DNA of 64,000 bases from an uncultured Spartobacteria bacterium. Its GTDB lineage: Bacteria; Verrucomicrobiota; Verrucomicrobiia; Chthoniobacterales; Chthoniobacteraceae. How positions within the stretch are numbered: position 1 is the first letter of the stretch; every line of letters starts with the position of its first letter. Below are positions 1 to 64,000 of this stretch, one piece after another. Under the pieces are notes generated by a model. That model saw nothing but the letters and a program-made list of their open reading frames with translations. It did not search any database and was not told where the DNA came from. A program made the translations under genes and the position numbers. Location: assembly GCA_903919125.1 (NCBI GenBank), contig CAIXGS010000004.1, positions 1 through 64,000 on the forward strand, read 5' to 3'.

Positions 1-113
1 CGTGGACGCCAGCTTCCCCAGCGCACGCCCTAGCTCCGCTTTGACGCCCCAAAAGCTCGGACAGGCATTGCGGAGCTGGGGCTCCGCGCTCCCAGGTGCT
101 GAGGTCTCTTGAA

Positions 114-410
114 TCATCCAGAAAACTTAAATAGGTGGTATAACTCCACGCTCAGCGGCACTCCCGCCGCATCAAAAGTCCACTCCCGCACCTTCGGTCC
201 AGCAGAGATGGCAGCGATAAAAAGGGGTTCACCAAGAAAAACCAGCGACTGGATACTAACAGAAGCGGGATCCTGCTTGAGGATGGCGAGGGAACTTTGA
301 ATTTCAGGGGGAATCTCATCCGCTCTGGTTTGCGCTGCCTGAAAAAAAACGAGGCAAAGAACAGCCCAAATTTGAAGCCACCAAGTCTCTCTGAATAAAG
401 CACCTAGCAC
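114..410 (-). CDS. Small predicted secreted protein, unknown function
   Basis: A 98-residue reading frame with a GTG start. The N-terminus looks like a signal peptide: a charged/aromatic start, a hydrophobic core WAVLCLVFFQAA and a probable cleavage site near QTRADE. The mature part is about 65 residues and includes the stretch SLVFLGEPLFIAAISAGPKV and a short C-terminus ending KFSG. I do not recognise a family. No clear Shine-Dalgarno sequence precedes the GTG, so the start is uncertain. The gene is isolated: nothing else is supported to its left in the window, and about 550 bases without a gene separate it from the regulator to its right. It is listed because the signal peptide plus a compositionally sensible mature region is unlikely in a chance ORF, but it could still be spurious. 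Confidence 0.4.
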   Translation of the reverse strand: MLGALFRETWWLQIWAVLCLVFFQAAQTRADEIPPEIQSSLAILKQDPASVSIQSLVFLGEPLFIAAISAGPKVREWTFDAAGVPLSVELYHLFKFSG

Positions 411-958
411 AAAAAATTAATTTAAAGAAGGCTAACCTTCACAAGCCGATAAAGCGACGCAATTTGACCGAGAGCAACTTCCCAGCAGCCCATTCTTGCG
501 CACCGAGTATCTTCGATGCTAATCAAAGGCTAAGGAATTGCCTTCTGTGACGATTATGTTACAGTCCATATAAGTCCTTGGTTCCATATGCGTAGTGATG
601 CAGCTCGAGATGAAAACCCTGGCCCCTCGCCGCGTCTTTTTGGCCAGTAAAAAGGTGCCGCAGATGTGGAGTCTACCGCTATTGATTTGTCAAAAAGCCC
701 CCCTAACAAACCCACAGAGAATCAAAATGCATCTAAATCCAAAGGAGACACGACTCGGTTGATTATCAATCAAGAAACGATTAAAATCAAGATCGGGTTG
801 TTCAATAAAGAACTCCATCTGTGACCAGACCTTCGTAGAACCATATAGACATTTGCTCACCCACCGACCGAAGCAAGATGGTGGGAGATAATAAACCAAC
901 AAATTTACTTGCGAGACCTTTGTATTCTGCTCCCATATCTATTAACACTACTTATCCA
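411..958. other. Intergenic stretch without a supported gene
   Basis: About 550 bases between the small secreted ORF and the XRE-type regulator. Both strands show only short ORFs without recognisable domains. No convincing hairpin terminator or strong sigma-70 promoter was seen. Confidence 0.4.
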
Positions 959-1396
959 ATGCACAGATTCCGGACCGTATTATCTAAGTTCATTCGCGAA
1001 AACAACTGGACCCAGCAACAACTCGCAAGTCGGCTCGACGCAGATCAGGCAACCGTCTCCAGATGGTTGAGCGGTCGCGTAGAGATGGGGGCCAGTAGTC
1101 TTCAAAGATTACTCGCTGAAATCCCACTAGAGCATCGTAGCCTCATGCTAGAAGCGTATCTTCGCGACTGTGTACCCGATGGCTTCGAAGACCTAGTCCA
1201 AATTACCCCTGCGAATCCTTCCACCCTCGCAGATCACGGTGATTCGCACAAGGCAGACGAGCCTAAGTTCCCTGAGCCTCTAGAGCCAGAGCTCAGAAAG
1301 CGTCTCGTTTACTTCGCACACATGGTGACCCGCTCCCCCGACGTGCGTAAGTTGCTCGATGTAGTATACCGCCTCGCATCCAAGAGGAAGGCCTAA
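959..1396 (+). CDS. XRE/Cro-type helix-turn-helix regulator
   Basis: A DNA-binding regulator of about 145 residues. The start chosen is the ATG opening MHRFRTVLSKFI. An upstream in-frame ATG at 878 would add 27 residues outside the domain. Residues about 5-55 form the Cro/C1-type HTH: FIRENNWTQQQLASRLDAD is the first helix pair and QATVSRWLSGRVEMGASS the recognition helix and turn. The rest is a charged, Pro-rich linker and a helical C-terminus (LRKRLVYFAHMVTRSPDVRKLLDVV) that may dimerise. A strong hairpin terminator lies downstream, so it is probably monocistronic. Its target is not known. The nearest large gene is the RCC1/RHS protein just beyond the terminator, which makes control of that locus possible but unproven. 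Confidence 0.8.
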   Translation: MHRFRTVLSKFIRENNWTQQQLASRLDADQATVSRWLSGRVEMGASSLQRLLAEIPLEHRSLMLEAYLRDCVPDGFEDLVQITPANPSTLADHGDSHKADEPKFPEPLEPELRKRLVYFAHMVTRSPDVRKLLDVVYRLASKRKA

Positions 1397-1512
1397 ACAC
1401 CCAAAACTGCGGCAGAAAATGCTCGCAGAGAGATTTGTAATTAGCTTTGATAAAAGCATTTACGATCTAGTATCTACCTCTTGATTCGGTAGACCCAGAT
1501 TCATTATCCCCT

Positions 1513-1551
1513 AAAGAGCCAAGCTGTCGTTTCAGCTTGGCTCTTTTTTTA
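1513..1551 (+). terminator. Rho-independent terminator
   Basis: A near-perfect hairpin, AAAGAGCCAAGCTG / CAGCTTGGCTCTTT, with a short loop runs straight into a T tract. It follows the XRE regulator and separates it from the RCC1/RHS locus. A and T runs on both sides mean it may work in both directions. Confidence 0.85.
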
Positions 1552-1659
1552 TTTCCCACTCCCCTACTCCCGCACCGTCGCATGGTTTCCGGCACCTAGG
1601 AAAGGCACTCAGGAAAATCCCCAAGGGATAACATAAGGCACACTCGCCCTTTGGCTGCA

Positions 1660-1744
1660 GACCGATTTTCACGGACTCAGGGGTGTACGGTTCACCCCGT
1701 GGAAACCGATCTCCGGGTTACGAGATCGGCAACTGGTTTGCCTT
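1660..1744 (+). promoter_or_regulatory. Structured 5' leader of the RCC1/RHS gene
   Basis: Three closely packed hairpins end immediately before the ATG at 1745. They are GGGGTG/CACCCC (1680-1698), CCGATCTC/GAGATCGG (1706-1729) and GGCAA/TTGCC (1728-1742). The last two share the GG at 1728-1729, so they may be mutually exclusive. ACCGAT also occurs twice (1660-1665 and 1705-1710), and either copy could pair with ATCGG at 1725-1729. No ordinary Shine-Dalgarno sequence is visible between the hairpins and the ATG. This could be a cis-acting translational switch or simply a stable leader. I could not match it to a known riboswitch class. Confidence 0.4.
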
Positions 1745-4700
1745 ATGAAAGTCTTCGCAGAATCGCGCACTTTTCGCGCTCTCCTCGTCATTGGTTTGAG
1801 CTTTCTGTTTCTCGTCTCTCAGACGCGAGCGCAACAGAACACTACTCCGACTTTGCCCAACATCAGCATTCCTAGTGGGACGTATACAACTCAGCAGCAG
1901 GTGTATATAAACACACAGGACGCCGGAGTCACGTTGCGCTACACGCTCAACGGAACGACCCCAACCGCTACGGATCTCCCCGTCCCCCCAGCCGCGCCGA
2001 TCCTCATTACCCAGTCTGGCACGCTGAAAGTTGCCGGCTTCTACGGCACATCCAGCGGCGCTGTCGCCACCGCGGTGTTCAACATCACCGGCCAAGCGAG
2101 CTCAGGAGCGCACAGTAGCGTCGTCCTAAAAAGTGATGGCAGCCTCTGGACTGCGGGTGACAATTCCACTGGGCAGCTGGGCAACGGGAACCTTGTGGCG
2201 GCGAGCTCGCCTGTGCAGGTGCCAAACCTCTCTGGATTTATTTCCGTGGCAAGCGGTTACTACCACGTCTTGGCGCTCAAAGGAGATGGCACCGTATGGG
2301 CGTGGGGCCTCAATGCGGACGGTGAACTGGGAAATGGAACCGCACTGAGCGTGTCAAACCGTCCTGTGCAAGTCACCAGTTTGAGCGGAGTGGTCGCGAT
2401 TGCAGCAGGGGCCTATCACAGCATGGCGCTCAAGAGTGACGGTACGGTTTGGGCTTGGGGCTTCAACGTGAGCGGCGCGCTGGGAACAGGGAACACATTT
2501 TCAAGCAATATTCCATTGCAGGTAAGCGGTTTAACTGGAATCAAGGCTATTTCCGCCGGTTATCTACACAGTCTTGCACTCAAAACGGACGGGACCATCT
2601 GGGTTTTCGGCAACAACACCGATGGCGAGCTTGCCCTTGGAAACTTGACTAATTCGCTAAGCCCACAGCAGGCCACGAGCCTGGGGAATATCGTAGCCCT
2701 AGCCGCGGGTCGCTTTCACAGCGTTTTTGTGAAAGGCGACGGCACCGTGTGGGCCTGCGGTTACAATGGACAAGGCCAATTGGGTAACAATTCCACCGCG
2801 AGCAGCCCCATTCCAGTACCGGTAACCGGCCTAACGGGAATCACATCAGTGAGCGCGGGGTTCTTCTTTAGCACCGCACTTAAAGCAAACGGCACGGTTT
2901 GGGCCTGGGGCGAAAACGCCTATCAGGAACTCGGCAACCTTTCGCTCAACAGCAGCACCGTGCCCGTGCAAATCGCCAATGTTAGCACCGCACTCCTCAT
3001 CACCAGCCAAGGTTATCACAGCATGGCCGTCCTCACCAACGGCTCGGTGCTCAGCTGGGGCGCAAACTTCAGCGGCGATTTCGGCACAGGAACGACAGCC
3101 ACGCAGACAGCGCCGATTGCGGTTCCAAGCTTGAGCAACATTAAATCCGTCTCGGGTGGCGGCTTTTTCTCACTCCTCGTCAAAAGCGACGGGACGGTGT
3201 GGAGCTGGGGCAACAATCCGGACGGCGAGCTTGGAAACGGCACGACGACTAGTGCGAATGTTCCGACGCAAATCCCCTCGCTCTCGACGGTCGCGCAAGT
3301 TGCCGCCGGGGGTTTTCACGGCGTGGCGCTCAAAACGAACGGAACCGTGTGGACTTGGGGCTACAACGGGTACTGCGAGCTGGGTAACGGCACACAGGTA
3401 AGCAGCCTTTTTCCAGTGCAAGTGACAAACCTCGCAAGCGTTACGGCTGTCGCTGCCGGGCAGGTGCACACGCTAGCGCTCAAGAGCGACGGCTCCGTCT
3501 GGGCTTGGGGATACAACGGTGACGGTGAATTAGGCAACGGGACCAGCAACAACCTGTTCGCCACTCCGACGCAAGTGTCGGGACTGAGCGGCGTCGTCGC
3601 CATTTGCGCCGGCTACTTTCATAGCATGGCTCTGAAGAGCGACGGCTCCGTGTGGGTCTGGGGCTCGAACTCCATTGGTCAACTTGGCAACGGCTCCACC
3701 CTCGCAAGTAGCGTGCCGATCAAAGTCGCCAGTTTGAGCGGCATCACCGCTATTGCAGCTGGGTTTTACCACAATTCAGCCCTTCGCGGGAGTGACAAAA
3801 CAGTGTGGTGCTGGGGCTATAATGCGGAGGGCGAACTTGGCAACGGTGGCCTTTCTACAGGTCTCGTGCCCACGCAAGTCGCTGGGCTGACGGGGGCAAC
3901 CTCCCTCTCAGGCGGCGCCTACCACACTTTTGCGTTCGCCGGTGGCAACGCTTATGGCTGGGGGTTTAACATGCATGGCCAACTCGGTAACGGGCTGAAT
4001 TTGGAAAACCGCACGACCCCTTCCGTAGTGCTCAATGCTGGGACTCTTCCCCTCACGGGAATCATTGCGGGAGCCTTTCATAGCTTTGGCACGACTTCCA
4101 ACCTCGCTCTGTACGGCTGGGGCAGCAACTTCAACGGCCAGTTGGGCCTCGGCAGCACTGGAGCGACTTATGCCCCAGTATTGTCCGGCTTCGTAGCCGT
4201 GGCGCTGAATCAGGCACCACCCGCCCCAAACAATCTGATCGTCAACAGTAACGGCGTAAACCAGGCGACTCTTACTTGGTCACAATCGGGCAGCCTCGCC
4301 CAAAGTTTCACCATCCAACAAAGCAACGACGGCGGCGGCACTTGGGTAAATGTTTCCACCATAGCAGGGAATCTCACCGCCTATGTAGTCACCAATATAC
4401 CCAGCGGCTCGAACACGAAATTCCGTATCATCGCGAACGGTAGCGTTTCCAGCTCCGAGGCTTGCGTTGCGGCATCTGCCCTCGTTGGGTTGCAAATCAC
4501 AGGAGGCACGCTGGCCCCCGCCACCCTCAGCTTTAGCGCCACCGTTTCAGCCGCCGCCGGTGCGATTTCCAAAGTGGAATTTTACGAGGGCGCCAAGCTT
4601 TTGGGCTCGCTCACCACTCCGCCATACACCGCCTCACTGCAAAACGTGATGGCTGGCCCTCATACCTTTACGGTCGTCGCTCGCAACGCAAATGGCATTG

Positions 4701-7700
4701 TCGGGCAGGGTTCGGCGGTAGTGACCGTCCTGATGCCGCCCGATCCGCTGGTGCAAAGCCGCTTTTCACGAGGCCCAGGCGTGGATCCGAACTTCCAGAC
4801 GTTCGTGCTCTCTGTGGACAGACTCGTCGGTATCGGACTGGAGCCGATGGGAAATAACGCGGCGAAATTCCCGCTCGGCTTGCCTTGGTTTGAACGGCTC
4901 AACATGCCGACGCTCTACCAAATCGCGAACACCAAACCGATCACCTATCCCAATGCATTTCAAAACCCAGTCGTCGCCTTCGGGGCCGCTGGTGGAGGAA
5001 CGCCTCTTTACATCAACCAAGCCTACCGGTTTGCCCTCGGTTCCGGCGGACAAACCAAAGATCCCAACTTCCTCGACTTCAGGATCTCCGTGTTCGCCAA
5101 ATCCCAATTTGCCACAGCCCAAAGCGGCGTAAACCCTGTTTACACCTGCACCGTTTCGCTACCCAAAAAAGGAACTGCTGACTGGAATGCCTTCGCCCAA
5201 TCGGGCTTCGTACGCAGCATTGACCTCACCGCAGCAGGGTATCCGCTAGTCACAAAAATTCAATTTGTCGCAGGAGCAACTGTTGCCGACCAATTCGGTC
5301 AGCAGGCCAGTTCCCCGTTTTTGCTCACGCACACTGCCGCTTCCTCCGCCTTTTGCTACCGCATCGACTACGCAGGCGCCGCCTTTGCCAACGGACAATT
5401 CGTCCCAATGGCTGCCAGCAACCCTGCCGCTTCCCCAACTTACGCCTACGCTTACACACTGGATTTCAGCGAGCGCGCCCCGTGGATTTCCACCTTCATC
5501 GCCCAACCCCACTTCGACTCGGTGACGATGCCCTCGGAATACGCGGGCAAATCGCTCAACGAACTCCTCAAAGTCAGCACCCCGCTCACCTACCAGTTCG
5601 CGCAGCCATCTCCTGAGCTGTCCTTATTGGACCGTAGCCCCGAACTGCGCGCCCATCCCGTTCTCGATAAATTCGTCGCAGACATGGGCGCCAACCCAAT
5701 TGCCCTCACGAATTACGTCTTCAACCAAATCCAACTGACCGACGCACTCAGTTACAACGACACCGGCGCGGTTAATGAAACATCCATCAACCCCGGCGGC
5801 GTGAACCGAAGCGCGCTTGCGACCTTTCTTGAAAAACAAGGGTCGCCCACCGAGCAATGCGCGCTGCTCATCTACCTGTTACGAAAAGCCGGCGTGCCCT
5901 GCGGTTACGTGTTTCCCACACACAACACCCTGCAAATGCTCGACTCTCGTATGAGCAAACTTTTGCGCATGCAATTGAAGGGAGCTGTGGACGCCTACGG
6001 AAATTCCAATGTCCCGCAACTGCTGAACGTGAACTACCCTTGGGTAGCGCTCTATTTCAACAACCAATGGGTCCACGTCTTTCCGTGGATGAAAGACACC
6101 TCGATTAGCGAAGGTTATAACCTCGCAGACTATCTGCCCACGGGCACTCAAACCGGCCTGCAATGGCTCCAAAAATACATCAATCGCGACTCCAAACTTT
6201 TAGGGCTCAGCGCGGAATTCGATAACCCAGGCAAACTGTACCCGTTGTTTGTTTACCAGCAGTTGGCGCTCAAGGGTATCTCCTTCAACGACGTGGGCGT
6301 GACCATCTCCGACCGACAGAACAACCGAGACGCTTGGAGCGATTTCCCGCAACCCTGGCAAGTCGCACCCGGCAGTCTCGCCGCGAGCAATTTGGTGGCA
6401 TCCCTCAGCGCAATTCCCAACCTATTTGACACCATCCAATGCCAAGTTTACAGCGACCGTAACAACAACGGAAAATATGACTTAGGCGAGCCAATCCTGG
6501 ATACTGGGACCCTGCGCGCCGTCGATTTGCACAATAGGCGACTCATGGTGAAAACCGTGAAAACAGGCCCCAGCGCGCATTCCCTTTTCCTCACGCTCGA
6601 GCCGCTTCGCCCTGGGACGTCAACCGTCACCGAACCGTTTCCCCTCAATGGCGAGGCCATCAACAAGCAGTCCGTCAGCGTCGCACTCGGCTCCACCGAT
6701 GACGCTCTGAACTTCCGCACCGTTTACAATCGCCACCGCACGCTCCCTTCAGGCTTCAGCGCGCCCGCTCAGGGGACGGCCTTTCTTGGTGTGAGCGACT
6801 CAAATCAAGTCATCGATGAACGTCCCTTGCGCAAAGGAGATATCGCCGTGCTTTGCCTTAATTACGGGAGGGTCACGCAAGAAATGCTCAACGTGCAGGC
6901 GCAAAACTTCTGGAGTGCGCAGCAAGCAATTCTAGCAAGTCCCACCACGGTCATGGATGCGGATGTCGCCGCTGGCACCCCGCTTTTGCTCTTGGGAATG
7001 ACCTATTACAAGCAGGTCTCGGACTTCCGCGCCTGGCTGGAGCCGTTGCAGAAACAGAATGTGGTGTCCTTTTTCGCGCATGGTTTTTCCAAAATGAGCC
7101 CCCAGCGCAATCCCGACGGCTCCCTTCCCAACAGCGGGGACATCAATCCCATTTACCCCAACGTCGACATGATGTTCCAGCGCATGGCCTCCGCTGGAAA
7201 CGGCACGTTGCACCCAGATTCCGGGTTGCCCGACGCCACCACCGCAAACGACTGGCTCTATCTGCTCATCGGCGAGGTTTCCGCGCAAGAACACACGGTC
7301 ATTAACAAGTTCTTCAACGTGAGCGACACGGCCTCCACCGTCCACCTTCTGCATGCCGCCCAAACTCAAGGCAAAGGGATTGTGTCACTGAACAGCCAGA
7401 ATTACGCGAGCGCTGGGAGCGTCAGCTACACACTGAACGGAGTCACCAAAACGCTTCAGGCGTGGGCCGGCCCTTCGATGTGGAGCAGCATCACCCAGTT
7501 GCTCACCCCTTACAGTAGCGCCACCAATACGGGCAATCTAATGTCCGATTACGCTCTAGTTTATGTGACGCCCGGGCCTATTGTCTGCGCTAACAAAGCG
7601 TACCAAGGCGTGGGTGCGTTTATTTTCAATCCGGGCTATTCCGCGGCAGCGCTGATTTCGGGTAACATGCTGAATGTCCCGCTCAATGGTGGTTATGGAC

Positions 7701-10700
7701 AATCACCATCGCCACTGGATGTCAGTTTTTACTCCAACACCAAAGCTCAAAACTACACGCTCACGCTTAATGGAGATACGCCGACGTTTGATTTGAAACT
7801 CGTTTCAAACATCGATAACGGCAGCAAAAACATTGCCCTCTCCAGTGCCTATATTCTGGCCCTCAGCAACGGCACGACGATTCAAAGCGTCACCCAACAA
7901 AACGCGGTGACACTGGGGGCCTCCGCACTCAACGTCACATCGGTGAACACGGGGTTTGTAAAGACCGGCGATTTGACGTTTGGAGTCGATAACATCGGAT
8001 GGATTGGCGCCACCTCGTCGTTTGCAGATAACGAAGCTAAAATATCCAAGATGGTCGCGGATCCTGTCAATGCGGTGACCGGTGGATTTTATTTCAATGA
8101 AACCGATCTCCTGATCCCAGGTCCCCTCCCCATTCAACTCACTCGCAATTACGACAGTTTGAATCTCGCCAACAATGAATTCGGGGCGGGCTGGAAGATG
8201 GGATATTTCTCTTATCTATCGGTTGCGACGGATTCTAATGTGATTTACGCGGCGGAAATGGATGGAAGCGTCGTGGCATATCGCCTCCAGACGGGGTCGA
8301 GCACACGTTGGATACCGACGGCTGCCGACAATCCTAATCTTTCCAATCAACAGGGCGATTCGATGGGATCGGTTTACAATCTGTTTAATAATCGAATCGA
8401 TAAAGTAATCAATTCAGGGACAGTTACCTACACATTGACTGGTGTGAACGGCAGCGTGCGTACTTTTGTCGTCGCCTCTTATCCCAGCCCCGGTGCCAAA
8501 GGTCTCACACGGCAGCGGCCTTACCTTCAAAAATGGGTGGATCCGCAGGGCAATACCCTGAATTTCACCTTCGGCAATAATCCGCTCCAGCCCGACTTCG
8601 GTTTCCTGAACCGCATCGCCTCTTCCAACGGAAACTTCATCCAACTGAATTACGACATTTACGGCCACATCATTTCAGCCAACGCCGCCGACGGTCGCCG
8701 CGTATTCTACGGCTACGACTCCTTTGGAGACCTCGTAAGCGTCACCCGCCCAGACGCATCACTCATCCATTACACCTACTCTCACAAGCCAAATGCGGGC
8801 GCACTCACCACAGGATTCTACTCTGAACACCTGCTCACCCAAGAAGCCAAGCCCGCCGGACGCCTGTTGGTGAACGTCTACGACGCTCAACGCCGCGTCA
8901 CGCAACAGGCGGCGACGGTTGGCCCCAACTCCGCCCTCACCACCAACGCATCGTTCCAATACACCAACTCGAAAAACCCCGACGGCACACTCACCGGCAC
9001 CACCCTCGTCGCCGACGCCTTCAAACGCTCCACGCGCTACGACTACGCCGGAAGCCAAATCATCAAGGTTACCGATCCGCTCAATCAGACGGTTCAAACG
9101 GTCTGGTACGCCCCGGGCGACAGCACCGCCGGAGCCTATCAGCGCAGTCTCAAACAACATATCGACAAGCGCGGCCTGAGCGTTCTCTACAAATACGACG
9201 CCAAAGGCAATCTCATCGAAACTGCTACTACCGGCAATCTCACGGGTTCAGGAAGTTCCACGGCCGTCCAGACCATCACATACAACGCGCTCAACCTCCC
9301 CACTCAAATCACCGAGCCCAACGGCAACTTCAAGAAGCTCCTCTACACCAGCCCCATTTCACCATACCTCCTCACCTCGCTCCAAAGGTTCACGCCCACG
9401 GGGCTCGCCTCCCAAACCGACACCAACTACACCAATGTTGGGGTCGCGGGCACCGTCCCATTCGCCAACGGACTTGTCCAAAAAGTGACGCAAGCACTCG
9501 GAACGCCCGAGCAATCCAGCGTCAGCTACACCTACAATAACAACGGGTTTCCCACCTCAGAAACCCGCCCCACCGGCACCAACGATCCTGCCGTTTTCTT
9601 CGCCATGTCCTACAATCTCCGTGGGCAACTGGTAAAAAAGACCGATGCCGCTGGACAATGGACCGGCTTCGCCTACGACGACCTCGGCAACGGTATTTGG
9701 CAGGAGCGCCACGATGCAGCGGGCGCGTTGGTGGCTTGGAATTACCAGTATTACAACGCCAACGGCGAAATCGAATGGACCCAAGGCTCCCGCTACAATC
9801 CTGACGACTACACCATGACGCGTTACGACGGAGCCGGGCGCGTCCTTGAAACGCTTCAGTGGCGCAGTGAGGCGATCCCCAACGGCTCAGGCGTTCAGGC
9901 CGCAGCAGGTGACGCAGGAATCGCCACCACCTCCAACCAGTTTGACGCCTTCGGAAATCTCACCAAAACCCTTAATCCTCGGGGCACAGCCACCACCATG
10001 AGCTACGATGCCATCGGACAGTTGCTCACCTCGCTCCAGAGTGATGCTTCGGGTGGATCTCTTTCCACCGTCTCGTTCACCTATGAGCCGGGCGGTAAAG
10101 TCTCCAAGCAAACCAATCCGCTGGGTGGCGTGAGTCTGTTTTCTTACACGCAAACAGGCCAACCGCTCACCCGTCAAAACGCCGATGGAACCACCCAACA
10201 ATGGCTCTATCTCACCGATGGCAGGCTCTCGAAGGAGACTTTCCCCAACGGCTCAAACCGCACCTTCGCCTACGACGACTTCAATCGGACCATCACCACC
10301 TCCCTGCGGGACACTGCCGGAAACCTGCTCGCCACAGAGATTCAGACGTTTGATCGCCGCGGAAATCTTCTCCAAAAATTGGACGCAGAAGGCTTCGTCA
10401 CCAGCACAGCCTACGACGCCCTCAACCGCGTGGTTTTCATCGCCGGACCTCCCTCCGTCAACAATTCCGCCCAACAAAAAGTCACGCACCATTACGACGC
10501 CGCCGGCCTACGCCGCACAGCGACCAACGCGCTGGGCGAACAGACCACGACCCTCAGCGACGCTGAAGCGCGTCCTGTCAGTATCGAGATCGCGAGCGCC
10601 AACGGCACCGTAGTCCGCTCAACTTCCTACGTGTACGCCGCGGATCATCAATCCGTGGTCAGCGTCCAAGGATTGCCCGGTACCAACTCCACCACTTTCA

Positions 10701-13246
10701 CCGATTTGCAGGGCAAACCCGTCCTCGTTTGGAACGCGGACGGCACAGGCACCATTTCTCGTTATGACGTCGTCGGAAATCTCATCAGCGCCACCGATGA
10801 ACTGGGGCGCACCACCCTGTTTGTTTATGACGGCCTCAACCGCCTCATCCAGCAGACCCTTCCCGACGGCGGCTCCCTCTCCTTCGCCTACGACGCCGCG
10901 GGCAACCTGCTCAAACGCCAAATGCCTGGGAACGTGATCTGGAGCGCCACCTACGACGCAGCCTCGCGCAAACTCGCCGAAAAGTTAATCCAGAACGCCT
11001 CCGTCACTCGCGCCTCCTCTTACGCCTACAACCTGACCGGCAACGGCGTAGGCCAACTCGCCACATTTACCGATCCACGCGGCATTGTGAGTAGCGTCAG
11101 TTACGACGTGTTGGGGCGCCAGACACAAGTCGTCGCGCTGGATTCCTCCACCGCCCAGGCCGGAGTCACGCGCACCTTCGGTTACGATCGACGGAATCTA
11201 CTCAAACAAATCGACCAAACTTACCAGAACCCAGCACTGAGCCCCTCCACAAGCGTCAAGCGAACCTACGACGGTTATGGAGCGTTGCTCACCGAGCAGA
11301 CGTACATTGCCGGTCTCCTCAAGGACACTTGGCAACAAACCCGCGACAGTGCTGGAAGACGCATCTTGCTCACAGAACTCAATAATCCCGCGCTGCCCTT
11401 TACTTATAAATATCAGGCGGACGGCAACCTCATCGAGGCCGACTTCAACAACGGCGCCTACTGCTACGAGTACAAAATCGACGGCCGTCTCTATTCGCGA
11501 AACACTCCGTTACACGCCCAAGGCCTCAGTCGCGACTGGAGCGGGCGCATTGTAGAAGCGAGCGAGTACGTTGGCGCGACTCTCGTGTTGAATGAAAAAA
11601 TCGCATGGAGGGCAGATTCCACTCAGAGCGCCAACGCCATCACGCGTATCGGAGGCAGCTCCTGGAGCGAGAGCCGCAGTTACAACTACGACCTGCGAGG
11701 CAGACTGATCAGCGAGAGCTTCGCAGCAAGGGCCGGGGTCACGGGCAGTGCTGGTTACCAGTTTGACGGGGGTGCACCCGGTGGAATTGGGGTGCGCACG
11801 GGCGTGACGTTAGCCGGAAATTTGAGTGGGATTCAGACGGGAACCTACAACGCGTTCGCGCAGTTAAGCGGTCTGAGTGCCTCGGGCAACTTGAGTGGTG
11901 CGCTTGCAAATCCGCTGACTCAGACGTTCGACTCAGCTGGAAATGTAATCACCCGACTGCGTGCGGGCGGAAACGACGCATTGAGCTGGGACGCTCTGGG
12001 GCGGCTGGTCGGCCTCGTGCGGCGCAATGGCAGCAACTCGGGCTTGAACTGGAGTGCGGTTTACGACGGACTCGGGCGCAGGTTGCAAACCACACAGCAA
12101 ACAGTCACAGGCGGCGCACTCAGCGGTTCGGCACTGACGCTCAAGTCGGCTTTTGATCCGGAGGTTGAGTTTTTAGAAGTGTCAGTAACCCTCGGCGCCA
12201 CCCGCAACTGGTTGGTACACGGCCCCGATCTCAACGGCGTTTACGGTGGGCTGCAGGGAACCGGCGGCCTCGAGGCTGTCTACAACGCGTCCACTGGGTT
12301 GACCACCGGCATCGTCTCAGACAACTCCGGTCACGTTGCGGCAACCTTCACGAGCAACGGCCTCTTCACATGGAACCCCGTGGCGTCCACCGGTTACGGG
12401 ACTGCCCCAGGGAGCGTTCCCGCCCCACCGCTCGACGCGAGCCGTGACTTTGCGAGCATTCTGGGCTGGCGCGGCCACTATTTGGATTGCACTGGGTTCT
12501 ACGCAATGGGCATGCGCTACTACGACCCCGAAAGCGGCACCTTCTTAAGCGCCGACCCCATGGGCCATCCCGCGAGCCTCTCCCTATACGACTATTGCGC
12601 CAGCGACCCCATCAACCGCGTCGACCCCGACGGTCGGGTGATGAAGCAAGTAGGGAACAGCGCAATTACTCAGCAGCAGAACTTTATGAGTGGACAACAG
12701 ACCTATGCCAACACAACTGGAGTGCTCGCTTCTCCCATTCCGCTGTTAGAGACCTATCTTTGGCCGTCAACAGCAACGACTGAGGCGGAACAGTCGGTTG
12801 GATCCGAGCGATTTAAGAATTTTTTACCCTTCATTTTCAAATGGGAAAATGTGTATGATAAAAAAGGAAATATTGTTGCTGAAAATGTATCAAACGACAA
12901 GGGTGGCGTAACTAAGTACGGCATCGACTCTGCATCTCACCCGGGAGTTGATGTCCGAAACCTCACGGAGCGAGGGGTGGTAAAAATTTATTGGAAAGAA
13001 TGGACTCAGTATAATATTGAATCAAAACCAAAGCCGCTCGGTGAAGTTTATTTTAATGCAAAAGTTAATGGTGGCGGTGATTCTCTGTTGAAAGCATCGG
13101 GCGGCGACGCGAATCTCTTCCTTGAACTTCAAGAAAAACGTTATCAAGCCATCGTTGACTATAATCCAAGTCAGCAGAGATTTTTAGATGGCTGGTTAAA
13201 CAGAACTAAAGACCTAAAAGAATACCTTAAAATTAAAAGTAAGTAG
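1745..13246 (+). CDS. Giant exported RCC1-transglutaminase-RHS protein with C-terminal GH108-like muramidase tip (polymorphic toxin candidate)
   Basis: A 3833-residue secreted protein. In order it shows: a signal peptide (cleavage near SQTRAQQ); a chitobiase-C-like beta-sandwich (~38-95); fourteen RCC1 repeats of the type DGTVWAWGxNxxGELGNG (~115-820, enough for two seven-bladed propellers); FN3 (~822-905); a bacterial Ig-like domain (~912-995); a transglutaminase-like fold with candidate Cys1372, His1444 and Asp1451; a DUF6531-like entry (~2106-2170); many YD/RHS repeats (~2240-3590); and the RHS core YYDPESGTFLSADPMG...VDPDGR ending near 3631. The last ~200 residues match GH108 muramidase plus PG_binding_3: Glu3701 in KWEN, DKGGVTKYGID at 3718-3728, and NPSQQRFLDGWLNR near the end. 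The DNA becomes visibly AT-rich from about 12.8 kb, as expected for an exchangeable toxin tip. Two LprI-like genes follow directly. Architecture is confident. Toxin function is inferred. Confidence 0.88.
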   Translation: MKVFAESRTFRALLVIGLSFLFLVSQTRAQQNTTPTLPNISIPSGTYTTQQQVYINTQDAGVTLRYTLNGTTPTATDLPVPPAAPILITQSGTLKVAGFYGTSSGAVATAVFNITGQASSGAHSSVVLKSDGSLWTAGDNSTGQLGNGNLVAASSPVQVPNLSGFISVASGYYHVLALKGDGTVWAWGLNADGELGNGTALSVSNRPVQVTSLSGVVAIAAGAYHSMALKSDGTVWAWGFNVSGALGTGNTFSSNIPLQVSGLTGIKAISAGYLHSLALKTDGTIWVFGNNTDGELALGNLTNSLSPQQATSLGNIVALAAGRFHSVFVKGDGTVWACGYNGQGQLGNNSTASSPIPVPVTGLTGITSVSAGFFFSTALKANGTVWAWGENAYQELGNLSLNSSTVPVQIANVSTALLITSQGYHSMAVLTNGSVLSWGANFSGDFGTGTTATQTAPIAVPSLSNIKSVSGGGFFSLLVKSDGTVWSWGNNPDGELGNGTTTSANVPTQIPSLSTVAQVAAGGFHGVALKTNGTVWTWGYNGYCELGNGTQVSSLFPVQVTNLASVTAVAAGQVHTLALKSDGSVWAWGYNGDGELGNGTSNNLFATPTQVSGLSGVVAICAGYFHSMALKSDGSVWVWGSNSIGQLGNGSTLASSVPIKVASLSGITAIAAGFYHNSALRGSDKTVWCWGYNAEGELGNGGLSTGLVPTQVAGLTGATSLSGGAYHTFAFAGGNAYGWGFNMHGQLGNGLNLENRTTPSVVLNAGTLPLTGIIAGAFHSFGTTSNLALYGWGSNFNGQLGLGSTGATYAPVLSGFVAVALNQAPPAPNNLIVNSNGVNQATLTWSQSGSLAQSFTIQQSNDGGGTWVNVSTIAGNLTAYVVTNIPSGSNTKFRIIANGSVSSSEACVAASALVGLQITGGTLAPATLSFSATVSAAAGAISKVEFYEGAKLLGSLTTPPYTASLQNVMAGPHTFTVVARNANGIVGQGSAVVTVLMPPDPLVQSRFSRGPGVDPNFQTFVLSVDRLVGIGLEPMGNNAAKFPLGLPWFERLNMPTLYQIANTKPITYPNAFQNPVVAFGAAGGGTPLYINQAYRFALGSGGQTKDPNFLDFRISVFAKSQFATAQSGVNPVYTCTVSLPKKGTADWNAFAQSGFVRSIDLTAAGYPLVTKIQFVAGATVADQFGQQASSPFLLTHTAASSAFCYRIDYAGAAFANGQFVPMAASNPAASPTYAYAYTLDFSERAPWISTFIAQPHFDSVTMPSEYAGKSLNELLKVSTPLTYQFAQPSPELSLLDRSPELRAHPVLDKFVADMGANPIALTNYVFNQIQLTDALSYNDTGAVNETSINPGGVNRSALATFLEKQGSPTEQCALLIYLLRKAGVPCGYVFPTHNTLQMLDSRMSKLLRMQLKGAVDAYGNSNVPQLLNVNYPWVALYFNNQWVHVFPWMKDTSISEGYNLADYLPTGTQTGLQWLQKYINRDSKLLGLSAEFDNPGKLYPLFVYQQLALKGISFNDVGVTISDRQNNRDAWSDFPQPWQVAPGSLAASNLVASLSAIPNLFDTIQCQVYSDRNNNGKYDLGEPILDTGTLRAVDLHNRRLMVKTVKTGPSAHSLFLTLEPLRPGTSTVTEPFPLNGEAINKQSVSVALGSTDDALNFRTVYNRHRTLPSGFSAPAQGTAFLGVSDSNQVIDERPLRKGDIAVLCLNYGRVTQEMLNVQAQNFWSAQQAILASPTTVMDADVAAGTPLLLLGMTYYKQVSDFRAWLEPLQKQNVVSFFAHGFSKMSPQRNPDGSLPNSGDINPIYPNVDMMFQRMASAGNGTLHPDSGLPDATTANDWLYLLIGEVSAQEHTVINKFFNVSDTASTVHLLHAAQTQGKGIVSLNSQNYASAGSVSYTLNGVTKTLQAWAGPSMWSSITQLLTPYSSATNTGNLMSDYALVYVTPGPIVCANKAYQGVGAFIFNPGYSAAALISGNMLNVPLNGGYGQSPSPLDVSFYSNTKAQNYTLTLNGDTPTFDLKLVSNIDNGSKNIALSSAYILALSNGTTIQSVTQQNAVTLGASALNVTSVNTGFVKTGDLTFGVDNIGWIGATSSFADNEAKISKMVADPVNAVTGGFYFNETDLLIPGPLPIQLTRNYDSLNLANNEFGAGWKMGYFSYLSVATDSNVIYAAEMDGSVVAYRLQTGSSTRWIPTAADNPNLSNQQGDSMGSVYNLFNNRIDKVINSGTVTYTLTGVNGSVRTFVVASYPSPGAKGLTRQRPYLQKWVDPQGNTLNFTFGNNPLQPDFGFLNRIASSNGNFIQLNYDIYGHIISANAADGRRVFYGYDSFGDLVSVTRPDASLIHYTYSHKPNAGALTTGFYSEHLLTQEAKPAGRLLVNVYDAQRRVTQQAATVGPNSALTTNASFQYTNSKNPDGTLTGTTLVADAFKRSTRYDYAGSQIIKVTDPLNQTVQTVWYAPGDSTAGAYQRSLKQHIDKRGLSVLYKYDAKGNLIETATTGNLTGSGSSTAVQTITYNALNLPTQITEPNGNFKKLLYTSPISPYLLTSLQRFTPTGLASQTDTNYTNVGVAGTVPFANGLVQKVTQALGTPEQSSVSYTYNNNGFPTSETRPTGTNDPAVFFAMSYNLRGQLVKKTDAAGQWTGFAYDDLGNGIWQERHDAAGALVAWNYQYYNANGEIEWTQGSRYNPDDYTMTRYDGAGRVLETLQWRSEAIPNGSGVQAAAGDAGIATTSNQFDAFGNLTKTLNPRGTATTMSYDAIGQLLTSLQSDASGGSLSTVSFTYEPGGKVSKQTNPLGGVSLFSYTQTGQPLTRQNADGTTQQWLYLTDGRLSKETFPNGSNRTFAYDDFNRTITTSLRDTAGNLLATEIQTFDRRGNLLQKLDAEGFVTSTAYDALNRVVFIAGPPSVNNSAQQKVTHHYDAAGLRRTATNALGEQTTTLSDAEARPVSIEIASANGTVVRSTSYVYAADHQSVVSVQGLPGTNSTTFTDLQGKPVLVWNADGTGTISRYDVVGNLISATDELGRTTLFVYDGLNRLIQQTLPDGGSLSFAYDAAGNLLKRQMPGNVIWSATYDAASRKLAEKLIQNASVTRASSYAYNLTGNGVGQLATFTDPRGIVSSVSYDVLGRQTQVVALDSSTAQAGVTRTFGYDRRNLLKQIDQTYQNPALSPSTSVKRTYDGYGALLTEQTYIAGLLKDTWQQTRDSAGRRILLTELNNPALPFTYKYQADGNLIEADFNNGAYCYEYKIDGRLYSRNTPLHAQGLSRDWSGRIVEASEYVGATLVLNEKIAWRADSTQSANAITRIGGSSWSESRSYNYDLRGRLISESFAARAGVTGSAGYQFDGGAPGGIGVRTGVTLAGNLSGIQTGTYNAFAQLSGLSASGNLSGALANPLTQTFDSAGNVITRLRAGGNDALSWDALGRLVGLVRRNGSNSGLNWSAVYDGLGRRLQTTQQTVTGGALSGSALTLKSAFDPEVEFLEVSVTLGATRNWLVHGPDLNGVYGGLQGTGGLEAVYNASTGLTTGIVSDNSGHVAATFTSNGLFTWNPVASTGYGTAPGSVPAPPLDASRDFASILGWRGHYLDCTGFYAMGMRYYDPESGTFLSADPMGHPASLSLYDYCASDPINRVDPDGRVMKQVGNSAITQQQNFMSGQQTYANTTGVLASPIPLLETYLWPSTATTEAEQSVGSERFKNFLPFIFKWENVYDKKGNIVAENVSNDKGGVTKYGIDSASHPGVDVRNLTERGVVKIYWKEWTQYNIESKPKPLGEVYFNAKVNGGGDSLLKASGGDANLFLELQEKRYQAIVDYNPSQQRFLDGWLNRTKDLKEYLKIKSK

Positions 13247-13257
13247 TATAAAAACCT

Positions 13258-13644
13258 ATGCGTATAAAATTAATTTTCCTAGGAATTTTAAACTTAACAA
13301 TGCTGCCACACTCGGCAAATGCTCAGAGCCAAGGCGTCATGAATCAGCAAATCGCAGTTGATCTAAAAGACGAAAATGCGCGTCTACAAAATGTATATGA
13401 AAAACTGTTTTCCTCGATAGGCAATACAGGAAAAGAGAAGCTTTCTACCGCACAAAAAAGCTGGGAAATTTATCGTGACTCTGAAGCTGACTTTGAAGCT
13501 GATAAAACCGAAGGAGGGTCTATGCGGCCTGGAGTTCTAATGGGGGTTAAGTTACGTTTGACACAGGAGAGAATAATCCTCCTAAGCAAGGAACTTTCTT
13601 TCGTAAAAGAAATGGATAAAATATTAAATAAAAAAAACAAATAA
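13258..13644 (+). CDS. Secreted DUF1311/LprI-like protein, candidate immunity to the muramidase tip
   Basis: A 128-residue protein with a signal peptide (MRIKLIFLGILNLTMLPHSANAQ) that starts only 11 bases after the stop of the RHS gene. The mature part has the DUF1311 layout seen in LprI-type lysozyme inhibitors: an N-terminal helix (ENARLQNVYEKLFS), the AQKSWEIYRDSEADF motif, then GGSMRPG and LRLTQERI. The family cysteines are absent. DUF1311/LprI proteins include a known mycobacterial lysozyme inhibitor, which fits a periplasmic protein protecting against the GH108-like tip encoded just upstream. The region is AT-rich like the toxin tip, suggesting the two moved together. Immunity is inferred from position and family; no direct evidence is visible. 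Confidence 0.75.
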   Translation: MRIKLIFLGILNLTMLPHSANAQSQGVMNQQIAVDLKDENARLQNVYEKLFSSIGNTGKEKLSTAQKSWEIYRDSEADFEADKTEGGSMRPGVLMGVKLRLTQERIILLSKELSFVKEMDKILNKKNK

Positions 13645-13737
13645 TATAACAAATCAAAAACACATATCAAAAAAGTAATCCAAGCGCTCAATCCCTGATT
13701 TAGCCCTCAACTTCTTGTACTGCATGCCCCACAGTTT

Positions 13738-14103
13738 ATGCAAAACCCGATTAAGTCTCACCTGTATTTTGCCGCAATTGTGCTTAACTTTAGCGTGATG
13801 AGTTGTGGGTTGGTGTGCGCCCAATCTGAGGCTACAAGTCTCGCGGAATCTGCATACAAACATTCAGATATCCAGCTTAATGAGGTGTATAAAAAAATCA
13901 TTAATAGGATCCCTCCCAATGCTAAGCAAGGTTTCGTGGAATCTCAGCGCGCATGGATTGCATTCCGAGATCTGGATGCAAAATGCCGAGCCGGGATAGC
14001 CTCACAAGGAGGAAGCTCGTACTCCACCGATTACTTGGCCATTTTAACGGAGTTGACCGAGGAAAGGGTCGCCCATCTAAAAACACTCTTACTCGCCTTG
14101 TGA
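13738..14103 (+). CDS. Second secreted DUF1311/LprI-like protein, candidate immunity paralogue
   Basis: A 121-residue protein with a hydrophobic N-terminus (SHLYFAAIVLNFSVMSCGLVCAQ). It could be a signal peptide, or possibly a lipoprotein signal around MSCG. The mature part is a clearer DUF1311 match than its neighbour: DIQLNEVYKKIINRIPP, then SQRAWIAFRDLDAKC, then GGSSYSTDYLAILTELTEERVAHL. It lies 93 bases beyond the first LprI-like gene, in the same AT-rich block. The two copies are clearly diverged, so this is either an old duplication or an orphan immunity gene kept from a previous toxin tip, a common pattern behind RHS genes. A role as lysozyme inhibitor is inferred from the family. Confidence 0.75.
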   Translation: MQNPIKSHLYFAAIVLNFSVMSCGLVCAQSEATSLAESAYKHSDIQLNEVYKKIINRIPPNAKQGFVESQRAWIAFRDLDAKCRAGIASQGGSSYSTDYLAILTELTEERVAHLKTLLLAL

Positions 14104-14215
14104 AAGTTTCCTTTTAAAACGTTCACCTCAAACCTCCGAATAATACGTCGAATCAATCGAATTATCGGAAATCCCTCAACGGAATCCAAGCGTCTCGTGT
14201 TAAAAGACATCCCCA

Positions 14216-14396
14216 GCCCCAACGGGGCGACCTACGCTAGCCCCAGGCAGCGCCTGGGGAAACCCCCACCAATGAACCGAGCCCTGTAAGGGCGCGATAA
14301 GGCCCTGTAATTTAGGGCGCACCCTTCAGGGCTCCCGACGCTTGCATATTCTCCTAGGGCGTTGCCCTAGGCTACGATAGACCGCCCCGGTGGGGC
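14216..14396. repeat. Cluster of short GC-rich palindromes
   Basis: Seven short palindromes lie in about 180 bases: GCCCCaacGGGGC (14216), CCCCAGGCagcGCCTGGGG (14241), GCCCTgtaAGGGC (14281), GCCCT/AGGGC (14302-14318), CCCTtcAGGG (14322), CCTAGGGCgttGCCCTAGG (14353) and GCCCCggtGGGGC (14384). The stretch between the second LprI-like gene and fucU (about 330 bases) holds no gene. It resembles REP-like intergenic palindrome clusters. A role in transcription ending or mRNA stability between the convergent genes is possible. Confidence 0.65.
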
Positions 14397-14432
14397 TGGA
14401 AAAGGCCGTAGCATCCCTACCGCGACGCTCCC

Positions 14433-14864
14433 CTACTCCACCCGCACTACGCCCTTTTTGAGAATGACGTTCGCATACAAGGACGTCTCCGAGGTCGCCA
14501 CGATGGCGTACGCCGCACGAGCCCTTTCGTAAAAGGCGTAACGCTCGAGCTTCGCGATGCCTGCATCCGGCTGGATGCGGTCCACAATCCCTCGATACGT
14601 CGCCCAAATCGTTGGCTGATAGCTGTCGCCAGGGACCAAATCCATCAGAGAGACTGGTTCTCTCACGTAACTATCCAACGGAAACAGCGCCAGCACCGCC
14701 TCCAACAACTCAGGAACGCCTGAACCCGCGCAATGCACCAAATTTCTAGCGTGGCTTGCGGCGGGAAAGTTGGCGTCTGCGAGCACAATTTCGTCGCCAT
14801 GCCCCATCTCCATAAGAATCTTCAACAAATCGGCGGTGAGCAAAGGGGAAATACCTTTTAACAT
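14433..14864 (-). CDS. fucU: L-fucose mutarotase, FucU/RbsD family
   Basis: A protein of about 143 residues when started at the ATG giving MLKGISPLLTADLLKILMEM. A more upstream start at 14921 would add 19 residues unlike the family. The N-terminus matches FucU closely: MLKxISPLL, MGHGDEIVLADANFPAASHA with the conserved catalytic-site His, then LDSYVREPVSLMDLVPGD and a C-terminal ATSETSLYANVILKKGVV. FucU interconverts alpha and beta anomers of L-fucose and related sugars in the cytoplasm. It stands alone here, without a visible fucose operon, facing the palindrome cluster and convergent with the LprI-like genes. It probably serves the sugar-rich lifestyle suggested by other genes in the window. 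Confidence 0.87.
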   Translation of the reverse strand: MLKGISPLLTADLLKILMEMGHGDEIVLADANFPAASHARNLVHCAGSGVPELLEAVLALFPLDSYVREPVSLMDLVPGDSYQPTIWATYRGIVDRIQPDAGIAKLERYAFYERARAAYAIVATSETSLYANVILKKGVVRVE

Positions 14865-15006
14865 AAACAACTGGAAAATGTGGCTGCGAGAAAGGATCCA
14901 ATTCTGGAACATTGCAATCATCTGCTAACATCAAGGTAGCGCGCAAGCTTGGCTCTGAGTTTCAGCCGTTTTTTGCGCATCCCCTGACGCCACCATTTCG
15001 CCGTTA

Positions 15007-15825
15007 ATGCCCCTCCCGCCATCGCACTGCGTCATCCTTCCAAGCTACAACTCGGGCCGCTGGCTGGCGCCAACACTCGCCTCAGTCCTCGCGGCAGGCG
15101 TCCCCATCTTTCTGGTCATCGACGGCTCCACGGATCAAAGCGAAGGTTGCGTCGAAGGGTTTCTTGGGCACAAGACACCGCTCAACATACTGCGTCTTGC
15201 TGAAAATCGGGGCAAAGGGGCCGCCGTACTCGAAGGGCTTGAGGCAGCCTCTCTTGCGGGCTTTTCCCATGCGCTAGTTTTTGACTCGGACGGACAGCAC
15301 GAGCCCCGAGACATCCCAGCGATGCTCTCACTTTCCCTCGCGCACCCAGAAGCGATGATTCTCGGCGCTCCGCACTTCGGGCCCGACGCTCCCTTAATTC
15401 GCGTTCTAGGGCGGCGTATCGCAAATTGGTGGACGAACCTTGAAACGCTTTGGGGCGGGATCCAGGACTCTCTGTTTGGGCTCAGGATTTATCCTGTGGC
15501 CGAGTCGCTCAAAGTCCTCCATTCGATATCCGGAGGAAGACGGTTTGATTTTGAAACCCAGCTTTGTGTCAGACTTTATTGGTCTGGCGTTCCAGCGCTT
15601 AATTATAGTTCAAAGGTGCTTTATCACCCGAAAGCAGACGGAGGGATTTCTCATTTTAACTATTGGAGAGACAATATTCTTTTGATTCGCACCCATTCTC
15701 ATTTGTTAATGAAAGCAATTTTCGCTTTACCAATGCTCTGGAGATTGCGGCGCAAAAACCGCTGCTACAGAGAATATTCGGCGGCATTAGCCCAAGAAGT
15801 TTGCCACCACACCAAATGCGAGTGA
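15007..15825 (+). CDS. Glycosyltransferase family 2, DPM1/polyprenol-type
   Basis: A 272-residue GT-A fold glycosyltransferase. The N-terminus CVILPSYNSGRWLAPTLASVL is the nucleotide-sugar-binding start of GT2. AENRGKGAAVLEGL is the conserved Asn-Arg-Gly-Lys-Gly segment and DSDGQHEPRDIP the DxD-type metal site. RFDFETQLCVRLYWSGVPAL is the usual acceptor-side region. A C-terminal helix near LLMKAIFALPML could touch the membrane. Such enzymes move sugars onto polyprenyl phosphate or lipid carriers. The family is sometimes found beside lipid A acyltransferases, but none is visible here. No operon partner is evident. Exact donor and acceptor cannot be told from sequence. Confidence 0.85.
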   Translation: MPLPPSHCVILPSYNSGRWLAPTLASVLAAGVPIFLVIDGSTDQSEGCVEGFLGHKTPLNILRLAENRGKGAAVLEGLEAASLAGFSHALVFDSDGQHEPRDIPAMLSLSLAHPEAMILGAPHFGPDAPLIRVLGRRIANWWTNLETLWGGIQDSLFGLRIYPVAESLKVLHSISGGRRFDFETQLCVRLYWSGVPALNYSSKVLYHPKADGGISHFNYWRDNILLIRTHSHLLMKAIFALPMLWRLRRKNRCYREYSAALAQEVCHHTKCE

Positions 15826-15992
15826 GCGGCGCAGATTATAAATATAAATCCAAACGCATAGAACAACCGTGCAGGTTCACTGCGCTAGTCTACGGATTTC
15901 ATCTAAAGATCACCGCTGATCTGGGTAATGAGGGCTTACTGATGCAGTGCAGCTACCTTCCCAATTCGCCGCGCCACAGACGGTCCGCCAGG

Positions 15993-16024
15993 CGCGAGTG
16001 AAATGCTGGCAAAGCTCACTCGCG
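15993..16024. other. Inverted repeat between GT2 and hydrolase genes
   Basis: CGCGAGTGA (15993-16001) and its exact reverse complement TCACTCGCG (16016-16024) are separated by 14 bases. No T tract follows, so it is not a standard terminator. It sits about 60 bases before the hydrolase ATG and could be an operator or mRNA hairpin. Confidence 0.35.
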
Positions 16025-16081
16025 TCAGTTCAAAACCATACCTCTCGTTTCCCTCATCCCCTTCCTAATTTCCGCGCACTT

Positions 16082-19000
16082 ATGAATCCCCCCCGCCGTC
16101 TCCCGGTTTACGCCACCCTCGTTTTACTTTCCGTCTCTGTATTGTTTGGGAACCAGTCTGTTGCACAGAACCCCCAATCCGGGAAGCTGGCTCCCGTACT
16201 GCAGCCCTTTGTGGAAAATCACACGCTTGCCGGAGCCGTCGTGCTCGTCGCAGATCCCGAAAAAATCCTCGCTGCCGAAGCCGTCGGTTGGGCAGACATC
16301 GCCGCAAAGAAACCCATGCGCACCGATTCGGTTTTCTGGATCGCCTCGCAGTCCAAACCGATCTCAGCCGCCGCCCTAATGATCTTGGTGGACGAGGGCA
16401 AGGTGGACGTCAACGACCCTGTGGAAAAATACCTGCCGGAATTTAAAGGGCAACAAATCGACCTGAGCGCCGACCCCGCCCATCCGCAGCTAAAGGCGCC
16501 CAATCACGCCATCCTTGTGCGCGAAGTGCTTAGCCATACCAGCGGGTTGCCTTTCAAATCCGCAATCGAGGAACCAACGCTGGATTTGCTGTCTTTGGAG
16601 ACGCGAGTGAAGAGCTATGCGAAGTTGCCGCTACTGTTTGAGCCGGGAATGAAGTCGAAGTATTCCAATGCAGGGATCAACACAGCGGGACGCATCGTGG
16701 AAGTGGTCAGCGGACAGAGCTTCGAGACGTTTTTGGAGGAGCGCATTTTCAAGCCCTTGGGCATGACGGACACGACGTTTTATCCGAACAAAAGCCAGAT
16801 TGAACGGCTTGCGAAGGCCTACAAACCCAATGCCGCCAAGGACAACCTCGAGGAAATCACCATAGGCCAGCTCAAGTACCCTTTGGACGATCCGGATCGG
16901 CGCCCCATGCCTGCTGGAGGGCTATTTTCGACGGCAAACGACCTGTCGCTTTTCTATCGAATGATGGCCAATAGAGGCATCCTAAACGGCAAACGGATCC
17001 TATCAGAAAAAGCCGTGCAAACCATGACATCAGATCAGTCTGGCGAAGCGAACTCGCACTATGGATTCGGGTTCGGCACGGATGGAAAGTCCTTCACTCA
17101 TGGCGGAGCCTACGGCACCAATTCCCGCTTCGATCTCCAGAGCAAGATCGTCTCTGTGTTTCTGGTTCAACACGCGGGCTGGGCGGGTAACGGCAAGCAA
17201 ATCCTGCCTGAATTTCAGAAGGCGGCGACGGAGGCCTACGGAATAAAAGTCGCCTCAGGGCCAAATACAGTCGCGCAACCCCTGGTGGTCGGCATTTTAA
17301 GTGCGCCTGAGGCAAAATCGAGCAGTCCGATTGGCGAGGATTGGGGCGCGTACTCGCTTGTGCCGTTCAGTGCGCAGGCGTTCGTACTCGAGGCGGTTGG
17401 TGGAGCGACGCAAGACAGTGTTATTTCCATTAACAAGCCGGAGGGAACGCCCAATCAAAAGTGGATCATCGCGCCGAAGGGCGACAACTGGTTTGCGATT
17501 AAACCCTCGTCCAGTTCCGAGCTCGCGCTAGCGGTCAAAAAGGGCGAGACCAACACTGGCTCGAACATCGTGCTCGAGAAAGACACCGGTGAACCGTGGC
17601 AACTGTGGTCGCTCAAAAAAAATGAGAACCTCAGTTACACCCTGACTCCCAAGCACGCTCCCGGCATGGGGTTGGACCACCTCGGCGGCAAGCAGACACC
17701 CGGCGCGCGGATCGATCTTTGGAAGAACACAGCCAACGATCCGCATCTCCAATGGCTGCTCAAACCTCTCGCCGGAAGCTCTCTCCCGCTAGCAAAAGAA
17801 GAAGAAGTAGCAGCAAAATATCAACCACCTGCAATCAAGCCGGAGGAGATTCTGCCCGGTACCACCAAGCAGTTCACCTTCACCCAGAGCCAGATTTTTC
17901 CGGGCACGACGCGCGAAGTCACCGTGTTTATTCCAGCGCAATACGACGGGAGCAAACCTGCGTGCGTCTACGTAAAAACCGACGGCTACAATCCCCGCGA
18001 GAAGACGCTCATGGAGACGATGATCGCCACGAAGGAGATGCCCGTCACCGTCGGCGTGTTTGTGCGCCCAGGGGAACTCAGCCCGCCGATGAAAGGCACG
18101 ATGGGACGCAGAAACCGTGATTTGGAATACGACGGCGTGAACGATCTGAACGTGCGTTTTCTGGTCGAGGAATTGCTCCCTTACGTGGCGAAGGAGTTTG
18201 GTCTCAACCTTTCGACCGATGGCAATGATCGCTGTATGTCCGGCGGAAGCAGCGGCGGTATCGCGGCGTTTGTGGCGGCGTGGAACCGGCCTGAGGCGTT
18301 CAGTCGTGTATACGCAGCGAGCGGCAGTTTTGTCGCTTTTCGAGGCGGCCACGAGTTCCCGACGATGGTGCGCAAGTTTGAGGCGAAGCCCATCAGAGCG
18401 TTTCTCACCACCGCGACTCGTGACATGGAAAACTGCGCTGGGGACTGGTTTTTGGTCGATCAGGAGATGGATAAGGCGCTGAAATTTTCCGGTTACGATT
18501 TCCAGTTTCGTATTGTAGACGGACGCCATGTTGCCGGTTACGCCGAGAACTATCAGGAAGCGATGGCGTTCCTCTGGCGCGGTTGGCCTGCACGAGTGAA
18601 AGCCGGCCCAAGCGCGCCGCGTGCGCAGGAAATCCTAGTGCCGGGCGCAGACTGGCAACTCCTCGCTGAGGGTTTTAAGAGCACTCGCGGGCCTGCGTGC
18701 AATGCGGCGGGGGAAGTGTTCTTTGCCGACACATCAGCCAACAAGATCCACCGCATCGGACTCGATGGTAAAGTCACGGAGTTCGTCGCAGATTCAGGCG
18801 CCGCGCACTGTCTGACTGTCGCTGCCGACGGTACAATTTTTACCATTTCGGAAAAGAGCGGCAAACTCATGAGCTACGACGACGCTGGCACACCGAAAAC
18901 TGAGCTGGACGGCATCCTTGGACACTCGATTTTAGCGCGCCCCGACGGCGGACTTTATGTCACGACTAACGGTGAGAAAACGGCGGAAGTCGGGAGCGTC

Positions 19001-19471
19001 TGGTTCATCAAGGACGGTAAAAAGACGCGTGTAGATAACGGGCTGAAGTTCGCCACCGGCATGGCTTATCGCCCCGATCAATGGCTGCTTTCCGTGGCGG
19101 AAGGGCACTCCAAATGGGCCTGCAGTTATCAGATGAACGCCGACGGTTCGCTCACGAATAAAGAGCGCTTCTTTCATCTCCACGTCTCCGACTGGGACGA
19201 CGACGCAGGCGCGGAATCCATGTGCTACTCGCTCGAAGGCCGCCAATTCATCGCCACTCGCAGCGGCGTCCAGATCAGCGCCGACGATGGTCCGACGCAA
19301 GTGATCCTTCCCGTGCCGGACCGCAGTCGAGTCACAGGCGTATGCCTTGGCGGCAAAGACATGGACACATTATTTGCATTTTGCGGAAACAAAATCTGGA
19401 TCCGCAAAATCCAACAACACGCGATGGGTCCTTTCACGCCTTGGACAAAAGTGAATGGCTCGAAGCTTTGA
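16082..19471 (+). CDS. Secreted four-domain hydrolase: beta-lactamase-type serine hydrolase, ricin-like domain, esterase, SMP-30-like propeller
   Basis: About 1129 residues, started at the ATG whose product begins with a clear signal peptide (PVYATLVLLSVSVLFGNQSVAQ); a longer ORF begins at 15947. Residues ~30-410 are a class C beta-lactamase/esterase fold with S89QSK92, Tyr194-Ser-Asn and H340GG. A ricin-type beta-trefoil with NQKW and LWSLKK segments follows (~430-580). Residues ~600-850 resemble enterochelin-esterase-like alpha/beta hydrolases, with SGGSSGG at 720-726 carrying the nucleophile serine (723 or 724). The C-terminus (~860-1125) is an SMP-30/gluconolactonase-like propeller (SANKIHRIGLDGKVTEF, NADGSLTNKERF). 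The likely role is extracytoplasmic breakdown of an esterified or lactone-containing carbohydrate. The ricin domain would give sugar binding. The substrate is unknown. Confidence 0.85.
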   Translation: MNPPRRLPVYATLVLLSVSVLFGNQSVAQNPQSGKLAPVLQPFVENHTLAGAVVLVADPEKILAAEAVGWADIAAKKPMRTDSVFWIASQSKPISAAALMILVDEGKVDVNDPVEKYLPEFKGQQIDLSADPAHPQLKAPNHAILVREVLSHTSGLPFKSAIEEPTLDLLSLETRVKSYAKLPLLFEPGMKSKYSNAGINTAGRIVEVVSGQSFETFLEERIFKPLGMTDTTFYPNKSQIERLAKAYKPNAAKDNLEEITIGQLKYPLDDPDRRPMPAGGLFSTANDLSLFYRMMANRGILNGKRILSEKAVQTMTSDQSGEANSHYGFGFGTDGKSFTHGGAYGTNSRFDLQSKIVSVFLVQHAGWAGNGKQILPEFQKAATEAYGIKVASGPNTVAQPLVVGILSAPEAKSSSPIGEDWGAYSLVPFSAQAFVLEAVGGATQDSVISINKPEGTPNQKWIIAPKGDNWFAIKPSSSSELALAVKKGETNTGSNIVLEKDTGEPWQLWSLKKNENLSYTLTPKHAPGMGLDHLGGKQTPGARIDLWKNTANDPHLQWLLKPLAGSSLPLAKEEEVAAKYQPPAIKPEEILPGTTKQFTFTQSQIFPGTTREVTVFIPAQYDGSKPACVYVKTDGYNPREKTLMETMIATKEMPVTVGVFVRPGELSPPMKGTMGRRNRDLEYDGVNDLNVRFLVEELLPYVAKEFGLNLSTDGNDRCMSGGSSGGIAAFVAAWNRPEAFSRVYAASGSFVAFRGGHEFPTMVRKFEAKPIRAFLTTATRDMENCAGDWFLVDQEMDKALKFSGYDFQFRIVDGRHVAGYAENYQEAMAFLWRGWPARVKAGPSAPRAQEILVPGADWQLLAEGFKSTRGPACNAAGEVFFADTSANKIHRIGLDGKVTEFVADSGAAHCLTVAADGTIFTISEKSGKLMSYDDAGTPKTELDGILGHSILARPDGGLYVTTNGEKTAEVGSVWFIKDGKKTRVDNGLKFATGMAYRPDQWLLSVAEGHSKWACSYQMNADGSLTNKERFFHLHVSDWDDDAGAESMCYSLEGRQFIATRSGVQISADDGPTQVILPVPDRSRVTGVCLGGKDMDTLFAFCGNKIWIRKIQQHAMGPFTPWTKVNGSKL

Positions 19472-19594
19472 CCCGTACGCCCCAATTTCAAACACGGGAA
19501 ACGTCTACCCGCGCCCTCGCATGTTTGTAGATGCTGGCTGTGGAGCGAGAAATGAGCGGCCTTGCGTAAAGGAAACGCTTCCCTTTTGCACCGT

Positions 19595-20614
19595 TTAGGG
19601 CTCGTTTTGAACGCCGCCTCGGTCTGCTTTTACCACTCGATCGCCCTGGGTTTCAAAGCGGAACAGAGGCAACTCGCCTCCCTTGCGCAGTGCCTTGAAC
19701 GTCGCTGGAACATCTCTTTTTTGCAAAGTCCAATCGTTGACCCCCTCCTTCGCGCAGGAAAGTACTTTGAGAAAACCCTTAAACTCGCGCGCCGTGCCGA
19801 TCACGCGGGAGAAGCCGTTTTCCCCGTCCGAAGCGGCTCGAGCTTTCGTGCCCCGTTCCAACACCACAAACGTATACGGCAGCACGCGCAGGTCCACTCC
19901 CACTCGCTCTGAAAAGTCGCGCCACGCCTCATCCTGATGCACCTCCGAGGGCACTCTCGCAAAATGATGGCACCAGTGCCGCTCGTTTTCGCCCTGCAAC
20001 AACGGACAACTCCCCGAATGCGTACACGGCGCAACCGCCTTCCAATCGCCAGTAGCCACCAGCGGATCGCGCACCGTAGCCATTAGACGCCGCGCATTCT
20101 CCCGCGTCGCCGATTCCACCCAAATCAACGCCGCCGCTCCATGAAAACGCTCTAGAACACCACGAAGTTCGCGCTCCGAAAGCTCCGTGAGCAGGTGACT
20201 CACCAACACCACCGCCCCTCCACAATCGACTTGCTCCGGATTTCCACCCTCCACCGCCAGATCCCCGCGTTTTTCCCGCAGCCGACTCACCGCAAAATTC
20301 CGCGCCCGATAAGAACGGTCGGTCACCGTAATCGCTCCAAAAGCCTCCGGCCAATGTTCCAGAGTCCGCAGCCCAGCGATGCCACTTCCGCACGCCCAAT
20401 CCACCAATTTCGTGGAAGGAGGCGACCAGCCGCGCAACGATAATTCGCTCAAAACAGCGTCCCATTTCCAACCAATACGCTGCGCAAAAGTCTTCTCATA
20501 CAACCCCAAATCCTCCTCGCCACTCCAGTAGTCGGCCGCCCCTGCGTTGCCCGCTAAAAAACCGTCCCGCAGGCGGTTTAGCGTCTTAATCTCACCTTTG
20601 GTCCAATAGCTCAT
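19595..20614 (-). CDS. Rsm22-like SAM-dependent methyltransferase with Cys-rich metal site
   Basis: 339 residues. The N-terminal half is a class I SAM fold: LVDWACGSGIAGLRTLEHW is motif I, followed by AITVTDRSYRARNFA and the motif IV region GGAVVLVSHLLTELSE. The C-terminal half has the Rsm22-type cysteine/histidine signature CTHSGSCPLLQGENERHWCHHF, known to hold an iron-sulfur cluster in the mitochondrial relatives, followed by RVLPYTFVVLERG. Rsm22 proteins act on, or help assemble, the small ribosomal subunit. Its start overlaps the stop of the upstream methyltransferase gene by four bases, so the two are translationally coupled. Family call is good. The precise RNA target is not visible. 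Confidence 0.82.
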   Translation of the reverse strand: MSYWTKGEIKTLNRLRDGFLAGNAGAADYWSGEEDLGLYEKTFAQRIGWKWDAVLSELSLRGWSPPSTKLVDWACGSGIAGLRTLEHWPEAFGAITVTDRSYRARNFAVSRLREKRGDLAVEGGNPEQVDCGGAVVLVSHLLTELSERELRGVLERFHGAAALIWVESATRENARRLMATVRDPLVATGDWKAVAPCTHSGSCPLLQGENERHWCHHFARVPSEVHQDEAWRDFSERVGVDLRVLPYTFVVLERGTKARAASDGENGFSRVIGTAREFKGFLKVLSCAKEGVNDWTLQKRDVPATFKALRKGGELPLFRFETQGDRVVKADRGGVQNEP

Positions 20615-21813
20615 TCTGGTTGCTCCCCCAAAAGGCTAGCAAGACGCTGGGAACGCAAGCCAAAGCTCGACCAGAGATTACGGAAGGACTCGCGTTCCTT
20701 CTCCCCGTCGCCCCCGTGATCGCTTCGGCGCACCCCCGCCAGCATCAGATTTTTGCCAGAGTGCTCCGGTTCCACAAATTCAAATACACGAGCGGAATAA
20801 CCACTCATTTCCAACAGTTCAGCGCGCAAAGCGTCGGTGAGAATCTCAGCCTGCCGTTCGAGCAAAATGCCGTGCCTCCCCACGGGAGATAGCGTTGTGG
20901 GAAGCCTCATTTGAGGCCGCAATTCGCGATGGCAACACGGCGAACTCAGAAGCAACGCTGCCCCAGCCTGCACCCCCTGAAACAGCGCGTCGTCCGTCGC
21001 CGTGTCGCAGGCATGCAACGCGACCAACACATCCAGCGCTCCTTCGGGTTGCCATTCGCCAATGGCTCCCGCCACAAATCGCAGATGCTCAAAGCCCAAG
21101 TCTCTCGCCACAACATTCCCGCTATCCACCAACTCGGGACGAAGTTCTACGCCCACCACCCGCGCATCCCAACCCTTGAGCCGCAGCGCGTGAGCCAAAG
21201 CGAAAGTCAGATACCCCTTGCCCGCTCCCATATCGACCACCTGCAAAGGACGGGAGGAATCCAAAGTGGCGTCGGCAAGCAGGTGCCCCAAAATTTCGAC
21301 GAACCGATGCACCTGACGTAATTTCGCCGCCATTCCCGCCCTCGGAGAGCCGTCGGCCAAAGTGACTCCCAAACGCTGCAAAAAAGGTTCGCATGCCAAC
21401 GCCTCCCTCCCCTGTTTGCTTCGGTCGTGGGCGAGACTCGGTGCCGCCACAAAAGTAGGTCTCGTGGAGCGCACACTGATTTGACCGGAACGCTCCCGCC
21501 TAAACTGAAAATCGCCTGTAGTCGTAAAGACGTGGGCACGCTCAAAACCTTGCATGAGGGCCTTCACCAAAAGCGCGATACCCTCTTCTGGGACATAATT
21601 TTGAGTCGTCTCGCGGGTAGCATGACATTCTACGATGCAAAGTCGGCGACCATCCTTTAACTGGACGGGCCGCGCCTTAAGGTTGCGGGCTGTGGCGGTA
21701 TCCGCGGCCTCCTTTTGGGGCATACTGAGGGTTACTTTGACGAGGGTGACAGCGGCCCAAGCATTACGGAGAGTTTCTTCGAAAGGGTCCAGGCGATGGG
21801 TGGGGTTTGGCAC
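20611..21813 (-). CDS. SAM-dependent methyltransferase, Methyltransf_32-like
   Basis: 400 residues with a GTG start. That start is kept because VKVTLSMPQKEAADTATARNLKARPVQLKDGRRL already reads as the N-terminal domain of this family. Residues ~100-130 continue the N-domain (HVFTTTGDFQFRR). KLRQVHRFVEILGHLLAD precedes the SAM motif VVDMGAGKGYLTFALAHAL, then VGVELRPELVDSGN, VALHACDTATDDAL and LLSSPCCHRELRPQ, which are typical of Methyltransf_32 proteins. Substrate unknown; an RNA or ribosomal target is plausible given the overlapping Rsm22-like gene downstream. Transcription runs right to left, away from rnpB, which lies beyond its start. Confidence 0.83.
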   Translation of the reverse strand: MPNPTHRLDPFEETLRNAWAAVTLVKVTLSMPQKEAADTATARNLKARPVQLKDGRRLCIVECHATRETTQNYVPEEGIALLVKALMQGFERAHVFTTTGDFQFRRERSGQISVRSTRPTFVAAPSLAHDRSKQGREALACEPFLQRLGVTLADGSPRAGMAAKLRQVHRFVEILGHLLADATLDSSRPLQVVDMGAGKGYLTFALAHALRLKGWDARVVGVELRPELVDSGNVVARDLGFEHLRFVAGAIGEWQPEGALDVLVALHACDTATDDALFQGVQAGAALLLSSPCCHRELRPQMRLPTTLSPVGRHGILLERQAEILTDALRAELLEMSGYSARVFEFVEPEHSGKNLMLAGVRRSDHGGDGEKERESFRNLWSSFGLRSQRLASLLGEQPE

Positions 21814-21969
21814 GAGAAGACGTTAGACGACTCTCACGCAAGACGCCATACAGAGCTTAAGGGGGTTGAGACGGACGCACGGGCACCTTGCGTGAACTCG
21901 ACTCAACTCGCTGGGGACTTCTCTACAGCATGCCTTGCGCCGTCGAAAAATGAGCGTAGAGTGAAGGTT

Positions 21970-22514
21970 GCAGCGGGTGACAGACAGTCGCTGGCGCACG
22001 GTGACTTTGAGTTCGCCTTCGATTTATCCAGAGTTCGCTTTGGGCAAATGTGAGGAAATCCAAGGGAGCCTAGCGCTAGAGGAAAGTCCGAACACCACCA
22101 AGCAACACGCCGTGTAGAATACGCGGGGAGTCTTGCCGAAAGGCTTGGTTCACGGAAAGTGTCACAGAAAATAGACCGCCCTGCCGCCGGGACTTTCGGA
22201 AACGTAAGTCCCAACGAAAGGGTAAGGGTGAAAAGGCGGGGTAAGAGCCCACCGCCCGTCAGGCAACTGGCGGGGCACGAAAAACCCCGTGTGGTGCAAG
22301 ACAAAACAGGGAACGCGCGGCGCTTGGCCCGTTTAGCGGAGGCAACAGCGGACTTGCGAAAGCTGGCCCGACGAGCCGAGGCATAAACCGTTTCCGGGTA
22401 TTAGTCGCACTCCGCTTCGGCGGAGCGTCCCATTTCGATGGGATGAGAGAAATGACTGTCACGGATGGCTCCTCGGAGTCCTCCGACAGAATTCGGCTTA
22501 CCGTCACCCGCTGC
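21970..22514 (+). ncRNA. rnpB: RNase P RNA, bacterial type A
   Basis: The catalytic RNA of RNase P, which trims the 5' leader of pre-tRNAs. The ends pair as helix P1: GCAGCGGGTGAC (21970-21981) with GTCACCCGCTGC (22503-22514). Conserved signatures appear in the right order: CAGACAGTCGC (21981), GAGGAAAGTCCGAACACC (22079-22096), ACAGAAAATAGACCGCC (22164-22180), GGTAAGGGTGAAAAGG (22221), a late AATGACTGTC block (22451) and ACAGAATTCGGCTTACC (22486-22502). At about 545 nt it is longer than usual type A RNAs (around 350-450). Extra sequence lies mainly between the 5' end and the GAGGAAAGTCC block (P2/P3 side). Reading frames inside it are not genes. Confidence 0.93.
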
Positions 22515-22803
22515 AGCTTTAAACCATAAACATCACTTATTTCGGTCATTAGATTGACTCAAAAAAGACGGAGCTTCAGCGCCATTTGCAATGTCACCTC
22601 TATTTCCCGAGGTGTTTTAGTCATTCCTCGAAGTGCCCACCTAGCCACTCACCTAGCCCGCCAAAACGCCCAGCATTGCCGCTGCCCTCCCGCACCGACC
22701 ATTAAACCTTTTGAAAAAAGCATCCGTACAATAGCGTCACAACTGCTATTCATCTCCGAAGGTCAGCATTGAATTCCCTAGAGTTAAGCCGCATACTGAT
22801 GTC
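22515..22803. other. Spacer between rnpB and the ParE-type TA pair
   Basis: About 290 bases. No gene, strong terminator or repeat was recognised. The TA promoter must lie at its right end, but no clear -35/-10 pair stood out. Confidence 0.4.
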
Positions 22804-22989
22804 ATGAGCACCAAGGAAATCGTTCAAGATCTGCTCCAACGTCTCCCTGAAAATGTTTCGCTTCATGACATCGCTCAAGAAATCGAATTCGTTGCTGCGA
22901 TCAGACACGGAATCGATGAGCTCGATCGCGGAGAATCCATTCCAATCGAACAGGTTGAGAACGAGCTACGCTCATGGGTTATACGGTAA
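22804..22989 (+). CDS. Small antitoxin of a ParE-type TA pair
   Basis: A 61-residue acidic helical protein (MSTKEIVQDLLQRLPENVSL...) ending in EQVENELRSWVIR. The layout, with HDIAQEIEFVAAIRHGIDELDRGESIPIEQV, is typical of small antitoxins coded just before ParE/RelE toxins. No DNA-binding domain is obvious, so DNA binding may sit in the N-terminal helices. It overlaps the toxin gene by 16 bases, which couples their translation. The family name is uncertain; the role is inferred mainly from the partner. Confidence 0.75.
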   Translation: MSTKEIVQDLLQRLPENVSLHDIAQEIEFVAAIRHGIDELDRGESIPIEQVENELRSWVIR

Positions 22990-23270
22990 CCCTCTCTCCA
23001 TCTGCTAGAAGAGATCTACGCGACATTGTCCGATACATCTCATTTGACTCCCCTGACCGAGCAGTCGCTTTCGGTCACTTCTTAATCAGCAATACAAAAC
23101 GACTCACTGATTTTCCACAATTAGGGCGCGTAGTCCCAGAATTTGAAAATTCGCTGATTCGGGAAATCATAGTTCGTTCTTATCGCGTTGTTTATCGCAT
23201 CGACGACAGAAACCAGCGAATCGAAGTGATCAGATTTTGGCACACCGCGAGGGGAAATCCAGCGATCTAA
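22974..23270 (+). CDS. parE: ParE/RelE-family toxin
   Basis: A 98-residue toxin of the ParE/RelE fold: YTVTLSPSARRDLRDIVRYISFDSPDRAVAF is the N-terminal helical hairpin, then LTDFPQLGRVVPEF, REIIVRSYRVVYRIDDRNQRIEVIRFWHTARGNP. The RSYRVVYRI and VIRFWHTAR segments are the core beta strands. ParE toxins poison DNA gyrase; RelE-like members cut mRNA. Which applies is not visible. Its start lies inside the antitoxin gene. Right after it come IS3 remains and an Rpn nuclease, so this is a small mobile-type patch next to rnpB. Confidence 0.82.
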   Translation: MGYTVTLSPSARRDLRDIVRYISFDSPDRAVAFGHFLISNTKRLTDFPQLGRVVPEFENSLIREIIVRSYRVVYRIDDRNQRIEVIRFWHTARGNPAI

Positions 23271-23410
23271 GTCGCTGGAACAAACATTGAGGCCATCCGC
23301 ATATGCCGAGCAAGTCACCCCCGTTCCCACAGAGGTGGCACGCTAAAACAAAGCCACTGAGATCGTCAGCTTGAGGATGGGGCGCCTTGGGGAGAAAATG
23401 AAGAACCCCA

Positions 23411-23556
23411 ATGAAATCAATACGTAGAAATCACAGTGCCGAGTTTAAGGCGAGAGTGGCTCTAGAGGCCATCAAGGGCCGCAAAACCACAGAGCAACGC
23501 ACCGAAGTCGAAAAGGAACGCCTCGAACGTAAAATTAGCCAACTTGTCGTAAGCAG
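23411..23556 (+). pseudogene. IS3-family transposase OrfA remnant
   Basis: The frame opens with RRNHSAEFKARVALEAIKG, the typical start of IS3-family OrfA (helix-turn-helix transposase subunit). It continues with KTTEQ, then jumps to RTEVEKERLERKISQLVV, which resembles the C-terminal leucine-zipper part. The middle of the DNA-binding domain and all of OrfB are missing, consistent with an internal deletion. The stretch 23271-23652 holds only this relic and one variant copy of the dispersed GGGGAC..CGACAC motif. Confidence 0.72.
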
Positions 23557-23560
23557 AAAA

Positions 23561-23580
23561 GGGGACCGACACTTTTCGCT
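23561..23580 (+). repeat. Variant copy of the GGGGACAGACACTTTCCGC motif
   Basis: GGGGACCGACACTTTTCGCT directly follows the IS3 relic and precedes the Rpn nuclease gene. It differs in a few bases from the copies clustered at 50-60 kb. Confidence 0.55.
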
Positions 23581-23652
23581 CCTCTTTCCACTCCTCCCGA
23601 TTTGACTCAGCGGCAGGCACCCGCACCTTCTCCCAAATGCGAACCCATTTTC

Positions 23653-24633
23653 ATGCCCGAGGACAGCATACATCAACCCAATGACAAACTCCTCAAAGCC
23701 ACCTTCTCCTCTCCCGAAAACGCCCGTGCCTTCTTTCAAAACCATCTCCCAGTAGAACTCGCCGACGCCCTTGACTGGAATTCCCTCGCCCTAGAACCGT
23801 GCTCCTTCATAGACCCTCAATTTGCCAGTTCCGAGAGCGATCTGCTGTTTCATATCACCCTGCAACAAAGCGACGCCTTCCTGTATCTTCTCTTTGAGCA
23901 TCAAAGCTCCGAAGACCCCCGCATGGCTCTGCGCCTGCTTTCCTACATCCTGCGCATCTGGGAGCGCTTCTCCCAAAACCATCCACCGCCAGCAAAGCTA
24001 CCCGCCATTCTCCCGATCGTTCTTGCCCAAGGGAAACGCCCTTGGAAAACATCCACTCGGCTGGAGGATCTCATCGAGCTGCCACCGAGCGTCGCGCACA
24101 TCCTGCGCCCTTGGCAACCCGCCCTTACCTACCAACTTCTCGAACTCATCCGGATCCCTTACGAGGCCTTCGCCGGCACCCCGGAAGGCATCCTGACTTT
24201 GCGCGCGTTGAAAGCGGAGCCGATGGATGAACTTCTTAGCGATCCAGTTTGGGACGAAGCACTTTTGTTTTCCATTTCGGAAGGTGCATTGGAGCGAATC
24301 CTGCGCTACATTCTCAATGCAGACGTCAGCATCCCCCAGCTCCAAGAGCGCTTGAGCAAGATTCAAACCAAACCCCTGCAATCCAAAACCATGACACTAG
24401 CCGATCGACTCAGAGAGGAAGGCAAACTGGAGGGCGAGCGCGAGGGAATCCTACGGGGAAAACGCGAGGGTCAACTCCGCGCGGTGTTGCATGCACTGGA
24501 AATCCGGCATGGCTCGTATCCCGAAGGAATCCGCGAAGCCATAGAAGCTATTTACGATCTCGAACGCCTCGAAGTACTTCTGGAGAGCGCCATTCGCTCC
24601 GACTCGCTAGAGGCATTCGCGCAGAAACTCTGA
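23653..24633 (+). CDS. Rpn/YhgA-family recombination-promoting nuclease
   Basis: About 326 residues from the ATG giving MPEDSIHQPNDKLLKATFSS; an upstream TTG would add 17 residues. The N-terminal part is the PD-(D/E)XK-type Rpn (Transposase_31) domain: HQPNDKLLKATFSSPENARAFFQNHLP, LEPCSFIDPQFASSESDLLFHI, then FLYLLFEHQSSEDPRMALRLLSYILRIWERF, which carries the Glu-x-Gln catalytic strand. The C-terminal half is helical and charged (LEGEREGILRGKREGQLRAVLHAL), as in Rpn proteins. These nucleases cut DNA and promote RecA-independent recombination. They occur in many copies in some bacteria. It follows an IS3 relic in a mobile-type patch. Confidence 0.87.
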   Translation: MPEDSIHQPNDKLLKATFSSPENARAFFQNHLPVELADALDWNSLALEPCSFIDPQFASSESDLLFHITLQQSDAFLYLLFEHQSSEDPRMALRLLSYILRIWERFSQNHPPPAKLPAILPIVLAQGKRPWKTSTRLEDLIELPPSVAHILRPWQPALTYQLLELIRIPYEAFAGTPEGILTLRALKAEPMDELLSDPVWDEALLFSISEGALERILRYILNADVSIPQLQERLSKIQTKPLQSKTMTLADRLREEGKLEGEREGILRGKREGQLRAVLHALEIRHGSYPEGIREAIEAIYDLERLEVLLESAIRSDSLEAFAQKL

Positions 24634-24942
24634 CCCAAGAGCGCGAGTTATATTGAAGACGTGTTATGGCACGGGCGTGAGATCCAAAAGTTTGTCGTAG
24701 GTCTGCGTCTTAAATGATTTTCATCCGACAATAAAACCCACTTGGCGGTTAAGCTGTCTTTCGAAACCACTGGTGAGGTGCTGACCGCTCTATCAGGATC
24801 ACTTAGGATCGCTCAGGAACAGAATCCGAGAATCCGCTAAGGATTACTCCCAAAATGCGCGAAAGCTTCTCCAAAGATTACGCGCGCATGAGATTGGTCA
24901 GGCGTGAGGAATCCCACCTCCCTAAGTCGTCCAGTTTCAGTT
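24634..24942. other. Spacer between convergent Rpn nuclease and MFS transporter genes
   Basis: About 310 bases. Nothing was recognised apart from short related words (AGGATCACTTAGGATCGCTCAGGA near 24.8 kb) and small chance ORFs. Confidence 0.4.
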
Positions 24943-26166
24943 CTACACTTTGACGGCCGGTTGCTCTAGCTCCCCTGCTCCAGCGGGACCACCGCGGTAC
25001 GCCGCTTTGAAGTACACGGCCACCCCGACCAGCGCACAGCCCAGCGTCCCCCAATAAAGCGGCCATTGCGTCTGAGTGCCCGACGTACACCACGCCTTTA
25101 AGGCGCCGCAACCGAGGTACCCAAACAAATTGCCAAACCCACTTACCAACAAGGTCATCAGCGCCTGCGCCCTAAAACGCAACTCCTTCGGTATGCGGTG
25201 TTCGATGTAAATCTGGGCCGGAATAAAAAATAACGTGAAACAAACGCCGTGAAGGATCACCCCAGCAAGGACAGGCCACTTCGCGTCCATTGCAAAAAGT
25301 CCGTATCGGGCAATCCCCAAACCGATCGCACAAATGAAAAGTGTCCGTAGTCTGCACCGGACCAACAGCGGAGCCAGCGCGTACATCGCAAGCACCTCGG
25401 TAATCTGTCCAAGCGACATAAAAGCGCTGACATCTTCCAGTCCAAGGTCCTGCAAATGAAGAGGTGTGTACGGATAAAAAGCGGCTAGCGGAATGCTGAA
25501 CAATCCAGCCGTTAGAAAAAGCGCGCGGTGTTGGGGATCCTTCAGAAGTGAAAAAGTTTCCAAACCCAGCAAATTCTTAAATTGAACCGGAATGCGAGCG
25601 GCTTCTGGAGGGCGTTTGGGCAAAAAGAAGGTAAACACCGCCACGCCCAACCACGCCACCACCGAGATAAAACCCGTGGTGGTCGAACCATCAGCGTGAA
25701 GGACCCAACTGATCACAGGGCCGGCAAGCATCCAACCGTAAGTGCCCCAAACGCGCAAACCGCCGAACTGACGACTGGGATTGGGCAGTTGCGCCATCAC
25801 CAACATCGAAGTGACACCCCAAGTCGGCGCCGAAACAAACTGAAGCAACTGGATCAACGCCAGAATGATGCCCGGATGCCAACCCGCCTGGATCCCCCAG
25901 AACGTGAAGCTCAACATCGTCGCCATCCCCAGCGCGAGGTAACGCAACAAGAGCGTCGCGGAGAGATGCCTGTCCGCGAGAGAACCAGTGACCATCGGTG
26001 AAATAAAGGCCGCAACGCCGCTGGCCGCAAACGCCCACGGAGTGAGAAACCCAAGTCCGTGAGATTTAAGCACGCCGCTAAACGGCACAAACCACAGGGC
26101 GATCGCCTGGGCCTGCAGGAAAAAAACACCCGCGAGAAGGGCCTTCTGCTGGAACTCTGTTCTCAA
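24943..26166 (-). CDS. MFS transporter, nucleoside:H+ symporter-like
   Basis: 407 residues with about 12 hydrophobic segments. The N-terminus FFLQAQAIALWFVPFSGVLKSHGL and the cytoplasmic loop TGSLADRHLSATLLLRYLALG match the Nuc_H_symport branch of the major facilitator superfamily. Later parts RQFGGLRVWGTYGWMLAGPVISW, AFYPYTPLHLQDLGL and GVCFTLFFIPAQIYIEHRIPKE are also typical. It probably brings in nucleosides or related compounds with protons across the inner membrane. It is the last gene of a minus-strand run (SNF2, pyrF, HesB, this), 53 bases after HesB. A link with pyrimidine supply is suggested by the nearby pyrF but not shown. Confidence 0.83.
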   Translation of the reverse strand: MRTEFQQKALLAGVFFLQAQAIALWFVPFSGVLKSHGLGFLTPWAFAASGVAAFISPMVTGSLADRHLSATLLLRYLALGMATMLSFTFWGIQAGWHPGIILALIQLLQFVSAPTWGVTSMLVMAQLPNPSRQFGGLRVWGTYGWMLAGPVISWVLHADGSTTTGFISVVAWLGVAVFTFFLPKRPPEAARIPVQFKNLLGLETFSLLKDPQHRALFLTAGLFSIPLAAFYPYTPLHLQDLGLEDVSAFMSLGQITEVLAMYALAPLLVRCRLRTLFICAIGLGIARYGLFAMDAKWPVLAGVILHGVCFTLFFIPAQIYIEHRIPKELRFRAQALMTLLVSGFGNLFGYLGCGALKAWCTSGTQTQWPLYWGTLGCALVGVAVYFKAAYRGGPAGAGELEQPAVKV

Positions 26167-26219
26167 TTAGCGAGCAGTGGAGCGCTAAACTTATAATCCA
26201 ATCATTACTCGCAACTCAT

Positions 26220-26588
26220 CTATGCCGAGAAGCTTTCGCCGCAAGAACAGTGCGCAACTGCATTCGGGTTTGTGACCTTAAAACCTCCCTTTTGCAGATC
26301 ATCAGAAAAATCCAAGACCGACCCGCTCACAAACAAAGCGCTTTTTGGATCCACCACCACGCGCACTCCGTTGCTCTCCACCAAAATGTCGCGGGTTACC
26401 GGACCGTCAACCAGATCCATCCTGTACTGCAACCCCGAGCATCCTCCGCCAATCACGGCCACGCGCAGTGCGCCCGTCGGACGCCCTTGTCGCTCGAGCA
26501 AACCGCGCACCTTTGCGGAGGCGGCGTCTGCCACCTTCACAAGCTTTTCATTGCCGATACGATACGGGAGAGGAGCTGTCATATTCAA
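26220..26588 (-). CDS. HesB/IscA/ErpA-type iron-sulfur carrier
   Basis: 122 residues. The A-type carrier signature is complete: RVAVIGGGCSGLQYRMDLVD with the first cluster-binding Cys, VVVDPKSALFVSGSVLDFSDDLQKGGFKVTNPNA, and the C-terminal CSCGESF with the other two cysteines. These proteins bind and hand on Fe-S clusters to target enzymes in the cytoplasm. The gene begins three bases after the stop of pyrF and is clearly co-transcribed with it. No suf or isc genes lie in the window. An Fe-S protein near by that may use it is the Rsm22-like enzyme, but this is speculation. Confidence 0.92.
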   Translation of the reverse strand: MNMTAPLPYRIGNEKLVKVADAASAKVRGLLERQGRPTGALRVAVIGGGCSGLQYRMDLVDGPVTRDILVESNGVRVVVDPKSALFVSGSVLDFSDDLQKGGFKVTNPNAVAHCSCGESFSA

Positions 26589-26591
26589 AGT

Positions 26592-27338
26592 CTATACCCT
26601 CTGCGTGCCTAGTGCAAAGAGTGCGGCGATTTCCTCCTGCATCTCCAAAGCTTTTGCACGGGGATCCGACGCCTGCCGGATGGGACGCCCCACCACTACA
26701 TGATCGGCACCCGCGCGGAAGGCCTCTTCAAGGGTCATCGTGCGCTTTTGATCGTCGACGGGTTTGTTTTCTACAGGACGAATTCCGGGGGTGACGATCA
26801 GGAGCTTTTCGCCCAAGCCTTCACGCAAACGGGCCGCCTCCATGCCACTCGAAATCACGCCATCGCAACCGAGCGCCAACGCGCGTTTGGCTCGAGAGTA
26901 GACAAGCTCCTCCACGTTACATTGAAAACCAAGATCGTCTAAATCGCCTCTATCCAGTGAAGTAAGTACCGTCACAGCAAGCACCTTCATCGAGCCCTTC
27001 GCAGAAACTGCTCCTTCCAAAATGGCCTGGCTCCCGTGCACCGTGCAACATTCGACCCCGCGCTTGGAGAGGTTGGCCACGGCGTTCTTGACCGTCTCCG
27101 GCACATCGAAAAACTTCAGATCGACGAACACTTTTTTCCCACGGGCTTTCAACGCTTCCACGAGTTCCCAATAGCCTTCGGCCATAAATAGTTGGAACCC
27201 GACTTTGTGAAAAGTCACCGCGTCTCCGAGCTTGTCCACCCATTCGAGAGCTTCTTTGCTGGTGGGTAAATCGAGAGCGAAAATGAGCCGGTCTTTAGGT
27301 GCAATCGGCTTGCTGGAAAGTAAACTAGTGGCTGACAT
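26592..27338 (-). CDS. pyrF: Orotidine 5'-phosphate decarboxylase
   Basis: Makes UMP from OMP, the last step of de novo pyrimidine synthesis. About 248 residues from the start giving MSATSLLSSKPIAPKDRLIFALDLPT; an earlier in-frame start at 27374 would add 12 unlikely residues. TIM-barrel motifs: FALDLPTSKEAL, HKVGFQLFMAEG, KVFVDLKFFDVPETV (the catalytic Asp-Lys-Asp tetrad segment), VHGSQAILEGA, LIVTPGIRPV and the phosphate-binding GADHVVVGRPIRQ. The length suits the shorter, bacterial group. It lies 48 bases downstream of the SNF2 gene and abuts the HesB gene. Confidence 0.95.
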   Translation of the reverse strand: MSATSLLSSKPIAPKDRLIFALDLPTSKEALEWVDKLGDAVTFHKVGFQLFMAEGYWELVEALKARGKKVFVDLKFFDVPETVKNAVANLSKRGVECCTVHGSQAILEGAVSAKGSMKVLAVTVLTSLDRGDLDDLGFQCNVEELVYSRAKRALALGCDGVISSGMEAARLREGLGEKLLIVTPGIRPVENKPVDDQKRTMTLEEAFRAGADHVVVGRPIRQASDPRAKALEMQEEIAALFALGTQRV

Positions 27339-27386
27339 TCCCGTTAGTTTCCCGCGCAGAGCGCTCCCTGCCAAGCGAGAACCGAC

Positions 27387-30300
27387 TCAGCCTTCGAGCA
27401 AACCAGCGAGGTCGTCCATCGAGAGGCCGTCCATCAGGGGTTGTTCGCTTTCCACCAAGGCGTCGAGAAGACCGCGTTTGCGTGTTTGAAGCTGCAAGAT
27501 TTTCTCCTCCACCGTACCGCGAGTAATGAGTTTGTAAGAAGTCACAACCGACTTTTGTCCAATACGATGAGCTCGATCCGTAGCCTGTGCTTCGACAGCG
27601 GGATTCCACCAAGGATCAAAGTGCACCACGGTGTCTGCGGCGGTCAAAGTCAGGCCGACACCCCCAGCTTTTAAGCTAATCAAAAACACGGGAACGCTCG
27701 CAGTTTGAAAGCGGTCGACCTGCGCAAAACGATCGCGCGTCGAACCGTCCAGACGACAGAAATCGATCTGGCGGGCTTCCATCCACTTTTGCAACAAGTC
27801 GAGCATCGAGGTAAACTGACTGAATAGAAGGACGCGGTGGCCGCCGTCTATAGCCTCGGTGAGCAGTTCTTCAAGCGCATCAAATTTACCGGAGGAGGAG
27901 TCATCGAGCTCGTGGAAGTCCTCGCCAAGAAGCCGCAAGTCATTGCAGGCCTGACGCAAGCGGAGTAGCGCCGTTAGCATTACCATCCTAGCCTGACCCT
28001 TGTTCTTAAGCCCTTCCGCCTTCCCGACCTCACGTCGCGACATCTCAACCAGTTTTGCATAGGCCTCACGCTGAGCCGCCGTAAGTTCGCACCAGACGAC
28101 CTGCTCTATTTTTTCTGGAAGCTCGGGAGCCACCGCCTTCTTGGTGCGACGCAATACAAACGGTGCAAGGCGTTGCACCATCCGCCGATGCGCGGCACAA
28201 CCCGGCTCCTGAGTTACGGGCAATTCGTAGCGCTCCCGGAAGTCAGAGCGGGTTCCCAAATAGCCGGGCATCAAAAAGTGAAACAACGACCAAACGTCGC
28301 GCACCGAATTCTCCACGGGCGTACCGGTGAGCACAAAGCGGCGTTCGGCACGGAGGCGGAAAGTAGCTTGGGCCGCCTGACTTTCGGGATTTTTAATATG
28401 CTGAGCCTCATCTAAAATCACCACAGCAAACTTCTCCTGACAAAGACGTTCCACATCGATTCTCAGAACGGCGTAACTGGTTATCACGACCTCCGCCTCC
28501 GTAAACTCAGTTCCGTAACGCTGCGATCCCGCAAGAACCACGACACGACGCCCAGGAAGAAAACGTTCTACCTCACGCTTCCAATTGATCAGCAATGAAG
28601 AGGGGGCGACCACCAGCGCACGACCTTTCAGGGTTCCCAAAAAAGCGAGTGCCTGAACGGTTTTCCCAAGACCCATTTCATCTGCAAGGATTCCAGCAAA
28701 GCCGTTTTGCGCAAGAAAATGCATCCAATACACGCCCTGCTTTTGATAGTGCCGCAAGACGTCGTCCAATTCCCCCAAAGCGATAGCCTGCAAAGTGGCA
28801 GCTTGCCGGGCCGAAGCCGCCCACTGTTTCCATTGGGGCGGAGCGGTAAGAGCGGTGCCATTTTGCTCTGCAAATCCCTCCACAAAACCAGCTTGCCGAT
28901 TTGAAATGCGGTAACGTCCGGGTTGACGCTGTTCAGGAGAACAATCGCGCAGGATCTCGTCAAATTCATCGAGAAGCACGGGGTCGAACACGGCGATGGA
29001 ACCATCCTTGCGCTTAATTTGAGAGCGGCCCGACTGGATCAGGCGACGGATCTCCAGACCTGAATAACGTTCGCCACCAGCGGTTTCCATCGAGACATCC
29101 ATTTCAAACCAACTTTCACCCGATCCGACGACCTTTAGCTTTGGCTCGACGCGCTCAATTGCCCGAGTCACGTACTGAAAACGTTCCCCCAACTCCACGG
29201 TCCAAATCCTCTGCAAACGAGGTAAATGCCTTGCGAAAAACTCGAGAATCGCCACCTCACCGCGCATCGCCATTTGCCCCTCGACGTCGGGACGAGAAAA
29301 TCCACAATTAGCAACCTCTTCCAGCGCTTCATTTTCGGCGCGCCGATCCCGCTGTTTAGAACTTGGAGCCAGACTACTCAGTGTCGTCCGGACGTCGCCA
29401 TAAACCGCCGTAAGGGTGGCTCCCAGAAAATTAAGAGACCCTTCAATCCGCAAAGCGAAGGTGGGCTTTACTACCACAGATTCTACAGCTCCCACAAAGG
29501 TAAACTGTTGGTCTGGAGTGTGTTTCAACTCTGGAGTTAGCAGAGGTAAATTTTCGCAGGAGAACCTGAGAGCCAACGCGCCCCATTCCCTCTCAAAAAA
29601 GCTGGAAACAGCAGCACTAGGAATCACGACTTCTCCCAGAAGAAGGGGCAAGTACGAGGCAGGCAACCCGCGACAAACGGGCTGTAGAACAGTATCGAGC
29701 AACAGCCATGCGGCCTTCTTTCCACACCACAAAACACCGCCAGCAGGCAGTTCGCAGCGCAACGCAAGGTCACCATTGGGCATGGTTGTTGAAAATAATT
29801 TTGGAGCAAAACTCTCCTTTTGAACCTGAAGCACGATTCGCCGAGCGAGGCTCACACGCGGATGCCCCGCCAACTCCTCCAACAACGACAACAACGACTC
29901 CGTGTTCAACGTCAACATACCCGGCAACGTCCCATCCGTCCCCAACCCAATTAACGCCTCCAGTAACCGCCCGTCCGCCTCGCTCACGCGGTACGCACTT
30001 CGCCGATCCAACGCACTGAGCAGCAGGCGTTTTCCGTGAAGCACCGCCTCCACACCCACCGTCGCCGCTCCCCGCGCTGCCGCCTGAGCCACGTTCGGAG
30101 GAAACACTACCTCCAACTCCACTGGCATCCCCTCTTCCAACGAGAAGCCCGTGGGCAAGCCTTTTGCAGGCGAAACCGGACTGGGAGGGGGAACCTCCGG
30201 CTTGGCAACTATCGTAGGTTTAAGAACTTCAAGGCCCACCGCCAGAGAATGTGCACAAACCAATCCGCGCACTTTTGAATCCCGGCAAGTGCACAGATTT

Positions 30301-30488
30301 TCGATGTTTGTCCTAGAAATGAACCGCAACCCAGACTTGTAACGGGTTTCACCCTCTTTCACGAAACCGGAAAGAACCTCCTCATTCCAAGAAGGTTCCG
30401 TCACCCGCCCTGCGGCGTGCAGAGAGCGGGCGTGTTTCATCACCTGCCAACCACCTGCGTCATTGAGTAGACGTTCGCTCAGTTGCAT
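27387..30488 (-). CDS. SNF2-family helicase with N-terminal SWIM zinc finger
   Basis: 1033 residues. The N-terminus has a SWIM motif (CTCRDSKVRGLVCAH, CxC...CxH) near residue 65. A long bacterial SNF2-associated middle follows. The ATPase has Walker A in FAGILADEMGLGKTVQALAF near residue 600, motif Ia VVAPSSLLINWKREVERF, DEAQHIKNPESQAAQATF (DEAQ box), LTGTPVENSVRDVWSLFHFL, and the helicase C-lobe with LLFSQFTSMLDLLQKW, LKAGGVGLTLTAADTVVHFDPWWNP and ATDRAHRIGQ. SNF2 proteins move along DNA using ATP and remodel bound proteins. Bacterial HepA/RapA-like ones recycle RNA polymerase. Exact role unknown. It heads a minus-strand run with pyrF and HesB. Confidence 0.93.
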   Translation of the reverse strand: MQLSERLLNDAGGWQVMKHARSLHAAGRVTEPSWNEEVLSGFVKEGETRYKSGLRFISRTNIENLCTCRDSKVRGLVCAHSLAVGLEVLKPTIVAKPEVPPPSPVSPAKGLPTGFSLEEGMPVELEVVFPPNVAQAAARGAATVGVEAVLHGKRLLLSALDRRSAYRVSEADGRLLEALIGLGTDGTLPGMLTLNTESLLSLLEELAGHPRVSLARRIVLQVQKESFAPKLFSTTMPNGDLALRCELPAGGVLWCGKKAAWLLLDTVLQPVCRGLPASYLPLLLGEVVIPSAAVSSFFEREWGALALRFSCENLPLLTPELKHTPDQQFTFVGAVESVVVKPTFALRIEGSLNFLGATLTAVYGDVRTTLSSLAPSSKQRDRRAENEALEEVANCGFSRPDVEGQMAMRGEVAILEFFARHLPRLQRIWTVELGERFQYVTRAIERVEPKLKVVGSGESWFEMDVSMETAGGERYSGLEIRRLIQSGRSQIKRKDGSIAVFDPVLLDEFDEILRDCSPEQRQPGRYRISNRQAGFVEGFAEQNGTALTAPPQWKQWAASARQAATLQAIALGELDDVLRHYQKQGVYWMHFLAQNGFAGILADEMGLGKTVQALAFLGTLKGRALVVAPSSLLINWKREVERFLPGRRVVVLAGSQRYGTEFTEAEVVITSYAVLRIDVERLCQEKFAVVILDEAQHIKNPESQAAQATFRLRAERRFVLTGTPVENSVRDVWSLFHFLMPGYLGTRSDFRERYELPVTQEPGCAAHRRMVQRLAPFVLRRTKKAVAPELPEKIEQVVWCELTAAQREAYAKLVEMSRREVGKAEGLKNKGQARMVMLTALLRLRQACNDLRLLGEDFHELDDSSSGKFDALEELLTEAIDGGHRVLLFSQFTSMLDLLQKWMEARQIDFCRLDGSTRDRFAQVDRFQTASVPVFLISLKAGGVGLTLTAADTVVHFDPWWNPAVEAQATDRAHRIGQKSVVTSYKLITRGTVEEKILQLQTRKRGLLDALVESEQPLMDGLSMDDLAGLLEG

Positions 30489-30545
30489 GCAAAAATGAAC
30501 TGACTAAAGTCGCTCGACACCAGCATTTTACGAGAGAATAGCAGA

Positions 30546-32117
30546 CTAATTACGACTGCGAGAGATTGGATATTCCAACCCTTCTACAAGAGCTAACCAA
30601 CTCGCTTCGATAATGTTATCAGACACCCCGACAGTACCCCAAGTGGCATGGCCATCGGTGGATGTCACCAACACACGAGTGCGCGCGGCTGTGCCCTCTT
30701 GGCCATTAATGATGCGCACTTTATAGTCAGCAAGCTGGATCCCATCGAGCTCTGGGTAAAACGGACGCAACGCTTTACGTAACGCCGCGTCGAGAGCGTT
30801 CACGGGGCCGTCCCCCTCCGCAACCATGTATTCGCTGGTGCCCTGAACCTCGATTCGAACCGTCGCCTCACATTTGTTCCAGTCGCGAATGTGGTTACGC
30901 AAGTAGCTGCAATGGTATTCTTGAAGGGAAAAGAAGGGCTGCCGTTTGCCGAGAAACTGGCGCACGAGCAATTCGAAGGAAGCCTCAGCCGCCTCAAATT
31001 CATAGCCGATAGACTCTAGTCGTTTTACCTCAGCAAGAATGAGTTGCACCTGCGGAGTGCCCTTTTGAAGCCCCAAACCCAGCGCCTCCGCACGAGCCAA
31101 CACATTGCTCTGACCAGACATATCGGAGATGGAGATAACGCGTTCGTTACCGACAAGCGAGGGATCCACATGCTCATAAGTCCTCGCAAGCTTTTGGACG
31201 GCATGCACATGTAAACCACCCTTGTGAGTGAACGCGGCCTGCCCGACATACGGCGCCCGAATGTTGTGAGGCACATTGGCGAGTTCATCCACGAAGCCGG
31301 ACAATTCGCGCAACCTCGTGAGGTCGAGTCCCAAATCCATCCCCATCTTCAGCTGCAGGTTCGGCATGACAGTCACCAGATCGCAGTTTCCGACACGCTC
31401 CCCGTAGCCGTTGATGGTGCCCTGCACTTGAGAAGCCCCGGCGCGCACGGCGGCGAGCGCGTTTGCAACACCGAGCCCAGAATCGTTGTGAGTATGAATA
31501 CCCACTGGGCGCCCCAATGTATCAATCGCAACGCGAGTGACTTCAGCGATGAACTCGGGAAGGCTTCCGCCGTTTGTATCGCAAAGCACGATCAGATCTG
31601 CGCCAGCATCTTGGGCGGCACGGATGGTCGCCAGCGAGTACGCCGGATCCTCTCTGTAGCTGTCGAAAAAATGTTCCGCATCGTACAATACCTCGCGGCC
31701 CTTCGCCTTAAGGTGCGCAACGGTATCGCTGATCATCGCTAGGTTTTCCTCTAGAGTGACTTGGAATACCTCGATGACATGGAGCGGCCAAGTTTTGCCC
31801 ACAATTGTGACCGTGGGCGTATTGGCATCCAAAAGCATCTGCACCTGTGGATCTTCCTCCACTTTCATTTTTCCGCGGCGGGTCATCCCAAACGCGGTGA
31901 TCTTGGCGTTCTTCCAAGTCCGTTGGGCGGCTTCTGTAAAAAATGCCGCGTCCTTGGGATTAGATCCCGGCCAACCGCCCTCGATGTAATGCACTCCGAA
32001 GGAATCTAACTTTTCCGCTACCCGAATTTTGTCAAGGATACTAAAAGAAATTCCTGTGCCCTGCGTCCCGTCGCGGAGAGTGGTGTCATACAGAGTAAAG
32101 GCAGGCGTGGGATTCAT
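30546..32117 (-). CDS. cimA: (R)-citramalate synthase
   Basis: About 523 residues from the ATG giving MNPTPAFTLYDTTLRDGTQG; the longer frame from 32168 adds 17 unlikely residues. The catalytic barrel shows LYDTTLRDGTQGTGISFS (substrate and metal site), IEGGWPGSNPKDAAFF (typical of CimA rather than LeuA), LCDTNGGSLPEF, GIHTHNDSGLGVANALAAVRAGASQVQGTINGYGERVGNCDL (metal-binding His-x-His region) and KGGLHVHAVQK. The C-terminus (~390-520) is the LeuA-type regulatory dimer domain. The enzyme joins pyruvate and acetyl-CoA to citramalate, a threonine-independent route to isoleucine. Homocitrate or isopropylmalate activity is less likely. Isoleucine probably feeds back on it. Confidence 0.9.
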   Translation of the reverse strand: MNPTPAFTLYDTTLRDGTQGTGISFSILDKIRVAEKLDSFGVHYIEGGWPGSNPKDAAFFTEAAQRTWKNAKITAFGMTRRGKMKVEEDPQVQMLLDANTPTVTIVGKTWPLHVIEVFQVTLEENLAMISDTVAHLKAKGREVLYDAEHFFDSYREDPAYSLATIRAAQDAGADLIVLCDTNGGSLPEFIAEVTRVAIDTLGRPVGIHTHNDSGLGVANALAAVRAGASQVQGTINGYGERVGNCDLVTVMPNLQLKMGMDLGLDLTRLRELSGFVDELANVPHNIRAPYVGQAAFTHKGGLHVHAVQKLARTYEHVDPSLVGNERVISISDMSGQSNVLARAEALGLGLQKGTPQVQLILAEVKRLESIGYEFEAAEASFELLVRQFLGKRQPFFSLQEYHCSYLRNHIRDWNKCEATVRIEVQGTSEYMVAEGDGPVNALDAALRKALRPFYPELDGIQLADYKVRIINGQEGTAARTRVLVTSTDGHATWGTVGVSDNIIEASWLALVEGLEYPISRSRN

Positions 32118-32413
32118 AGAAAGGTCGAATGTAGCGCGACCGAGGGCGACTGCCAAGCGGACAACCACACTCGAAACCGGACACTGGAGCGGCTGAAGTT
32201 TGCGGGAAAACGGATATCACAAACCTTGAACAGTCCTGTTCCACCTCAGTCTGGTCCCGTCAACTTTAGGTGAGGAAAGCGCGCCGAACGATCGCCAATA
32301 CATCATGACTCAAAAAGACATGGAAGGCGCAACAGACCCGCAAGATCGCATCTGGCGAACCGCCACCAAAAAATGGATAGAGCGTAAAATCGCGCGCAGC
32401 AGGAGTCCCAAAT

Positions 32414-35400
32414 TTAACGCACGAACATCAATTCGTTCATCAATAAAACAACCTGCGCGTAACGCTCCCACGGACTAAGAGTTTGCGGTACGGCTGCGTT
32501 CGCCTTCCTCAGCCCGCCAGAACCCGCGTTAGTGGTTACCAACGCTTTGCTCTCCACCGCTGATTGAGTTTCCGCCGCAATGAAGCGACGAGCCAAGTCC
32601 AACTCCTCGGAGCTAGGAGACCGCTGGAAGGTCGTCGCGAAGATAAAACGGATGCGGTCTTCATCGGAACCATTGAGTGGAAAATCTTTGCGCTGGACCA
32701 AATTACGCACTTGAGTGGCCACAAACGGACTGTTCATCATAAACAGAGACTGCTGAGGTACCGTCGTCAGAACACGTTCGCCCGTGGTCATGTCGGGGTT
32801 TGCAAAGTCGAACGTGTTAAACATCTCCGGCAAACCAGCGCGGTCGATCATCGCATAGATACTGCGACGATTTTGACTTCCGGCAAGCGCGCTCACGTCG
32901 ACTCCCGTGTAGCGATTTTTCTTAGGAGCGGCCACGGAGGATTCGCCTGCGAGATAAAAGGGACGGCCCCCCAGAGTGTCAGTTTCCAATTGAGCGCCAA
33001 CAGTCAGCAACGTGTCGCGGACTTGCTCAAAATCGAGACGCTGGATATTGAAACGCCACAGCCACTGGTTGGTGGGATCACTCGCCATTCCCTGCTCCGT
33101 GGAGCGACTGTCCTGTTGATAAGCCGCAGACATCACCATCAACTTGCTGAGCTGTTTGAGCGACCAACCGTGATCCATGAGATAATTCGCCAGCCAGTCG
33201 ATCAATTCCGGATGCGTGGGCGGTTCGGAACGTGTGCCGAAATCGCTGACGGTGCGGACGATGGCTTGCCCGAAGTGCCATTGCCAAACACGATTCACAA
33301 TCACCCGTGCCGTTAGCGGATTCTCGCGACTTGCAATGGCACGCGCCAATTCCAAACGGCCGCTGCCGTCCGTGAAAGGCTTGCTCTCCGCGCCGCCTAG
33401 GAGCGTGAGGAAATGACGGGGCACCGTCGGACCTTTATTTTCGGCTTCACCGCGGATGAGGACATTGGAGTCTCTCGGTTTAGCCTTGTCGACAAGCGTC
33501 ATAGGACGAACCGGAGCGCCGGGATGAGACAAATCCAATGATCCCATTTTTCCTCGGATTCCTGCCTGCGTATTCACAAATGCCGCTCCAAAGGTCTTGG
33601 CCACGATGCGCTCCTCCGGGAACCAAACCGACTGGCTCCCGAACACATCGTTCCGAAGGGATTCAAGTGCTTCATCAGCCAAAGGCGTCTGAGTCTTCGC
33701 AAGAGGAAACCCGTCTCTTCTAGCGGCCTTGGTCGCTCCAAATTCGGGAAGGGCGAGTACCTTGTGCAGACGCCCCAGCACTTCGTTGTACACAGCAACC
33801 ACATCGTCCATGGACGCGGGCGCCTTCTCCACCAAGGCGTTAACCAAAGTCACATTGCCGCGGGCCTCAGCGCGCATCCCCTCCAAAATGGCCGACGCCT
33901 TTTCCGAAAATTGATCCGCCGGCAGTGCGCTGAGAGCAAACCAGGGACCGAAAATTGGATCCGCCGTCTTTTTGTTACGAACTTCGGCGATCGCCATCTG
34001 GTCCAGACAAGCGGCAGCGACCTCGGCCTTCAGCCCTTTGTTGCGCGCGGCGAGACGAAAGTTGCCGCCCTTCTTTGAACTGTCCGCCGTGGTCCCAGCC
34101 TCGCGCACTGCCGAAAAATAATCCCCTGCCCTTTCCAGAATTCCACTGACCAAACGAGTCGCTTCGGACCGAGTGTAGTTCTTGCCCTCCTGCTCGATTT
34201 TTGCCAACTCCACCAAGTAATCTTGGTACGCAGGACTTTCTGAAGGCTCGCGCAATACAGTCTCCTGCGCGGGCTCTTCGCTGCTGGAAAACACCCCATG
34301 CAGCGCGTAGTAATCTCTTGTCGGGATCGGGTCAAACTTGTGGTCGTGACAACGGGCACACGCGCCGGTCAAGCCCATGAATCCTTTAGTGACAACGTCG
34401 ATACGATCGTCCTGAAGATCGTTTTCATTCCCCATAAACCGCTTTCCGACAGTTAGAAAGCCCAACGCAGGAAGGATAGATTTGTCCTGCTTGGATTCCG
34501 GGAGGCGATCCGCTGCGATTTGCTCAAGGATGAAACGATCGTAAGGAAGGTCTTTGTTAAAGGCGTTGATCACATAGTCCCGGTACGTCCACGCGCCGGG
34601 GTATATGGTCATGCGAGCCCTTCCATTTTGGCGATCGCCGCTCGTGTCTGCGTAACGGGCAATGTCCAACCAATGCCGCCCCCAACGTTCGCCGTAACTC
34701 GGCGAGGCTAGGAGACGATCCACGACTTTTTCAAAAGCGTTTGGGGAAGAGTCCGCGACGAATTCCTCGACTTCTTTGGTTGTGGGAGGGAGGCCCGTGA
34801 GGTCGTACGTCACGCGGCGCAACAAAGTGCGCTTGTCGGCGGCGGGCGCTGGCGAGAGTTTGTTCTCTTTCAACCGTGCCAGAATGAAATTGTCGATCGG
34901 GTTGCGAACAAAATGGCCTAGATCTTTGACCTGCGGCACTGGCGGATGCGAGACGGCTTTAAAGGCCCAGTGCTCGGCGGCTTTGGCAGCGTTGACAGAT
35001 TGAGCAGTCGCCCCATCAGATTGGCGCGGATCTGGAGCGCCCATTTTCACCCAGGCCTCGAAGTCGGCGATTACGGCATCGGAAAGCTTGTCCTTTTTGG
35101 GAGGCATCGCCATGTCGGGATCCTTGGTCTCGTGCCGCATGACCTGCAGCAATAAACTCTTCGCTGCGTTACCCGGCAACACCGCCTGCCCGCTGTCTCC
35201 CCCCTTCAGCAATCCCTCCTTGGTATCCAGCAGAAGACCGCCCTTCAATTTCTCGGCCTTAGCGCTATGGCATTCATAGCAACTGGCGGCCAGCACAGGA
35301 CGGATTTTCTTCTCGAAGAAGTCCACTTGCACCAAGTCTGGAGACGAAACTGCGTGCAGTTGAAGCGACCCGACAACGCAGGAAACAGCAAGCAGAAGCC

Positions 35401-35461
35401 CTTGAAAGCGTAAATCTTGCGACAGACGATGGGACGAGAGATTAGAGGGCATGGGGAACAA
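32414..35461 (-). CDS. PSCyt1/DUF1549/DUF1553 secreted protein
   Basis: 1015 residues with a signal peptide ([21 protein letters not shown]). Domains in order: a planctomycete-type cytochrome C module with heme motif [19 protein letters not shown] (residues ~57-75); DUF1549 ([51 protein letters not shown]); a second CxxCH in [15 protein letters not shown]; and DUF1553 ([60 protein letters not shown]). This family is very abundant in PVC bacteria and is usually paired with DUF1501, as here; function is not settled, though links with polysaccharide use are common. It starts 12 bases after the DUF1501 gene's stop, so the order is DUF1501 first. Confidence 0.92.
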   Translation of the reverse strand: [1015 protein letters not shown]

Positions 35462-35473
35462 TTGGGGATCGAA

Positions 35474-36874
35474 TTAAGCCAACAACGCCTTCACCACCGA
35501 GCCGTACACATCCGTCAGGCGGAAGTCGCGACCGTTGTAACGGTAGGTCAGTTTCTCGTGATCAAATCCAAGCATGTGTAACATGGTCGCGTGCAGATCG
35601 TGGACATGGACTTTGTTTTCCACCACGTCGTAGCCGAAGTCATCGGTGGCACCATAAGCCTGCCCGCCCTTGACTCCGCCGCCCGCCATCCAAGTGCAGA
35701 ACGCCTTGTTGTGGTGATCCCGTCCCGGCTCGCCCCTCGCGCCCTTGTCGTGACGCGGTGTGCGCCCGAACTCCCCGCCCCACACGACCAGCGTGTCCTT
35801 TAACATTCCCCGCTGTTTGAGGTCTTTCAAAAGGGCTCCAACGGGTTGATCCACCGCCTCCGCCTGTTTGGCAAGGTTCCCCTTAACGTCCGTGTGATGA
35901 TCCCAGCCACCTGCCCAAACCTGCACGAAGCGCACGCCGTGCTCCACCAAACGCCGAGCCACAAGCATACGCCGTCCGGTTTCGCTATCGCCGTACATCT
36001 CGCGGACGCTTGCGGGCTCCTTGCTCACATCAAAAACATCCATGGCCTCGGTCTGCATATTAAAGGCCAATTCAAAAGATTGAATGCGAGCCTCCAAGGC
36101 AGACTCCTGATTGATCTGCTCAGAATGTTGCTCATTGAGCGCCTTCAACAAATCAAGTTGACGACGCTGTTCACCGAGAGACGCGTGATAGCTCTTAATG
36201 TTTGCGATAATCTTTTCAGCAGGAGCGCTCACCGTGCTGACCAAGGTGCCTTGAAACGCCCCCGGCAAAAATGCAGAGCGCCAATTCGTCGCGCCGCCCA
36301 ATCCACCGCCAATGGCTACGAAACCCGGCAAATTCTGGTTCTCGGAACCCAGGCCGTACAAGGCCCAGGAGCCCACGGACGGCTTCACCAAACGCCCCGA
36401 GCCGGTGTTCATCATCACGGTGGCAAATTCGTGCGCTGGAATGTCGGTTTTCATCGAGCGGATGACCGCAATGTCGTCGATGCTCTCGCCGATTTTTGGG
36501 AACAATTCGCTCACCTCGACGCCGCTCTGTCCCATCTTGGTGAACTTGTATTGCGGCGGCAAAGGCATCCCGCCGATGAGCGGCACGTCCTGCCCCACAT
36601 ACTTGATCATCTCTGGCTTGGGATCCCACGTATCAATGTGCGAAGGCCCGCCCTGAGTGAAAATATGAATCACGCGCTTGGCCGTAGCAGGAAAATGAGG
36701 CTGCTTGGGGCTCAACGGGGACAGGCTCGCGGACGCATGAGCGCTGGGCGCGGCGTTAGGGCCAAGGATACTGGCGAGACTCAAAGCGCCGAATCCCATC
36801 CCAAAACGGTTTAGAAATTGACGACGAGTTGCACAAAAGTCTGCGGCTGCGGGAATGTGTTGAGAGAGGTCCAT
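35474..36874 (-). CDS. DUF1501 protein (sulfatase-like fold, Tat-type signal)
   Basis: 466 residues. The N-terminus ATRRQFLNRFGMGFGALSLASILG is a twin-arginine signal, so the folded protein is exported by Tat. The body shows VIHIFTQGGPSHIDTWDPKPEM, the DUF1501 start resembling alkaline-phosphatase-superfamily metal sites. PLIGGMPLPPQYKFTKMGQSGVEVSELFP, GGEFGRTPRHDKGARGEPGRDHH and HDLHATMLHMLGFDHEKLTYRYNGRDFRLTDVYG are all hallmark stretches. It is the first gene of a two-gene unit with the DUF1549/DUF1553 protein. The actual substrate is not known. Confidence 0.93.
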   Translation of the reverse strand: MDLSQHIPAAADFCATRRQFLNRFGMGFGALSLASILGPNAAPSAHASASLSPLSPKQPHFPATAKRVIHIFTQGGPSHIDTWDPKPEMIKYVGQDVPLIGGMPLPPQYKFTKMGQSGVEVSELFPKIGESIDDIAVIRSMKTDIPAHEFATVMMNTGSGRLVKPSVGSWALYGLGSENQNLPGFVAIGGGLGGATNWRSAFLPGAFQGTLVSTVSAPAEKIIANIKSYHASLGEQRRQLDLLKALNEQHSEQINQESALEARIQSFELAFNMQTEAMDVFDVSKEPASVREMYGDSETGRRMLVARRLVEHGVRFVQVWAGGWDHHTDVKGNLAKQAEAVDQPVGALLKDLKQRGMLKDTLVVWGGEFGRTPRHDKGARGEPGRDHHNKAFCTWMAGGGVKGGQAYGATDDFGYDVVENKVHVHDLHATMLHMLGFDHEKLTYRYNGRDFRLTDVYGSVVKALLA

Positions 36875-37076
36875 AACTAGGGAGTAAGAGGAAACACTGG
36901 CTTATATCACTAAACCCCGAGAGGTGCCTAATGTTGCGAAAAATAAGCGACGTTCGAAACCGATGATTTCGCGACGGCTCTAGCCCGGAAGTTCCCTAAA
37001 AGGGATTCTAAAGATTGCGACGCTCCCATCACTCTTTTCCATTGTGTTAAAAAGACTCCCGCTCTAGCAACGAATC

Positions 37077-38426
37077 ATGCTAACCCCAGTTCTCAAACGC
37101 CGTTCGTTTCTCACCACACTCCTCGCCGCCGGCGTCGCTCCGATGGCGCTCCCAAGCCGAATCTGGTCAGCGCCAGTCGGTCCCAACGACACCATTCGCA
37201 TCGGTATCATTGGCTGCGGCATTCAATCCCGAGGCCTTACGAGCGGGTTCCTCAAACTCCCTAACACCAAGGTGGTAGCAGTGTGCGACGTGGACACCAC
37301 GCGGCGAGAAAACCATCAGCAAATCGTCCACGAGTTCTATTCCAAACAGACGCAGACCGAGTTTAAAGGCTGCGCGGTTTTCAAAGATTTCCGTGAACTT
37401 CTCGCACGTGAAGACATTGATGCGGTCGTCATCGCGACGCCCGACCACTGGCACGCAATCATCGCGGTCGCCGCTGCTAAAGCCGGAAAGGACATCTACT
37501 GCGAAAAGCCGCTCACCGACACCGTGTTCGAAGCTACCTCGCTCGTCGCCGCCATCCAGAAACACAACAGAGTCTTCCAAACCGGTTCTATGCAACGCTC
37601 CGCACGCGAGTTTCGCGTCGCCTGTGAATTGGTACGCAACGGGATCATTGGGAAAATCACCCGGGTGAATGCTGGGTTCGGTGGCCCTGCGAAACCGTGC
37701 GATCTTCCCGCCGAAGAGCTCGAGCCCGGCCTCGACTGGGACTTCTGGCAGGGGCCCGCTCCCGTGCGCGCCTACAACTCGATCCTCAGTCCGCGCGGCG
37801 TGAACAAACACTTTCCCATGTGGCGTCTCTACCGAGAATACGGCGGCGGGATGGTGACTGACTGGGGCGCCCATCACCTCGACATCACGCATTGGGGACT
37901 TGGAATGGACCGCAGTGGTCCTATCGAAATTCTGCCTCCAGCGGACTGGAGCACCGCTGTTTCCGGAGCCAAGCTGCGTTATTCAAACGGCGTGGAAGTT
38001 ACTCATGTGGTGGATAATGGCGTGAACTTTTTTGGTGAAGACGGCGAGATTTTCGTCAATCGCGGCAAGATCAAAGTGACGCTCAAAGGAGAGGTCAAAG
38101 CGTCCTTCCTAGCCAAGGAAGACCAACCCTCTCTCAACGATCAGTTGGGCAAGCTGGAGCAAGAGTTGCTCAAGGACGCAAAGGTGCGCTTGTACTCGAG
38201 TACGGACCACAAGGCGGATTTCCTTCACTCGATTGTCTCGCGTAAACAACCCATTGCCGACGCCGAAACCGGCGCGCGCACGGTAATCGGCTGTCATCTT
38301 TTGGGATTCGCGTACTACCACGGGCAGGCGCTGAAATGGAACCCAGCCAACAACGCATTCGCGTCAGGAACCGGCGACGCAAAGTGGTTACACCGCGAAT
38401 ATAGAGGCGACTGGCGCCTCGCGTAG
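37077..38426 (+). CDS. Tat-exported Gfo/Idh/MocA-family oxidoreductase
   Basis: 449 residues. KRRSFLTTLLAAGVAPMALPSRIW is a Tat-type signal. The Rossmann fold follows: IRIGIIGCGIQSRGLTSGFL (dinucleotide binding), KVVAVCDVDTTRRENHQ, AVVIATPDHWHAIIAVAAAKAGKDIYCEKPLTDTV with the conserved EKP lysine. The C-terminal domain has GGMVTDWGAHHLDITHWGLGMD, which carries the usual catalytic-side His/Asp. These NAD(P)-dependent enzymes act on sugars, polyols or related molecules. Exported versions are typical of PVC and Bacteroidota and can keep their cofactor tightly bound. It is divergent from the DUF1501 unit, with about 200 bases between them holding no obvious feature. Confidence 0.92.
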   Translation: MLTPVLKRRSFLTTLLAAGVAPMALPSRIWSAPVGPNDTIRIGIIGCGIQSRGLTSGFLKLPNTKVVAVCDVDTTRRENHQQIVHEFYSKQTQTEFKGCAVFKDFRELLAREDIDAVVIATPDHWHAIIAVAAAKAGKDIYCEKPLTDTVFEATSLVAAIQKHNRVFQTGSMQRSAREFRVACELVRNGIIGKITRVNAGFGGPAKPCDLPAEELEPGLDWDFWQGPAPVRAYNSILSPRGVNKHFPMWRLYREYGGGMVTDWGAHHLDITHWGLGMDRSGPIEILPPADWSTAVSGAKLRYSNGVEVTHVVDNGVNFFGEDGEIFVNRGKIKVTLKGEVKASFLAKEDQPSLNDQLGKLEQELLKDAKVRLYSSTDHKADFLHSIVSRKQPIADAETGARTVIGCHLLGFAYYHGQALKWNPANNAFASGTGDAKWLHREYRGDWRLA

Positions 38427-38475
38427 TATCGACGGCGCCGCACTCAAACTCGGCTAACCGAGTTGCTATCAAACG

Positions 38476-38512
38476 GAGGGCCGGACTTGAAAAAGCTCGG
38501 CCTTCTTTTTTG
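38476..38512 (+). terminator. Rho-independent terminator after the Gfo/Idh gene
   Basis: GAGGGCCG pairs with CGGCCTTC (one G-T pair) and is followed by TTTTTT. It lies between convergent genes. A smaller perfect hairpin, AACTCGG/CCGAGTT, sits just before it near 38.45 kb. Confidence 0.75.
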
Positions 38513-38520
38513 AAAGGCTT

Positions 38521-39735
38521 CTAAAGCCCCAAACACACCAACTCGCCCAAGTTCGTGCGCAGATAAAGACGGCCATTGGCCAACACGGGCTGAGCCCAAG
38601 TACGTTGATTGAAAACCGTTTGCCGCAGCATTTGCTTGTACTTTTCGCCGTTGGCCTCCGCCACCACAAGATCCCCTTTCTCAGAAACCAGCACTAGTTT
38701 GCCGCCCGCAGCAATCAGACCGCCACCCTTTACGCTCTTTTCTTCCCAACGCCGCTCTCCAGTCGCCGGATCCAAACACACGAGATTCCCGCCCCCAGTA
38801 TTGCCGTCGACTCCAAAAATTGCGTTCCCCCACTGCACAGGCGAATTGATATGGCAGCGCAGATTTTTATTCCGCCAAACCTCGCGCACCGTCCCCCCTT
38901 CCACGGCAATGACTGCTGCACCTTGATTGTACCCCGAGGAAATCAAGAGACGATCCGCCGCGATCTGCAACGGAGTCGCTGCGTTTACATTGTAATCCGT
39001 TTTCCAAGGATAACGCCATAGCTCGCGTCCGTCCTCCGGCGCATAGCCGACAACGGCCTGCCCTTTGAGAAGAACTAACGTCGGTTGAGCGCCCAGAGGC
39101 AAAATCAGCGGCGCGGCATATCCTGCTGGATCGGAGCCAGTTTTCCAAACTACCTGCCCTGTTTTAGCATCCAGAGCGAGTGTGGAAACTCCGATGGCAC
39201 CGGTGTCGACAAACAGTCGCCCACCCGCCACCAGCGGCGCCCCGGAATAACCCCAGTCCGGTTTGCGACCGCCAAATTCCTTCACGAGATGGCGCTGCCA
39301 ACGCACCTCACCAGTCGCAGCGTCAAAACAGTGCAAGTGGCCTTCGTGGCTCAGCGTGTAAACGCTATCTCCGGAAAGTGTCGGGGTGGAGCGAGAGCCG
39401 CCTTCAAACAAATTTGGATCCAGCGACACCGTGTGTTTGAAGGTCCAAACCACCGCTCCCATCGTAGCGTCGAGACATTGCACCACATCCGAGCCACCCA
39501 CGTGGCCCATGGTGTACAGCCGCGCACCGCCAACCACCACAGAAGACGTTCCGATGCCAACTTTCGCCTTCCAAAGGACCGGAGCGGTACCCGACTTCGG
39601 CAACTTACAGTCTTCAGCGGCGATTCCGTTGCCACTCGGCCCCCTATAGTGGAGCCAGTCTCCAGCAAGGGCCACAGATTGAAAAAGCAGGCTACAAATT
39701 AAGCTTCCGCCAAGGGCCAACTGGGATTGTTTCAT
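38521..39735 (-). CDS. PQQ-binding-like beta-propeller protein
   Basis: 404 residues with a signal peptide (LGGSLICSLLFQSVALAGDW). The body is a chain of PQQ/BamB-like beta-propeller repeats: VVQCLDATMGAVVWTFKHTV, LHCFDAATGEVRWQRHLVKE, STLALDAKTGQVVWKTGSD, VVGYAPEDGRELWRYPWKTD, LVCLDPATGERRWEEKSV and a final LRTNLGELVCLGL. Such exported proteins are common in PVC genomes and often sit near oxidoreductases or DUF1549/DUF1553 systems. No dehydrogenase active-site motifs were seen, so it is probably a binding or structural propeller rather than an alcohol or glucose dehydrogenase. Confidence 0.88.
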   Translation of the reverse strand: MKQSQLALGGSLICSLLFQSVALAGDWLHYRGPSGNGIAAEDCKLPKSGTAPVLWKAKVGIGTSSVVVGGARLYTMGHVGGSDVVQCLDATMGAVVWTFKHTVSLDPNLFEGGSRSTPTLSGDSVYTLSHEGHLHCFDAATGEVRWQRHLVKEFGGRKPDWGYSGAPLVAGGRLFVDTGAIGVSTLALDAKTGQVVWKTGSDPAGYAAPLILPLGAQPTLVLLKGQAVVGYAPEDGRELWRYPWKTDYNVNAATPLQIAADRLLISSGYNQGAAVIAVEGGTVREVWRNKNLRCHINSPVQWGNAIFGVDGNTGGGNLVCLDPATGERRWEEKSVKGGGLIAAGGKLVLVSEKGDLVVAEANGEKYKQMLRQTVFNQRTWAQPVLANGRLYLRTNLGELVCLGL

Positions 39736-39812
39736 AAAATTGAATCAGCCATTCAGCAAAGAAAGCCGAATGTTAGTTAAGCCTCTTAAAACCCGACGCG
39801 GTCCGCACAACC

Positions 39813-40931
39813 TTAAAACTTGTAAGTGAAACTCACGCCTGTGGAACCTTCAAACTTGTGATAGTTAGGCGTGTCAGCGTTGTTTGAATACTTGAATTCG
39901 CCGCCGAACGATGCGCGTAGAGCCCAGCGCTCCGTCGGCATCCAAAGCACAGTAAGTCCGGGACTTAGCGTACGATCGCTTCTATGTCCACCCGCGTTCT
40001 GGGGCTGCGTATAGACTTGATAATTGAAGCGCACCCCTGGCTGTATCACCCACTTTTCAATAGGCGTCAGTGACAGCGTGAGAGAAACCCCACTATCAAG
40101 GTGATCGCTACTCCAAGTGAGAGGATTAGGGTCCGTTTTAGTGAAGTGATAACCGCCGTTATACCCGAGCGTGAGCCCAGCCTTATCCCCCAGCCCAATA
40201 TTACGAGAAAGTGACCAGTTCGGGTTCCACTCTGTGTAGACTTCCGTCCACTTGCTGGCATCCGCGAGACGCCCCAGCCTCCACTGATTGGGGTCGTTGG
40301 CAACCCCCGAATCGTTCATGATGCGGTTGTAATCCAAACCTAAAGAAGCATTCCAGTTCTCCTTGAAACTCAAGTTAGAACTCAGGAATGCCGAGCTCAT
40401 CATGAAGTTATTACCGTTTAGTTCAGGATGAATCCGCCAAACGTCGTACATCCAGAAAAGCTGCCGATAACCCGCTCGCCATCCCAGTTTACCAATCCCG
40501 ATATCCTTCGCCTCAGGTGCCAAAGCCAGCGACCAAGTTTCGGCCATGATCGCCGCGTGCTTTCCTGACGAGTCACCCGTGGCGTTGGTCGTAAACGTGA
40601 GCATCGTATCGGCGGACGCCTCAAAAAGAGGCTTCGCCTTGGGCTTTTGCTTCAAGAGCGTTTGCGGCCCGAGATCCGCATTCTCGCCAGGATACGTTTC
40701 CGGCGGACCGTCCGCCTCGGCCGCAGGCGTCGCCAAAGAGGCCTTCGCACGTTGATCGGCCTGTTGACGCAAACTCTCGGCCTGACGCGCGGCGTTCTCC
40801 ACCGCGCCTTGAGTTTGCGAAAATGCTTTTTCAGGGGCGCATAGCGACAACATACATCCCAAACTCAGCGTAACATAAGAGGCTGAAGGGAAATTGCACT
40901 TTTCTCTCGAAGCTGAAATTGGAGTCAACAT
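39813..40931 (-). CDS. Outer-membrane beta-barrel protein
   Basis: 372 residues. A signal-like N-terminus (SYVTLSLGCMLSLCAPEKAFSQTQ) precedes an Ala/Gln-rich helical stretch (QGAVENAARQAESLRQQADQRAKAS), then a run of alternating polar/hydrophobic strands: WSLALAPEAKD, LGWRAGYRQLFWMYDVW, SLSRNIGLGDKAGLTLGYNGGYHF, VSLTLSLTPIEKWVIQPGVRFNYQVY, WALRASFGGEFKYSN. It ends in FTYKF, with the C-terminal Phe expected for BamA-inserted barrels. Ligand or channel role unknown. It lies between the PQQ-propeller gene and the adenylate cyclase gene, all on the minus strand with 77-86 base gaps. Confidence 0.75.
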   Translation of the reverse strand: MLTPISASREKCNFPSASYVTLSLGCMLSLCAPEKAFSQTQGAVENAARQAESLRQQADQRAKASLATPAAEADGPPETYPGENADLGPQTLLKQKPKAKPLFEASADTMLTFTTNATGDSSGKHAAIMAETWSLALAPEAKDIGIGKLGWRAGYRQLFWMYDVWRIHPELNGNNFMMSSAFLSSNLSFKENWNASLGLDYNRIMNDSGVANDPNQWRLGRLADASKWTEVYTEWNPNWSLSRNIGLGDKAGLTLGYNGGYHFTKTDPNPLTWSSDHLDSGVSLTLSLTPIEKWVIQPGVRFNYQVYTQPQNAGGHRSDRTLSPGLTVLWMPTERWALRASFGGEFKYSNNADTPNYHKFEGSTGVSFTYKF

Positions 40932-41017
40932 GGGGTGTTTGCGAAGAGTTGGTACTTGCAGCCCCAGAAACTATCAAGCGTGTCTAGGGCTGCAAAAGTG
41001 AAACTGACTGGCGAAGC

Positions 41018-43924
41018 TTATTTTTCCGTCAGCTTATAAGAACCGTCCCAATCTGCGTCAGGAGGCTCTGCTATATAATGGTCGCAACGCCCTTGGTACA
41101 TTTTACAAAGGAAATCATCTCCGCCCATTTCCTCGTGCACCTTACCGAATGCGACTTTGGCTTCCGCAAATTCGCGGCGGTGAAACTGGTCAAGCGCTGC
41201 ATGGTAATGATCTAACCAAGCAGGAATTTCCATCCCAACTTCCCCTAGAGGAGTAAACACGTGGATCGGTTCGGTTTTGCCCTTGAAGATCGCCATGTCC
41301 ACCCGACGGTAAACAATCTTGTCCTGCGTAATCAGCTGAGCCTCCCGCGCCACCAAAATATCGACTCCGAACTGCTTGGTCGCACTTTCCAAACGGGCCG
41401 CCAGATTCACCCCGTCACCCAAACAGGTGAACTCCATACGTTGCGGATGCCCCAACTCACCGACTGTGACATGGCCATGATTGATCCCAACCCCGATGGA
41501 AAGTTCTTCGCGATCTTCCAGCTCGGCCCAGCCCAAATTTAAGTCATGCAAAGCCTGACGCATCTTCAGAGCAGAACGCACAGCCGCCAAACAGTCGACG
41601 TCGTTGCCCAGAGAATGAGTATCCCCCCAGACCGCCATAATGGCGTCTCCGATGAACTTCTGAAGTGTTCCGCCTTGGGCGAGCACGCGGTCCACCATCT
41701 GAAGGAAGTATTCGTTCAACTGAGCCACTAGTACCTCTGGAGAACGCGACTCCGAGAGGGTCGTAAACCCGCGAATGTCCGAGAAAAGCACGCTCACCGG
41801 CTTGTTTTGCCCGCGCAACGCCTGATCGAACGAATCCCCTTGGTTGATAACCATACTCGCCACGTTGCTGGAAACATACTTGTCCAATACGCCGCGAACA
41901 TGCGCCTTTTCCAACTGCTCAATAGCAAAGTCGAAAATCGTGATGAAACCGCCCACACACAGGAGTGCGATCATCGGCAAGATGACCGGGATCATGAGAT
42001 TCGCTTTTGCAAAGAGGAAATAGGATGCAATGCAGTATGCTCCTATTACACCGACCAAAATGCCCATACGCGCCAAGACCTGCTCCACGCCCAACAATAG
42101 AGCTGCCGATACCAGTACCGCCCCGACCACTAGCCACAACTTCCACTGATCTGGGAACTCTCTGATTGGAATATTGTCGAGAATCGCCGCCGCGTAGTTT
42201 GCGTGAATTTCCACCCCAGGCATGGTCCCCAACGGAGTCGGATGCACATCGTGGAATGTCTCCGCAATAGGCCCCAAAAATACCAGCTTGTCCTTAAACC
42301 GGTTCCCGCCCTGATAGCGAGGATCGGTCGTCAAAATACGTTCGTTGAACAATTCCTCAATGGGCAACGGATCATAAGTGCCCTCTGGTCCACGGTAATT
42401 AATGAACTCGATGGGAGACTGCGGGAACACTTTTTTCCCACTGACATCGACGGCCTCCGGGGGGTTCACTTTCGTTCCCCGAAGCTTAGCCGCAGCTAAA
42501 GGACCAAAACGAATCCAGTCATCGGGCCCGCTCTGGAACTGGGCTTTGCCACTTTCCCGCATCTGCGAGGTCATGGCGCGAACCCGACGTATCGGCCGAT
42601 CAATATCTGGATCAAATCCGACGAACCCCGAACCTTCAGCGCCTAGAGCCGCGCCCAAAGTCTCATTAACCGCCAGAGTAGCCACCGAGCCGTCCGGTTG
42701 CGGGCTTGTACCGAAGGCTAGGACCACGCGGCCCTTGTATTTTTCCAGCGCCTCGGCCAACACGTCATCTCCTTCTCTGAGCCGTTTGCCTTCCCGCTCT
42801 AAAAGGGCATTGATTCGCAGCATCTGGGCTTCACTCAGTCCAAGTTCCTTTTTCTGCTCTTCCAACCGCTTGAGACCAAGCACTATCGATGGCGCAACAT
42901 CCCCCTCGTCTTCCAGAACGACATCAATTTTGTCAAACAATTCGTCGGTGATGCCATAGGTCGCCTTCATCGCCTCCAGCTTATCCAAACCATCGCTCAG
43001 ACGGCCGTCCAGAGACGGACGACTGGATACAAGCATAATATCGATCGCCACAACCTTCGCACCCATTTCAAAAAGGCGGTCGAGAGCGTAAGCGTACACT
43101 GCGCGAGGCAAAGGCCACTTGCCTCCACGCATCATCTTGAGTGCTTCGCTGTAATTACGCTCAGAGGGTGGGAGCGCGGAGACGCCGCTTTTACCGGCAC
43201 CGAATTCGCTGGGAGTGGTTTCAATCTTTACTGGCGAAGACTTGTCACCGGGCTCCTGTGCCGCCGCCATCACTGAATCCCGATGTTGAAAATTGGCTGC
43301 ACTAGGAGCGGGAGCCTCTGGCTTGGGCGCGTCCGACTTCGGAGCCTCTTGCTTCGGAGCCTCTTGCTTCGGAGCCTCTTGCTTAGGAGCCTCTGCCTTG
43401 GGAGCCTCTGCCTTGGGAGCCTCTGCCTTGGGAGCCTCTGCCTTGGGAGCCTCTGCCTTGGGAGCCTCTGCCTTAGGAGCCTCTGCCTTGGGAGCCTCTG
43501 CCTTGGGAGCCTCTGCCTTAGGAGCCTCTGCTTTTGGAGCCTCTGCTTTTGGAGCCTCTGCCTTGGGAGCAGGTGCCGTGATGGGAGTGAAGAGTTCTGG
43601 GTGAGCTTTCGCGTAACGCTCGTCCTCGACTTCCTGAGCTTCTTCCAACAAGCCATTAATCGAGCTTTGATCCAGCGACTTTGTGGTGATGCCAACCAGC
43701 TCAATTTCAGGATGCTGCCCCAAAGGCGAGTTGCTGTCACGGATCACAAAACGTTTGTCGATGGTCTGACCCTCAATTTTCTTGAGCGCGTCAGACTCCC
43801 TAACAGACGAAGTTTGCAGAATACCAAGTACAATTAGACCGACGACAAAGATAAATGGCGTGCGATACTTCCGCGCCTGCCGCAGTTGCGAGTTAAGTTT
43901 GCGGATTAATTTTTTTAACTTCAT
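41018..43924 (-). CDS. CHASE2-type membrane adenylate/guanylate cyclase with Ala-Pro-Lys-Ala-Glu repeats
   Basis: 968 residues. One N-terminal membrane helix (FIFVVGLIVLGILQ) precedes a CHASE2 sensor domain split by an inserted stretch of about 15 APKAE/APKQE pentapeptides (residues ~117-198). The CHASE2 part resumes with RAVYAYALDRLFEMGAKVVAIDIMLVS and FINYRGPEGTYDPLPIEELF. Three further membrane helices follow (~605-690). The C-terminal class III cyclase has VSVLFSDIRGFTTLSE (metal Asp), QKFIGDAIMAVWGD, GVGINHGHVTVGELG and GDGVNLAARLESATKQFG. It should make cAMP (or cGMP) in answer to an outside signal. The pentapeptide insert sits in the outer-facing domain and could span the cell wall. 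Confidence 0.92.
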   Translation of the reverse strand: MKLKKLIRKLNSQLRQARKYRTPFIFVVGLIVLGILQTSSVRESDALKKIEGQTIDKRFVIRDSNSPLGQHPEIELVGITTKSLDQSSINGLLEEAQEVEDERYAKAHPELFTPITAPAPKAEAPKAEAPKAEAPKAEAPKAEAPKAEAPKAEAPKAEAPKAEAPKAEAPKAEAPKAEAPKQEAPKQEAPKQEAPKSDAPKPEAPAPSAANFQHRDSVMAAAQEPGDKSSPVKIETTPSEFGAGKSGVSALPPSERNYSEALKMMRGGKWPLPRAVYAYALDRLFEMGAKVVAIDIMLVSSRPSLDGRLSDGLDKLEAMKATYGITDELFDKIDVVLEDEGDVAPSIVLGLKRLEEQKKELGLSEAQMLRINALLEREGKRLREGDDVLAEALEKYKGRVVLAFGTSPQPDGSVATLAVNETLGAALGAEGSGFVGFDPDIDRPIRRVRAMTSQMRESGKAQFQSGPDDWIRFGPLAAAKLRGTKVNPPEAVDVSGKKVFPQSPIEFINYRGPEGTYDPLPIEELFNERILTTDPRYQGGNRFKDKLVFLGPIAETFHDVHPTPLGTMPGVEIHANYAAAILDNIPIREFPDQWKLWLVVGAVLVSAALLLGVEQVLARMGILVGVIGAYCIASYFLFAKANLMIPVILPMIALLCVGGFITIFDFAIEQLEKAHVRGVLDKYVSSNVASMVINQGDSFDQALRGQNKPVSVLFSDIRGFTTLSESRSPEVLVAQLNEYFLQMVDRVLAQGGTLQKFIGDAIMAVWGDTHSLGNDVDCLAAVRSALKMRQALHDLNLGWAELEDREELSIGVGINHGHVTVGELGHPQRMEFTCLGDGVNLAARLESATKQFGVDILVAREAQLITQDKIVYRRVDMAIFKGKTEPIHVFTPLGEVGMEIPAWLDHYHAALDQFHRREFAEAKVAFGKVHEEMGGDDFLCKMYQGRCDHYIAEPPDADWDGSYKLTEK
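43338..43574 (-). repeat. In-frame 15-bp minisatellite in the cyclase gene
   Basis: About 15 tandem copies of a 15-base unit read on the minus strand as Ala-Pro-Lys-Ala-Glu (about 12 copies) and Ala-Pro-Lys-Gln-Glu (3 copies). Only a few silent changes separate the units, so the array is young and prone to length change without breaking the frame. Degenerate units (APKSD, APKPE, APAPS) flank it. Confidence 0.92.
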
Positions 43925-44094
43925 AAAAAGAGGTTTGGCTGATGAGCAAATTCCGCACCCGTCACAAATTTTTTTATAGAGACAAGGGAACCTGTCTCTG
44001 TGCTAACAAAGATTTGTCATCGGCCGACGAAATTACACCGCTTGGCGGCGCTTCGAACTGGAAGCTGCGCAATGAAGAAGCTAAAGTAAAGTCA

Positions 44095-44466
44095 ATGTCC
44101 CTTAATCAACCTATTGCCATGTCTATTTTAGGATTTGAGTTTAACGCTTTTGAACTCAACACATGGAAAGTCGTCGGTCTCTCAGGCAGTTTGATCTTTG
44201 CACTAAGATTCATCATTCAAGGCATTGCTTCAGAAAGAGCAAAAAAAAGCGTCATTCCGGTTGGGTTCTGGGAATGCAGTCTGCTTGGCTGTTTATTGAG
44301 TCTGAGTTACTTCGCTATCTACAGACAAGATTCTGTTGGTGTGCTACAAAACCTCATTCCCCTCCCCATTTATTTGCGCAACCTATACTTCCGATATAAG
44401 AAGGAAGGGTCGACTCAGCCCGAGGAGAGCCAACCCGCGGAGGCGCCGCACACGCATCAACCATGA
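44095..44466 (+). CDS. LAB_N-domain membrane protein (lipid A biosynthesis-like)
   Basis: About 123 residues from the ATG giving MSLNQPIAMSILGFEF; a frame open from 43942 would add 51 residues unlike the family. The core is the LAB_N domain: WKVVGLSGSLIFALRFIIQGIASERAKKSVIPVGFWECSLLGCLLSLSYFAIYRQDSVGVLQNLIPLPIYLRNLYF, with three membrane helices. LAB_N is named from its presence before glycosyltransferases in lipid A-modifying proteins. Here it stands alone. The stop overlaps the next start (ATGA), so translation of the two is coupled. It is divergent from the cyclase gene. Confidence 0.85.
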   Translation: MSLNQPIAMSILGFEFNAFELNTWKVVGLSGSLIFALRFIIQGIASERAKKSVIPVGFWECSLLGCLLSLSYFAIYRQDSVGVLQNLIPLPIYLRNLYFRYKKEGSTQPEESQPAEAPHTHQP

Positions 44467-45467
44467 ACCTGAACTTTCCCACTTTACCCGAACCAACCGG
44501 GCCTGATTTTCAGTGGGTTCACTGGTTGCGTTTCCCAAAAATTCCGCCTAACCGGACTCTTCGATGGGCGCTTTTTCTCCTAATGGGATGTTCGGCCCTT
44601 CAATTGACTCTCCTAATTTTCGCGCCGCCAGCTCCCGCAGACGCTTCGCCAAACTCCCAAGCCCAGTTCAACGAAACCTCCTCCTCCCTGAGCCCCAGCA
44701 TGCTCATCGAACCCCGACTTGGAGCCCCAACCCTGCGCTCCGCATGGCAGGATTTACTGGAGCAATCCCGCGCGGCCGGTGCCAAGGGAGAAATGGAAAA
44801 CGCCATTAGACTTCTCGAACTCGCCGAGTCCCAAGTCCCTCAGCAGCCCGCCGCCCTTGCCGACATTGCCATTCAGATGGAAAGATGCGCCCCGCCCGAG
44901 CGCGCCATCAAACTTTGGAGCCGCGTTTATCAGTTCGGTGTCTCCGCCGGAGTATACTTCGCCGCGGCAGACGCGAAATTGAAGCTGCTTAACACCAAAA
45001 CCACGGATGCCGCCTCGGCGTCCAATAAAACGGACGCCTCGACTAATTCCGGGCCGTTACGCTTCGGTAAGTTTATCAGCAAAGAAATTCAGGGAAGTCT
45101 GCCAGAACGCCGTTTGTTCACGCTGAGTGTACCGGTGAAAAAGATCGCCAGTGAAGCGGTTCAAGTGAAGGACGTCTCCATTCAGGTGCAGTTTTACGAC
45201 CAAGTAAACGGCCGGATGCTGGAGCGCACAAACGCGAGCCTGAGATGGAAATGGGCTTCCGCTCCAGTGGATTGGCTGGATGATTCCATCGAAACTCTAA
45301 ATGTCGATTACCGTCAGTCGCCGGGGGGTGGTGAAGATCGCCGCTACTTCGGATATGTCGCAAGCGTCTATTATCAGGACAAGTTGCTCGATTCTCGTGC
45401 GGATCCCGTCCGACTAGGCCAACAATATCCTCCGCCTCGCCTGCTTACCCGCGAAACGGCTCCATAA
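44463..45467 (+). CDS. Membrane-anchored protein with TPR-like helices, unknown function
   Basis: 334 residues; no named family recognised. A single membrane helix lies near residues 35-58 (RWALFLLMGCSALQLTLLIFAPP), so most of the protein is outside the cytoplasm. Residues ~90-170 are a helical repeat (RAAGAKGEMENAIRLLELAESQVPQQPAALADIAIQMERCAPPERAIKLWSRVYQFG) that looks like one or two TPR-type hairpins. The C-terminal half is beta-rich (ERRLFTLSVPVKKIASEAVQVKDVSIQVQFYDQVNG) and may be an Ig-like or lectin-like fold. Its start overlaps the LAB_N gene, and the next gene begins 32 bases downstream. Confidence 0.72.
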   Translation: MNLNFPTLPEPTGPDFQWVHWLRFPKIPPNRTLRWALFLLMGCSALQLTLLIFAPPAPADASPNSQAQFNETSSSLSPSMLIEPRLGAPTLRSAWQDLLEQSRAAGAKGEMENAIRLLELAESQVPQQPAALADIAIQMERCAPPERAIKLWSRVYQFGVSAGVYFAAADAKLKLLNTKTTDAASASNKTDASTNSGPLRFGKFISKEIQGSLPERRLFTLSVPVKKIASEAVQVKDVSIQVQFYDQVNGRMLERTNASLRWKWASAPVDWLDDSIETLNVDYRQSPGGGEDRRYFGYVASVYYQDKLLDSRADPVRLGQQYPPPRLLTRETAP

Positions 45468-45499
45468 TTCCCTCCGCGCGCCCAAATTTCCTACGCTCC

Positions 45500-47653
45500 A
45501 TGAGAGTGCTCCTAGTCGATAAGGAAGCGGACCTTTTGCCCGCCCTTCAAGAAACACTCCTCTCTATTGAGGGACTTGAATTATACTGCGCTCCCGACGG
45601 TCCCACGGCCCTTCAGCACGCAACTTTGCTCAACGGTGTGGACGTCCTCCTCACCGAAGTATTTTTGCCCGGCGTCGACGGAGTGGCCCTGCGCGATGCC
45701 GTGCAACCTCTCAAACCCTCCATGAGGACGGTTTTTTTGACGCGCCACGACCTTGGTGCGCACGTGGAAGCCTTGCGCGGCCATCAACTCCTCCAAGTAC
45801 CAGTCGATCCTGAGTTGGTTCTCGCCGCGCTGCTGGCTCCACAGGCCCCGACTCCTGTAGCACCCACCTTTTTCGCGCTCCCGGTAAGAACCACTCCGAC
45901 GGTCACCGAAGCTCCATCGCCCCCGAAACCCCAGCTTCATCCACAAGAAGCGCCCCGTCACTCGGTGGCACCTGAAGACATTCCGACTCAATCGGACCGT
46001 TCAACGCAACCCCCAAGCCAAGATACACCCCGCCAAGCTGCTGAGACTATCCCCCTAGTGCTGGAAAAATCTGCCCCGAGAACGCCGGCAAACCTCCCTT
46101 CCAAACCATTCAAACCCAAGACACCGCAACCAGGCACTCTTCAAGTAGGCGCCCTCCTTGGTCCATATCAATTGCTACGAAGAGAGCCAGATACATCGTG
46201 GGGCCCCTGTTTCGCAGCCGTCCACACCACCTTGGGCCGGACGGTACACCTCGTCATTCTTGCCCAAGAAAACCTAGCGAACAGCGCCCTTAAAGGTGCC
46301 TTTCTCGCAGATGCCAGCGCTAAGGCCCGCGCGCAACACCCCGCGCTTCTTACCGTTTACGAAGCAGGCGAACTCGATGGTTACCTCTTTTACGCCATTG
46401 AAAGACTCGAGGCCAATGCCCTGCAAAACCTCCTCCAAAAGGGCGCGTCCCTCCCCTTCGCCACTCTCAAACTCACCGCGCGGACCGTGGCCGAAGGACT
46501 GCAATACTTTGTTCACGAACAAATTTCTCACCCCCCTCTCTCCAATGCCAATATTCTCCTTGGATCCGATGAGAATCCCCGTCTTCAAAACATCGCCACG
46601 GAAGGCAGCGAGGCCACGGGTGACAAATCAAACCCTGCAGACGATATCGCCACGCTAGGAAACGCCCTCCACGCGCTCCTTCCCCTCGAGGCACCCGAGA
46701 ATTTCCGCCGTTTCTTGGAACGCACCACTTCCACCCATCCTCGCTGTATCTCAAGTTGGGACGAATTTTTAGGCCAACTCGCCGCTCTAAACCAGAACGC
46801 TGGCTCACTGAACCGAGTCGCTAACGCAGACAGCCTAATTCTCGAGGAAGAGGGCGCTCGCAGCGTTTGGCTCACCTACACCCTCCGTGGCCTGGGAATC
46901 GTGTCCGTACTGGGAATCTCTGCAGCTGCTGCATGGCATTTCTTGCGGCAAGAGCCCACACTTCCTCGGCAGATTCAAATACCTGCTGGCCAGTATCTTG
47001 TAGGTGCAGGAAGGAAAACCAATCTCAATTCCTTCACCATCGACGCCACAGAGATTTCCAATCGTCAATACGCCCACTTCGTAGATTGGCTGCGGCTACA
47101 TCCCAAAGAGGCAGGTCGTTACGATCACCCTGAACAGCCTCCCCATCAAAACCACGTTCCAGAGGGTTGGGCACAACGGTTCCCGGAAAAAATCCACCGC
47201 GATCCGCGCACACAAAATCCAGAATGGGATTTACCCGTAGCAAAAGTATCGTGGTGGGATGCTTACGCCTTCGCAAATTGGGCTGGACGAGCCCTTCCCA
47301 CCGAAGAGGAATGGGAGGCGGCAGGTCGTGGCCCACGTGGCTTCCTTTTTCCATGGGGCGACGAACCCGAACCCGAGCGCGCACAAGTCAAACGAACCGA
47401 CACCAAGCCCGGCGAAAGCAACACTTCCGTCGCCGTCCAATCCCTTAAAGACGCCAGCGCCTTCGGCGTCCTAGGCTTGTGCGGCAACGTCTCTGAGTGG
47501 ACAGCAACCAAGCCCGACGCCAAAACTGCCGTGGCCAAGGGCAACCATTTCGACTCGCCACTCCTAAGCTTGGATGCGCGCACTGCGATCTCCACCGAGA
47601 CCCACTCGCCAAGACTCGGCTTTCGAACCGTCTCCAGAAAGGCCATGCCGTGA
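45500..47653 (+). CDS. Pseudo-receiver / pseudokinase / FGE-like fusion membrane protein
   Basis: 717 residues. Residues 1-115 look like a response-regulator receiver (VLLVDKEADLLPALQETL, VDVLLTEVFLPGVDG, TVFLTRHD), but the phosphorylated Asp is Glu53, the second acidic-pocket residue is Lys8, and the conserved Lys is Val100. A Pro-rich linker follows. Residues ~205-440 resemble a Ser/Thr kinase (LGPYQLLRREP, VYEAGELDGYLFYAIERLE, HPPLSNANILL), but the VAIK lysine, HRD and DFG are all missing. A membrane helix (RGLGIVSVLGISAAAAWHFL) precedes a formylglycine-generating-enzyme-like sulfatase-modifying domain (IPAGQYLVGAG, ATEISNRQYAHFVDWL, VSWWDAYAFANWAGRALPTEEEWEAAGRG, GLCGNVSEWTAT). The whole protein looks built for binding rather than catalysis. 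Confidence 0.85.
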   Translation: MRVLLVDKEADLLPALQETLLSIEGLELYCAPDGPTALQHATLLNGVDVLLTEVFLPGVDGVALRDAVQPLKPSMRTVFLTRHDLGAHVEALRGHQLLQVPVDPELVLAALLAPQAPTPVAPTFFALPVRTTPTVTEAPSPPKPQLHPQEAPRHSVAPEDIPTQSDRSTQPPSQDTPRQAAETIPLVLEKSAPRTPANLPSKPFKPKTPQPGTLQVGALLGPYQLLRREPDTSWGPCFAAVHTTLGRTVHLVILAQENLANSALKGAFLADASAKARAQHPALLTVYEAGELDGYLFYAIERLEANALQNLLQKGASLPFATLKLTARTVAEGLQYFVHEQISHPPLSNANILLGSDENPRLQNIATEGSEATGDKSNPADDIATLGNALHALLPLEAPENFRRFLERTTSTHPRCISSWDEFLGQLAALNQNAGSLNRVANADSLILEEEGARSVWLTYTLRGLGIVSVLGISAAAAWHFLRQEPTLPRQIQIPAGQYLVGAGRKTNLNSFTIDATEISNRQYAHFVDWLRLHPKEAGRYDHPEQPPHQNHVPEGWAQRFPEKIHRDPRTQNPEWDLPVAKVSWWDAYAFANWAGRALPTEEEWEAAGRGPRGFLFPWGDEPEPERAQVKRTDTKPGESNTSVAVQSLKDASAFGVLGLCGNVSEWTATKPDAKTAVAKGNHFDSPLLSLDARTAISTETHSPRLGFRTVSRKAMP

Positions 47654-48606
47654 TTTTCTCGTTATTCCATCCCTTTCATAGCCGTCAAATTGGAGCGCTG
47701 CCAAAACTTGCTTTAACCTGCATGGTGTTGTGCCTCTTCTGCTTCCAGGCTCAGGCGCAGCTCAATGTCTCTCTCTCCTTCGCTCATTCCAACTTCCTCG
47801 TCGATGAAGCCGCCCTTGTCACCCTAAAGGTCACCAACCTTTCCGGCCACGAACTCGTTTTGGAAGGAACCAAAGACGGAGGCGCGTGGTGCCAAATTGA
47901 CGTAACCGCAGTTCAAGGCGCCTCTCCCTCAAAGCTCACCAACTCGCCAACGATCGTCCCAGTGTTTCTTAACTCGGGCGAAACCATCTCCCGTTCCATC
48001 GACGTCAACGCACTTTACTCGCTTTCCAACCCCGGTCAGTACCGTGTCCGCGCACGCATCAACTACGGAGCCAGCACTCAGTTTGTCACCCCTCCTGTTT
48101 ATTTCGCAATGGAACTGGGCAAAACAATCTGGACGATGACAGTAGGCGTACCCGACGGTAGGGAAGGATCAGGAAATGCCCGCACTTTCAGCGTCGTCAG
48201 TCATCAGCGCAAAGAAGGCGTTTTTCTTTTTGCCCGCCTCGAGGACAAAGATTCCGGTTGGCGTTTTCCTCCGTACTCTTTAGGCCGCGTTCTCACCGCA
48301 ATGGAGCCCCAAACCCAACTGGACCGTGAGAACAACCTTTACGTCCTTCACGCCACAAGCGAGGACTCCTACATTCTCTCTCAAATCGATGTCGCCAACG
48401 GTCGCTTCGGACAGGCCCTCTATCGCTCCAAGACCCCTCGAGCAGGTCGACCCCGACTCGAAAGCCAACCCGGAGGACGCCTCGTAATCGCCGGCGGTAT
48501 TCGCGTTTCAGAAAGTGAACTCGCCGCCCAAAAATCCCCCACCCGCGCCCGTCTCTCCGAGCGTCCGGAAGGATTCGCTGCCCCCAGCCCAACGCGGCGC
48601 CCTTAA
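47650..48606 (+). CDS. Secreted protein of unknown function
   Basis: About 319 residues using the GTG at 47650, whose GTGA overlaps the stop of the previous gene. A longer frame open from 47497 runs inside that gene and is not favoured. The N-terminus has a signal peptide (LALTCMVLCLFCFQAQAQ). The mature part begins LNVSLSFAHSNFLVDEAALVTLKVTNLSGHELVLEG, a beta-sandwich start of the type seen in exported PVC proteins, and goes on with ISRSIDVNALYSLSNPGQYRVRARINYG. No family was recognised. It sits between the pseudo-kinase/FGE fusion and hemB, only seven bases before the hemB start. Confidence 0.72.
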   Translation: MIFSLFHPFHSRQIGALPKLALTCMVLCLFCFQAQAQLNVSLSFAHSNFLVDEAALVTLKVTNLSGHELVLEGTKDGGAWCQIDVTAVQGASPSKLTNSPTIVPVFLNSGETISRSIDVNALYSLSNPGQYRVRARINYGASTQFVTPPVYFAMELGKTIWTMTVGVPDGREGSGNARTFSVVSHQRKEGVFLFARLEDKDSGWRFPPYSLGRVLTAMEPQTQLDRENNLYVLHATSEDSYILSQIDVANGRFGQALYRSKTPRAGRPRLESQPGGRLVIAGGIRVSESELAAQKSPTRARLSERPEGFAAPSPTRRP

Positions 48607-48613
48607 AACCACA

Positions 48614-49606
48614 ATGGCCCTCTCGCTCCTACACCGCCCTCGCCGCCTGCGTTCCTCGCCTGCAATTCGCAACTTGGTCCGAGAAACCAACTTGCGTTCC
48701 TCGGATTTCATCCTGCCACTTTTTGTCAGCGAGAAAGCAACCGCTCCAATTCCTGTAAAGAGCATGCCGGGGGTTTTTCAACTGCCGCACGAAGCACTGC
48801 TTGCGGAGGCCGTTGCCGCCCACAAAGACGGAGTCGCAGCCGTCCTTCTTTTCGGCCTTCCAACCACCAAAGATGAGGTCGCCTCGACGGCCTACGCAGA
48901 AGATGGAGTGGTTCAAAAAGCAGTTCGTGCGCTCAAGGCCAAACTCCCCAACCTACTCGTAATCACCGATGTGTGCCTCTGTGAATATATGAGTCACGGC
49001 CACTGCGGTGTCACCCATTTCGACGGTGAGCGTGCTCACACCCTCAACGACGCCTCGGTGGAACTGTTGGTTAAAACCGCCGTTTCCCATGCCCGTGCCG
49101 GTGCCGACATCGTCGCTCCTTCCGACATGATGGACGGCCGCATTGGTGCCATGCGCAAGGGGTTAGACCAAGCGGGGTTTCAAGACACTCCCATTCTCAG
49201 CTACGCAGCCAAGTTTGCTTCAGCCTTCTACGGCCCTTTTCGCGACGCGGCCGAAAGTCCCCCGCAGATCGGCGATCGAAAAGGCTATCAAATGGATCCA
49301 GCGAACGGAAGAGAGGCCCTACGCGAGGTTGCCCTCGACGTGAGCGAAGGCGCAGACATGGTGATGGTCAAACCAGGTCTGCCTTATCTGGACATTCTCT
49401 CTAAGGTAAAGGAACGCTTTGAGCTACCCACCTTTGCCTACCATGTCAGCGGTGAATACGCGATGCTCAAGGCCGCAGCCCAACAAGGCTGGCTCGATGA
49501 AAAAGCCTGCCTGCTCGAAACTATGCTCGCCTTCAAACGAGCAGGCGCTGACGGCGTTATCACCTACGCCGCTCGCGACTTGGCTCGCTGGCTGAACAAC
49601 CGCTGA
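48614..49606 (+). CDS. hemB: Porphobilinogen synthase (delta-aminolevulinate dehydratase)
   Basis: Joins two 5-aminolevulinates into porphobilinogen, an early step of heme, cobalamin and chlorophyll-type pathways. About 330 residues from the ATG giving MALSLLHRPRRLRSSPAIRNL; a longer ORF begins at 48515 inside the previous gene. Motifs: LVRETNLRSSDFILPLFV, VCLCEYMSHGHCGV (metal-site cysteines), RAGADIVAPSDMMDGRIGAMRKGL, SYAAKFASAFYGPFRDA (first Schiff-base Lys), MDPANGREALREVALDVSEGADMVMVKPGLPYLDI (second active Lys) and YHVSGEYAMLKAAAQQGWLDE. It ends a tightly packed plus-strand run that begins at the LAB_N gene. Confidence 0.96.
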   Translation: MALSLLHRPRRLRSSPAIRNLVRETNLRSSDFILPLFVSEKATAPIPVKSMPGVFQLPHEALLAEAVAAHKDGVAAVLLFGLPTTKDEVASTAYAEDGVVQKAVRALKAKLPNLLVITDVCLCEYMSHGHCGVTHFDGERAHTLNDASVELLVKTAVSHARAGADIVAPSDMMDGRIGAMRKGLDQAGFQDTPILSYAAKFASAFYGPFRDAAESPPQIGDRKGYQMDPANGREALREVALDVSEGADMVMVKPGLPYLDILSKVKERFELPTFAYHVSGEYAMLKAAAQQGWLDEKACLLETMLAFKRAGADGVITYAARDLARWLNNR

Positions 49607-49940
49607 ACCTAAAAACGGCAATGCGAGATCAGGTGCCCGATGCATCGCAGCTATCTGCCGATGGTTGAGCGTAGCGACACCACCGGTCCACAGTTGCCGT
49701 AAAAAGCATCCTAGAGGTATGCCAAATTCCCCGCGTATGCCCTACTTTATCACGCAGTACTTTATCACGCAGATAAGACAGACTCAGGATCCCGTTGACT
49801 GATACCATCTCTTTTAGGTTTATGGATGATTCAAAGGGCTCAGCACCTGAGAGAGAAGGACCAGTTTTCTGCAAGATTTGGTATCACTCCGCTAGACTGG
49901 CTAGTCTCCCAATGCCAACAGCGCTCTCCCAAGATTCCCC
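49607..49940. other. Gene-free stretch with a 15-bp tandem duplication
   Basis: About 330 bases downstream of hemB. TACTTTATCACGCAG occurs twice in tandem at 49743-49757 and 49758-49772. Otherwise only chance ORFs were seen. The stretch leads straight into the repeat-flanked YefM-YoeB cassette. Confidence 0.5.
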
Positions 49941-50011
49941 CCCCGCGCTAGGAGTCTAACAGGTCACTGCAGACGAGCAGCCTAATTGCGTCGCGGAGGG
50001 AACCGCTGGGG
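49941..50011 (+). repeat. Left copy of 71-bp direct repeat flanking YefM-YoeB
   Basis: Matches 50689-50759 with only a few mismatches, all in its first ~20 bases. The core TAATTGCGTCGCGGAGGGAA and flanks are identical. Together the copies enclose exactly one TA operon, so this is the left edge of a probable cassette or recombination product. Confidence 0.88.
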
Positions 50012-50022
50012 GGGGAACCGTT

Positions 50023-50041
50023 GGGGACAGGCACTTTCCGC
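50023..50041 (+). repeat. GGGGACAGGCACTTTCCGC motif copy
   Basis: One of a family of GGGGACAGACACTTTCCGC-like words in this region. This copy directly follows the left 71-bp repeat and is followed by a partial second CGCACTTTCCGC. Confidence 0.85.
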
Positions 50042-50091
50042 TCCCGCACTTTCCGCAACTGCAGAAAAAATGTCTCGCGTGAAAGGAACCG

Positions 50092-50121
50092 TTGACGCCA
50101 AACAACCGTACGGCATATTGT
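50092..50121 (+). promoter_or_regulatory. Putative promoter of yefM-yoeB
   Basis: TTGACG (50092) and TATTGT (50116) are spaced by 18 bases. The -10 lies only four bases before the ATG at 50126, so transcription would begin at or near the start codon and the mRNA would be leaderless. YefM-type antitoxins normally bind such promoters to repress their own operon. Confidence 0.5.
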
Positions 50122-50125
50122 CCAT

Positions 50126-50383
50126 ATGAACGCGATCACGTACACGGCCGCTCGGGAGAATCTGGCATCGACCATGGACCGAGTCTGCAATGACCACTCT
50201 CCTGTCATCATTACAAGAAACAGAGATCAATCCGTTGTCATGCTTTCCCTAGAAGACTTTGAAGCACTCGAAGAAACGGCATACTTGCTCCGCTCTCCGG
50301 CGAATGCAAAGCGTCTTCTGGATTCCATTCATGCCTTAGAAAATGGACAAGGCATCACTCGCTCCATCGATCTTAATTCGTGA
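50126..50383 (+). CDS. yefM: YefM/Phd-family antitoxin
   Basis: 85 residues: NAITYTAARENLASTMDRVCND is the YefM/Phd DNA-binding and dimer domain, followed by VIITRNRDQSVVMLSLEDFEALEETAYLL and a flexible C-terminus NAKRLLDSIHALENGQG that would wrap the toxin. As a YefM protein it should neutralise YoeB and repress its own promoter. The stop overlaps the toxin's GTG start (GTGA). The pair is enclosed by 71-bp direct repeats, so it is probably a recently acquired cassette. Confidence 0.92.
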   Translation: MNAITYTAARENLASTMDRVCNDHSPVIITRNRDQSVVMLSLEDFEALEETAYLLRSPANAKRLLDSIHALENGQGITRSIDLNS

Positions 50384-50640
50384 ATCTAACATTTTCTCCC
50401 CAAGCTTGGGAGGATTATACCTTCTGGCAATCTACGGATTCAAAGACCATTAAAAGAATCCACGAACTCCTAAAAGATATCATCCAGAATCCTCATTCCG
50501 GTATTGGTAAGCTGGAACCCCTTAAACACGCGTTTCGTGGATACTGGTCCCGCCGAATCGATTCTGAACACAGGATCATATACAAAGCAGTGGAAGGCGG
50601 CATTCTCATCGCCCAGCTCAGGTTTCACTACGACGCGTAG
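50380..50640 (+). CDS. yoeB: YoeB/Txe-family ribosome-dependent mRNA endonuclease toxin
   Basis: 86 residues with a GTG start that overlaps the antitoxin stop. LTFSPQAWEDYTFWQSTDSKTIKRIHELLKDI is the YoeB N-terminus, followed by HSGIGKLEPLKHAFRGYWSRRIDSEHRIIYKA, which holds the Arg/Glu/His surface, and the C-terminal AQLRFHYDA with the conserved His-Tyr ending. YoeB binds the ribosomal A site and cleaves mRNA near start codons. All key regions appear intact, so it is probably active and held by YefM. Confidence 0.93.
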   Translation: MNLTFSPQAWEDYTFWQSTDSKTIKRIHELLKDIIQNPHSGIGKLEPLKHAFRGYWSRRIDSEHRIIYKAVEGGILIAQLRFHYDA

Positions 50641-50688
50641 ACGGGGACCATCATCACAACGACGCCGATCATGCATCACCTCCGAGCT

Positions 50689-50759
50689 CCCCGCGCCAGG
50701 ACTCCAACAGGTCACTGCAGACGAGCAGCCTAATTGCGTCGCGGAGGGAACCGCTGGGG
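50689..50759 (+). repeat. Right copy of 71-bp direct repeat flanking YefM-YoeB
   Basis: Near-identical to 49941-50011. The GGGGACAGGCACTTTCCGC motif follows at once (50756-50774), as it does 12 bases after the left copy. The repeat lies between the yoeB stop and the convergent ThuA gene. Confidence 0.88.
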
Positions 50760-50774
50760 ACAGGCACTTTCCGC
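50756..50774 (+). repeat. GGGGACAGGCACTTTCCGC motif copy
   Basis: Overlaps the right end of the direct repeat and is followed by another partial ACTTTCCGCAC word about 10 bases on. Confidence 0.85.
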
Positions 50775-50819
50775 ACTCGATGACTTTCCGCACTCACAAA
50801 CACGGCGCGGCCTATCCGC

Positions 50820-51824
50820 CTATTCGGGCAGAATCGGCGACTCCCAACCCTCGAGCGCCTCGGGCTTGACGTGCGCATTCCGCTTCGTGGTTCCCATCCA
50901 CGTGGGACGGTACGGGCCCACGATCGCTGTGTTGAGTTTCGGAGTGATGGCGCCCTCCAAACCCACCGCCCAAAAACAACCGTTGACCGCCATACGGCGA
51001 AACCCGTCGTTGAGCAAATCACCCGACCCACCGTAGGTGGATGCAAATACGCGTCCCTCCTTGCCCGATTCGCTTTTGTAAGTCCGAACCCAAGCGCCGG
51101 CCATTGGCTTTTTGGTCTCGTCCACCGGGGAATCCGGCGTCATTCCGCTCAGCGGTTGGGCCATGGCGAGAACTTCACTCCCTTCGATCGGGTAGGCGTT
51201 GTAGCCGCCAAGTTCCGCCCACGCATTACTCACTCCGCGCAGCACAGGATGCCCCGTTTTTTCGGGCACAAGATCCAGACGCGTGCTTGATTTGTGATTG
51301 GGGCCGTAGTGACCAACCCACGTCTCGCCTAAGATTTGGCGCCCGAATCCGCCCGTGTAATCTGCCCCTTTATAGTTGTAGTCATACTTGGCGTAGGGAC
51401 TGTCGGCCGGTATTTTGAAACCGTGCGTCGCCGTGCGAAACCCGACTACTGGGCCACCGCGTTTGAGATAGGCCACAATCGGATCCATCTGTTCGGCAGG
51501 AAGGTTCTGGAACCGGGTGAAAATCACCATCAGATCGGCGTCTTTGAGAATTTCAGTTCCTGGAATATTAGACTGGCCTGGCTTAATTTCTCCAGTTGCA
51601 GGATCGAGTCCGAAAAGCACGGAGCAATGGAAGCCATGATGTTTTGCCAAAATTCGGGCCAAGGCAGGGAGCATTTCCTCCGACTTGTATTCATGGTCGC
51701 TAGCGACAAACACGATCTTCTTGCCCTTCCCAGGCCCATCCGTGCCCTCATAAACCAAAGGCGCGGAGGTTCCAAATGGCGCAAGAGCCAGTGTGCAGGA
51801 GAGAAAAATAAGGTGCTTTTTCAT
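50820..51824 (-). CDS. Secreted ThuA-domain protein
   Basis: 334 residues with a signal peptide (HLIFLSCTLALAPFGTSA). The body is a ThuA (trehalose utilisation, type 1 glutamine amidotransferase-like) fold: KIVFVASDHEYKSEEMLPALARIL, LKDADLMVIFTRFQNLPAEQMDPIVAYLKRGGPVVGFRTATHGF, ETWVGHYGPNHKSS, GAWVRTYKSESGKEGRVFASTYGGSGDLLNDGFRRMAVNGCFWAVG. ThuA proteins are abundant in PVC bacteria, often exported and linked to sugar metabolism. Substrate unknown. It lies between mobile-type motifs on both sides. Confidence 0.9.
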   Translation of the reverse strand: MKKHLIFLSCTLALAPFGTSAPLVYEGTDGPGKGKKIVFVASDHEYKSEEMLPALARILAKHHGFHCSVLFGLDPATGEIKPGQSNIPGTEILKDADLMVIFTRFQNLPAEQMDPIVAYLKRGGPVVGFRTATHGFKIPADSPYAKYDYNYKGADYTGGFGRQILGETWVGHYGPNHKSSTRLDLVPEKTGHPVLRGVSNAWAELGGYNAYPIEGSEVLAMAQPLSGMTPDSPVDETKKPMAGAWVRTYKSESGKEGRVFASTYGGSGDLLNDGFRRMAVNGCFWAVGLEGAITPKLNTAIVGPYRPTWMGTTKRNAHVKPEALEGWESPILPE

Positions 51825-51930
51825 GGCATTAAAAATACAAAACCGTAGGAACTCACCCCATCACAAACACCTTGAGCGTCGTTTTCTTAGCCGCATTCGG
51901 CAGGCAATGTCTGGCTGCGTGGAACCGCAA

Positions 51931-51950
51931 GGGACAGACACTTTCCGCAC
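51931..51950 (+). repeat. GGGACAGACACTTTCCGCAC motif copy
   Basis: Between the ThuA gene and the SelL-like gene, preceded by GGAACCGCAA as in the other copies. It ends seven bases before the stop of the downstream minus-strand gene. Confidence 0.88.
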
Positions 51951-51956
51951 TCATGG

Positions 51957-52895
51957 CTAAGTAGGTAACTGGGCGAGCGCTGCGTAATCCGGCCGGTCAG
52001 CGGCATCGGCATGAATAAAACGACGCACCACCCTCCCCCGTTGAATGAGAAACACCCCGGGCATTTGAGTGCCGTCTCCTTCCAAGGCACCAAGACGATG
52101 ACCCTCGAAGAACGACTTCTGCCCGCGCCACCAAACACTCCAGCCGAAAAGCTGGCTCAGTTTGCCCCGACGCAATCCAAGTCCTCGATAAAGTCGGCGC
52201 TCGGGATCCGAGATCGCGGATACGTCACTCAGTGCATACTTTGCCGTGAAGGCCGCAAAGGATTCAACGGTTCCCATGTGAACCAGAACGAGTTTCGTCC
52301 CGTTTTTCTCAATACCAGCTCGGCCCGCCGAAAGATCCGCAAGAGCCTCGCGGCAGAACGTGCAGCCGGAATGACGCAGGCAAACAAGTAACAAGGGATG
52401 TTTCTGAGAAAGTTCTGCCAGGCTACAACCCTGATTGTCTTTCGTTTCGGCGAGAAGCGCGGATTCCTCCGGCGGCACATCGCTCCTTGGATCACTCTGA
52501 AATTCCTCCCAAGCGTGCTTTAAGATCAGAAAGAAGGGCACCCACCAGATGAGGTCGTTGGTCACGCAGTTCAACGCAAAGCCCCAGGGCAATTGTCCAC
52601 TCCAAAGGGCCTGCACCATGCCCAAGGGGCCGAAGACCTTCCCCAGAAAACCCACCAGCACGATGGGCCAATGCCGAACGGGATCAAACGCCGCGATGCC
52701 ATACCCAACGCCGTAGACACCCACAATCATCCCGATACACTGCCAAAACTGCGGGTAATTCGGCTGAGGCATGTCCAGCCAGCTGAAAATGGCACTGGGA
52801 AACAGCACGGCCCAGGCTCCCCAAAACACGTTGTAGAGTCCTGCCGCTAAAAGGACGTTTCGCATCCAGCGCGGGGATGAAGCTTGGGTAGTCAT
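51957..52895 (-). CDS. Membrane protein fused to SelL/AhpC-TSA-like redox domain
   Basis: 312 residues. The first ~130 form four membrane helices (VLLAAGLYNVFWGAWAVLFP, FWQCIGMIVGVYGVGYGIAAF, WPIVLVGFLGKVFGPLGMV, NDLIWWVPFFLIL). The C-terminal part is a thioredoxin-fold domain of the SelL/AhpC-TSA_2 type: HPLLLVCLRHSGCTFCREALADL carries a CxxC pair, then LVLVHMGTVESFAAFTAKYAL, ISDPERRLYRGLGLRRG and MPGVFLIQRGRVVRRFIHADAADRPDY. It probably works as a peroxiredoxin or disulfide reductase near the membrane. Its start overlaps the stop of the FAD oxidoreductase gene (ATGA), so the two are coupled. Confidence 0.85.
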   Translation of the reverse strand: MTTQASSPRWMRNVLLAAGLYNVFWGAWAVLFPSAIFSWLDMPQPNYPQFWQCIGMIVGVYGVGYGIAAFDPVRHWPIVLVGFLGKVFGPLGMVQALWSGQLPWGFALNCVTNDLIWWVPFFLILKHAWEEFQSDPRSDVPPEESALLAETKDNQGCSLAELSQKHPLLLVCLRHSGCTFCREALADLSAGRAGIEKNGTKLVLVHMGTVESFAAFTAKYALSDVSAISDPERRLYRGLGLRRGKLSQLFGWSVWWRGQKSFFEGHRLGALEGDGTQMPGVFLIQRGRVVRRFIHADAADRPDYAALAQLPT

Positions 52896-53908
52896 AGGTT
52901 TTGAACGGGACGGGTGGCATGGATCACCGCTTCTGCAGCCGCCCAGCCAGAGAGCGCAGCGCCCTCGACACGTGGACCCGCAAAGGCGTCTCCGGCCAGT
53001 AGCAATGGAGGGCTAAGGCTCACTACGGCACAGCGAAGCGGGTCCGTTTGTTTGGGTTTGCTGTAACGCCAAGCGTGGATTTGAAACGATTTGATCCCGA
53101 CCCCCAACCATTTCTCCGCTGCAGAAAGCAGTACCCGGGCGGTCTCGTCGCGATTCTGATCCCACTGGGCGACGCTAAACGCATCCGTGGCGTGAATCGT
53201 CACCGCAGGCTCGTCCGAGATGCCTTTTAACTGGTTATCCGCAATCCAAGCGATAGGTCCGTGAGTCGGCGCGAAACCTCCTGGCGCCTGCATGAGCGAA
53301 GGGCCCTTCAGAACGGCCATCACTGCTAGGCAGCGCTCGTATTGGATCGCCGAAAGACGCGTCTTCAAAGCCTGCTCGAGCTGGATCCCGCCCGCTTCCA
53401 AAAGCACCAGCGCCTGTGGAACAGGCGCGGTCAAAATGATCGCTCCCGCCGAATAAATTTCCACGTCCGCCATGCGAATCAACCAATGATCCCCCATCAG
53501 GCTGACGGCTGCGACCTGCTTTTCCTGAACGATTTCCAAACCAATGCTCCCGAAATTCGCTAACGCGGACATTCCCGGAGTGCCTCGCCAGCGTTTATGG
53601 CCGTCAGCCTCCGGCGTGAACCCGCGGCACCATTCAACCGCCACACCGGCAGTCTGAGCCTCCTCGAGCAGCGCCGCAAAACGTGGGTCACGTGCAGTAA
53701 CAAACTGCGCTCCATGATCAAACGTCGCCCCGCCGACCCGTCGAGTTGCCATACGGCCGCCTATTTGCTTGCCCTTGTCGAGGACAAGGACTTCGAGTCC
53801 AGCCTTTCGCAAGGCAGCTGCTGCGGAGAGTCCCGCCATACCCGCACCAATCACGAGCACGTCTGCGTTTCGATGGATGGCGTTCTGCATCTCAGGTAAG
53901 ACTGTCAC
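52892..53908 (-). CDS. FAD-dependent oxidoreductase, renalase-like
   Basis: 338 residues. The N-terminus DVLVIGAGMAGLSAAAALRKAGLEVLVLDKGKQIGGRMATRR is a full FAD-binding GxGxxG fold with the GGRM extension, followed by GATFDHGAQFVTARDPRF as in renalase-like flavoproteins. The C-terminus LLLAGDAFAGPRVEGAALSGWAAAEAVI is the second FAD-contact motif. It oxidises an unknown amine, NAD(P)H isomer or similar compound in the cytoplasm. It is the middle gene of a three-gene unit with the TIGR03643 protein and the SelL-like protein. Confidence 0.9.
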   Translation of the reverse strand: MTVLPEMQNAIHRNADVLVIGAGMAGLSAAAALRKAGLEVLVLDKGKQIGGRMATRRVGGATFDHGAQFVTARDPRFAALLEEAQTAGVAVEWCRGFTPEADGHKRWRGTPGMSALANFGSIGLEIVQEKQVAAVSLMGDHWLIRMADVEIYSAGAIILTAPVPQALVLLEAGGIQLEQALKTRLSAIQYERCLAVMAVLKGPSLMQAPGGFAPTHGPIAWIADNQLKGISDEPAVTIHATDAFSVAQWDQNRDETARVLLSAAEKWLGVGIKSFQIHAWRYSKPKQTDPLRCAVVSLSPPLLLAGDAFAGPRVEGAALSGWAAAEAVIHATRPVQNL

Positions 53909-53913
53909 CTAGC

Positions 53914-54156
53914 TCACTCTTCAATGCTTGGCCCGCTTAAATGCCGTTCAAGCAACCTGCGGTGTTTGGTGACCCGCCCGCTGACACGCTTGCGCCACAT
54001 CCGAAAACTGGAGGGCTTCAACTCCCGACGCATGACCTCGACCACCTGTTTTTCCACGAGACCAGTGCGTTGCTCGATCTCCTCGAACGTGGTGCGATCC
54101 TCCCACGCGTAGCGAATGATGAGAGACACTTGTTCTAGCGAATAGGTCGATTTCAT
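53914..54156 (-). CDS. TIGR03643/DUF2805 small protein
   Basis: 80 residues from the ATG giving MKSTYSLEQVSLIIRYAWEDRTTFEEIEQRTGL; a longer frame from 54198 adds 14 residues. The family signature is clear: AWEDRTTFEEIEQ, then EKQVVEVMRRELKPSSFRMWRKRVSGRVTKHRRL. The first half looks like a helix-turn-helix, so it may bind nucleic acid, but function is unknown. Its stop lies five bases before the start of the FAD oxidoreductase gene, which suggests one transcript for all three genes. Confidence 0.88.
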   Translation of the reverse strand: MKSTYSLEQVSLIIRYAWEDRTTFEEIEQRTGLVEKQVVEVMRRELKPSSFRMWRKRVSGRVTKHRRLLERHLSGPSIEE

Positions 54157-54267
54157 GAAGGTTAAAGCGGGTAGCTGGGATGGCGTGCTAAACGCCACTC
54201 AGACTCCACCTCTTTTTGAACACGTTAGCAAAAAGGAAATCCCCGTCCCATCGGAAAAGAACCGCAC

Positions 54268-54287
54268 GGGACAGACACTTTCCGCAC
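54268..54287 (+). repeat. GGGACAGACACTTTCCGCAC motif copy
   Basis: Preceded by GAACCGCAC. First of a close pair with 54373-54391 in the same direction. Confidence 0.88.
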
Positions 54288-54372
54288 CCAGCCCGCTCGG
54301 TTATAAAATCGGATCATCCATCCGGCTTCGGAGATACCCAAGGCAGCCTCCCGACATACGACGGGAACCGCA

Positions 54373-54391
54373 GGGGACAGACACTTTCCGC
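54373..54391 (+). repeat. GGGGACAGACACTTTCCGC motif copy
   Basis: Preceded by GGGAACCGCA. It lies about 80 bases before the promoter of the Phd-PIN operon. Confidence 0.88.
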
Positions 54392-54474
54392 AGACACTCG
54401 GCAGGTCATCATGTCTGCCCTCCTCGTCTTGCGCTCCGCCCACGGGAATTGGCTTGCTAGACCAAGGACACACA

Positions 54475-54503
54475 TTGACCGGTTCGACCGGTCATGCTAT
54501 CGT
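54475..54503 (+). promoter_or_regulatory. Promoter and probable operator of the Phd-PIN operon
   Basis: TTGACC (54475) and TATCGT (54498) are spaced exactly 17 bases. Between them GACCGGT occurs twice (GACCGGTtcGACCGGTC), and ACCGGT is itself palindromic. This is a good candidate binding site for the antitoxin, which would block polymerase from the spacer. The ATG follows at 54510. Confidence 0.65.
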
Positions 54504-54509
54504 GACTCC

Positions 54510-54737
54510 ATGAAATTAATCGCCGCTTACGAGGCCAAATCCCGATTCTCAGAGATTCTTCGACAAGCTGCTGCCGGTGAGGTTTTTATCATTACACGAA
54601 ATGGCCAGAAGATGGCTGAACTCCGTGCTGTCCAACCCGAAAGAGCGACAAGAGTACGTGGCATGATGAAATCAGACATTCCCCCTATCCCTGCTGACTT
54701 TAACGATCCTCTGCAGATTTTTGCTGAGTACCAATGA
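54510..54737 (+). CDS. Phd/YefM-type antitoxin (VapB role)
   Basis: 75 residues. MKLIAAYEAKSRFSEILRQAAAGEVFIITRNGQKMAELRAVQ is the compact Phd domain, with EAKSRFSEIL as the DNA-binding/dimer helix and ITRNGQKMAEL as the strand pair. The C-terminus (IPPIPADFNDPLQIFAEYQ) is short and probably contacts the toxin. A longer frame open from 54216 begins before the promoter and is not used. The stop overlaps the PIN toxin start (ATGA). Confidence 0.92.
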   Translation: MKLIAAYEAKSRFSEILRQAAAGEVFIITRNGQKMAELRAVQPERATRVRGMMKSDIPPIPADFNDPLQIFAEYQ

Positions 54738-55126
54738 AAGTTCTCCTCGATACGTGCGCACTCATATGGTTTCTCAGGGATGATCCTGAGTTATCAGAAA
54801 AGGCCGCTCAGCTTATTGAAAATCCTGACACAGACGCATTCGTCAGCGTTGTTAGCATTTGGGAAATAGCGATCAAAGCATCTATTGGAAAGCTAACCAC
54901 TCCAATTGGCTTTCAGGATTCTTTAGAGGACAAATTAAAAAACTCCGGATTTAAAATACTTCCAATAGAGTTCCACCACGCGTCTGGGGTGTTTTCGCTT
55001 CCCGCAGTTCACAGCGATCCCTTCGACAGATTACTAATATCACAGTGCCAAGCCGAAAAACTCACTGCTATTACTAATGATGAGCACTGGATTGATCCTC
55101 GTTACAATATATCTATATTCTGGTAA
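54734..55126 (+). CDS. vapC: PIN-domain toxin, VapC-like
   Basis: 130 residues. MKVLLDTCALIWFLRDDPELSEKA carries the first acidic metal ligand; VSVVSIWEIAIKASIGKLTTP gives the Glu; HSDPFDRLLISQCQAEKLTAITND has the Asp-x-x-Asp-R pair; and ITNDEHWIDPRYNISIFW ends the fold. The acidic metal-binding residues all appear present. VapC-like PIN toxins are Mg-dependent RNases that often cut initiator tRNA or rRNA. Paired with the Phd-type antitoxin upstream. Confidence 0.92.
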   Translation: MKVLLDTCALIWFLRDDPELSEKAAQLIENPDTDAFVSVVSIWEIAIKASIGKLTTPIGFQDSLEDKLKNSGFKILPIEFHHASGVFSLPAVHSDPFDRLLISQCQAEKLTAITNDEHWIDPRYNISIFW

Positions 55127-55284
55127 ATATTCTTAACGAATCAGAAATTGCGGAAGCAAATGCTTATTCCCTCATGCTTAAGCGTTTCGCGTGTCTCCCT
55201 GAGAGTTGCTGCCCCCTTAGATGCCGAATCCAGAGGCTTTTAGGCATGCCTGAAGCACTCGAAAGACTTTCGTTTGTTAATCAA

Positions 55285-55536
55285 CTATGATGCGTGTACT
55301 TTATCTTCCAGTTTTTCTGTAATCCACATTTTAATGAGGGATTGGCGGCTGACACCTACACGCGTTGCTTCTAAATCTAGCGATTTAATAACCCACACAG
55401 GAAAGTCAATATTTACACGCTTTTGCTCTAGGCCTAGACGTTTAATAGATGAAGGTAAAATGAAGGATGTAATATCTCCTCCTTCATCGAAATATTGATC
55501 AAATTGGGTAGAATTTGAAATAGATGGATTCTTCAT
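55285..55536 (-). CDS. brnA: BrnA/CopG-type antitoxin
   Basis: 83 residues. The C-terminal half RVNIDFPVWVIKSLDLEATRVGVSRQSLIKMWITEKL is a ribbon-helix-helix/CopG domain; the N-terminal half would wrap the toxin. As in other brnTA operons the toxin comes first and the antitoxin second on the same strand, and the two reading frames overlap by 38 bases. It should repress its own promoter and block BrnT. Confidence 0.88.
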   Translation of the reverse strand: MKNPSISNSTQFDQYFDEGGDITSFILPSSIKRLGLEQKRVNIDFPVWVIKSLDLEATRVGVSRQSLIKMWITEKLEDKVHAS

Positions 55537-55771
55537 TTTCTCTGACCCTCCTCACTGAGATTGTTCTGATGTTCTGATTTCTGATTGTGTAAATGGCGCA
55601 CCACAGTCTTTCCCGATAGGCAGCGATAATGCCGCTCCGCGCCTCGTCATCAAACGGTATATCAAAGGTGATTCGTCTCTCGTCAAGCCACAGAAATTGA
55701 GCTGTTTGGAAATCAATGGCGTGCTTTTCTTGATTACTCCGACTCTTCTCTGGATCGAACTCAAATCCCAC
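55499..55771 (-). CDS. brnT: BrnT-family ribonuclease toxin
   Basis: 90 residues. GFEFDPEKSRSNQEKHAIDFQTAQFLWLDE is the BrnT start (FEWDPxK...KHxIDFExA), followed by EARSGIIAAYRERLWCAIYTIRNQNIRTISVRRVRENEESIYFKF with the IRxISxRRxRxxE motif. BrnT is an RNase of RelE-like fold that stops translation. The order toxin then antitoxin is the hallmark of this type. Confidence 0.9.
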   Translation of the reverse strand: MGFEFDPEKSRSNQEKHAIDFQTAQFLWLDERRITFDIPFDDEARSGIIAAYRERLWCAIYTIRNQNIRTISVRRVRENEESIYFKFYPI

Positions 55772-55878
55772 AATACCACCATAAATATACCGTGGGAGGT
55801 GTCAAGTTGAGTTGCCTGATTTCAGACTAGGCCTCCCGCAGGTGAATTCGGCGGGACGAGTGGGGCGGGAAGCGCAGG

Positions 55879-55896
55879 CGGGAAGTGTCTGTCCCC
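55879..55896 (-). repeat. Inverted copy of the GGGGACAGACACTTTCCGC motif
   Basis: Reads GCGGGAAGTGTCTGTCCCC on the plus strand around 55.88-55.90 kb. It faces the two plus-strand copies at 54268 and 54373. Together they enclose the Phd-PIN and BrnTA operons. Confidence 0.85.
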
Positions 55897-56055
55897 TGCT
55901 GTTCTCCCTGCTGTTCTGCTCCTCCGTCATCTGAAGTGTTACTACCTTGTAGCTTCGGGGCCACGTTGTGGCTGGGCAAATAAATGCTTAGGGCCGGGGC
56001 GCCGCTGGCGGGCACTAACGTTGACTTTTTGATCGATCGTTGTACCGTATGCCGC

Positions 56056-56262
56056 ATGGAAACGGTAACGGTCTCACCTAAATTTCAAGTGGTCATCCCT
56101 CAGAAAGTACGCGAGGCCATCGGCCTTCGCTCTGGCGAGAAGATCAAAGTCGTTTCTTTTCGTAACCGCATTGAGCTCCTCCCAGTGCGAGATGTGCGCA
56201 GTTTGCGCGGTTATCTTAAAGGCATAGACGCCTCGATTGAACGTGACGAAGACCGCGTATGA
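56056..56262 (+). CDS. AbrB/MazE-type antitoxin
   Basis: 68 residues from the ATG giving METVTVSPKFQVVIPQKVREAIGLRSGEKIKVVSF. That segment is a full swapped-hairpin AbrB domain, which binds DNA. The C-terminus (LRGYLKGIDASIERDEDRV) is the toxin-binding tail. A longer frame open from 55984 is not favoured. TTGACT near 56.02 kb lies about 16 bases before TACCGT and may be the promoter. The stop overlaps the PIN gene start (ATGA). Confidence 0.9.
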   Translation: METVTVSPKFQVVIPQKVREAIGLRSGEKIKVVSFRNRIELLPVRDVRSLRGYLKGIDASIERDEDRV

Positions 56263-56648
56263 ACGTCGTGGATTCCTCAGGGTGGTTGGCATACTTTGCC
56301 GATGAGTCTGTGGCCGACTTCTTCGCCGAGGCGATTGAGGATTCTGAATTGCTGATTGTGCCGTCGGTCTGTGTTTACGAGGTTTTCAGAGTGGTCTTGC
56401 GTGAACGTGGAGAAGACGCGGCGTTCACCGCGGCGGCAGCGATGCATGCGGGATTAGTCGTAAACTTGGACGGGGATCTTGCTTTGGAGGCTGCTGCTTT
56501 GGGATTAGAAGAGCGGCTGGCCTTTGCGGATTCGGTTATCTACGCCGTTGCGAGGCGACACAATGCGGTACTCTGGACTCAGGACGTCCATTTCAAAGGC
56601 AAGACGGGTGTGCGGTACACCTCAAGAGATGGTCGGGAGAACGGCTAA
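56259..56648 (+). CDS. vapC: PIN-domain toxin, VapC-like
   Basis: 129 residues. VVDSSGWLAYFADESVADFF is the PIN start with the first Asp; VPSVCVYEVFRVVLRERGED provides the Glu; ALEAAALGLEERLAFADSVIYAVARRHNAVLWTQDVHFKG carries the Asp-Ser motif and the final Asp. All acidic positions look intact. It is the partner of the AbrB-type antitoxin upstream. It is clearly different from the first PIN toxin at 54734, so the two modules are independent acquisitions. Confidence 0.92.
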   Translation: MNVVDSSGWLAYFADESVADFFAEAIEDSELLIVPSVCVYEVFRVVLRERGEDAAFTAAAAMHAGLVVNLDGDLALEAAALGLEERLAFADSVIYAVARRHNAVLWTQDVHFKGKTGVRYTSRDGRENG

Positions 56649-56717
56649 TCTGCCACGGGATGGTTGGACCTCTGGACGCAGCGCGCTCCGATAAGAATTC
56701 ACGCGACCTGCTCGAGC

Positions 56718-56736
56718 GCGGAAAAGGTCTGTCCCC
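56718..56736 (-). repeat. Inverted copy of GGGGACAGACACTTTCCGC motif (variant)
   Basis: GCGGAAAAGGTCTGTCCCC on the plus strand, just after the second PIN gene. A partial copy, GTGTCTGTCCCC, lies at 56791-56802 in the same orientation. Confidence 0.8.
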
Positions 56737-56790
56737 TACAGCACCTCATACACCGTGCTACGGACGCGAGTAAGAATAGGTTTTACCCGA

Positions 56791-56802
56791 GTGTCTGTCC
56801 CC
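56791..56802 (-). repeat. Partial inverted GGGGACAGACAC motif
   Basis: Twelve bases, GTGTCTGTCCCC, shortly before the RAYT-like relic. Confidence 0.7.
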
Positions 56803-56844
56803 TCGAGTTGCCTCGGAGCCGGGAAAGGTGTTGCCTGCAGAGGG

Positions 56845-57021
56845 TTGCTATGGAAAAAGACAACGGTCTCCCAAGCGTGGATCGCGGAGCATCTGGGCAT
56901 GAGAAATGCAGCCAATGCGAGTAGAGCCGTGCGCCGCATGGAGTTATCGCAGCTTCAGGAGAAGGTTTCAAGGAATTTAGAGCGGTTTGGCTCTGAGGGA
57001 ATGAAAGAAAATGAACACTGA
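56845..57021 (+). pseudogene. C-terminal relic of a REP-associated (RAYT/IS200-like) transposase
   Basis: The frame reads WKKTTVSQAWIAEHLGMRNAANASRAVRRM and continues to a stop. This matches the usual C-terminal DNA-contact helix of Y1/RAYT transposases (TTxxxxWIAxRLxMGxxxxxxxLL). No HUH catalytic domain remains upstream. The frame then ends next to CTGACCCCTATTTCC-type repeated words (57.02-57.06 kb). With motif copies at either side, this is probably what is left of the enzyme that once spread those motifs. It accounts for most of the stretch between the second PIN gene and the beta-helix gene. Confidence 0.6.
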
Positions 57022-57102
57022 CCCCTATTTCCCTATTTCCCTGACCCCCTATTTCCGCTCAATAGCCGCTGTCTTTTTTCCGAAAAACACTAAATCGTCC
57101 TT

Positions 57103-59667
57103 ATGTTCCGCCGCTTCCTCTTTCTCGCGATCGCCTCCAGCGCGCTTGCTCTAGATGTACACGTTGCTCCCAATGGCTCCGATGCCGCCGCCGGTTCAGA
57201 CGCGGCTCCATTGGCAACCCTAGTCAAGGCACGCGACTACGTTCGTGCCTTAAGATCCAAGGGGGATAACACGCCGGCAAAAATTTTAATCCACGGTCCA
57301 GTACTGGAAGTCGGTGCTCCTCTCGACCTCAATACCAGGGACGCAGGGCTAACGATTGAAGCGGCTCCGGGGGAAACACCCCGTCTCATCAGCTCCCAAG
57401 AGGTGGCGCACTGGCAGCCTTTTCGCGGTGAGATTCTGAAGGCTGATGTTTCCGGCCTCATCAGCTCCGGCTCTCTGAAGCAGGTTTTCTTCGGATCAGA
57501 GCGTGCGACTCTAGCACGGTATCCAAACGCCGATCCAGCTAACCCGCGTTACGGCGGTTGGGCTTGGGTTCATGATATCCCTTTGGATCGCTATGACGGC
57601 CACGACTCGAGAGGGATGTTTTACCTCGCGCCCCAAGACCGCCGCCCTTGGGCGCGGCCAGAAGAGTTGCAGGTGATCCTTTGGCGCGAGCACAGCTGGT
57701 GGTCCACGACGGAATCCGTGGTTGCCGTAGATCCCTCTGTTGGGAGGATTACGCTCGCAGATTCAAGAAGCCGCGAAAGGGAGATCATCCTCACCGACCG
57801 CTTTTACATTCAAAACGCGCTGGAGGAACTCGATGCTCCCGGCGAATGGTATTTCGATAAAAGCAGTGGAACCTTGTACTTCTGGCCGCCCAAAACGCGC
57901 AATGGCCAGCCAGCCCAAGAAGTTCGCGCAGTGACCGGAGCAGGCTTCTTCCGACTCAAAAAAGGCTCCAGCGACGTTCAAATCCGCGGCTTGGAATTCA
58001 GCATGTGCGATGACGAAGCCATCTCCATGGGCGATTCAACAGGGTGCGTCGTGGAGAACTGTCGTTTCGAGTCCACTGGAAGCGGAGGCGCAGCCGCGAT
58101 AAAAGTTTACGGAGGCAGCAATTGCCGGATATCAAACTGTGAAATTTCGCGCAGCGCTGGCGGAGGAATTTCGTTACACGGAGGCGACCAACTGACGTTG
58201 CAGCCCGCAGGACACGTTGCTGAGGACAACCACATTCACCACACGGGGGCGCTGTCAACTTACGCAGCAGGCATCCAACTTGGGGGAGTCGGCCAGATCG
58301 CCCGTCACAATCACATCCACGATGTACCTCGAAATGGAATTGAATTTCGCGGGCAAAACATTCTGATCGAATACAATCATATCCATCATACGATGCTGGA
58401 AGCCATGGATGGGGGCGGCATTTACACTTGCGGCAGAGACTGGCTCTTGTCGAGGGGCAGCGTCATCCGCTACAATTTCATACACGACATTATTGGCGTT
58501 TCAGCGGGCCGTGATTTTCTGAAAGTCGGGCGGTTTGCATGGTCCATCTACATGGACGACAACACCGCCGGAGTGGACATCACGGGAAACATCTGCGTGC
58601 GCGGATCATGGGGCGGACTGCACATGCACAATGCCCGAGACTGCCGGATTGAGAATAACATCTTTGTGGGCGGAGGCGAGTGGCAACTCGACTACCAAGG
58701 ATGGCTTGGCAAAGACCACCTCCAGCGTTTCTTCGCCGACATGGTAAAACAATACGCCTCTGTCGCAGAGTCGCCCGCCTGGAAAGGCATGCGTGGAATG
58801 GACGTTTCTCCCGAAAACTCCATCCTTCCCGATGATACCTGCATGGCCGGAAACGCCATTCGTCGTAACATTATCGCCTGGGACAATCCAGTCACCCGCT
58901 ATTTTTGGACCGTCAACGCCGACCCGAAGCTAAATCCCGTCGAGAAAAACCTGATTTGGGCTAACGGCACCCCTCTTCGAGTCGACGCAAGCAGTGCCGG
59001 AGCCGATCTCGGCACGGAAATTTTGGGAAGCGGTGGCCAGTTTTCAGCGGGAGAGGTTCCGCAGGGCTGGGCGGTCCTTCAGGGACAAAAGGCCCCCTCG
59101 TCTCTTTCCGTTGAAGATTCGACCTTGAGTTGGAAGCTCCTCAAGGGGAACGCAACGGGCAAGACTGTTACCATCGGAAGCCCCGCCTTCCCAACCAGCC
59201 CAGGCAAAGGAATCCGCGCCAAACTTCGAGTGCGCGCCGAGAAACCAAGCACAGCTTTGTCCCTATTTTTTAATCCCATGCAAAGGACCGACACGACCTC
59301 GCTCCCACGCACCTTTGCAAAAAGGGTGGTGGTTGGTAAGGAATGGAAAGACGTCGAAATCTCCGCAACTTGGCCGGGCGAAGGCACTGCGGGACACCAG
59401 ACGAACCTCACCTCCGCAAGACTTGTTCTGGAGACGGCCCCCACCAGCGGCACCGTTCAGATCGCAGAGATCCGCGTCACAGAAGCCGCACCGCAGTCTC
59501 CGTGGGAGCAGTGGCAGTCTGCGGGATGGGACAAGGAAAGCACGATCGGGAATCCATTGTTTGTGGACGCTGCAGCGGACGATTACCGACTCAAAACAGA
59601 GTCCCCAGCTTGGGCACTCGGATTCGAGCCGATTCCAATTGAGAAAATCGGCCCACGAAAGCGCTAA
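57103..59667 (+). CDS. Secreted right-handed beta-helix protein
   Basis: 854 residues with a signal peptide (MFRRFLFLAIASSALALDV). The mature start DVHVAPNGSDAAAGSDAAPLATLVKARDYV is typical of exported beta-helix polysaccharide lyases/hydrolases. A long run of parallel beta-helix coils follows: VVENCRFESTGSGGAAAIKVYGGSNCRISNCEISRSAGGGISLHGG, DNHIHHTGALSTYAAGIQLGGVGQIARHNHIHDVPRNGIEFRGQNILIEYNHIHHTMLEAMDGGGIYTCGRDW. A C-terminal jelly-roll-like carbohydrate-binding domain (~680-810) comes next. It probably binds or cleaves a polysaccharide outside the cell. Catalytic residues could not be assigned. Confidence 0.88.
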   Translation: MFRRFLFLAIASSALALDVHVAPNGSDAAAGSDAAPLATLVKARDYVRALRSKGDNTPAKILIHGPVLEVGAPLDLNTRDAGLTIEAAPGETPRLISSQEVAHWQPFRGEILKADVSGLISSGSLKQVFFGSERATLARYPNADPANPRYGGWAWVHDIPLDRYDGHDSRGMFYLAPQDRRPWARPEELQVILWREHSWWSTTESVVAVDPSVGRITLADSRSREREIILTDRFYIQNALEELDAPGEWYFDKSSGTLYFWPPKTRNGQPAQEVRAVTGAGFFRLKKGSSDVQIRGLEFSMCDDEAISMGDSTGCVVENCRFESTGSGGAAAIKVYGGSNCRISNCEISRSAGGGISLHGGDQLTLQPAGHVAEDNHIHHTGALSTYAAGIQLGGVGQIARHNHIHDVPRNGIEFRGQNILIEYNHIHHTMLEAMDGGGIYTCGRDWLLSRGSVIRYNFIHDIIGVSAGRDFLKVGRFAWSIYMDDNTAGVDITGNICVRGSWGGLHMHNARDCRIENNIFVGGGEWQLDYQGWLGKDHLQRFFADMVKQYASVAESPAWKGMRGMDVSPENSILPDDTCMAGNAIRRNIIAWDNPVTRYFWTVNADPKLNPVEKNLIWANGTPLRVDASSAGADLGTEILGSGGQFSAGEVPQGWAVLQGQKAPSSLSVEDSTLSWKLLKGNATGKTVTIGSPAFPTSPGKGIRAKLRVRAEKPSTALSLFFNPMQRTDTTSLPRTFAKRVVVGKEWKDVEISATWPGEGTAGHQTNLTSARLVLETAPTSGTVQIAEIRVTEAAPQSPWEQWQSAGWDKESTIGNPLFVDAAADDYRLKTESPAWALGFEPIPIEKIGPRKR

Positions 59668-59673
59668 GAGACT

Positions 59674-59772
59674 TCAATCCAGCCACCTGAAAGCGAATGC
59701 AGGCAGCAGGTCTAGACGCCCAATGCGCTCCCCGATCAAGCAGGTGCTATCCAAGACGGAGGCGATCTTTAC
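59674..59772 (-). pseudogene. PIN (DUF3368-like) toxin fragment
   Basis: Reads VKIASVLDSTCLIGERIGRLDLLPAFAF and then stops. This matches the first ~25 residues of DUF3368-type PIN toxins (VLDSTCLIGLERIGRLDLLP). The rest of the toxin is missing. It directly follows the UPF0175-like fragment, keeping the usual antitoxin-toxin order. Confidence 0.62.
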
Positions 59773-59906
59773 CAAGCGACCTCGTTGGCAAGCTCGCAGG
59801 CCGGATAGTCCACGACTGGGATGCCATACTGACCTAGCACATCGATGAAGACGCGTTTCGAGCAGCCCGCCACCACCGCACTCACAAAGGGCAGCAGCGT
59901 GATCAT
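59769..59906 (-). pseudogene. UPF0175-like antitoxin fragment
   Basis: A 45-residue piece with SKRVFIDVLGQYGIPVVDYPACELANEVAW, the C-terminal half of UPF0175 antitoxins (SKREFIDxLGxYGVPVxDYPAxELxxEV). The N-terminal DNA-binding part is lost. With the PIN fragment it forms a decayed TA pair, a sixth module in the window. The stretch 59668-60204 otherwise holds only one motif copy. Confidence 0.62.
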
Positions 59907-60052
59907 GTCGAGTTGGGGTGTGACAGGTCATGGGGGAATCACACTTCACTGCCTTAGACGCAGCAAGGGCGCACGAGCTAGGGTGGACGTTGCTCTATCC
60001 CATCGCTTATCAGCTTGCCTGTTAGAGAACCGCTAAGGTTGTTAAACCGCAC

Positions 60053-60072
60053 GGGACAGACTCTTTCCTCAC
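60053..60072 (+). repeat. Variant GGGACAGACTCTTTCCTCAC motif
   Basis: Preceded by AAACCGCAC as in other copies, with two substitutions. Rightmost copy in the window. Confidence 0.75.
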
Positions 60073-60204
60073 CTCTCGAACAATGGATATGTGCCCTGTG
60101 TCGCAGCGTCGACCGATTGCCCAAAGCGATCCGTGAATTAGGAGTGTCCTGCAGCGAATCAGCTCTGATAAGTTACTTTAGCTGTAGCAATCCCCACTCG
60201 CTTC

Positions 60205-61935
60205 GTGCAACCAACCCCCGTTCCCATCCAGTCCAACCGCTCAGAGGAAGACTGCTCCGAACCTTCACGAAGGCACGATCTGGACGCTCTCCGTGCGGCA
60301 GCGATGCTTTTGGGTGTTGCCTTTCACGTGTCCCTTTCCTTCTCCCTCGGGCCCGGTTGGGTGGTGCAAGACGTGAACCAGAGCAAGGTGCTTTACGTTT
60401 TTCAGGCCTTCGTTCATGGCTTCCGGATGCAGCTCTTTATGCTGCTGAGCGGCTTTTTCACTGCCATGCTATGGAGAAAGATCGGTTTGATGGGCCTTCT
60501 CCGAAACCGTCTCAAACGAGTCCTACTGCCGTGTCTTGCCGGACTGATCACGGTGGTGCCCGCCATAAAATGGGCTGCTGGGTTCGCAACCAATGCCCGC
60601 AATTCCACGAGGCAGACCACCTCACAAAATATCGCGATTAATCAGAGTGTCTGGGAGGCCATTAAAAGCGGAAATCTTAATGGCTTCACCGAACATTCGA
60701 AAACGCCGACTGTACTTACGGATCTTCATCCGGCTTTCAAATTGTCGGCTCTTTCATGGGCTGCGCTGAGTGGGAGCAAGGAAATCGTCGAAGTCCTGCT
60801 TGAGAAGGGTGCCGATGTGAACTGGCGTTCCGCCGAGGGGCACACCGCCTTGCATGGGGCTGCTTTTCTGGGCCGTTTTGACATAGCGGAGGTGCTTCTC
60901 GCCAACGGGGCCGACATCAACGCCCGAAGCCTGACTGGAGATCAACCGATGCACAGTGCATCAACCAATTATGCCGCAGTCGAAACCATTGCCGGACTTC
61001 TCGGCATTAAGGTGGAGAAAAAGCAGGTTTTGGAAGGCAGGCCCCGAATCAAAAAGAGGCTCGAAGAATTGGGGGCGCAAGCTGCTAATTCACAACCCGC
61101 TCAACAAGGCAGACCCATTGCGCGGGCATTTACTAAGTTAACGCAAACCCCTGTTTTCAGTCTGCTCTGGTTCCTTTGGTTTCTCGTTTGGTTACTACCT
61201 CCTTTTTGTGTCTACGCCGCCACCGCCGAGCGCTTCGGTTGGAGGATGCGCCCAAGTCCCCTCAGCGTTTCGCAACGCAGCCTCCTCTGGTTGGTTCCCC
61301 TCACCGTCGCCCCCGCCTGGTTCATGAAATACGGCAACGGTCACTTCGGGCCGGATACCTCGATGGGCATCATCCCGACGCCCCATGTGCTTGGTTATTA
61401 TGCGCTATTCTTTGGATTCGGAGTCTTCTATTTCGAATGTGCCGGTTCGGGTGGTCAGCTCGCAAGCTCCTGGCGTTGGACCCTTCCAGTCAGTTTGCTG
61501 GTGGTCTTCCCCTTGGCACTGGAGTTCGCTACTGGAACATTTGCCTTCCGCGACAGGTTGCTCCCAGCGAGATGGCATCACGCGGCCAGCGTTGTTTTCC
61601 AAGCGCTGTATGCTTGGACGATGTCGTTCGCATGCATAGGACTGTTTCGCTCGATCCTTTCGCGAGAAGACAGGGCGGTCCGCTACCTCTCGGACGCCTC
61701 GTATTGGATCTATCTTGCGCATTTGCCCTTGGTGATTATTACGCAGACGGTTATCTGTAACTGGGTAATGCATGCTTTGGTGAAGTTCTTATTGGCATCT
61801 CTGTTTGTCAGCGCCGCCATGCTTTTGACTTACGACAAACTCGTACGCTACAATTTTATCGGCCGCTTTTTAAACGGCAACCGCCTCTGGTTCAACACCC
61901 CAAAAGGCGAAGCCCGAAGCCGCCATGTGAATTAG
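60205..61935 (+). CDS. Acyltransferase-3 family membrane protein with inserted ankyrin repeats
   Basis: 576 residues with a GTG start. DLDALRAAAMLLGVAFHVSLSF is the acyltransferase-3 start with the conserved His, followed by two or three membrane helices and FMLLSGFFTAMLWRKIG. At about residues 150-290 the membrane domain is broken by a soluble segment holding ankyrin repeats (LSALSWAALSGSKEIVEVLLEKGADVNWRS, GHTALHGAAFLGRFDIAEVLLANGADINARS). The remaining membrane helices then follow (~310-565: VFSLLWFLWFLVWLLPPFCVYA, YWIYLAHLPLVIITQ). The family moves acyl groups onto sugars or glycans at the membrane. The ankyrin part should be cytoplasmic and could bind a partner. Confidence 0.88.
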   Translation: MQPTPVPIQSNRSEEDCSEPSRRHDLDALRAAAMLLGVAFHVSLSFSLGPGWVVQDVNQSKVLYVFQAFVHGFRMQLFMLLSGFFTAMLWRKIGLMGLLRNRLKRVLLPCLAGLITVVPAIKWAAGFATNARNSTRQTTSQNIAINQSVWEAIKSGNLNGFTEHSKTPTVLTDLHPAFKLSALSWAALSGSKEIVEVLLEKGADVNWRSAEGHTALHGAAFLGRFDIAEVLLANGADINARSLTGDQPMHSASTNYAAVETIAGLLGIKVEKKQVLEGRPRIKKRLEELGAQAANSQPAQQGRPIARAFTKLTQTPVFSLLWFLWFLVWLLPPFCVYAATAERFGWRMRPSPLSVSQRSLLWLVPLTVAPAWFMKYGNGHFGPDTSMGIIPTPHVLGYYALFFGFGVFYFECAGSGGQLASSWRWTLPVSLLVVFPLALEFATGTFAFRDRLLPARWHHAASVVFQALYAWTMSFACIGLFRSILSREDRAVRYLSDASYWIYLAHLPLVIITQTVICNWVMHALVKFLLASLFVSAAMLLTYDKLVRYNFIGRFLNGNRLWFNTPKGEARSRHVN

Positions 61936-61976
61936 GCCCCGTTCCATGGCGCGCATTCAGCCATGATTACCCCCCG

Positions 61977-64000
61977 ATGAAACACCCCCTCACCCTCCTA
62001 TCCTGCCTCCTGCTGACTGCGCTGCCCCCCGTTGCAACTGCTGCAACTGCTGCAACGGAGGCCAAAGCGAAAAGCGAGAACGTCACCTCTGAGGTTGAGG
62101 ACTTGATCTTGGGGTTCAGGGGGAAATCGAAATACCAAATCGTGGTTCCCGATCCGGTGCTAAACGCAGCGGCGGCGGTCTCGGTGAAACGGGCAGCGGA
62201 GCTTTTGCAAGCGGCATTCAGCGCAAATGGAATCAAGCTGGAGGTGACGAAGGAGTCGGAAGTAGACGTGGCACGGCCCGGATTTTACCTTGGTGCGACA
62301 AAGCTTGCCGCAGCAAACGGAGTAGATGCGAGAGGGCTTACCGGATGGCAATACGTCCATAAAGCCGTTGGCACTCATATCATTATATTGGGTAATGACG
62401 AGGCTGATACGCTGGTGGGCAAACGTAACTCAGCCAAGGAGTCTCCACTGCCCTATGAAGGCACGTTGTTCGGTACGGCTGAGTTTTTGTATCGGTTTGT
62501 GGGCGCTCGATTTCTTTCCCCCGACGAAACCGGGACAACATTCCTCCCTCGCTCCATCATTCACGTACCACCGGATCTCAATACGCAGGGAAGCCCGCAC
62601 TTTGAGGAACACGACATCCGGAACTCCACCGAGCTTTTCTACACAGCAAATCATTGCCGTCGATTCACTCGCATCTGGTCGAACTACGGACATCAACATC
62701 CGAGGGCGGTGCCGATGGGCGAGTATGGAACGACGCATCCCGAGTACTTCATGCTCAGCGGAGCCGTGCGCCAGCCCAAGGTAAATTCCGAAGAGGGCCA
62801 GCTTTGCCTCTCGAATCCAGAGGTGCATGAACTCATTTACGAGCATCTGCTGGCGCGCTGCGACGAGGGCTTTGATGTGATTGAACTTGGTCAGGCCGAT
62901 GGCTTCCGACCCTGCCAGTGCCAGGAATGCGCCGTTCTTTATGGCATCAAAGTGACGACGACTCCCGCTGATGGCATCGCCTTCCACAATGACCGCGCGT
63001 GGGGCGAGAAGCTCTGGATCATGCATCGCGACATGGCGCTGCGACTCATGAAGGACCGGCCCGGCAAGAAGCTCATGATGACCTCCTACGGCCCGACGGT
63101 TCGTCCGCCGCAGACGTTCACCGAGTTCCCCGAGAACACCGTCATCGAGATGATGGACTCTAGCGCGGCCTCCTTCGAAGCGTGGAAGCAGATCAAAGTC
63201 CCCGGCGGCTACTCGGCCTATCTCTATAACTGGGGCAACTTCCATCTCGTCGGTCTGACACCGCTAAACACCATCAGCAAGATCGCGGAACAAAACCGAC
63301 TGCTGGTCGCGAACAACGTCCACATGGTGCAAGTCAATGGCAGCCCAATGAGCGGCCAGTGGGGACTCGAAGGACCGAACATCTATGCCTATGTGCGGCT
63401 CGGCATTGATCCCTTTTCGAAGACCGCCGACGAGCTGTTCAACGAATACTTGCAGGCTTCGTTCCGCGAGTGCGAGCACTCGATGCGGCGCTTTTTCCTG
63501 AACCTCCAGAAGCGTGCTGAACTCTGGGCTGCCATCCGCGAGTTTGCCTATCAATCCGGGCGCGACCCGATCTTTGCCTTGGGTACGCTCTACCCGCCAG
63601 ACATCGTGAACTCGTTGGAGGAAGATTTGAGCGTCGCAGAAAAGGCTGCCGTTCTCCCTGAGGTGAAGCGGCGGCTGGACATCGTGCGCTATGAGCTTGA
63701 TTTCCTGAAACACCTCGCGCTGGTGATCCATGCCTACCGCAATTATCAGGCGATGAATGATGCGCATTCGCTCAACCAACTACTCGATGCCGTGGACGCG
63801 CGAAACGCCTTTGTCGCGAAGGTCATCAATGGCGACGACAAGTATCCCAAGAAGAAGAATCCGTCCTACCTCCATTTCGACGAGCCTAGGCTCAAATACG
63901 CTGGGCGTTATCTGGACCGCGCTCCGTTTAACTGGGACATCGCGAAGATGCGGGCCAATCCCGCGCAACTCTCGCAACAAAACAAGTCGCTGGAGATCGC
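61977..64000 (+). CDS. Secreted DUF4838 protein, cut by the right window edge
   Basis: Open from an ATG giving MKHPLTLLSCLLLTALPPVATA (signal peptide, followed by TAATAATEA, a short Ala/Thr repeat) to the end of the window, over 670 codons without a stop. The N-terminal part looks like a GH20-type alpha/beta domain (YQIVVPDPVLNAAAAVSVKRAAELLQAAF, FYLGATKLAAANG, GTLFGTAEFLYRFVGARFLSPDETG). The centre is the DUF4838 region: LCLSNPEVHELIYEHLLARCDEGFDVIELGQADGFRPCQCQECAVLY, ENTVIEMMD, GLEGPNIYAYVRLGIDPFSKTADELFNEYL. DUF4838 proteins are probable glycan-acting enzymes of PVC and Bacteroidota. It follows the acyltransferase gene by 41 bases. Confidence 0.85.
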   Translation, partial: MKHPLTLLSCLLLTALPPVATAATAATEAKAKSENVTSEVEDLILGFRGKSKYQIVVPDPVLNAAAAVSVKRAAELLQAAFSANGIKLEVTKESEVDVARPGFYLGATKLAAANGVDARGLTGWQYVHKAVGTHIIILGNDEADTLVGKRNSAKESPLPYEGTLFGTAEFLYRFVGARFLSPDETGTTFLPRSIIHVPPDLNTQGSPHFEEHDIRNSTELFYTANHCRRFTRIWSNYGHQHPRAVPMGEYGTTHPEYFMLSGAVRQPKVNSEEGQLCLSNPEVHELIYEHLLARCDEGFDVIELGQADGFRPCQCQECAVLYGIKVTTTPADGIAFHNDRAWGEKLWIMHRDMALRLMKDRPGKKLMMTSYGPTVRPPQTFTEFPENTVIEMMDSSAASFEAWKQIKVPGGYSAYLYNWGNFHLVGLTPLNTISKIAEQNRLLVANNVHMVQVNGSPMSGQWGLEGPNIYAYVRLGIDPFSKTADELFNEYLQASFRECEHSMRRFFLNLQKRAELWAAIREFAYQSGRDPIFALGTLYPPDIVNSLEEDLSVAEKAAVLPEVKRRLDIVRYELDFLKHLALVIHAYRNYQAMNDAHSLNQLLDAVDARNAFVAKVINGDDKYPKKKNPSYLHFDEPRLKYAGRYLDRAPFNWDIAKMRANPAQLSQQNKSLEI

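Follow-up and report, generated by a model that had tools for sequence, protein, structure and literature searches.

A candidate muramidase-tipped RHS toxin locus with adjacent LprI-type genes in an uncultured Spartobacteria bacterium

The window analysed here is a stretch of 64,000 nucleotides (contig CAIXGS010000004.1, positions 1 to 64,000) from an uncultured Spartobacteria bacterium. Positions 1745–13246 of the forward strand, on which all features of the locus lie, encode a giant protein of 3833 residues in which Pfam and NCBIfam matches, together with comparison with orthologues, identify RCC1, Ig-like, transglutaminase-like and RHS regions, consistent with a polymorphic-toxin scaffold. 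The N-terminus, read from the sequence, has a charged start, a hydrophobic stretch and a likely cleavage site near TRA/QQ, features typical of a Sec-type signal peptide (residues 1–29, positions 1745–1831, predicted by eye). It is followed by an RCC1 β-propeller region of 14 Pfam stretches (E 6e-143; 2102–4189, limits approximate), and thus the signal-peptide-bearing RCC1/RHS protein with fourteen RCC1 repeats described in the initial annotation is confirmed. The transglutaminase part of that description is more qualified; the segment is visible at residues 1350–1445 (5792–6079) but scores below the Pfam cut-off (18.3 versus 23 bits). The giant protein also contains a chitobiase-C-like and an Ig-like domain. 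The region at 8060–12634 comprises DUF6531, YD/RHS repeats (12 RHS_repeat stretches, 184.7 bits; Pfam places these and DUF6531 before residue 3631) and an RHS-associated core at residues 3570–3630 (NCBIfam Rhs_assc_core, 62.6 bits). RHS repeats and an RHS-associated core thus precede a C-terminal tip, the arrangement by which Rhs polymorphic toxins are recognized. Directly before the tip lies the motif DPMG-X19-DPDGR (12554–12637), which resembles the pair of DPxG motifs, of aspartyl-protease type, that mark the release site of the tips in known Rhs proteins (PMC8636562). Both DPxG motifs are present in the giant protein and in much of its family, although their spacing is 19 residues compared with the known 17–18. 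Further along the window (15947–19471) a 1174-residue protein combines a β-lactamase-fold domain with a ricin-type lectin, an esterase and SGL-like domains.

The 202 residues beyond the core (residues 3632–3833, positions 12638–13243), here termed tip A, are probably a GH108-type muramidase, as judged from its sequence relationships. Tip A matches Glyco_hydro_108 at 29.0 bits (curated Pfam cut-off 21.2) and the PHROG endolysin family phrog_315 with an E value of 1.3e-19. A PG_binding_3-like stretch, also proposed earlier, does give a match, but one below the Pfam cut-off (16.6 versus 24.6 bits). Homologues displaying 36–51% identity are stand-alone endolysin-like genes, some on contigs in IMG/VR and others in genomes from the same family; a first scan of genome contigs with tip A alone as the query returned no match. 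Alignment with related phage and prophage-like endolysins revealed that tip A retains every invariant position (E70, D87, G89, G90, T92, K93, G95 and D97 in alignment A1), including the block D-x-GG-x-T-K-x-G-x-D. The putative catalytic acid, Glu3701 (12845–12847), is invariant in 10/10 homologues aligned. In the active-site motif tip A reads E-N-V where E-G-G is usual, and several homologues likewise lack EGG; compared with many endolysins the tip also contains a three-residue gap and has a short C-terminal region. A profile built from the alignment finds the solved GH108-type proteins 2ikb, 2is5, 7dnp, 6v3z and 2nr7, with E values of 1e-18 to 1e-7 for 2ikb, 7dnp and 6v3z. In the AlphaFold2 model the first 51 or so residues are predicted to be disordered, while pLDDT exceeds 90 over most of the predicted folded domain (12803–13234), whose best PDB match is SagA from Brucella (7dnp; probability 1.00, E 1.3e-3, TM score 0.62 normalized by target). 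As the fold search by itself is modest, the GH108 assignment is carried by the profile and active-site evidence. Together these data bear out the earlier proposal of a GH108-like tip containing Glu3701.

Two small genes encoding exported LprI/DUF1311 proteins follow the giant gene. LprI-1 (13258–13644; 128 residues) begins 11 bp past the toxin stop codon, whereas LprI-2 (13738–14103; 121 residues) is separated from LprI-1 by a gap of 93 bp, and so the view that both genes follow at once holds for the first and not for the second. Their assignment to LprI (PF07007) is secure at 45.8 and 60.1 bits, respectively, against a cut-off of 22, in agreement with the initial annotation; both N-termini read as signal-peptide-like, and both proteins are bare LprI domains with no match to MliC. 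In the assembly the giant gene is the only RHS gene and its tip the only GH108 match, while the genome contains eight LprI matches, two of which are the genes directly 3′ of the giant gene. As the sole GH108 match, the sole RHS gene and two of the eight LprI matches all adjoin, the grouping goes beyond chance, and a chance neighbourhood was rejected. Base composition changes along the locus, with a GC content of 57% in the core, 42% in the tip, 38% in LprI-1 and 47% in LprI-2. The same drop, with a higher AT content in the tip and the genes behind it than in the core, is displayed by all three genus members tested (the window, G009 and G001).

The exchange of the tip is illustrated by comparison with the orthologue in G009, a genome of the same genus, in which the core region is 91% identical. 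At the DNA level (blastn) the two loci are 84% identical over window positions 1609–12639, an alignment that ends just past the DPDGR codons, so that the motif is the exact recombination junction between the two genes. Identity returns at 13736–14101 (78%), 2 bp before LprI-2, and again at 14428–15761 (84%). The intervening segment (12640–13735), comprising tip A, LprI-1 and the intergenic DNA, is not common to G009 although its flanks are ∼84% and ∼78% identical, respectively. LprI-1 is absent from G009, where a different tip (tip B) is followed, 10 bp behind, by a single LprI gene, the LprI-2 orthologue. As identity stops at DPDGR and returns before LprI-2, the exchanged cassette consists of tip A and LprI-1, and LprI-2 belongs to the common flank. 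The earlier view of the three genes as one unit is therefore only partly upheld; the tip and LprI-1 were exchanged together but LprI-2 was not part of the cassette. No Pfam family matches tip B above threshold (PG_binding_3, 22.3 versus 24.6 bits). Tip B does, however, share 57% identity with a portion of a phage endolysin, its profile matches that of tip A with 94.5% probability, and its model finds matches in 2ikb and 7dnp. By these sequence and model comparisons tips A and B are predicted endolysin-type muramidases of one superfamily that lie far apart in sequence.

A profile search with the RHS core returned 30 named loci, almost all of which carry the label of Verrucomicrobiota or one of its subgroups, together with further genomes. 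Among the 25 complete relatives, the window included, the tips beyond the D-x-DGR junction differ, and a small gene lies close behind most of them. Three tips are recognizable nucleases (two Endonuclea_NS_2 and one Colicin-DNase/WHH), and the genes downstream of these are SUKH/SMI1 proteins that lack a signal peptide. Displaced pieces are also evident. L148 has a complete RHS gene with a small gene beside it and, downstream of both (12730–13473), a displaced RHS tip that starts with a DPDGR junction of its own. In L046 (14877–15962) an RHS core fragment, ∼67% identical in DNA to the core of the window, lies downstream of both the G001 toxin and the lipoprotein gene that putatively confers immunity to it. 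The varied tips, downstream small genes, displaced tip and core fragments and AT-rich tip regions support the view that this is a polymorphic toxin family. In L154 and L162, from two distant verrucomicrobia, an uncharacterised tip type with no Pfam match is shared at 63% identity, and the lipoprotein-like genes that come after the two copies are related to each other; tip and gene form a second candidate pair of periplasmic toxin and immunity protein. The combination of RCC1 and RHS, which had been noted as unfamiliar, is not unique to the window; the two are fused in the genus of the window, and in two relatives a stand-alone RCC1-repeat gene immediately precedes the RHS gene (L163, 3423–9245; L148, 2447–5200). 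This arrangement suggests that RCC1 propeller and RHS protein act together also as separate proteins.

We conclude, with a probability of roughly 0.75, that the window contains a muramidase-tipped polymorphic RHS toxin locus in which LprI-1 is the cognate immunity protein and LprI-2 acts against tip B or against both tips. Exchange of the tip at a conserved junction, SUKH genes behind nuclease tips, LprI genes solely behind muramidase tips and the low GC content of the region all support the toxin-immunity reading put forward in the initial annotation. We infer enzymatic activity, tip cleavage, delivery, binding and protection along the following lines. The giant protein would be exported by its Sec signal peptide, with the RCC1 propeller, Ig-like parts and RHS shell presumably carrying and presenting the tip, which would probably be released at DPMG-X19-DPDGR. 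The tip would then cut the glycan strands of a competitor's peptidoglycan as a GH108-type N-acetylmuramidase, with Glu3701 as the likely catalytic acid. LprI-1, which would have come in with the tip, most likely neutralizes it in the periplasm of the producer by direct binding. LprI-2 would have been present before, or beside, the exchange, and may guard against the muramidase tip of sister strains or against both tips. Its continued selection is indicated by a dN/dS of 0.106 for the mature part, a value close to that of the giant protein (0.099) and consistent with maintenance by purifying selection.

The role of LprI-2 is the point on which the strongest rival differs. LprI-1 alone may be cognate to the muramidase tip, with LprI-2 the orphan of an earlier tip-B-like cassette that protects only against sister strains carrying tip B, and we consider this a serious contender, somewhat short of an even chance. 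It is consistent with the position of the LprI-2 orthologue immediately behind tip B in G009, with an exchanged segment that holds only the tip and LprI-1, and with the displaced tips and core fragments of L148 and L046. Comparison of the window with G009, however, detected no remnant of tip B between LprI-1 and LprI-2, while purifying selection on LprI-2 is compatible with either reading. A bolder variant of the preferred toxin-immunity reading, possible but doubtful, is that LprI-2 provides broad-range immunity, a bare DUF1311 domain blocking two very different endolysin-derived muramidases.

A further explanation is that the LprI proteins have a periplasmic role, in cell-wall housekeeping or of a chaperone-like kind, and lie downstream of the toxin gene by happenstance. 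This is unlikely, although LprI is a common exported family and several of its contexts agree with it. In several genomes of the order (L184, L187 and L190) exported LprI genes sit between pyrB-like and pyrC-like genes, a housekeeping-type setting. LprI-type genes of the order also occur in caspase clusters. One such cluster belongs to the same genome as the window (L015, contig C70, 3079–15600); here two LprI domains form the N-terminal part of a 1422-residue protein that ends in a caspase (Peptidase_C14), and two free LprI genes flank an 823-residue caspase-domain protein. In this cluster the role of LprI may be a different one, linked to proteases. Inhibition of lysozyme by some LprI/DUF1311 proteins, which the initial annotation took as known, has indeed been demonstrated for Mycobacterium tuberculosis LprI, but there the activity is credited to an additional MliC domain, while ScwA from Salmonella, which consists of LprI only, gives no lysozyme protection and controls MltD levels (PMC7933661). 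For these reasons little weight can be placed on the Pfam name 'lysozyme inhibitor' as evidence for function. Against a housekeeping role, LprI lies behind both muramidase-tipped RHS genes and behind 0/23 of the other complete relatives (p about 0.003, in a sample that is not phylogenetically independent). As LprI-2 is common to both loci by descent, this support amounts to one common pairing and one separate association, that of LprI-1. Also against it, the exchanged low-GC cassette includes LprI-1, the position and export of the proteins suit immunity genes, and LprI proteins have been reported, and proposed as immunity proteins, beside peptidoglycan-hydrolase effectors of type VI secretion systems (T6SS; PMC12135965, PMC8867033).

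The association was also sought outside the RHS family. LprI accompanied none of 85 viral loci encoding endolysins homologous to the tip and none of the scanned stand-alone homologues in bacterial genomes, and LprI as a routine endolysin companion was thus rejected. In the reverse direction, a scan of other LprI loci in the order showed no enzyme of the tip A or tip B type near any of them. For plasmid-borne LprI homologues (58 records) five contexts, four of them annotated, were inspected, and none placed LprI beside a toxin or muramidase; annotated phages yielded a single unannotated fragment.

Alternatively, the giant protein may be a self-acting wall-remodelling or surface-anchoring protein with a role in growth, predation or biofilm formation, in which LprI regulates the muramidase tip. 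The presence of RCC1, Ig and transglutaminase-like parts points to a surface structure, and no T6SS was found; the sheath component VipB/TssC has no match in the assembly, which is 95% complete, and on this basis a T6SS effector was rejected. The explanation is nevertheless improbable, as varied tips within one family, including nucleases with SUKH immunity, and the exchange of tips between close relatives are hallmarks of conflict toxins and not of proteins with a housekeeping role in remodelling. Although the closest homologues of the tip are phage or prophage-like endolysins, the accidental fusion of a prophage endolysin gene to the RHS gene, giving a protein that does not function as a toxin, is highly improbable, since the join coincides exactly with the junction of the relatives, sister genomes carry two different endolysin-type tips at that point and the active-site residues of the tip are intact.

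The preferred reading, a muramidase-tipped toxin with LprI-type immunity, has counterparts among known systems. A lysozyme-like effector of Pantoea (Carobbi 2022) is reportedly grouped with T6SS peptidoglycan-hydrolase effectors that have LprI/DUF1311 neighbours. The locus resembles the secreted Rhs/YD polymorphic toxins (Zhang et al. 2012, PMC3482391; PMC8636562) in its RHS shell, junction motif and variable low-GC tips, in the immunity gene directly downstream and in the displaced tips of relatives. It departs from classical Rhs proteins in possessing a Sec signal peptide, an RCC1 propeller and a transglutaminase-like region in place of PAAR, VgrG or other T6SS parts, in its DPxG spacing of 19 and in its GH108/endolysin-type muramidase tips. 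The 2012 survey includes a FlgJ-like glucosaminidase toxin, while the terms 'muramidase' and 'DUF1311' were absent from its text in a term search (PMC3482391). WHIX effectors (PMC12135965) and the LysM/LprI pair of Salmonella Dublin (PMC8867033) likewise couple a peptidoglycan-cutting domain to an adjacent exported LprI protein of proposed immunity function. These, however, are T6SS effectors, in contrast to the window protein with its GH108-type RHS tip and two LprI genes, one of which was kept across the tip exchange. In the Xanthomonas pair X-TfeXAC2609/X-TfiXAC2610 (PMC10933484) a lysozyme-like effector is also held in check by an exported inhibitor, although the families differ from those of the window, comprising a GH19 enzyme and a PliI-like inhibitor with T4SS delivery. 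Tip A has the active-site residues and the predicted fold of GH108/phrog_315 endolysins, Brucella SagA (7dnp), NMB1012 (2ikb) and Sen1395 (6v3z), but these are stand-alone enzymes, whereas the domain in the window is an RHS tip with LprI neighbours. Finally, the PF07007 domain is common to the LprI proteins of the window, M. tuberculosis LprI and Salmonella ScwA, with the additional MliC domain of the M. tuberculosis protein setting it apart from the bare LprI domains described here.

The widespread LprI/DUF1311 domain owes its name to a protein that carries a second inhibitor domain, and may or may not inhibit peptidoglycan-cutting enzymes by itself. The window and G009 loci constitute a compact natural experiment on this point, with two muramidase tips and two LprI proteins, one of them common to both. 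If LprI-2 does have a broad range, the RHS gene could swap muramidase tips while the immunity gene stays put, and the LprI domain itself, without MliC, would be settled as a muramidase inhibitor. The locus documents phage-endolysin-type domains as tips of RHS toxins. It belongs to a large family of signal-peptide-bearing RHS proteins in Verrucomicrobiota in which tip and immunity protein appear to be matched by compartment, with exported LprI proteins for cell-wall cutters and cytosolic SUKH proteins for nucleases.
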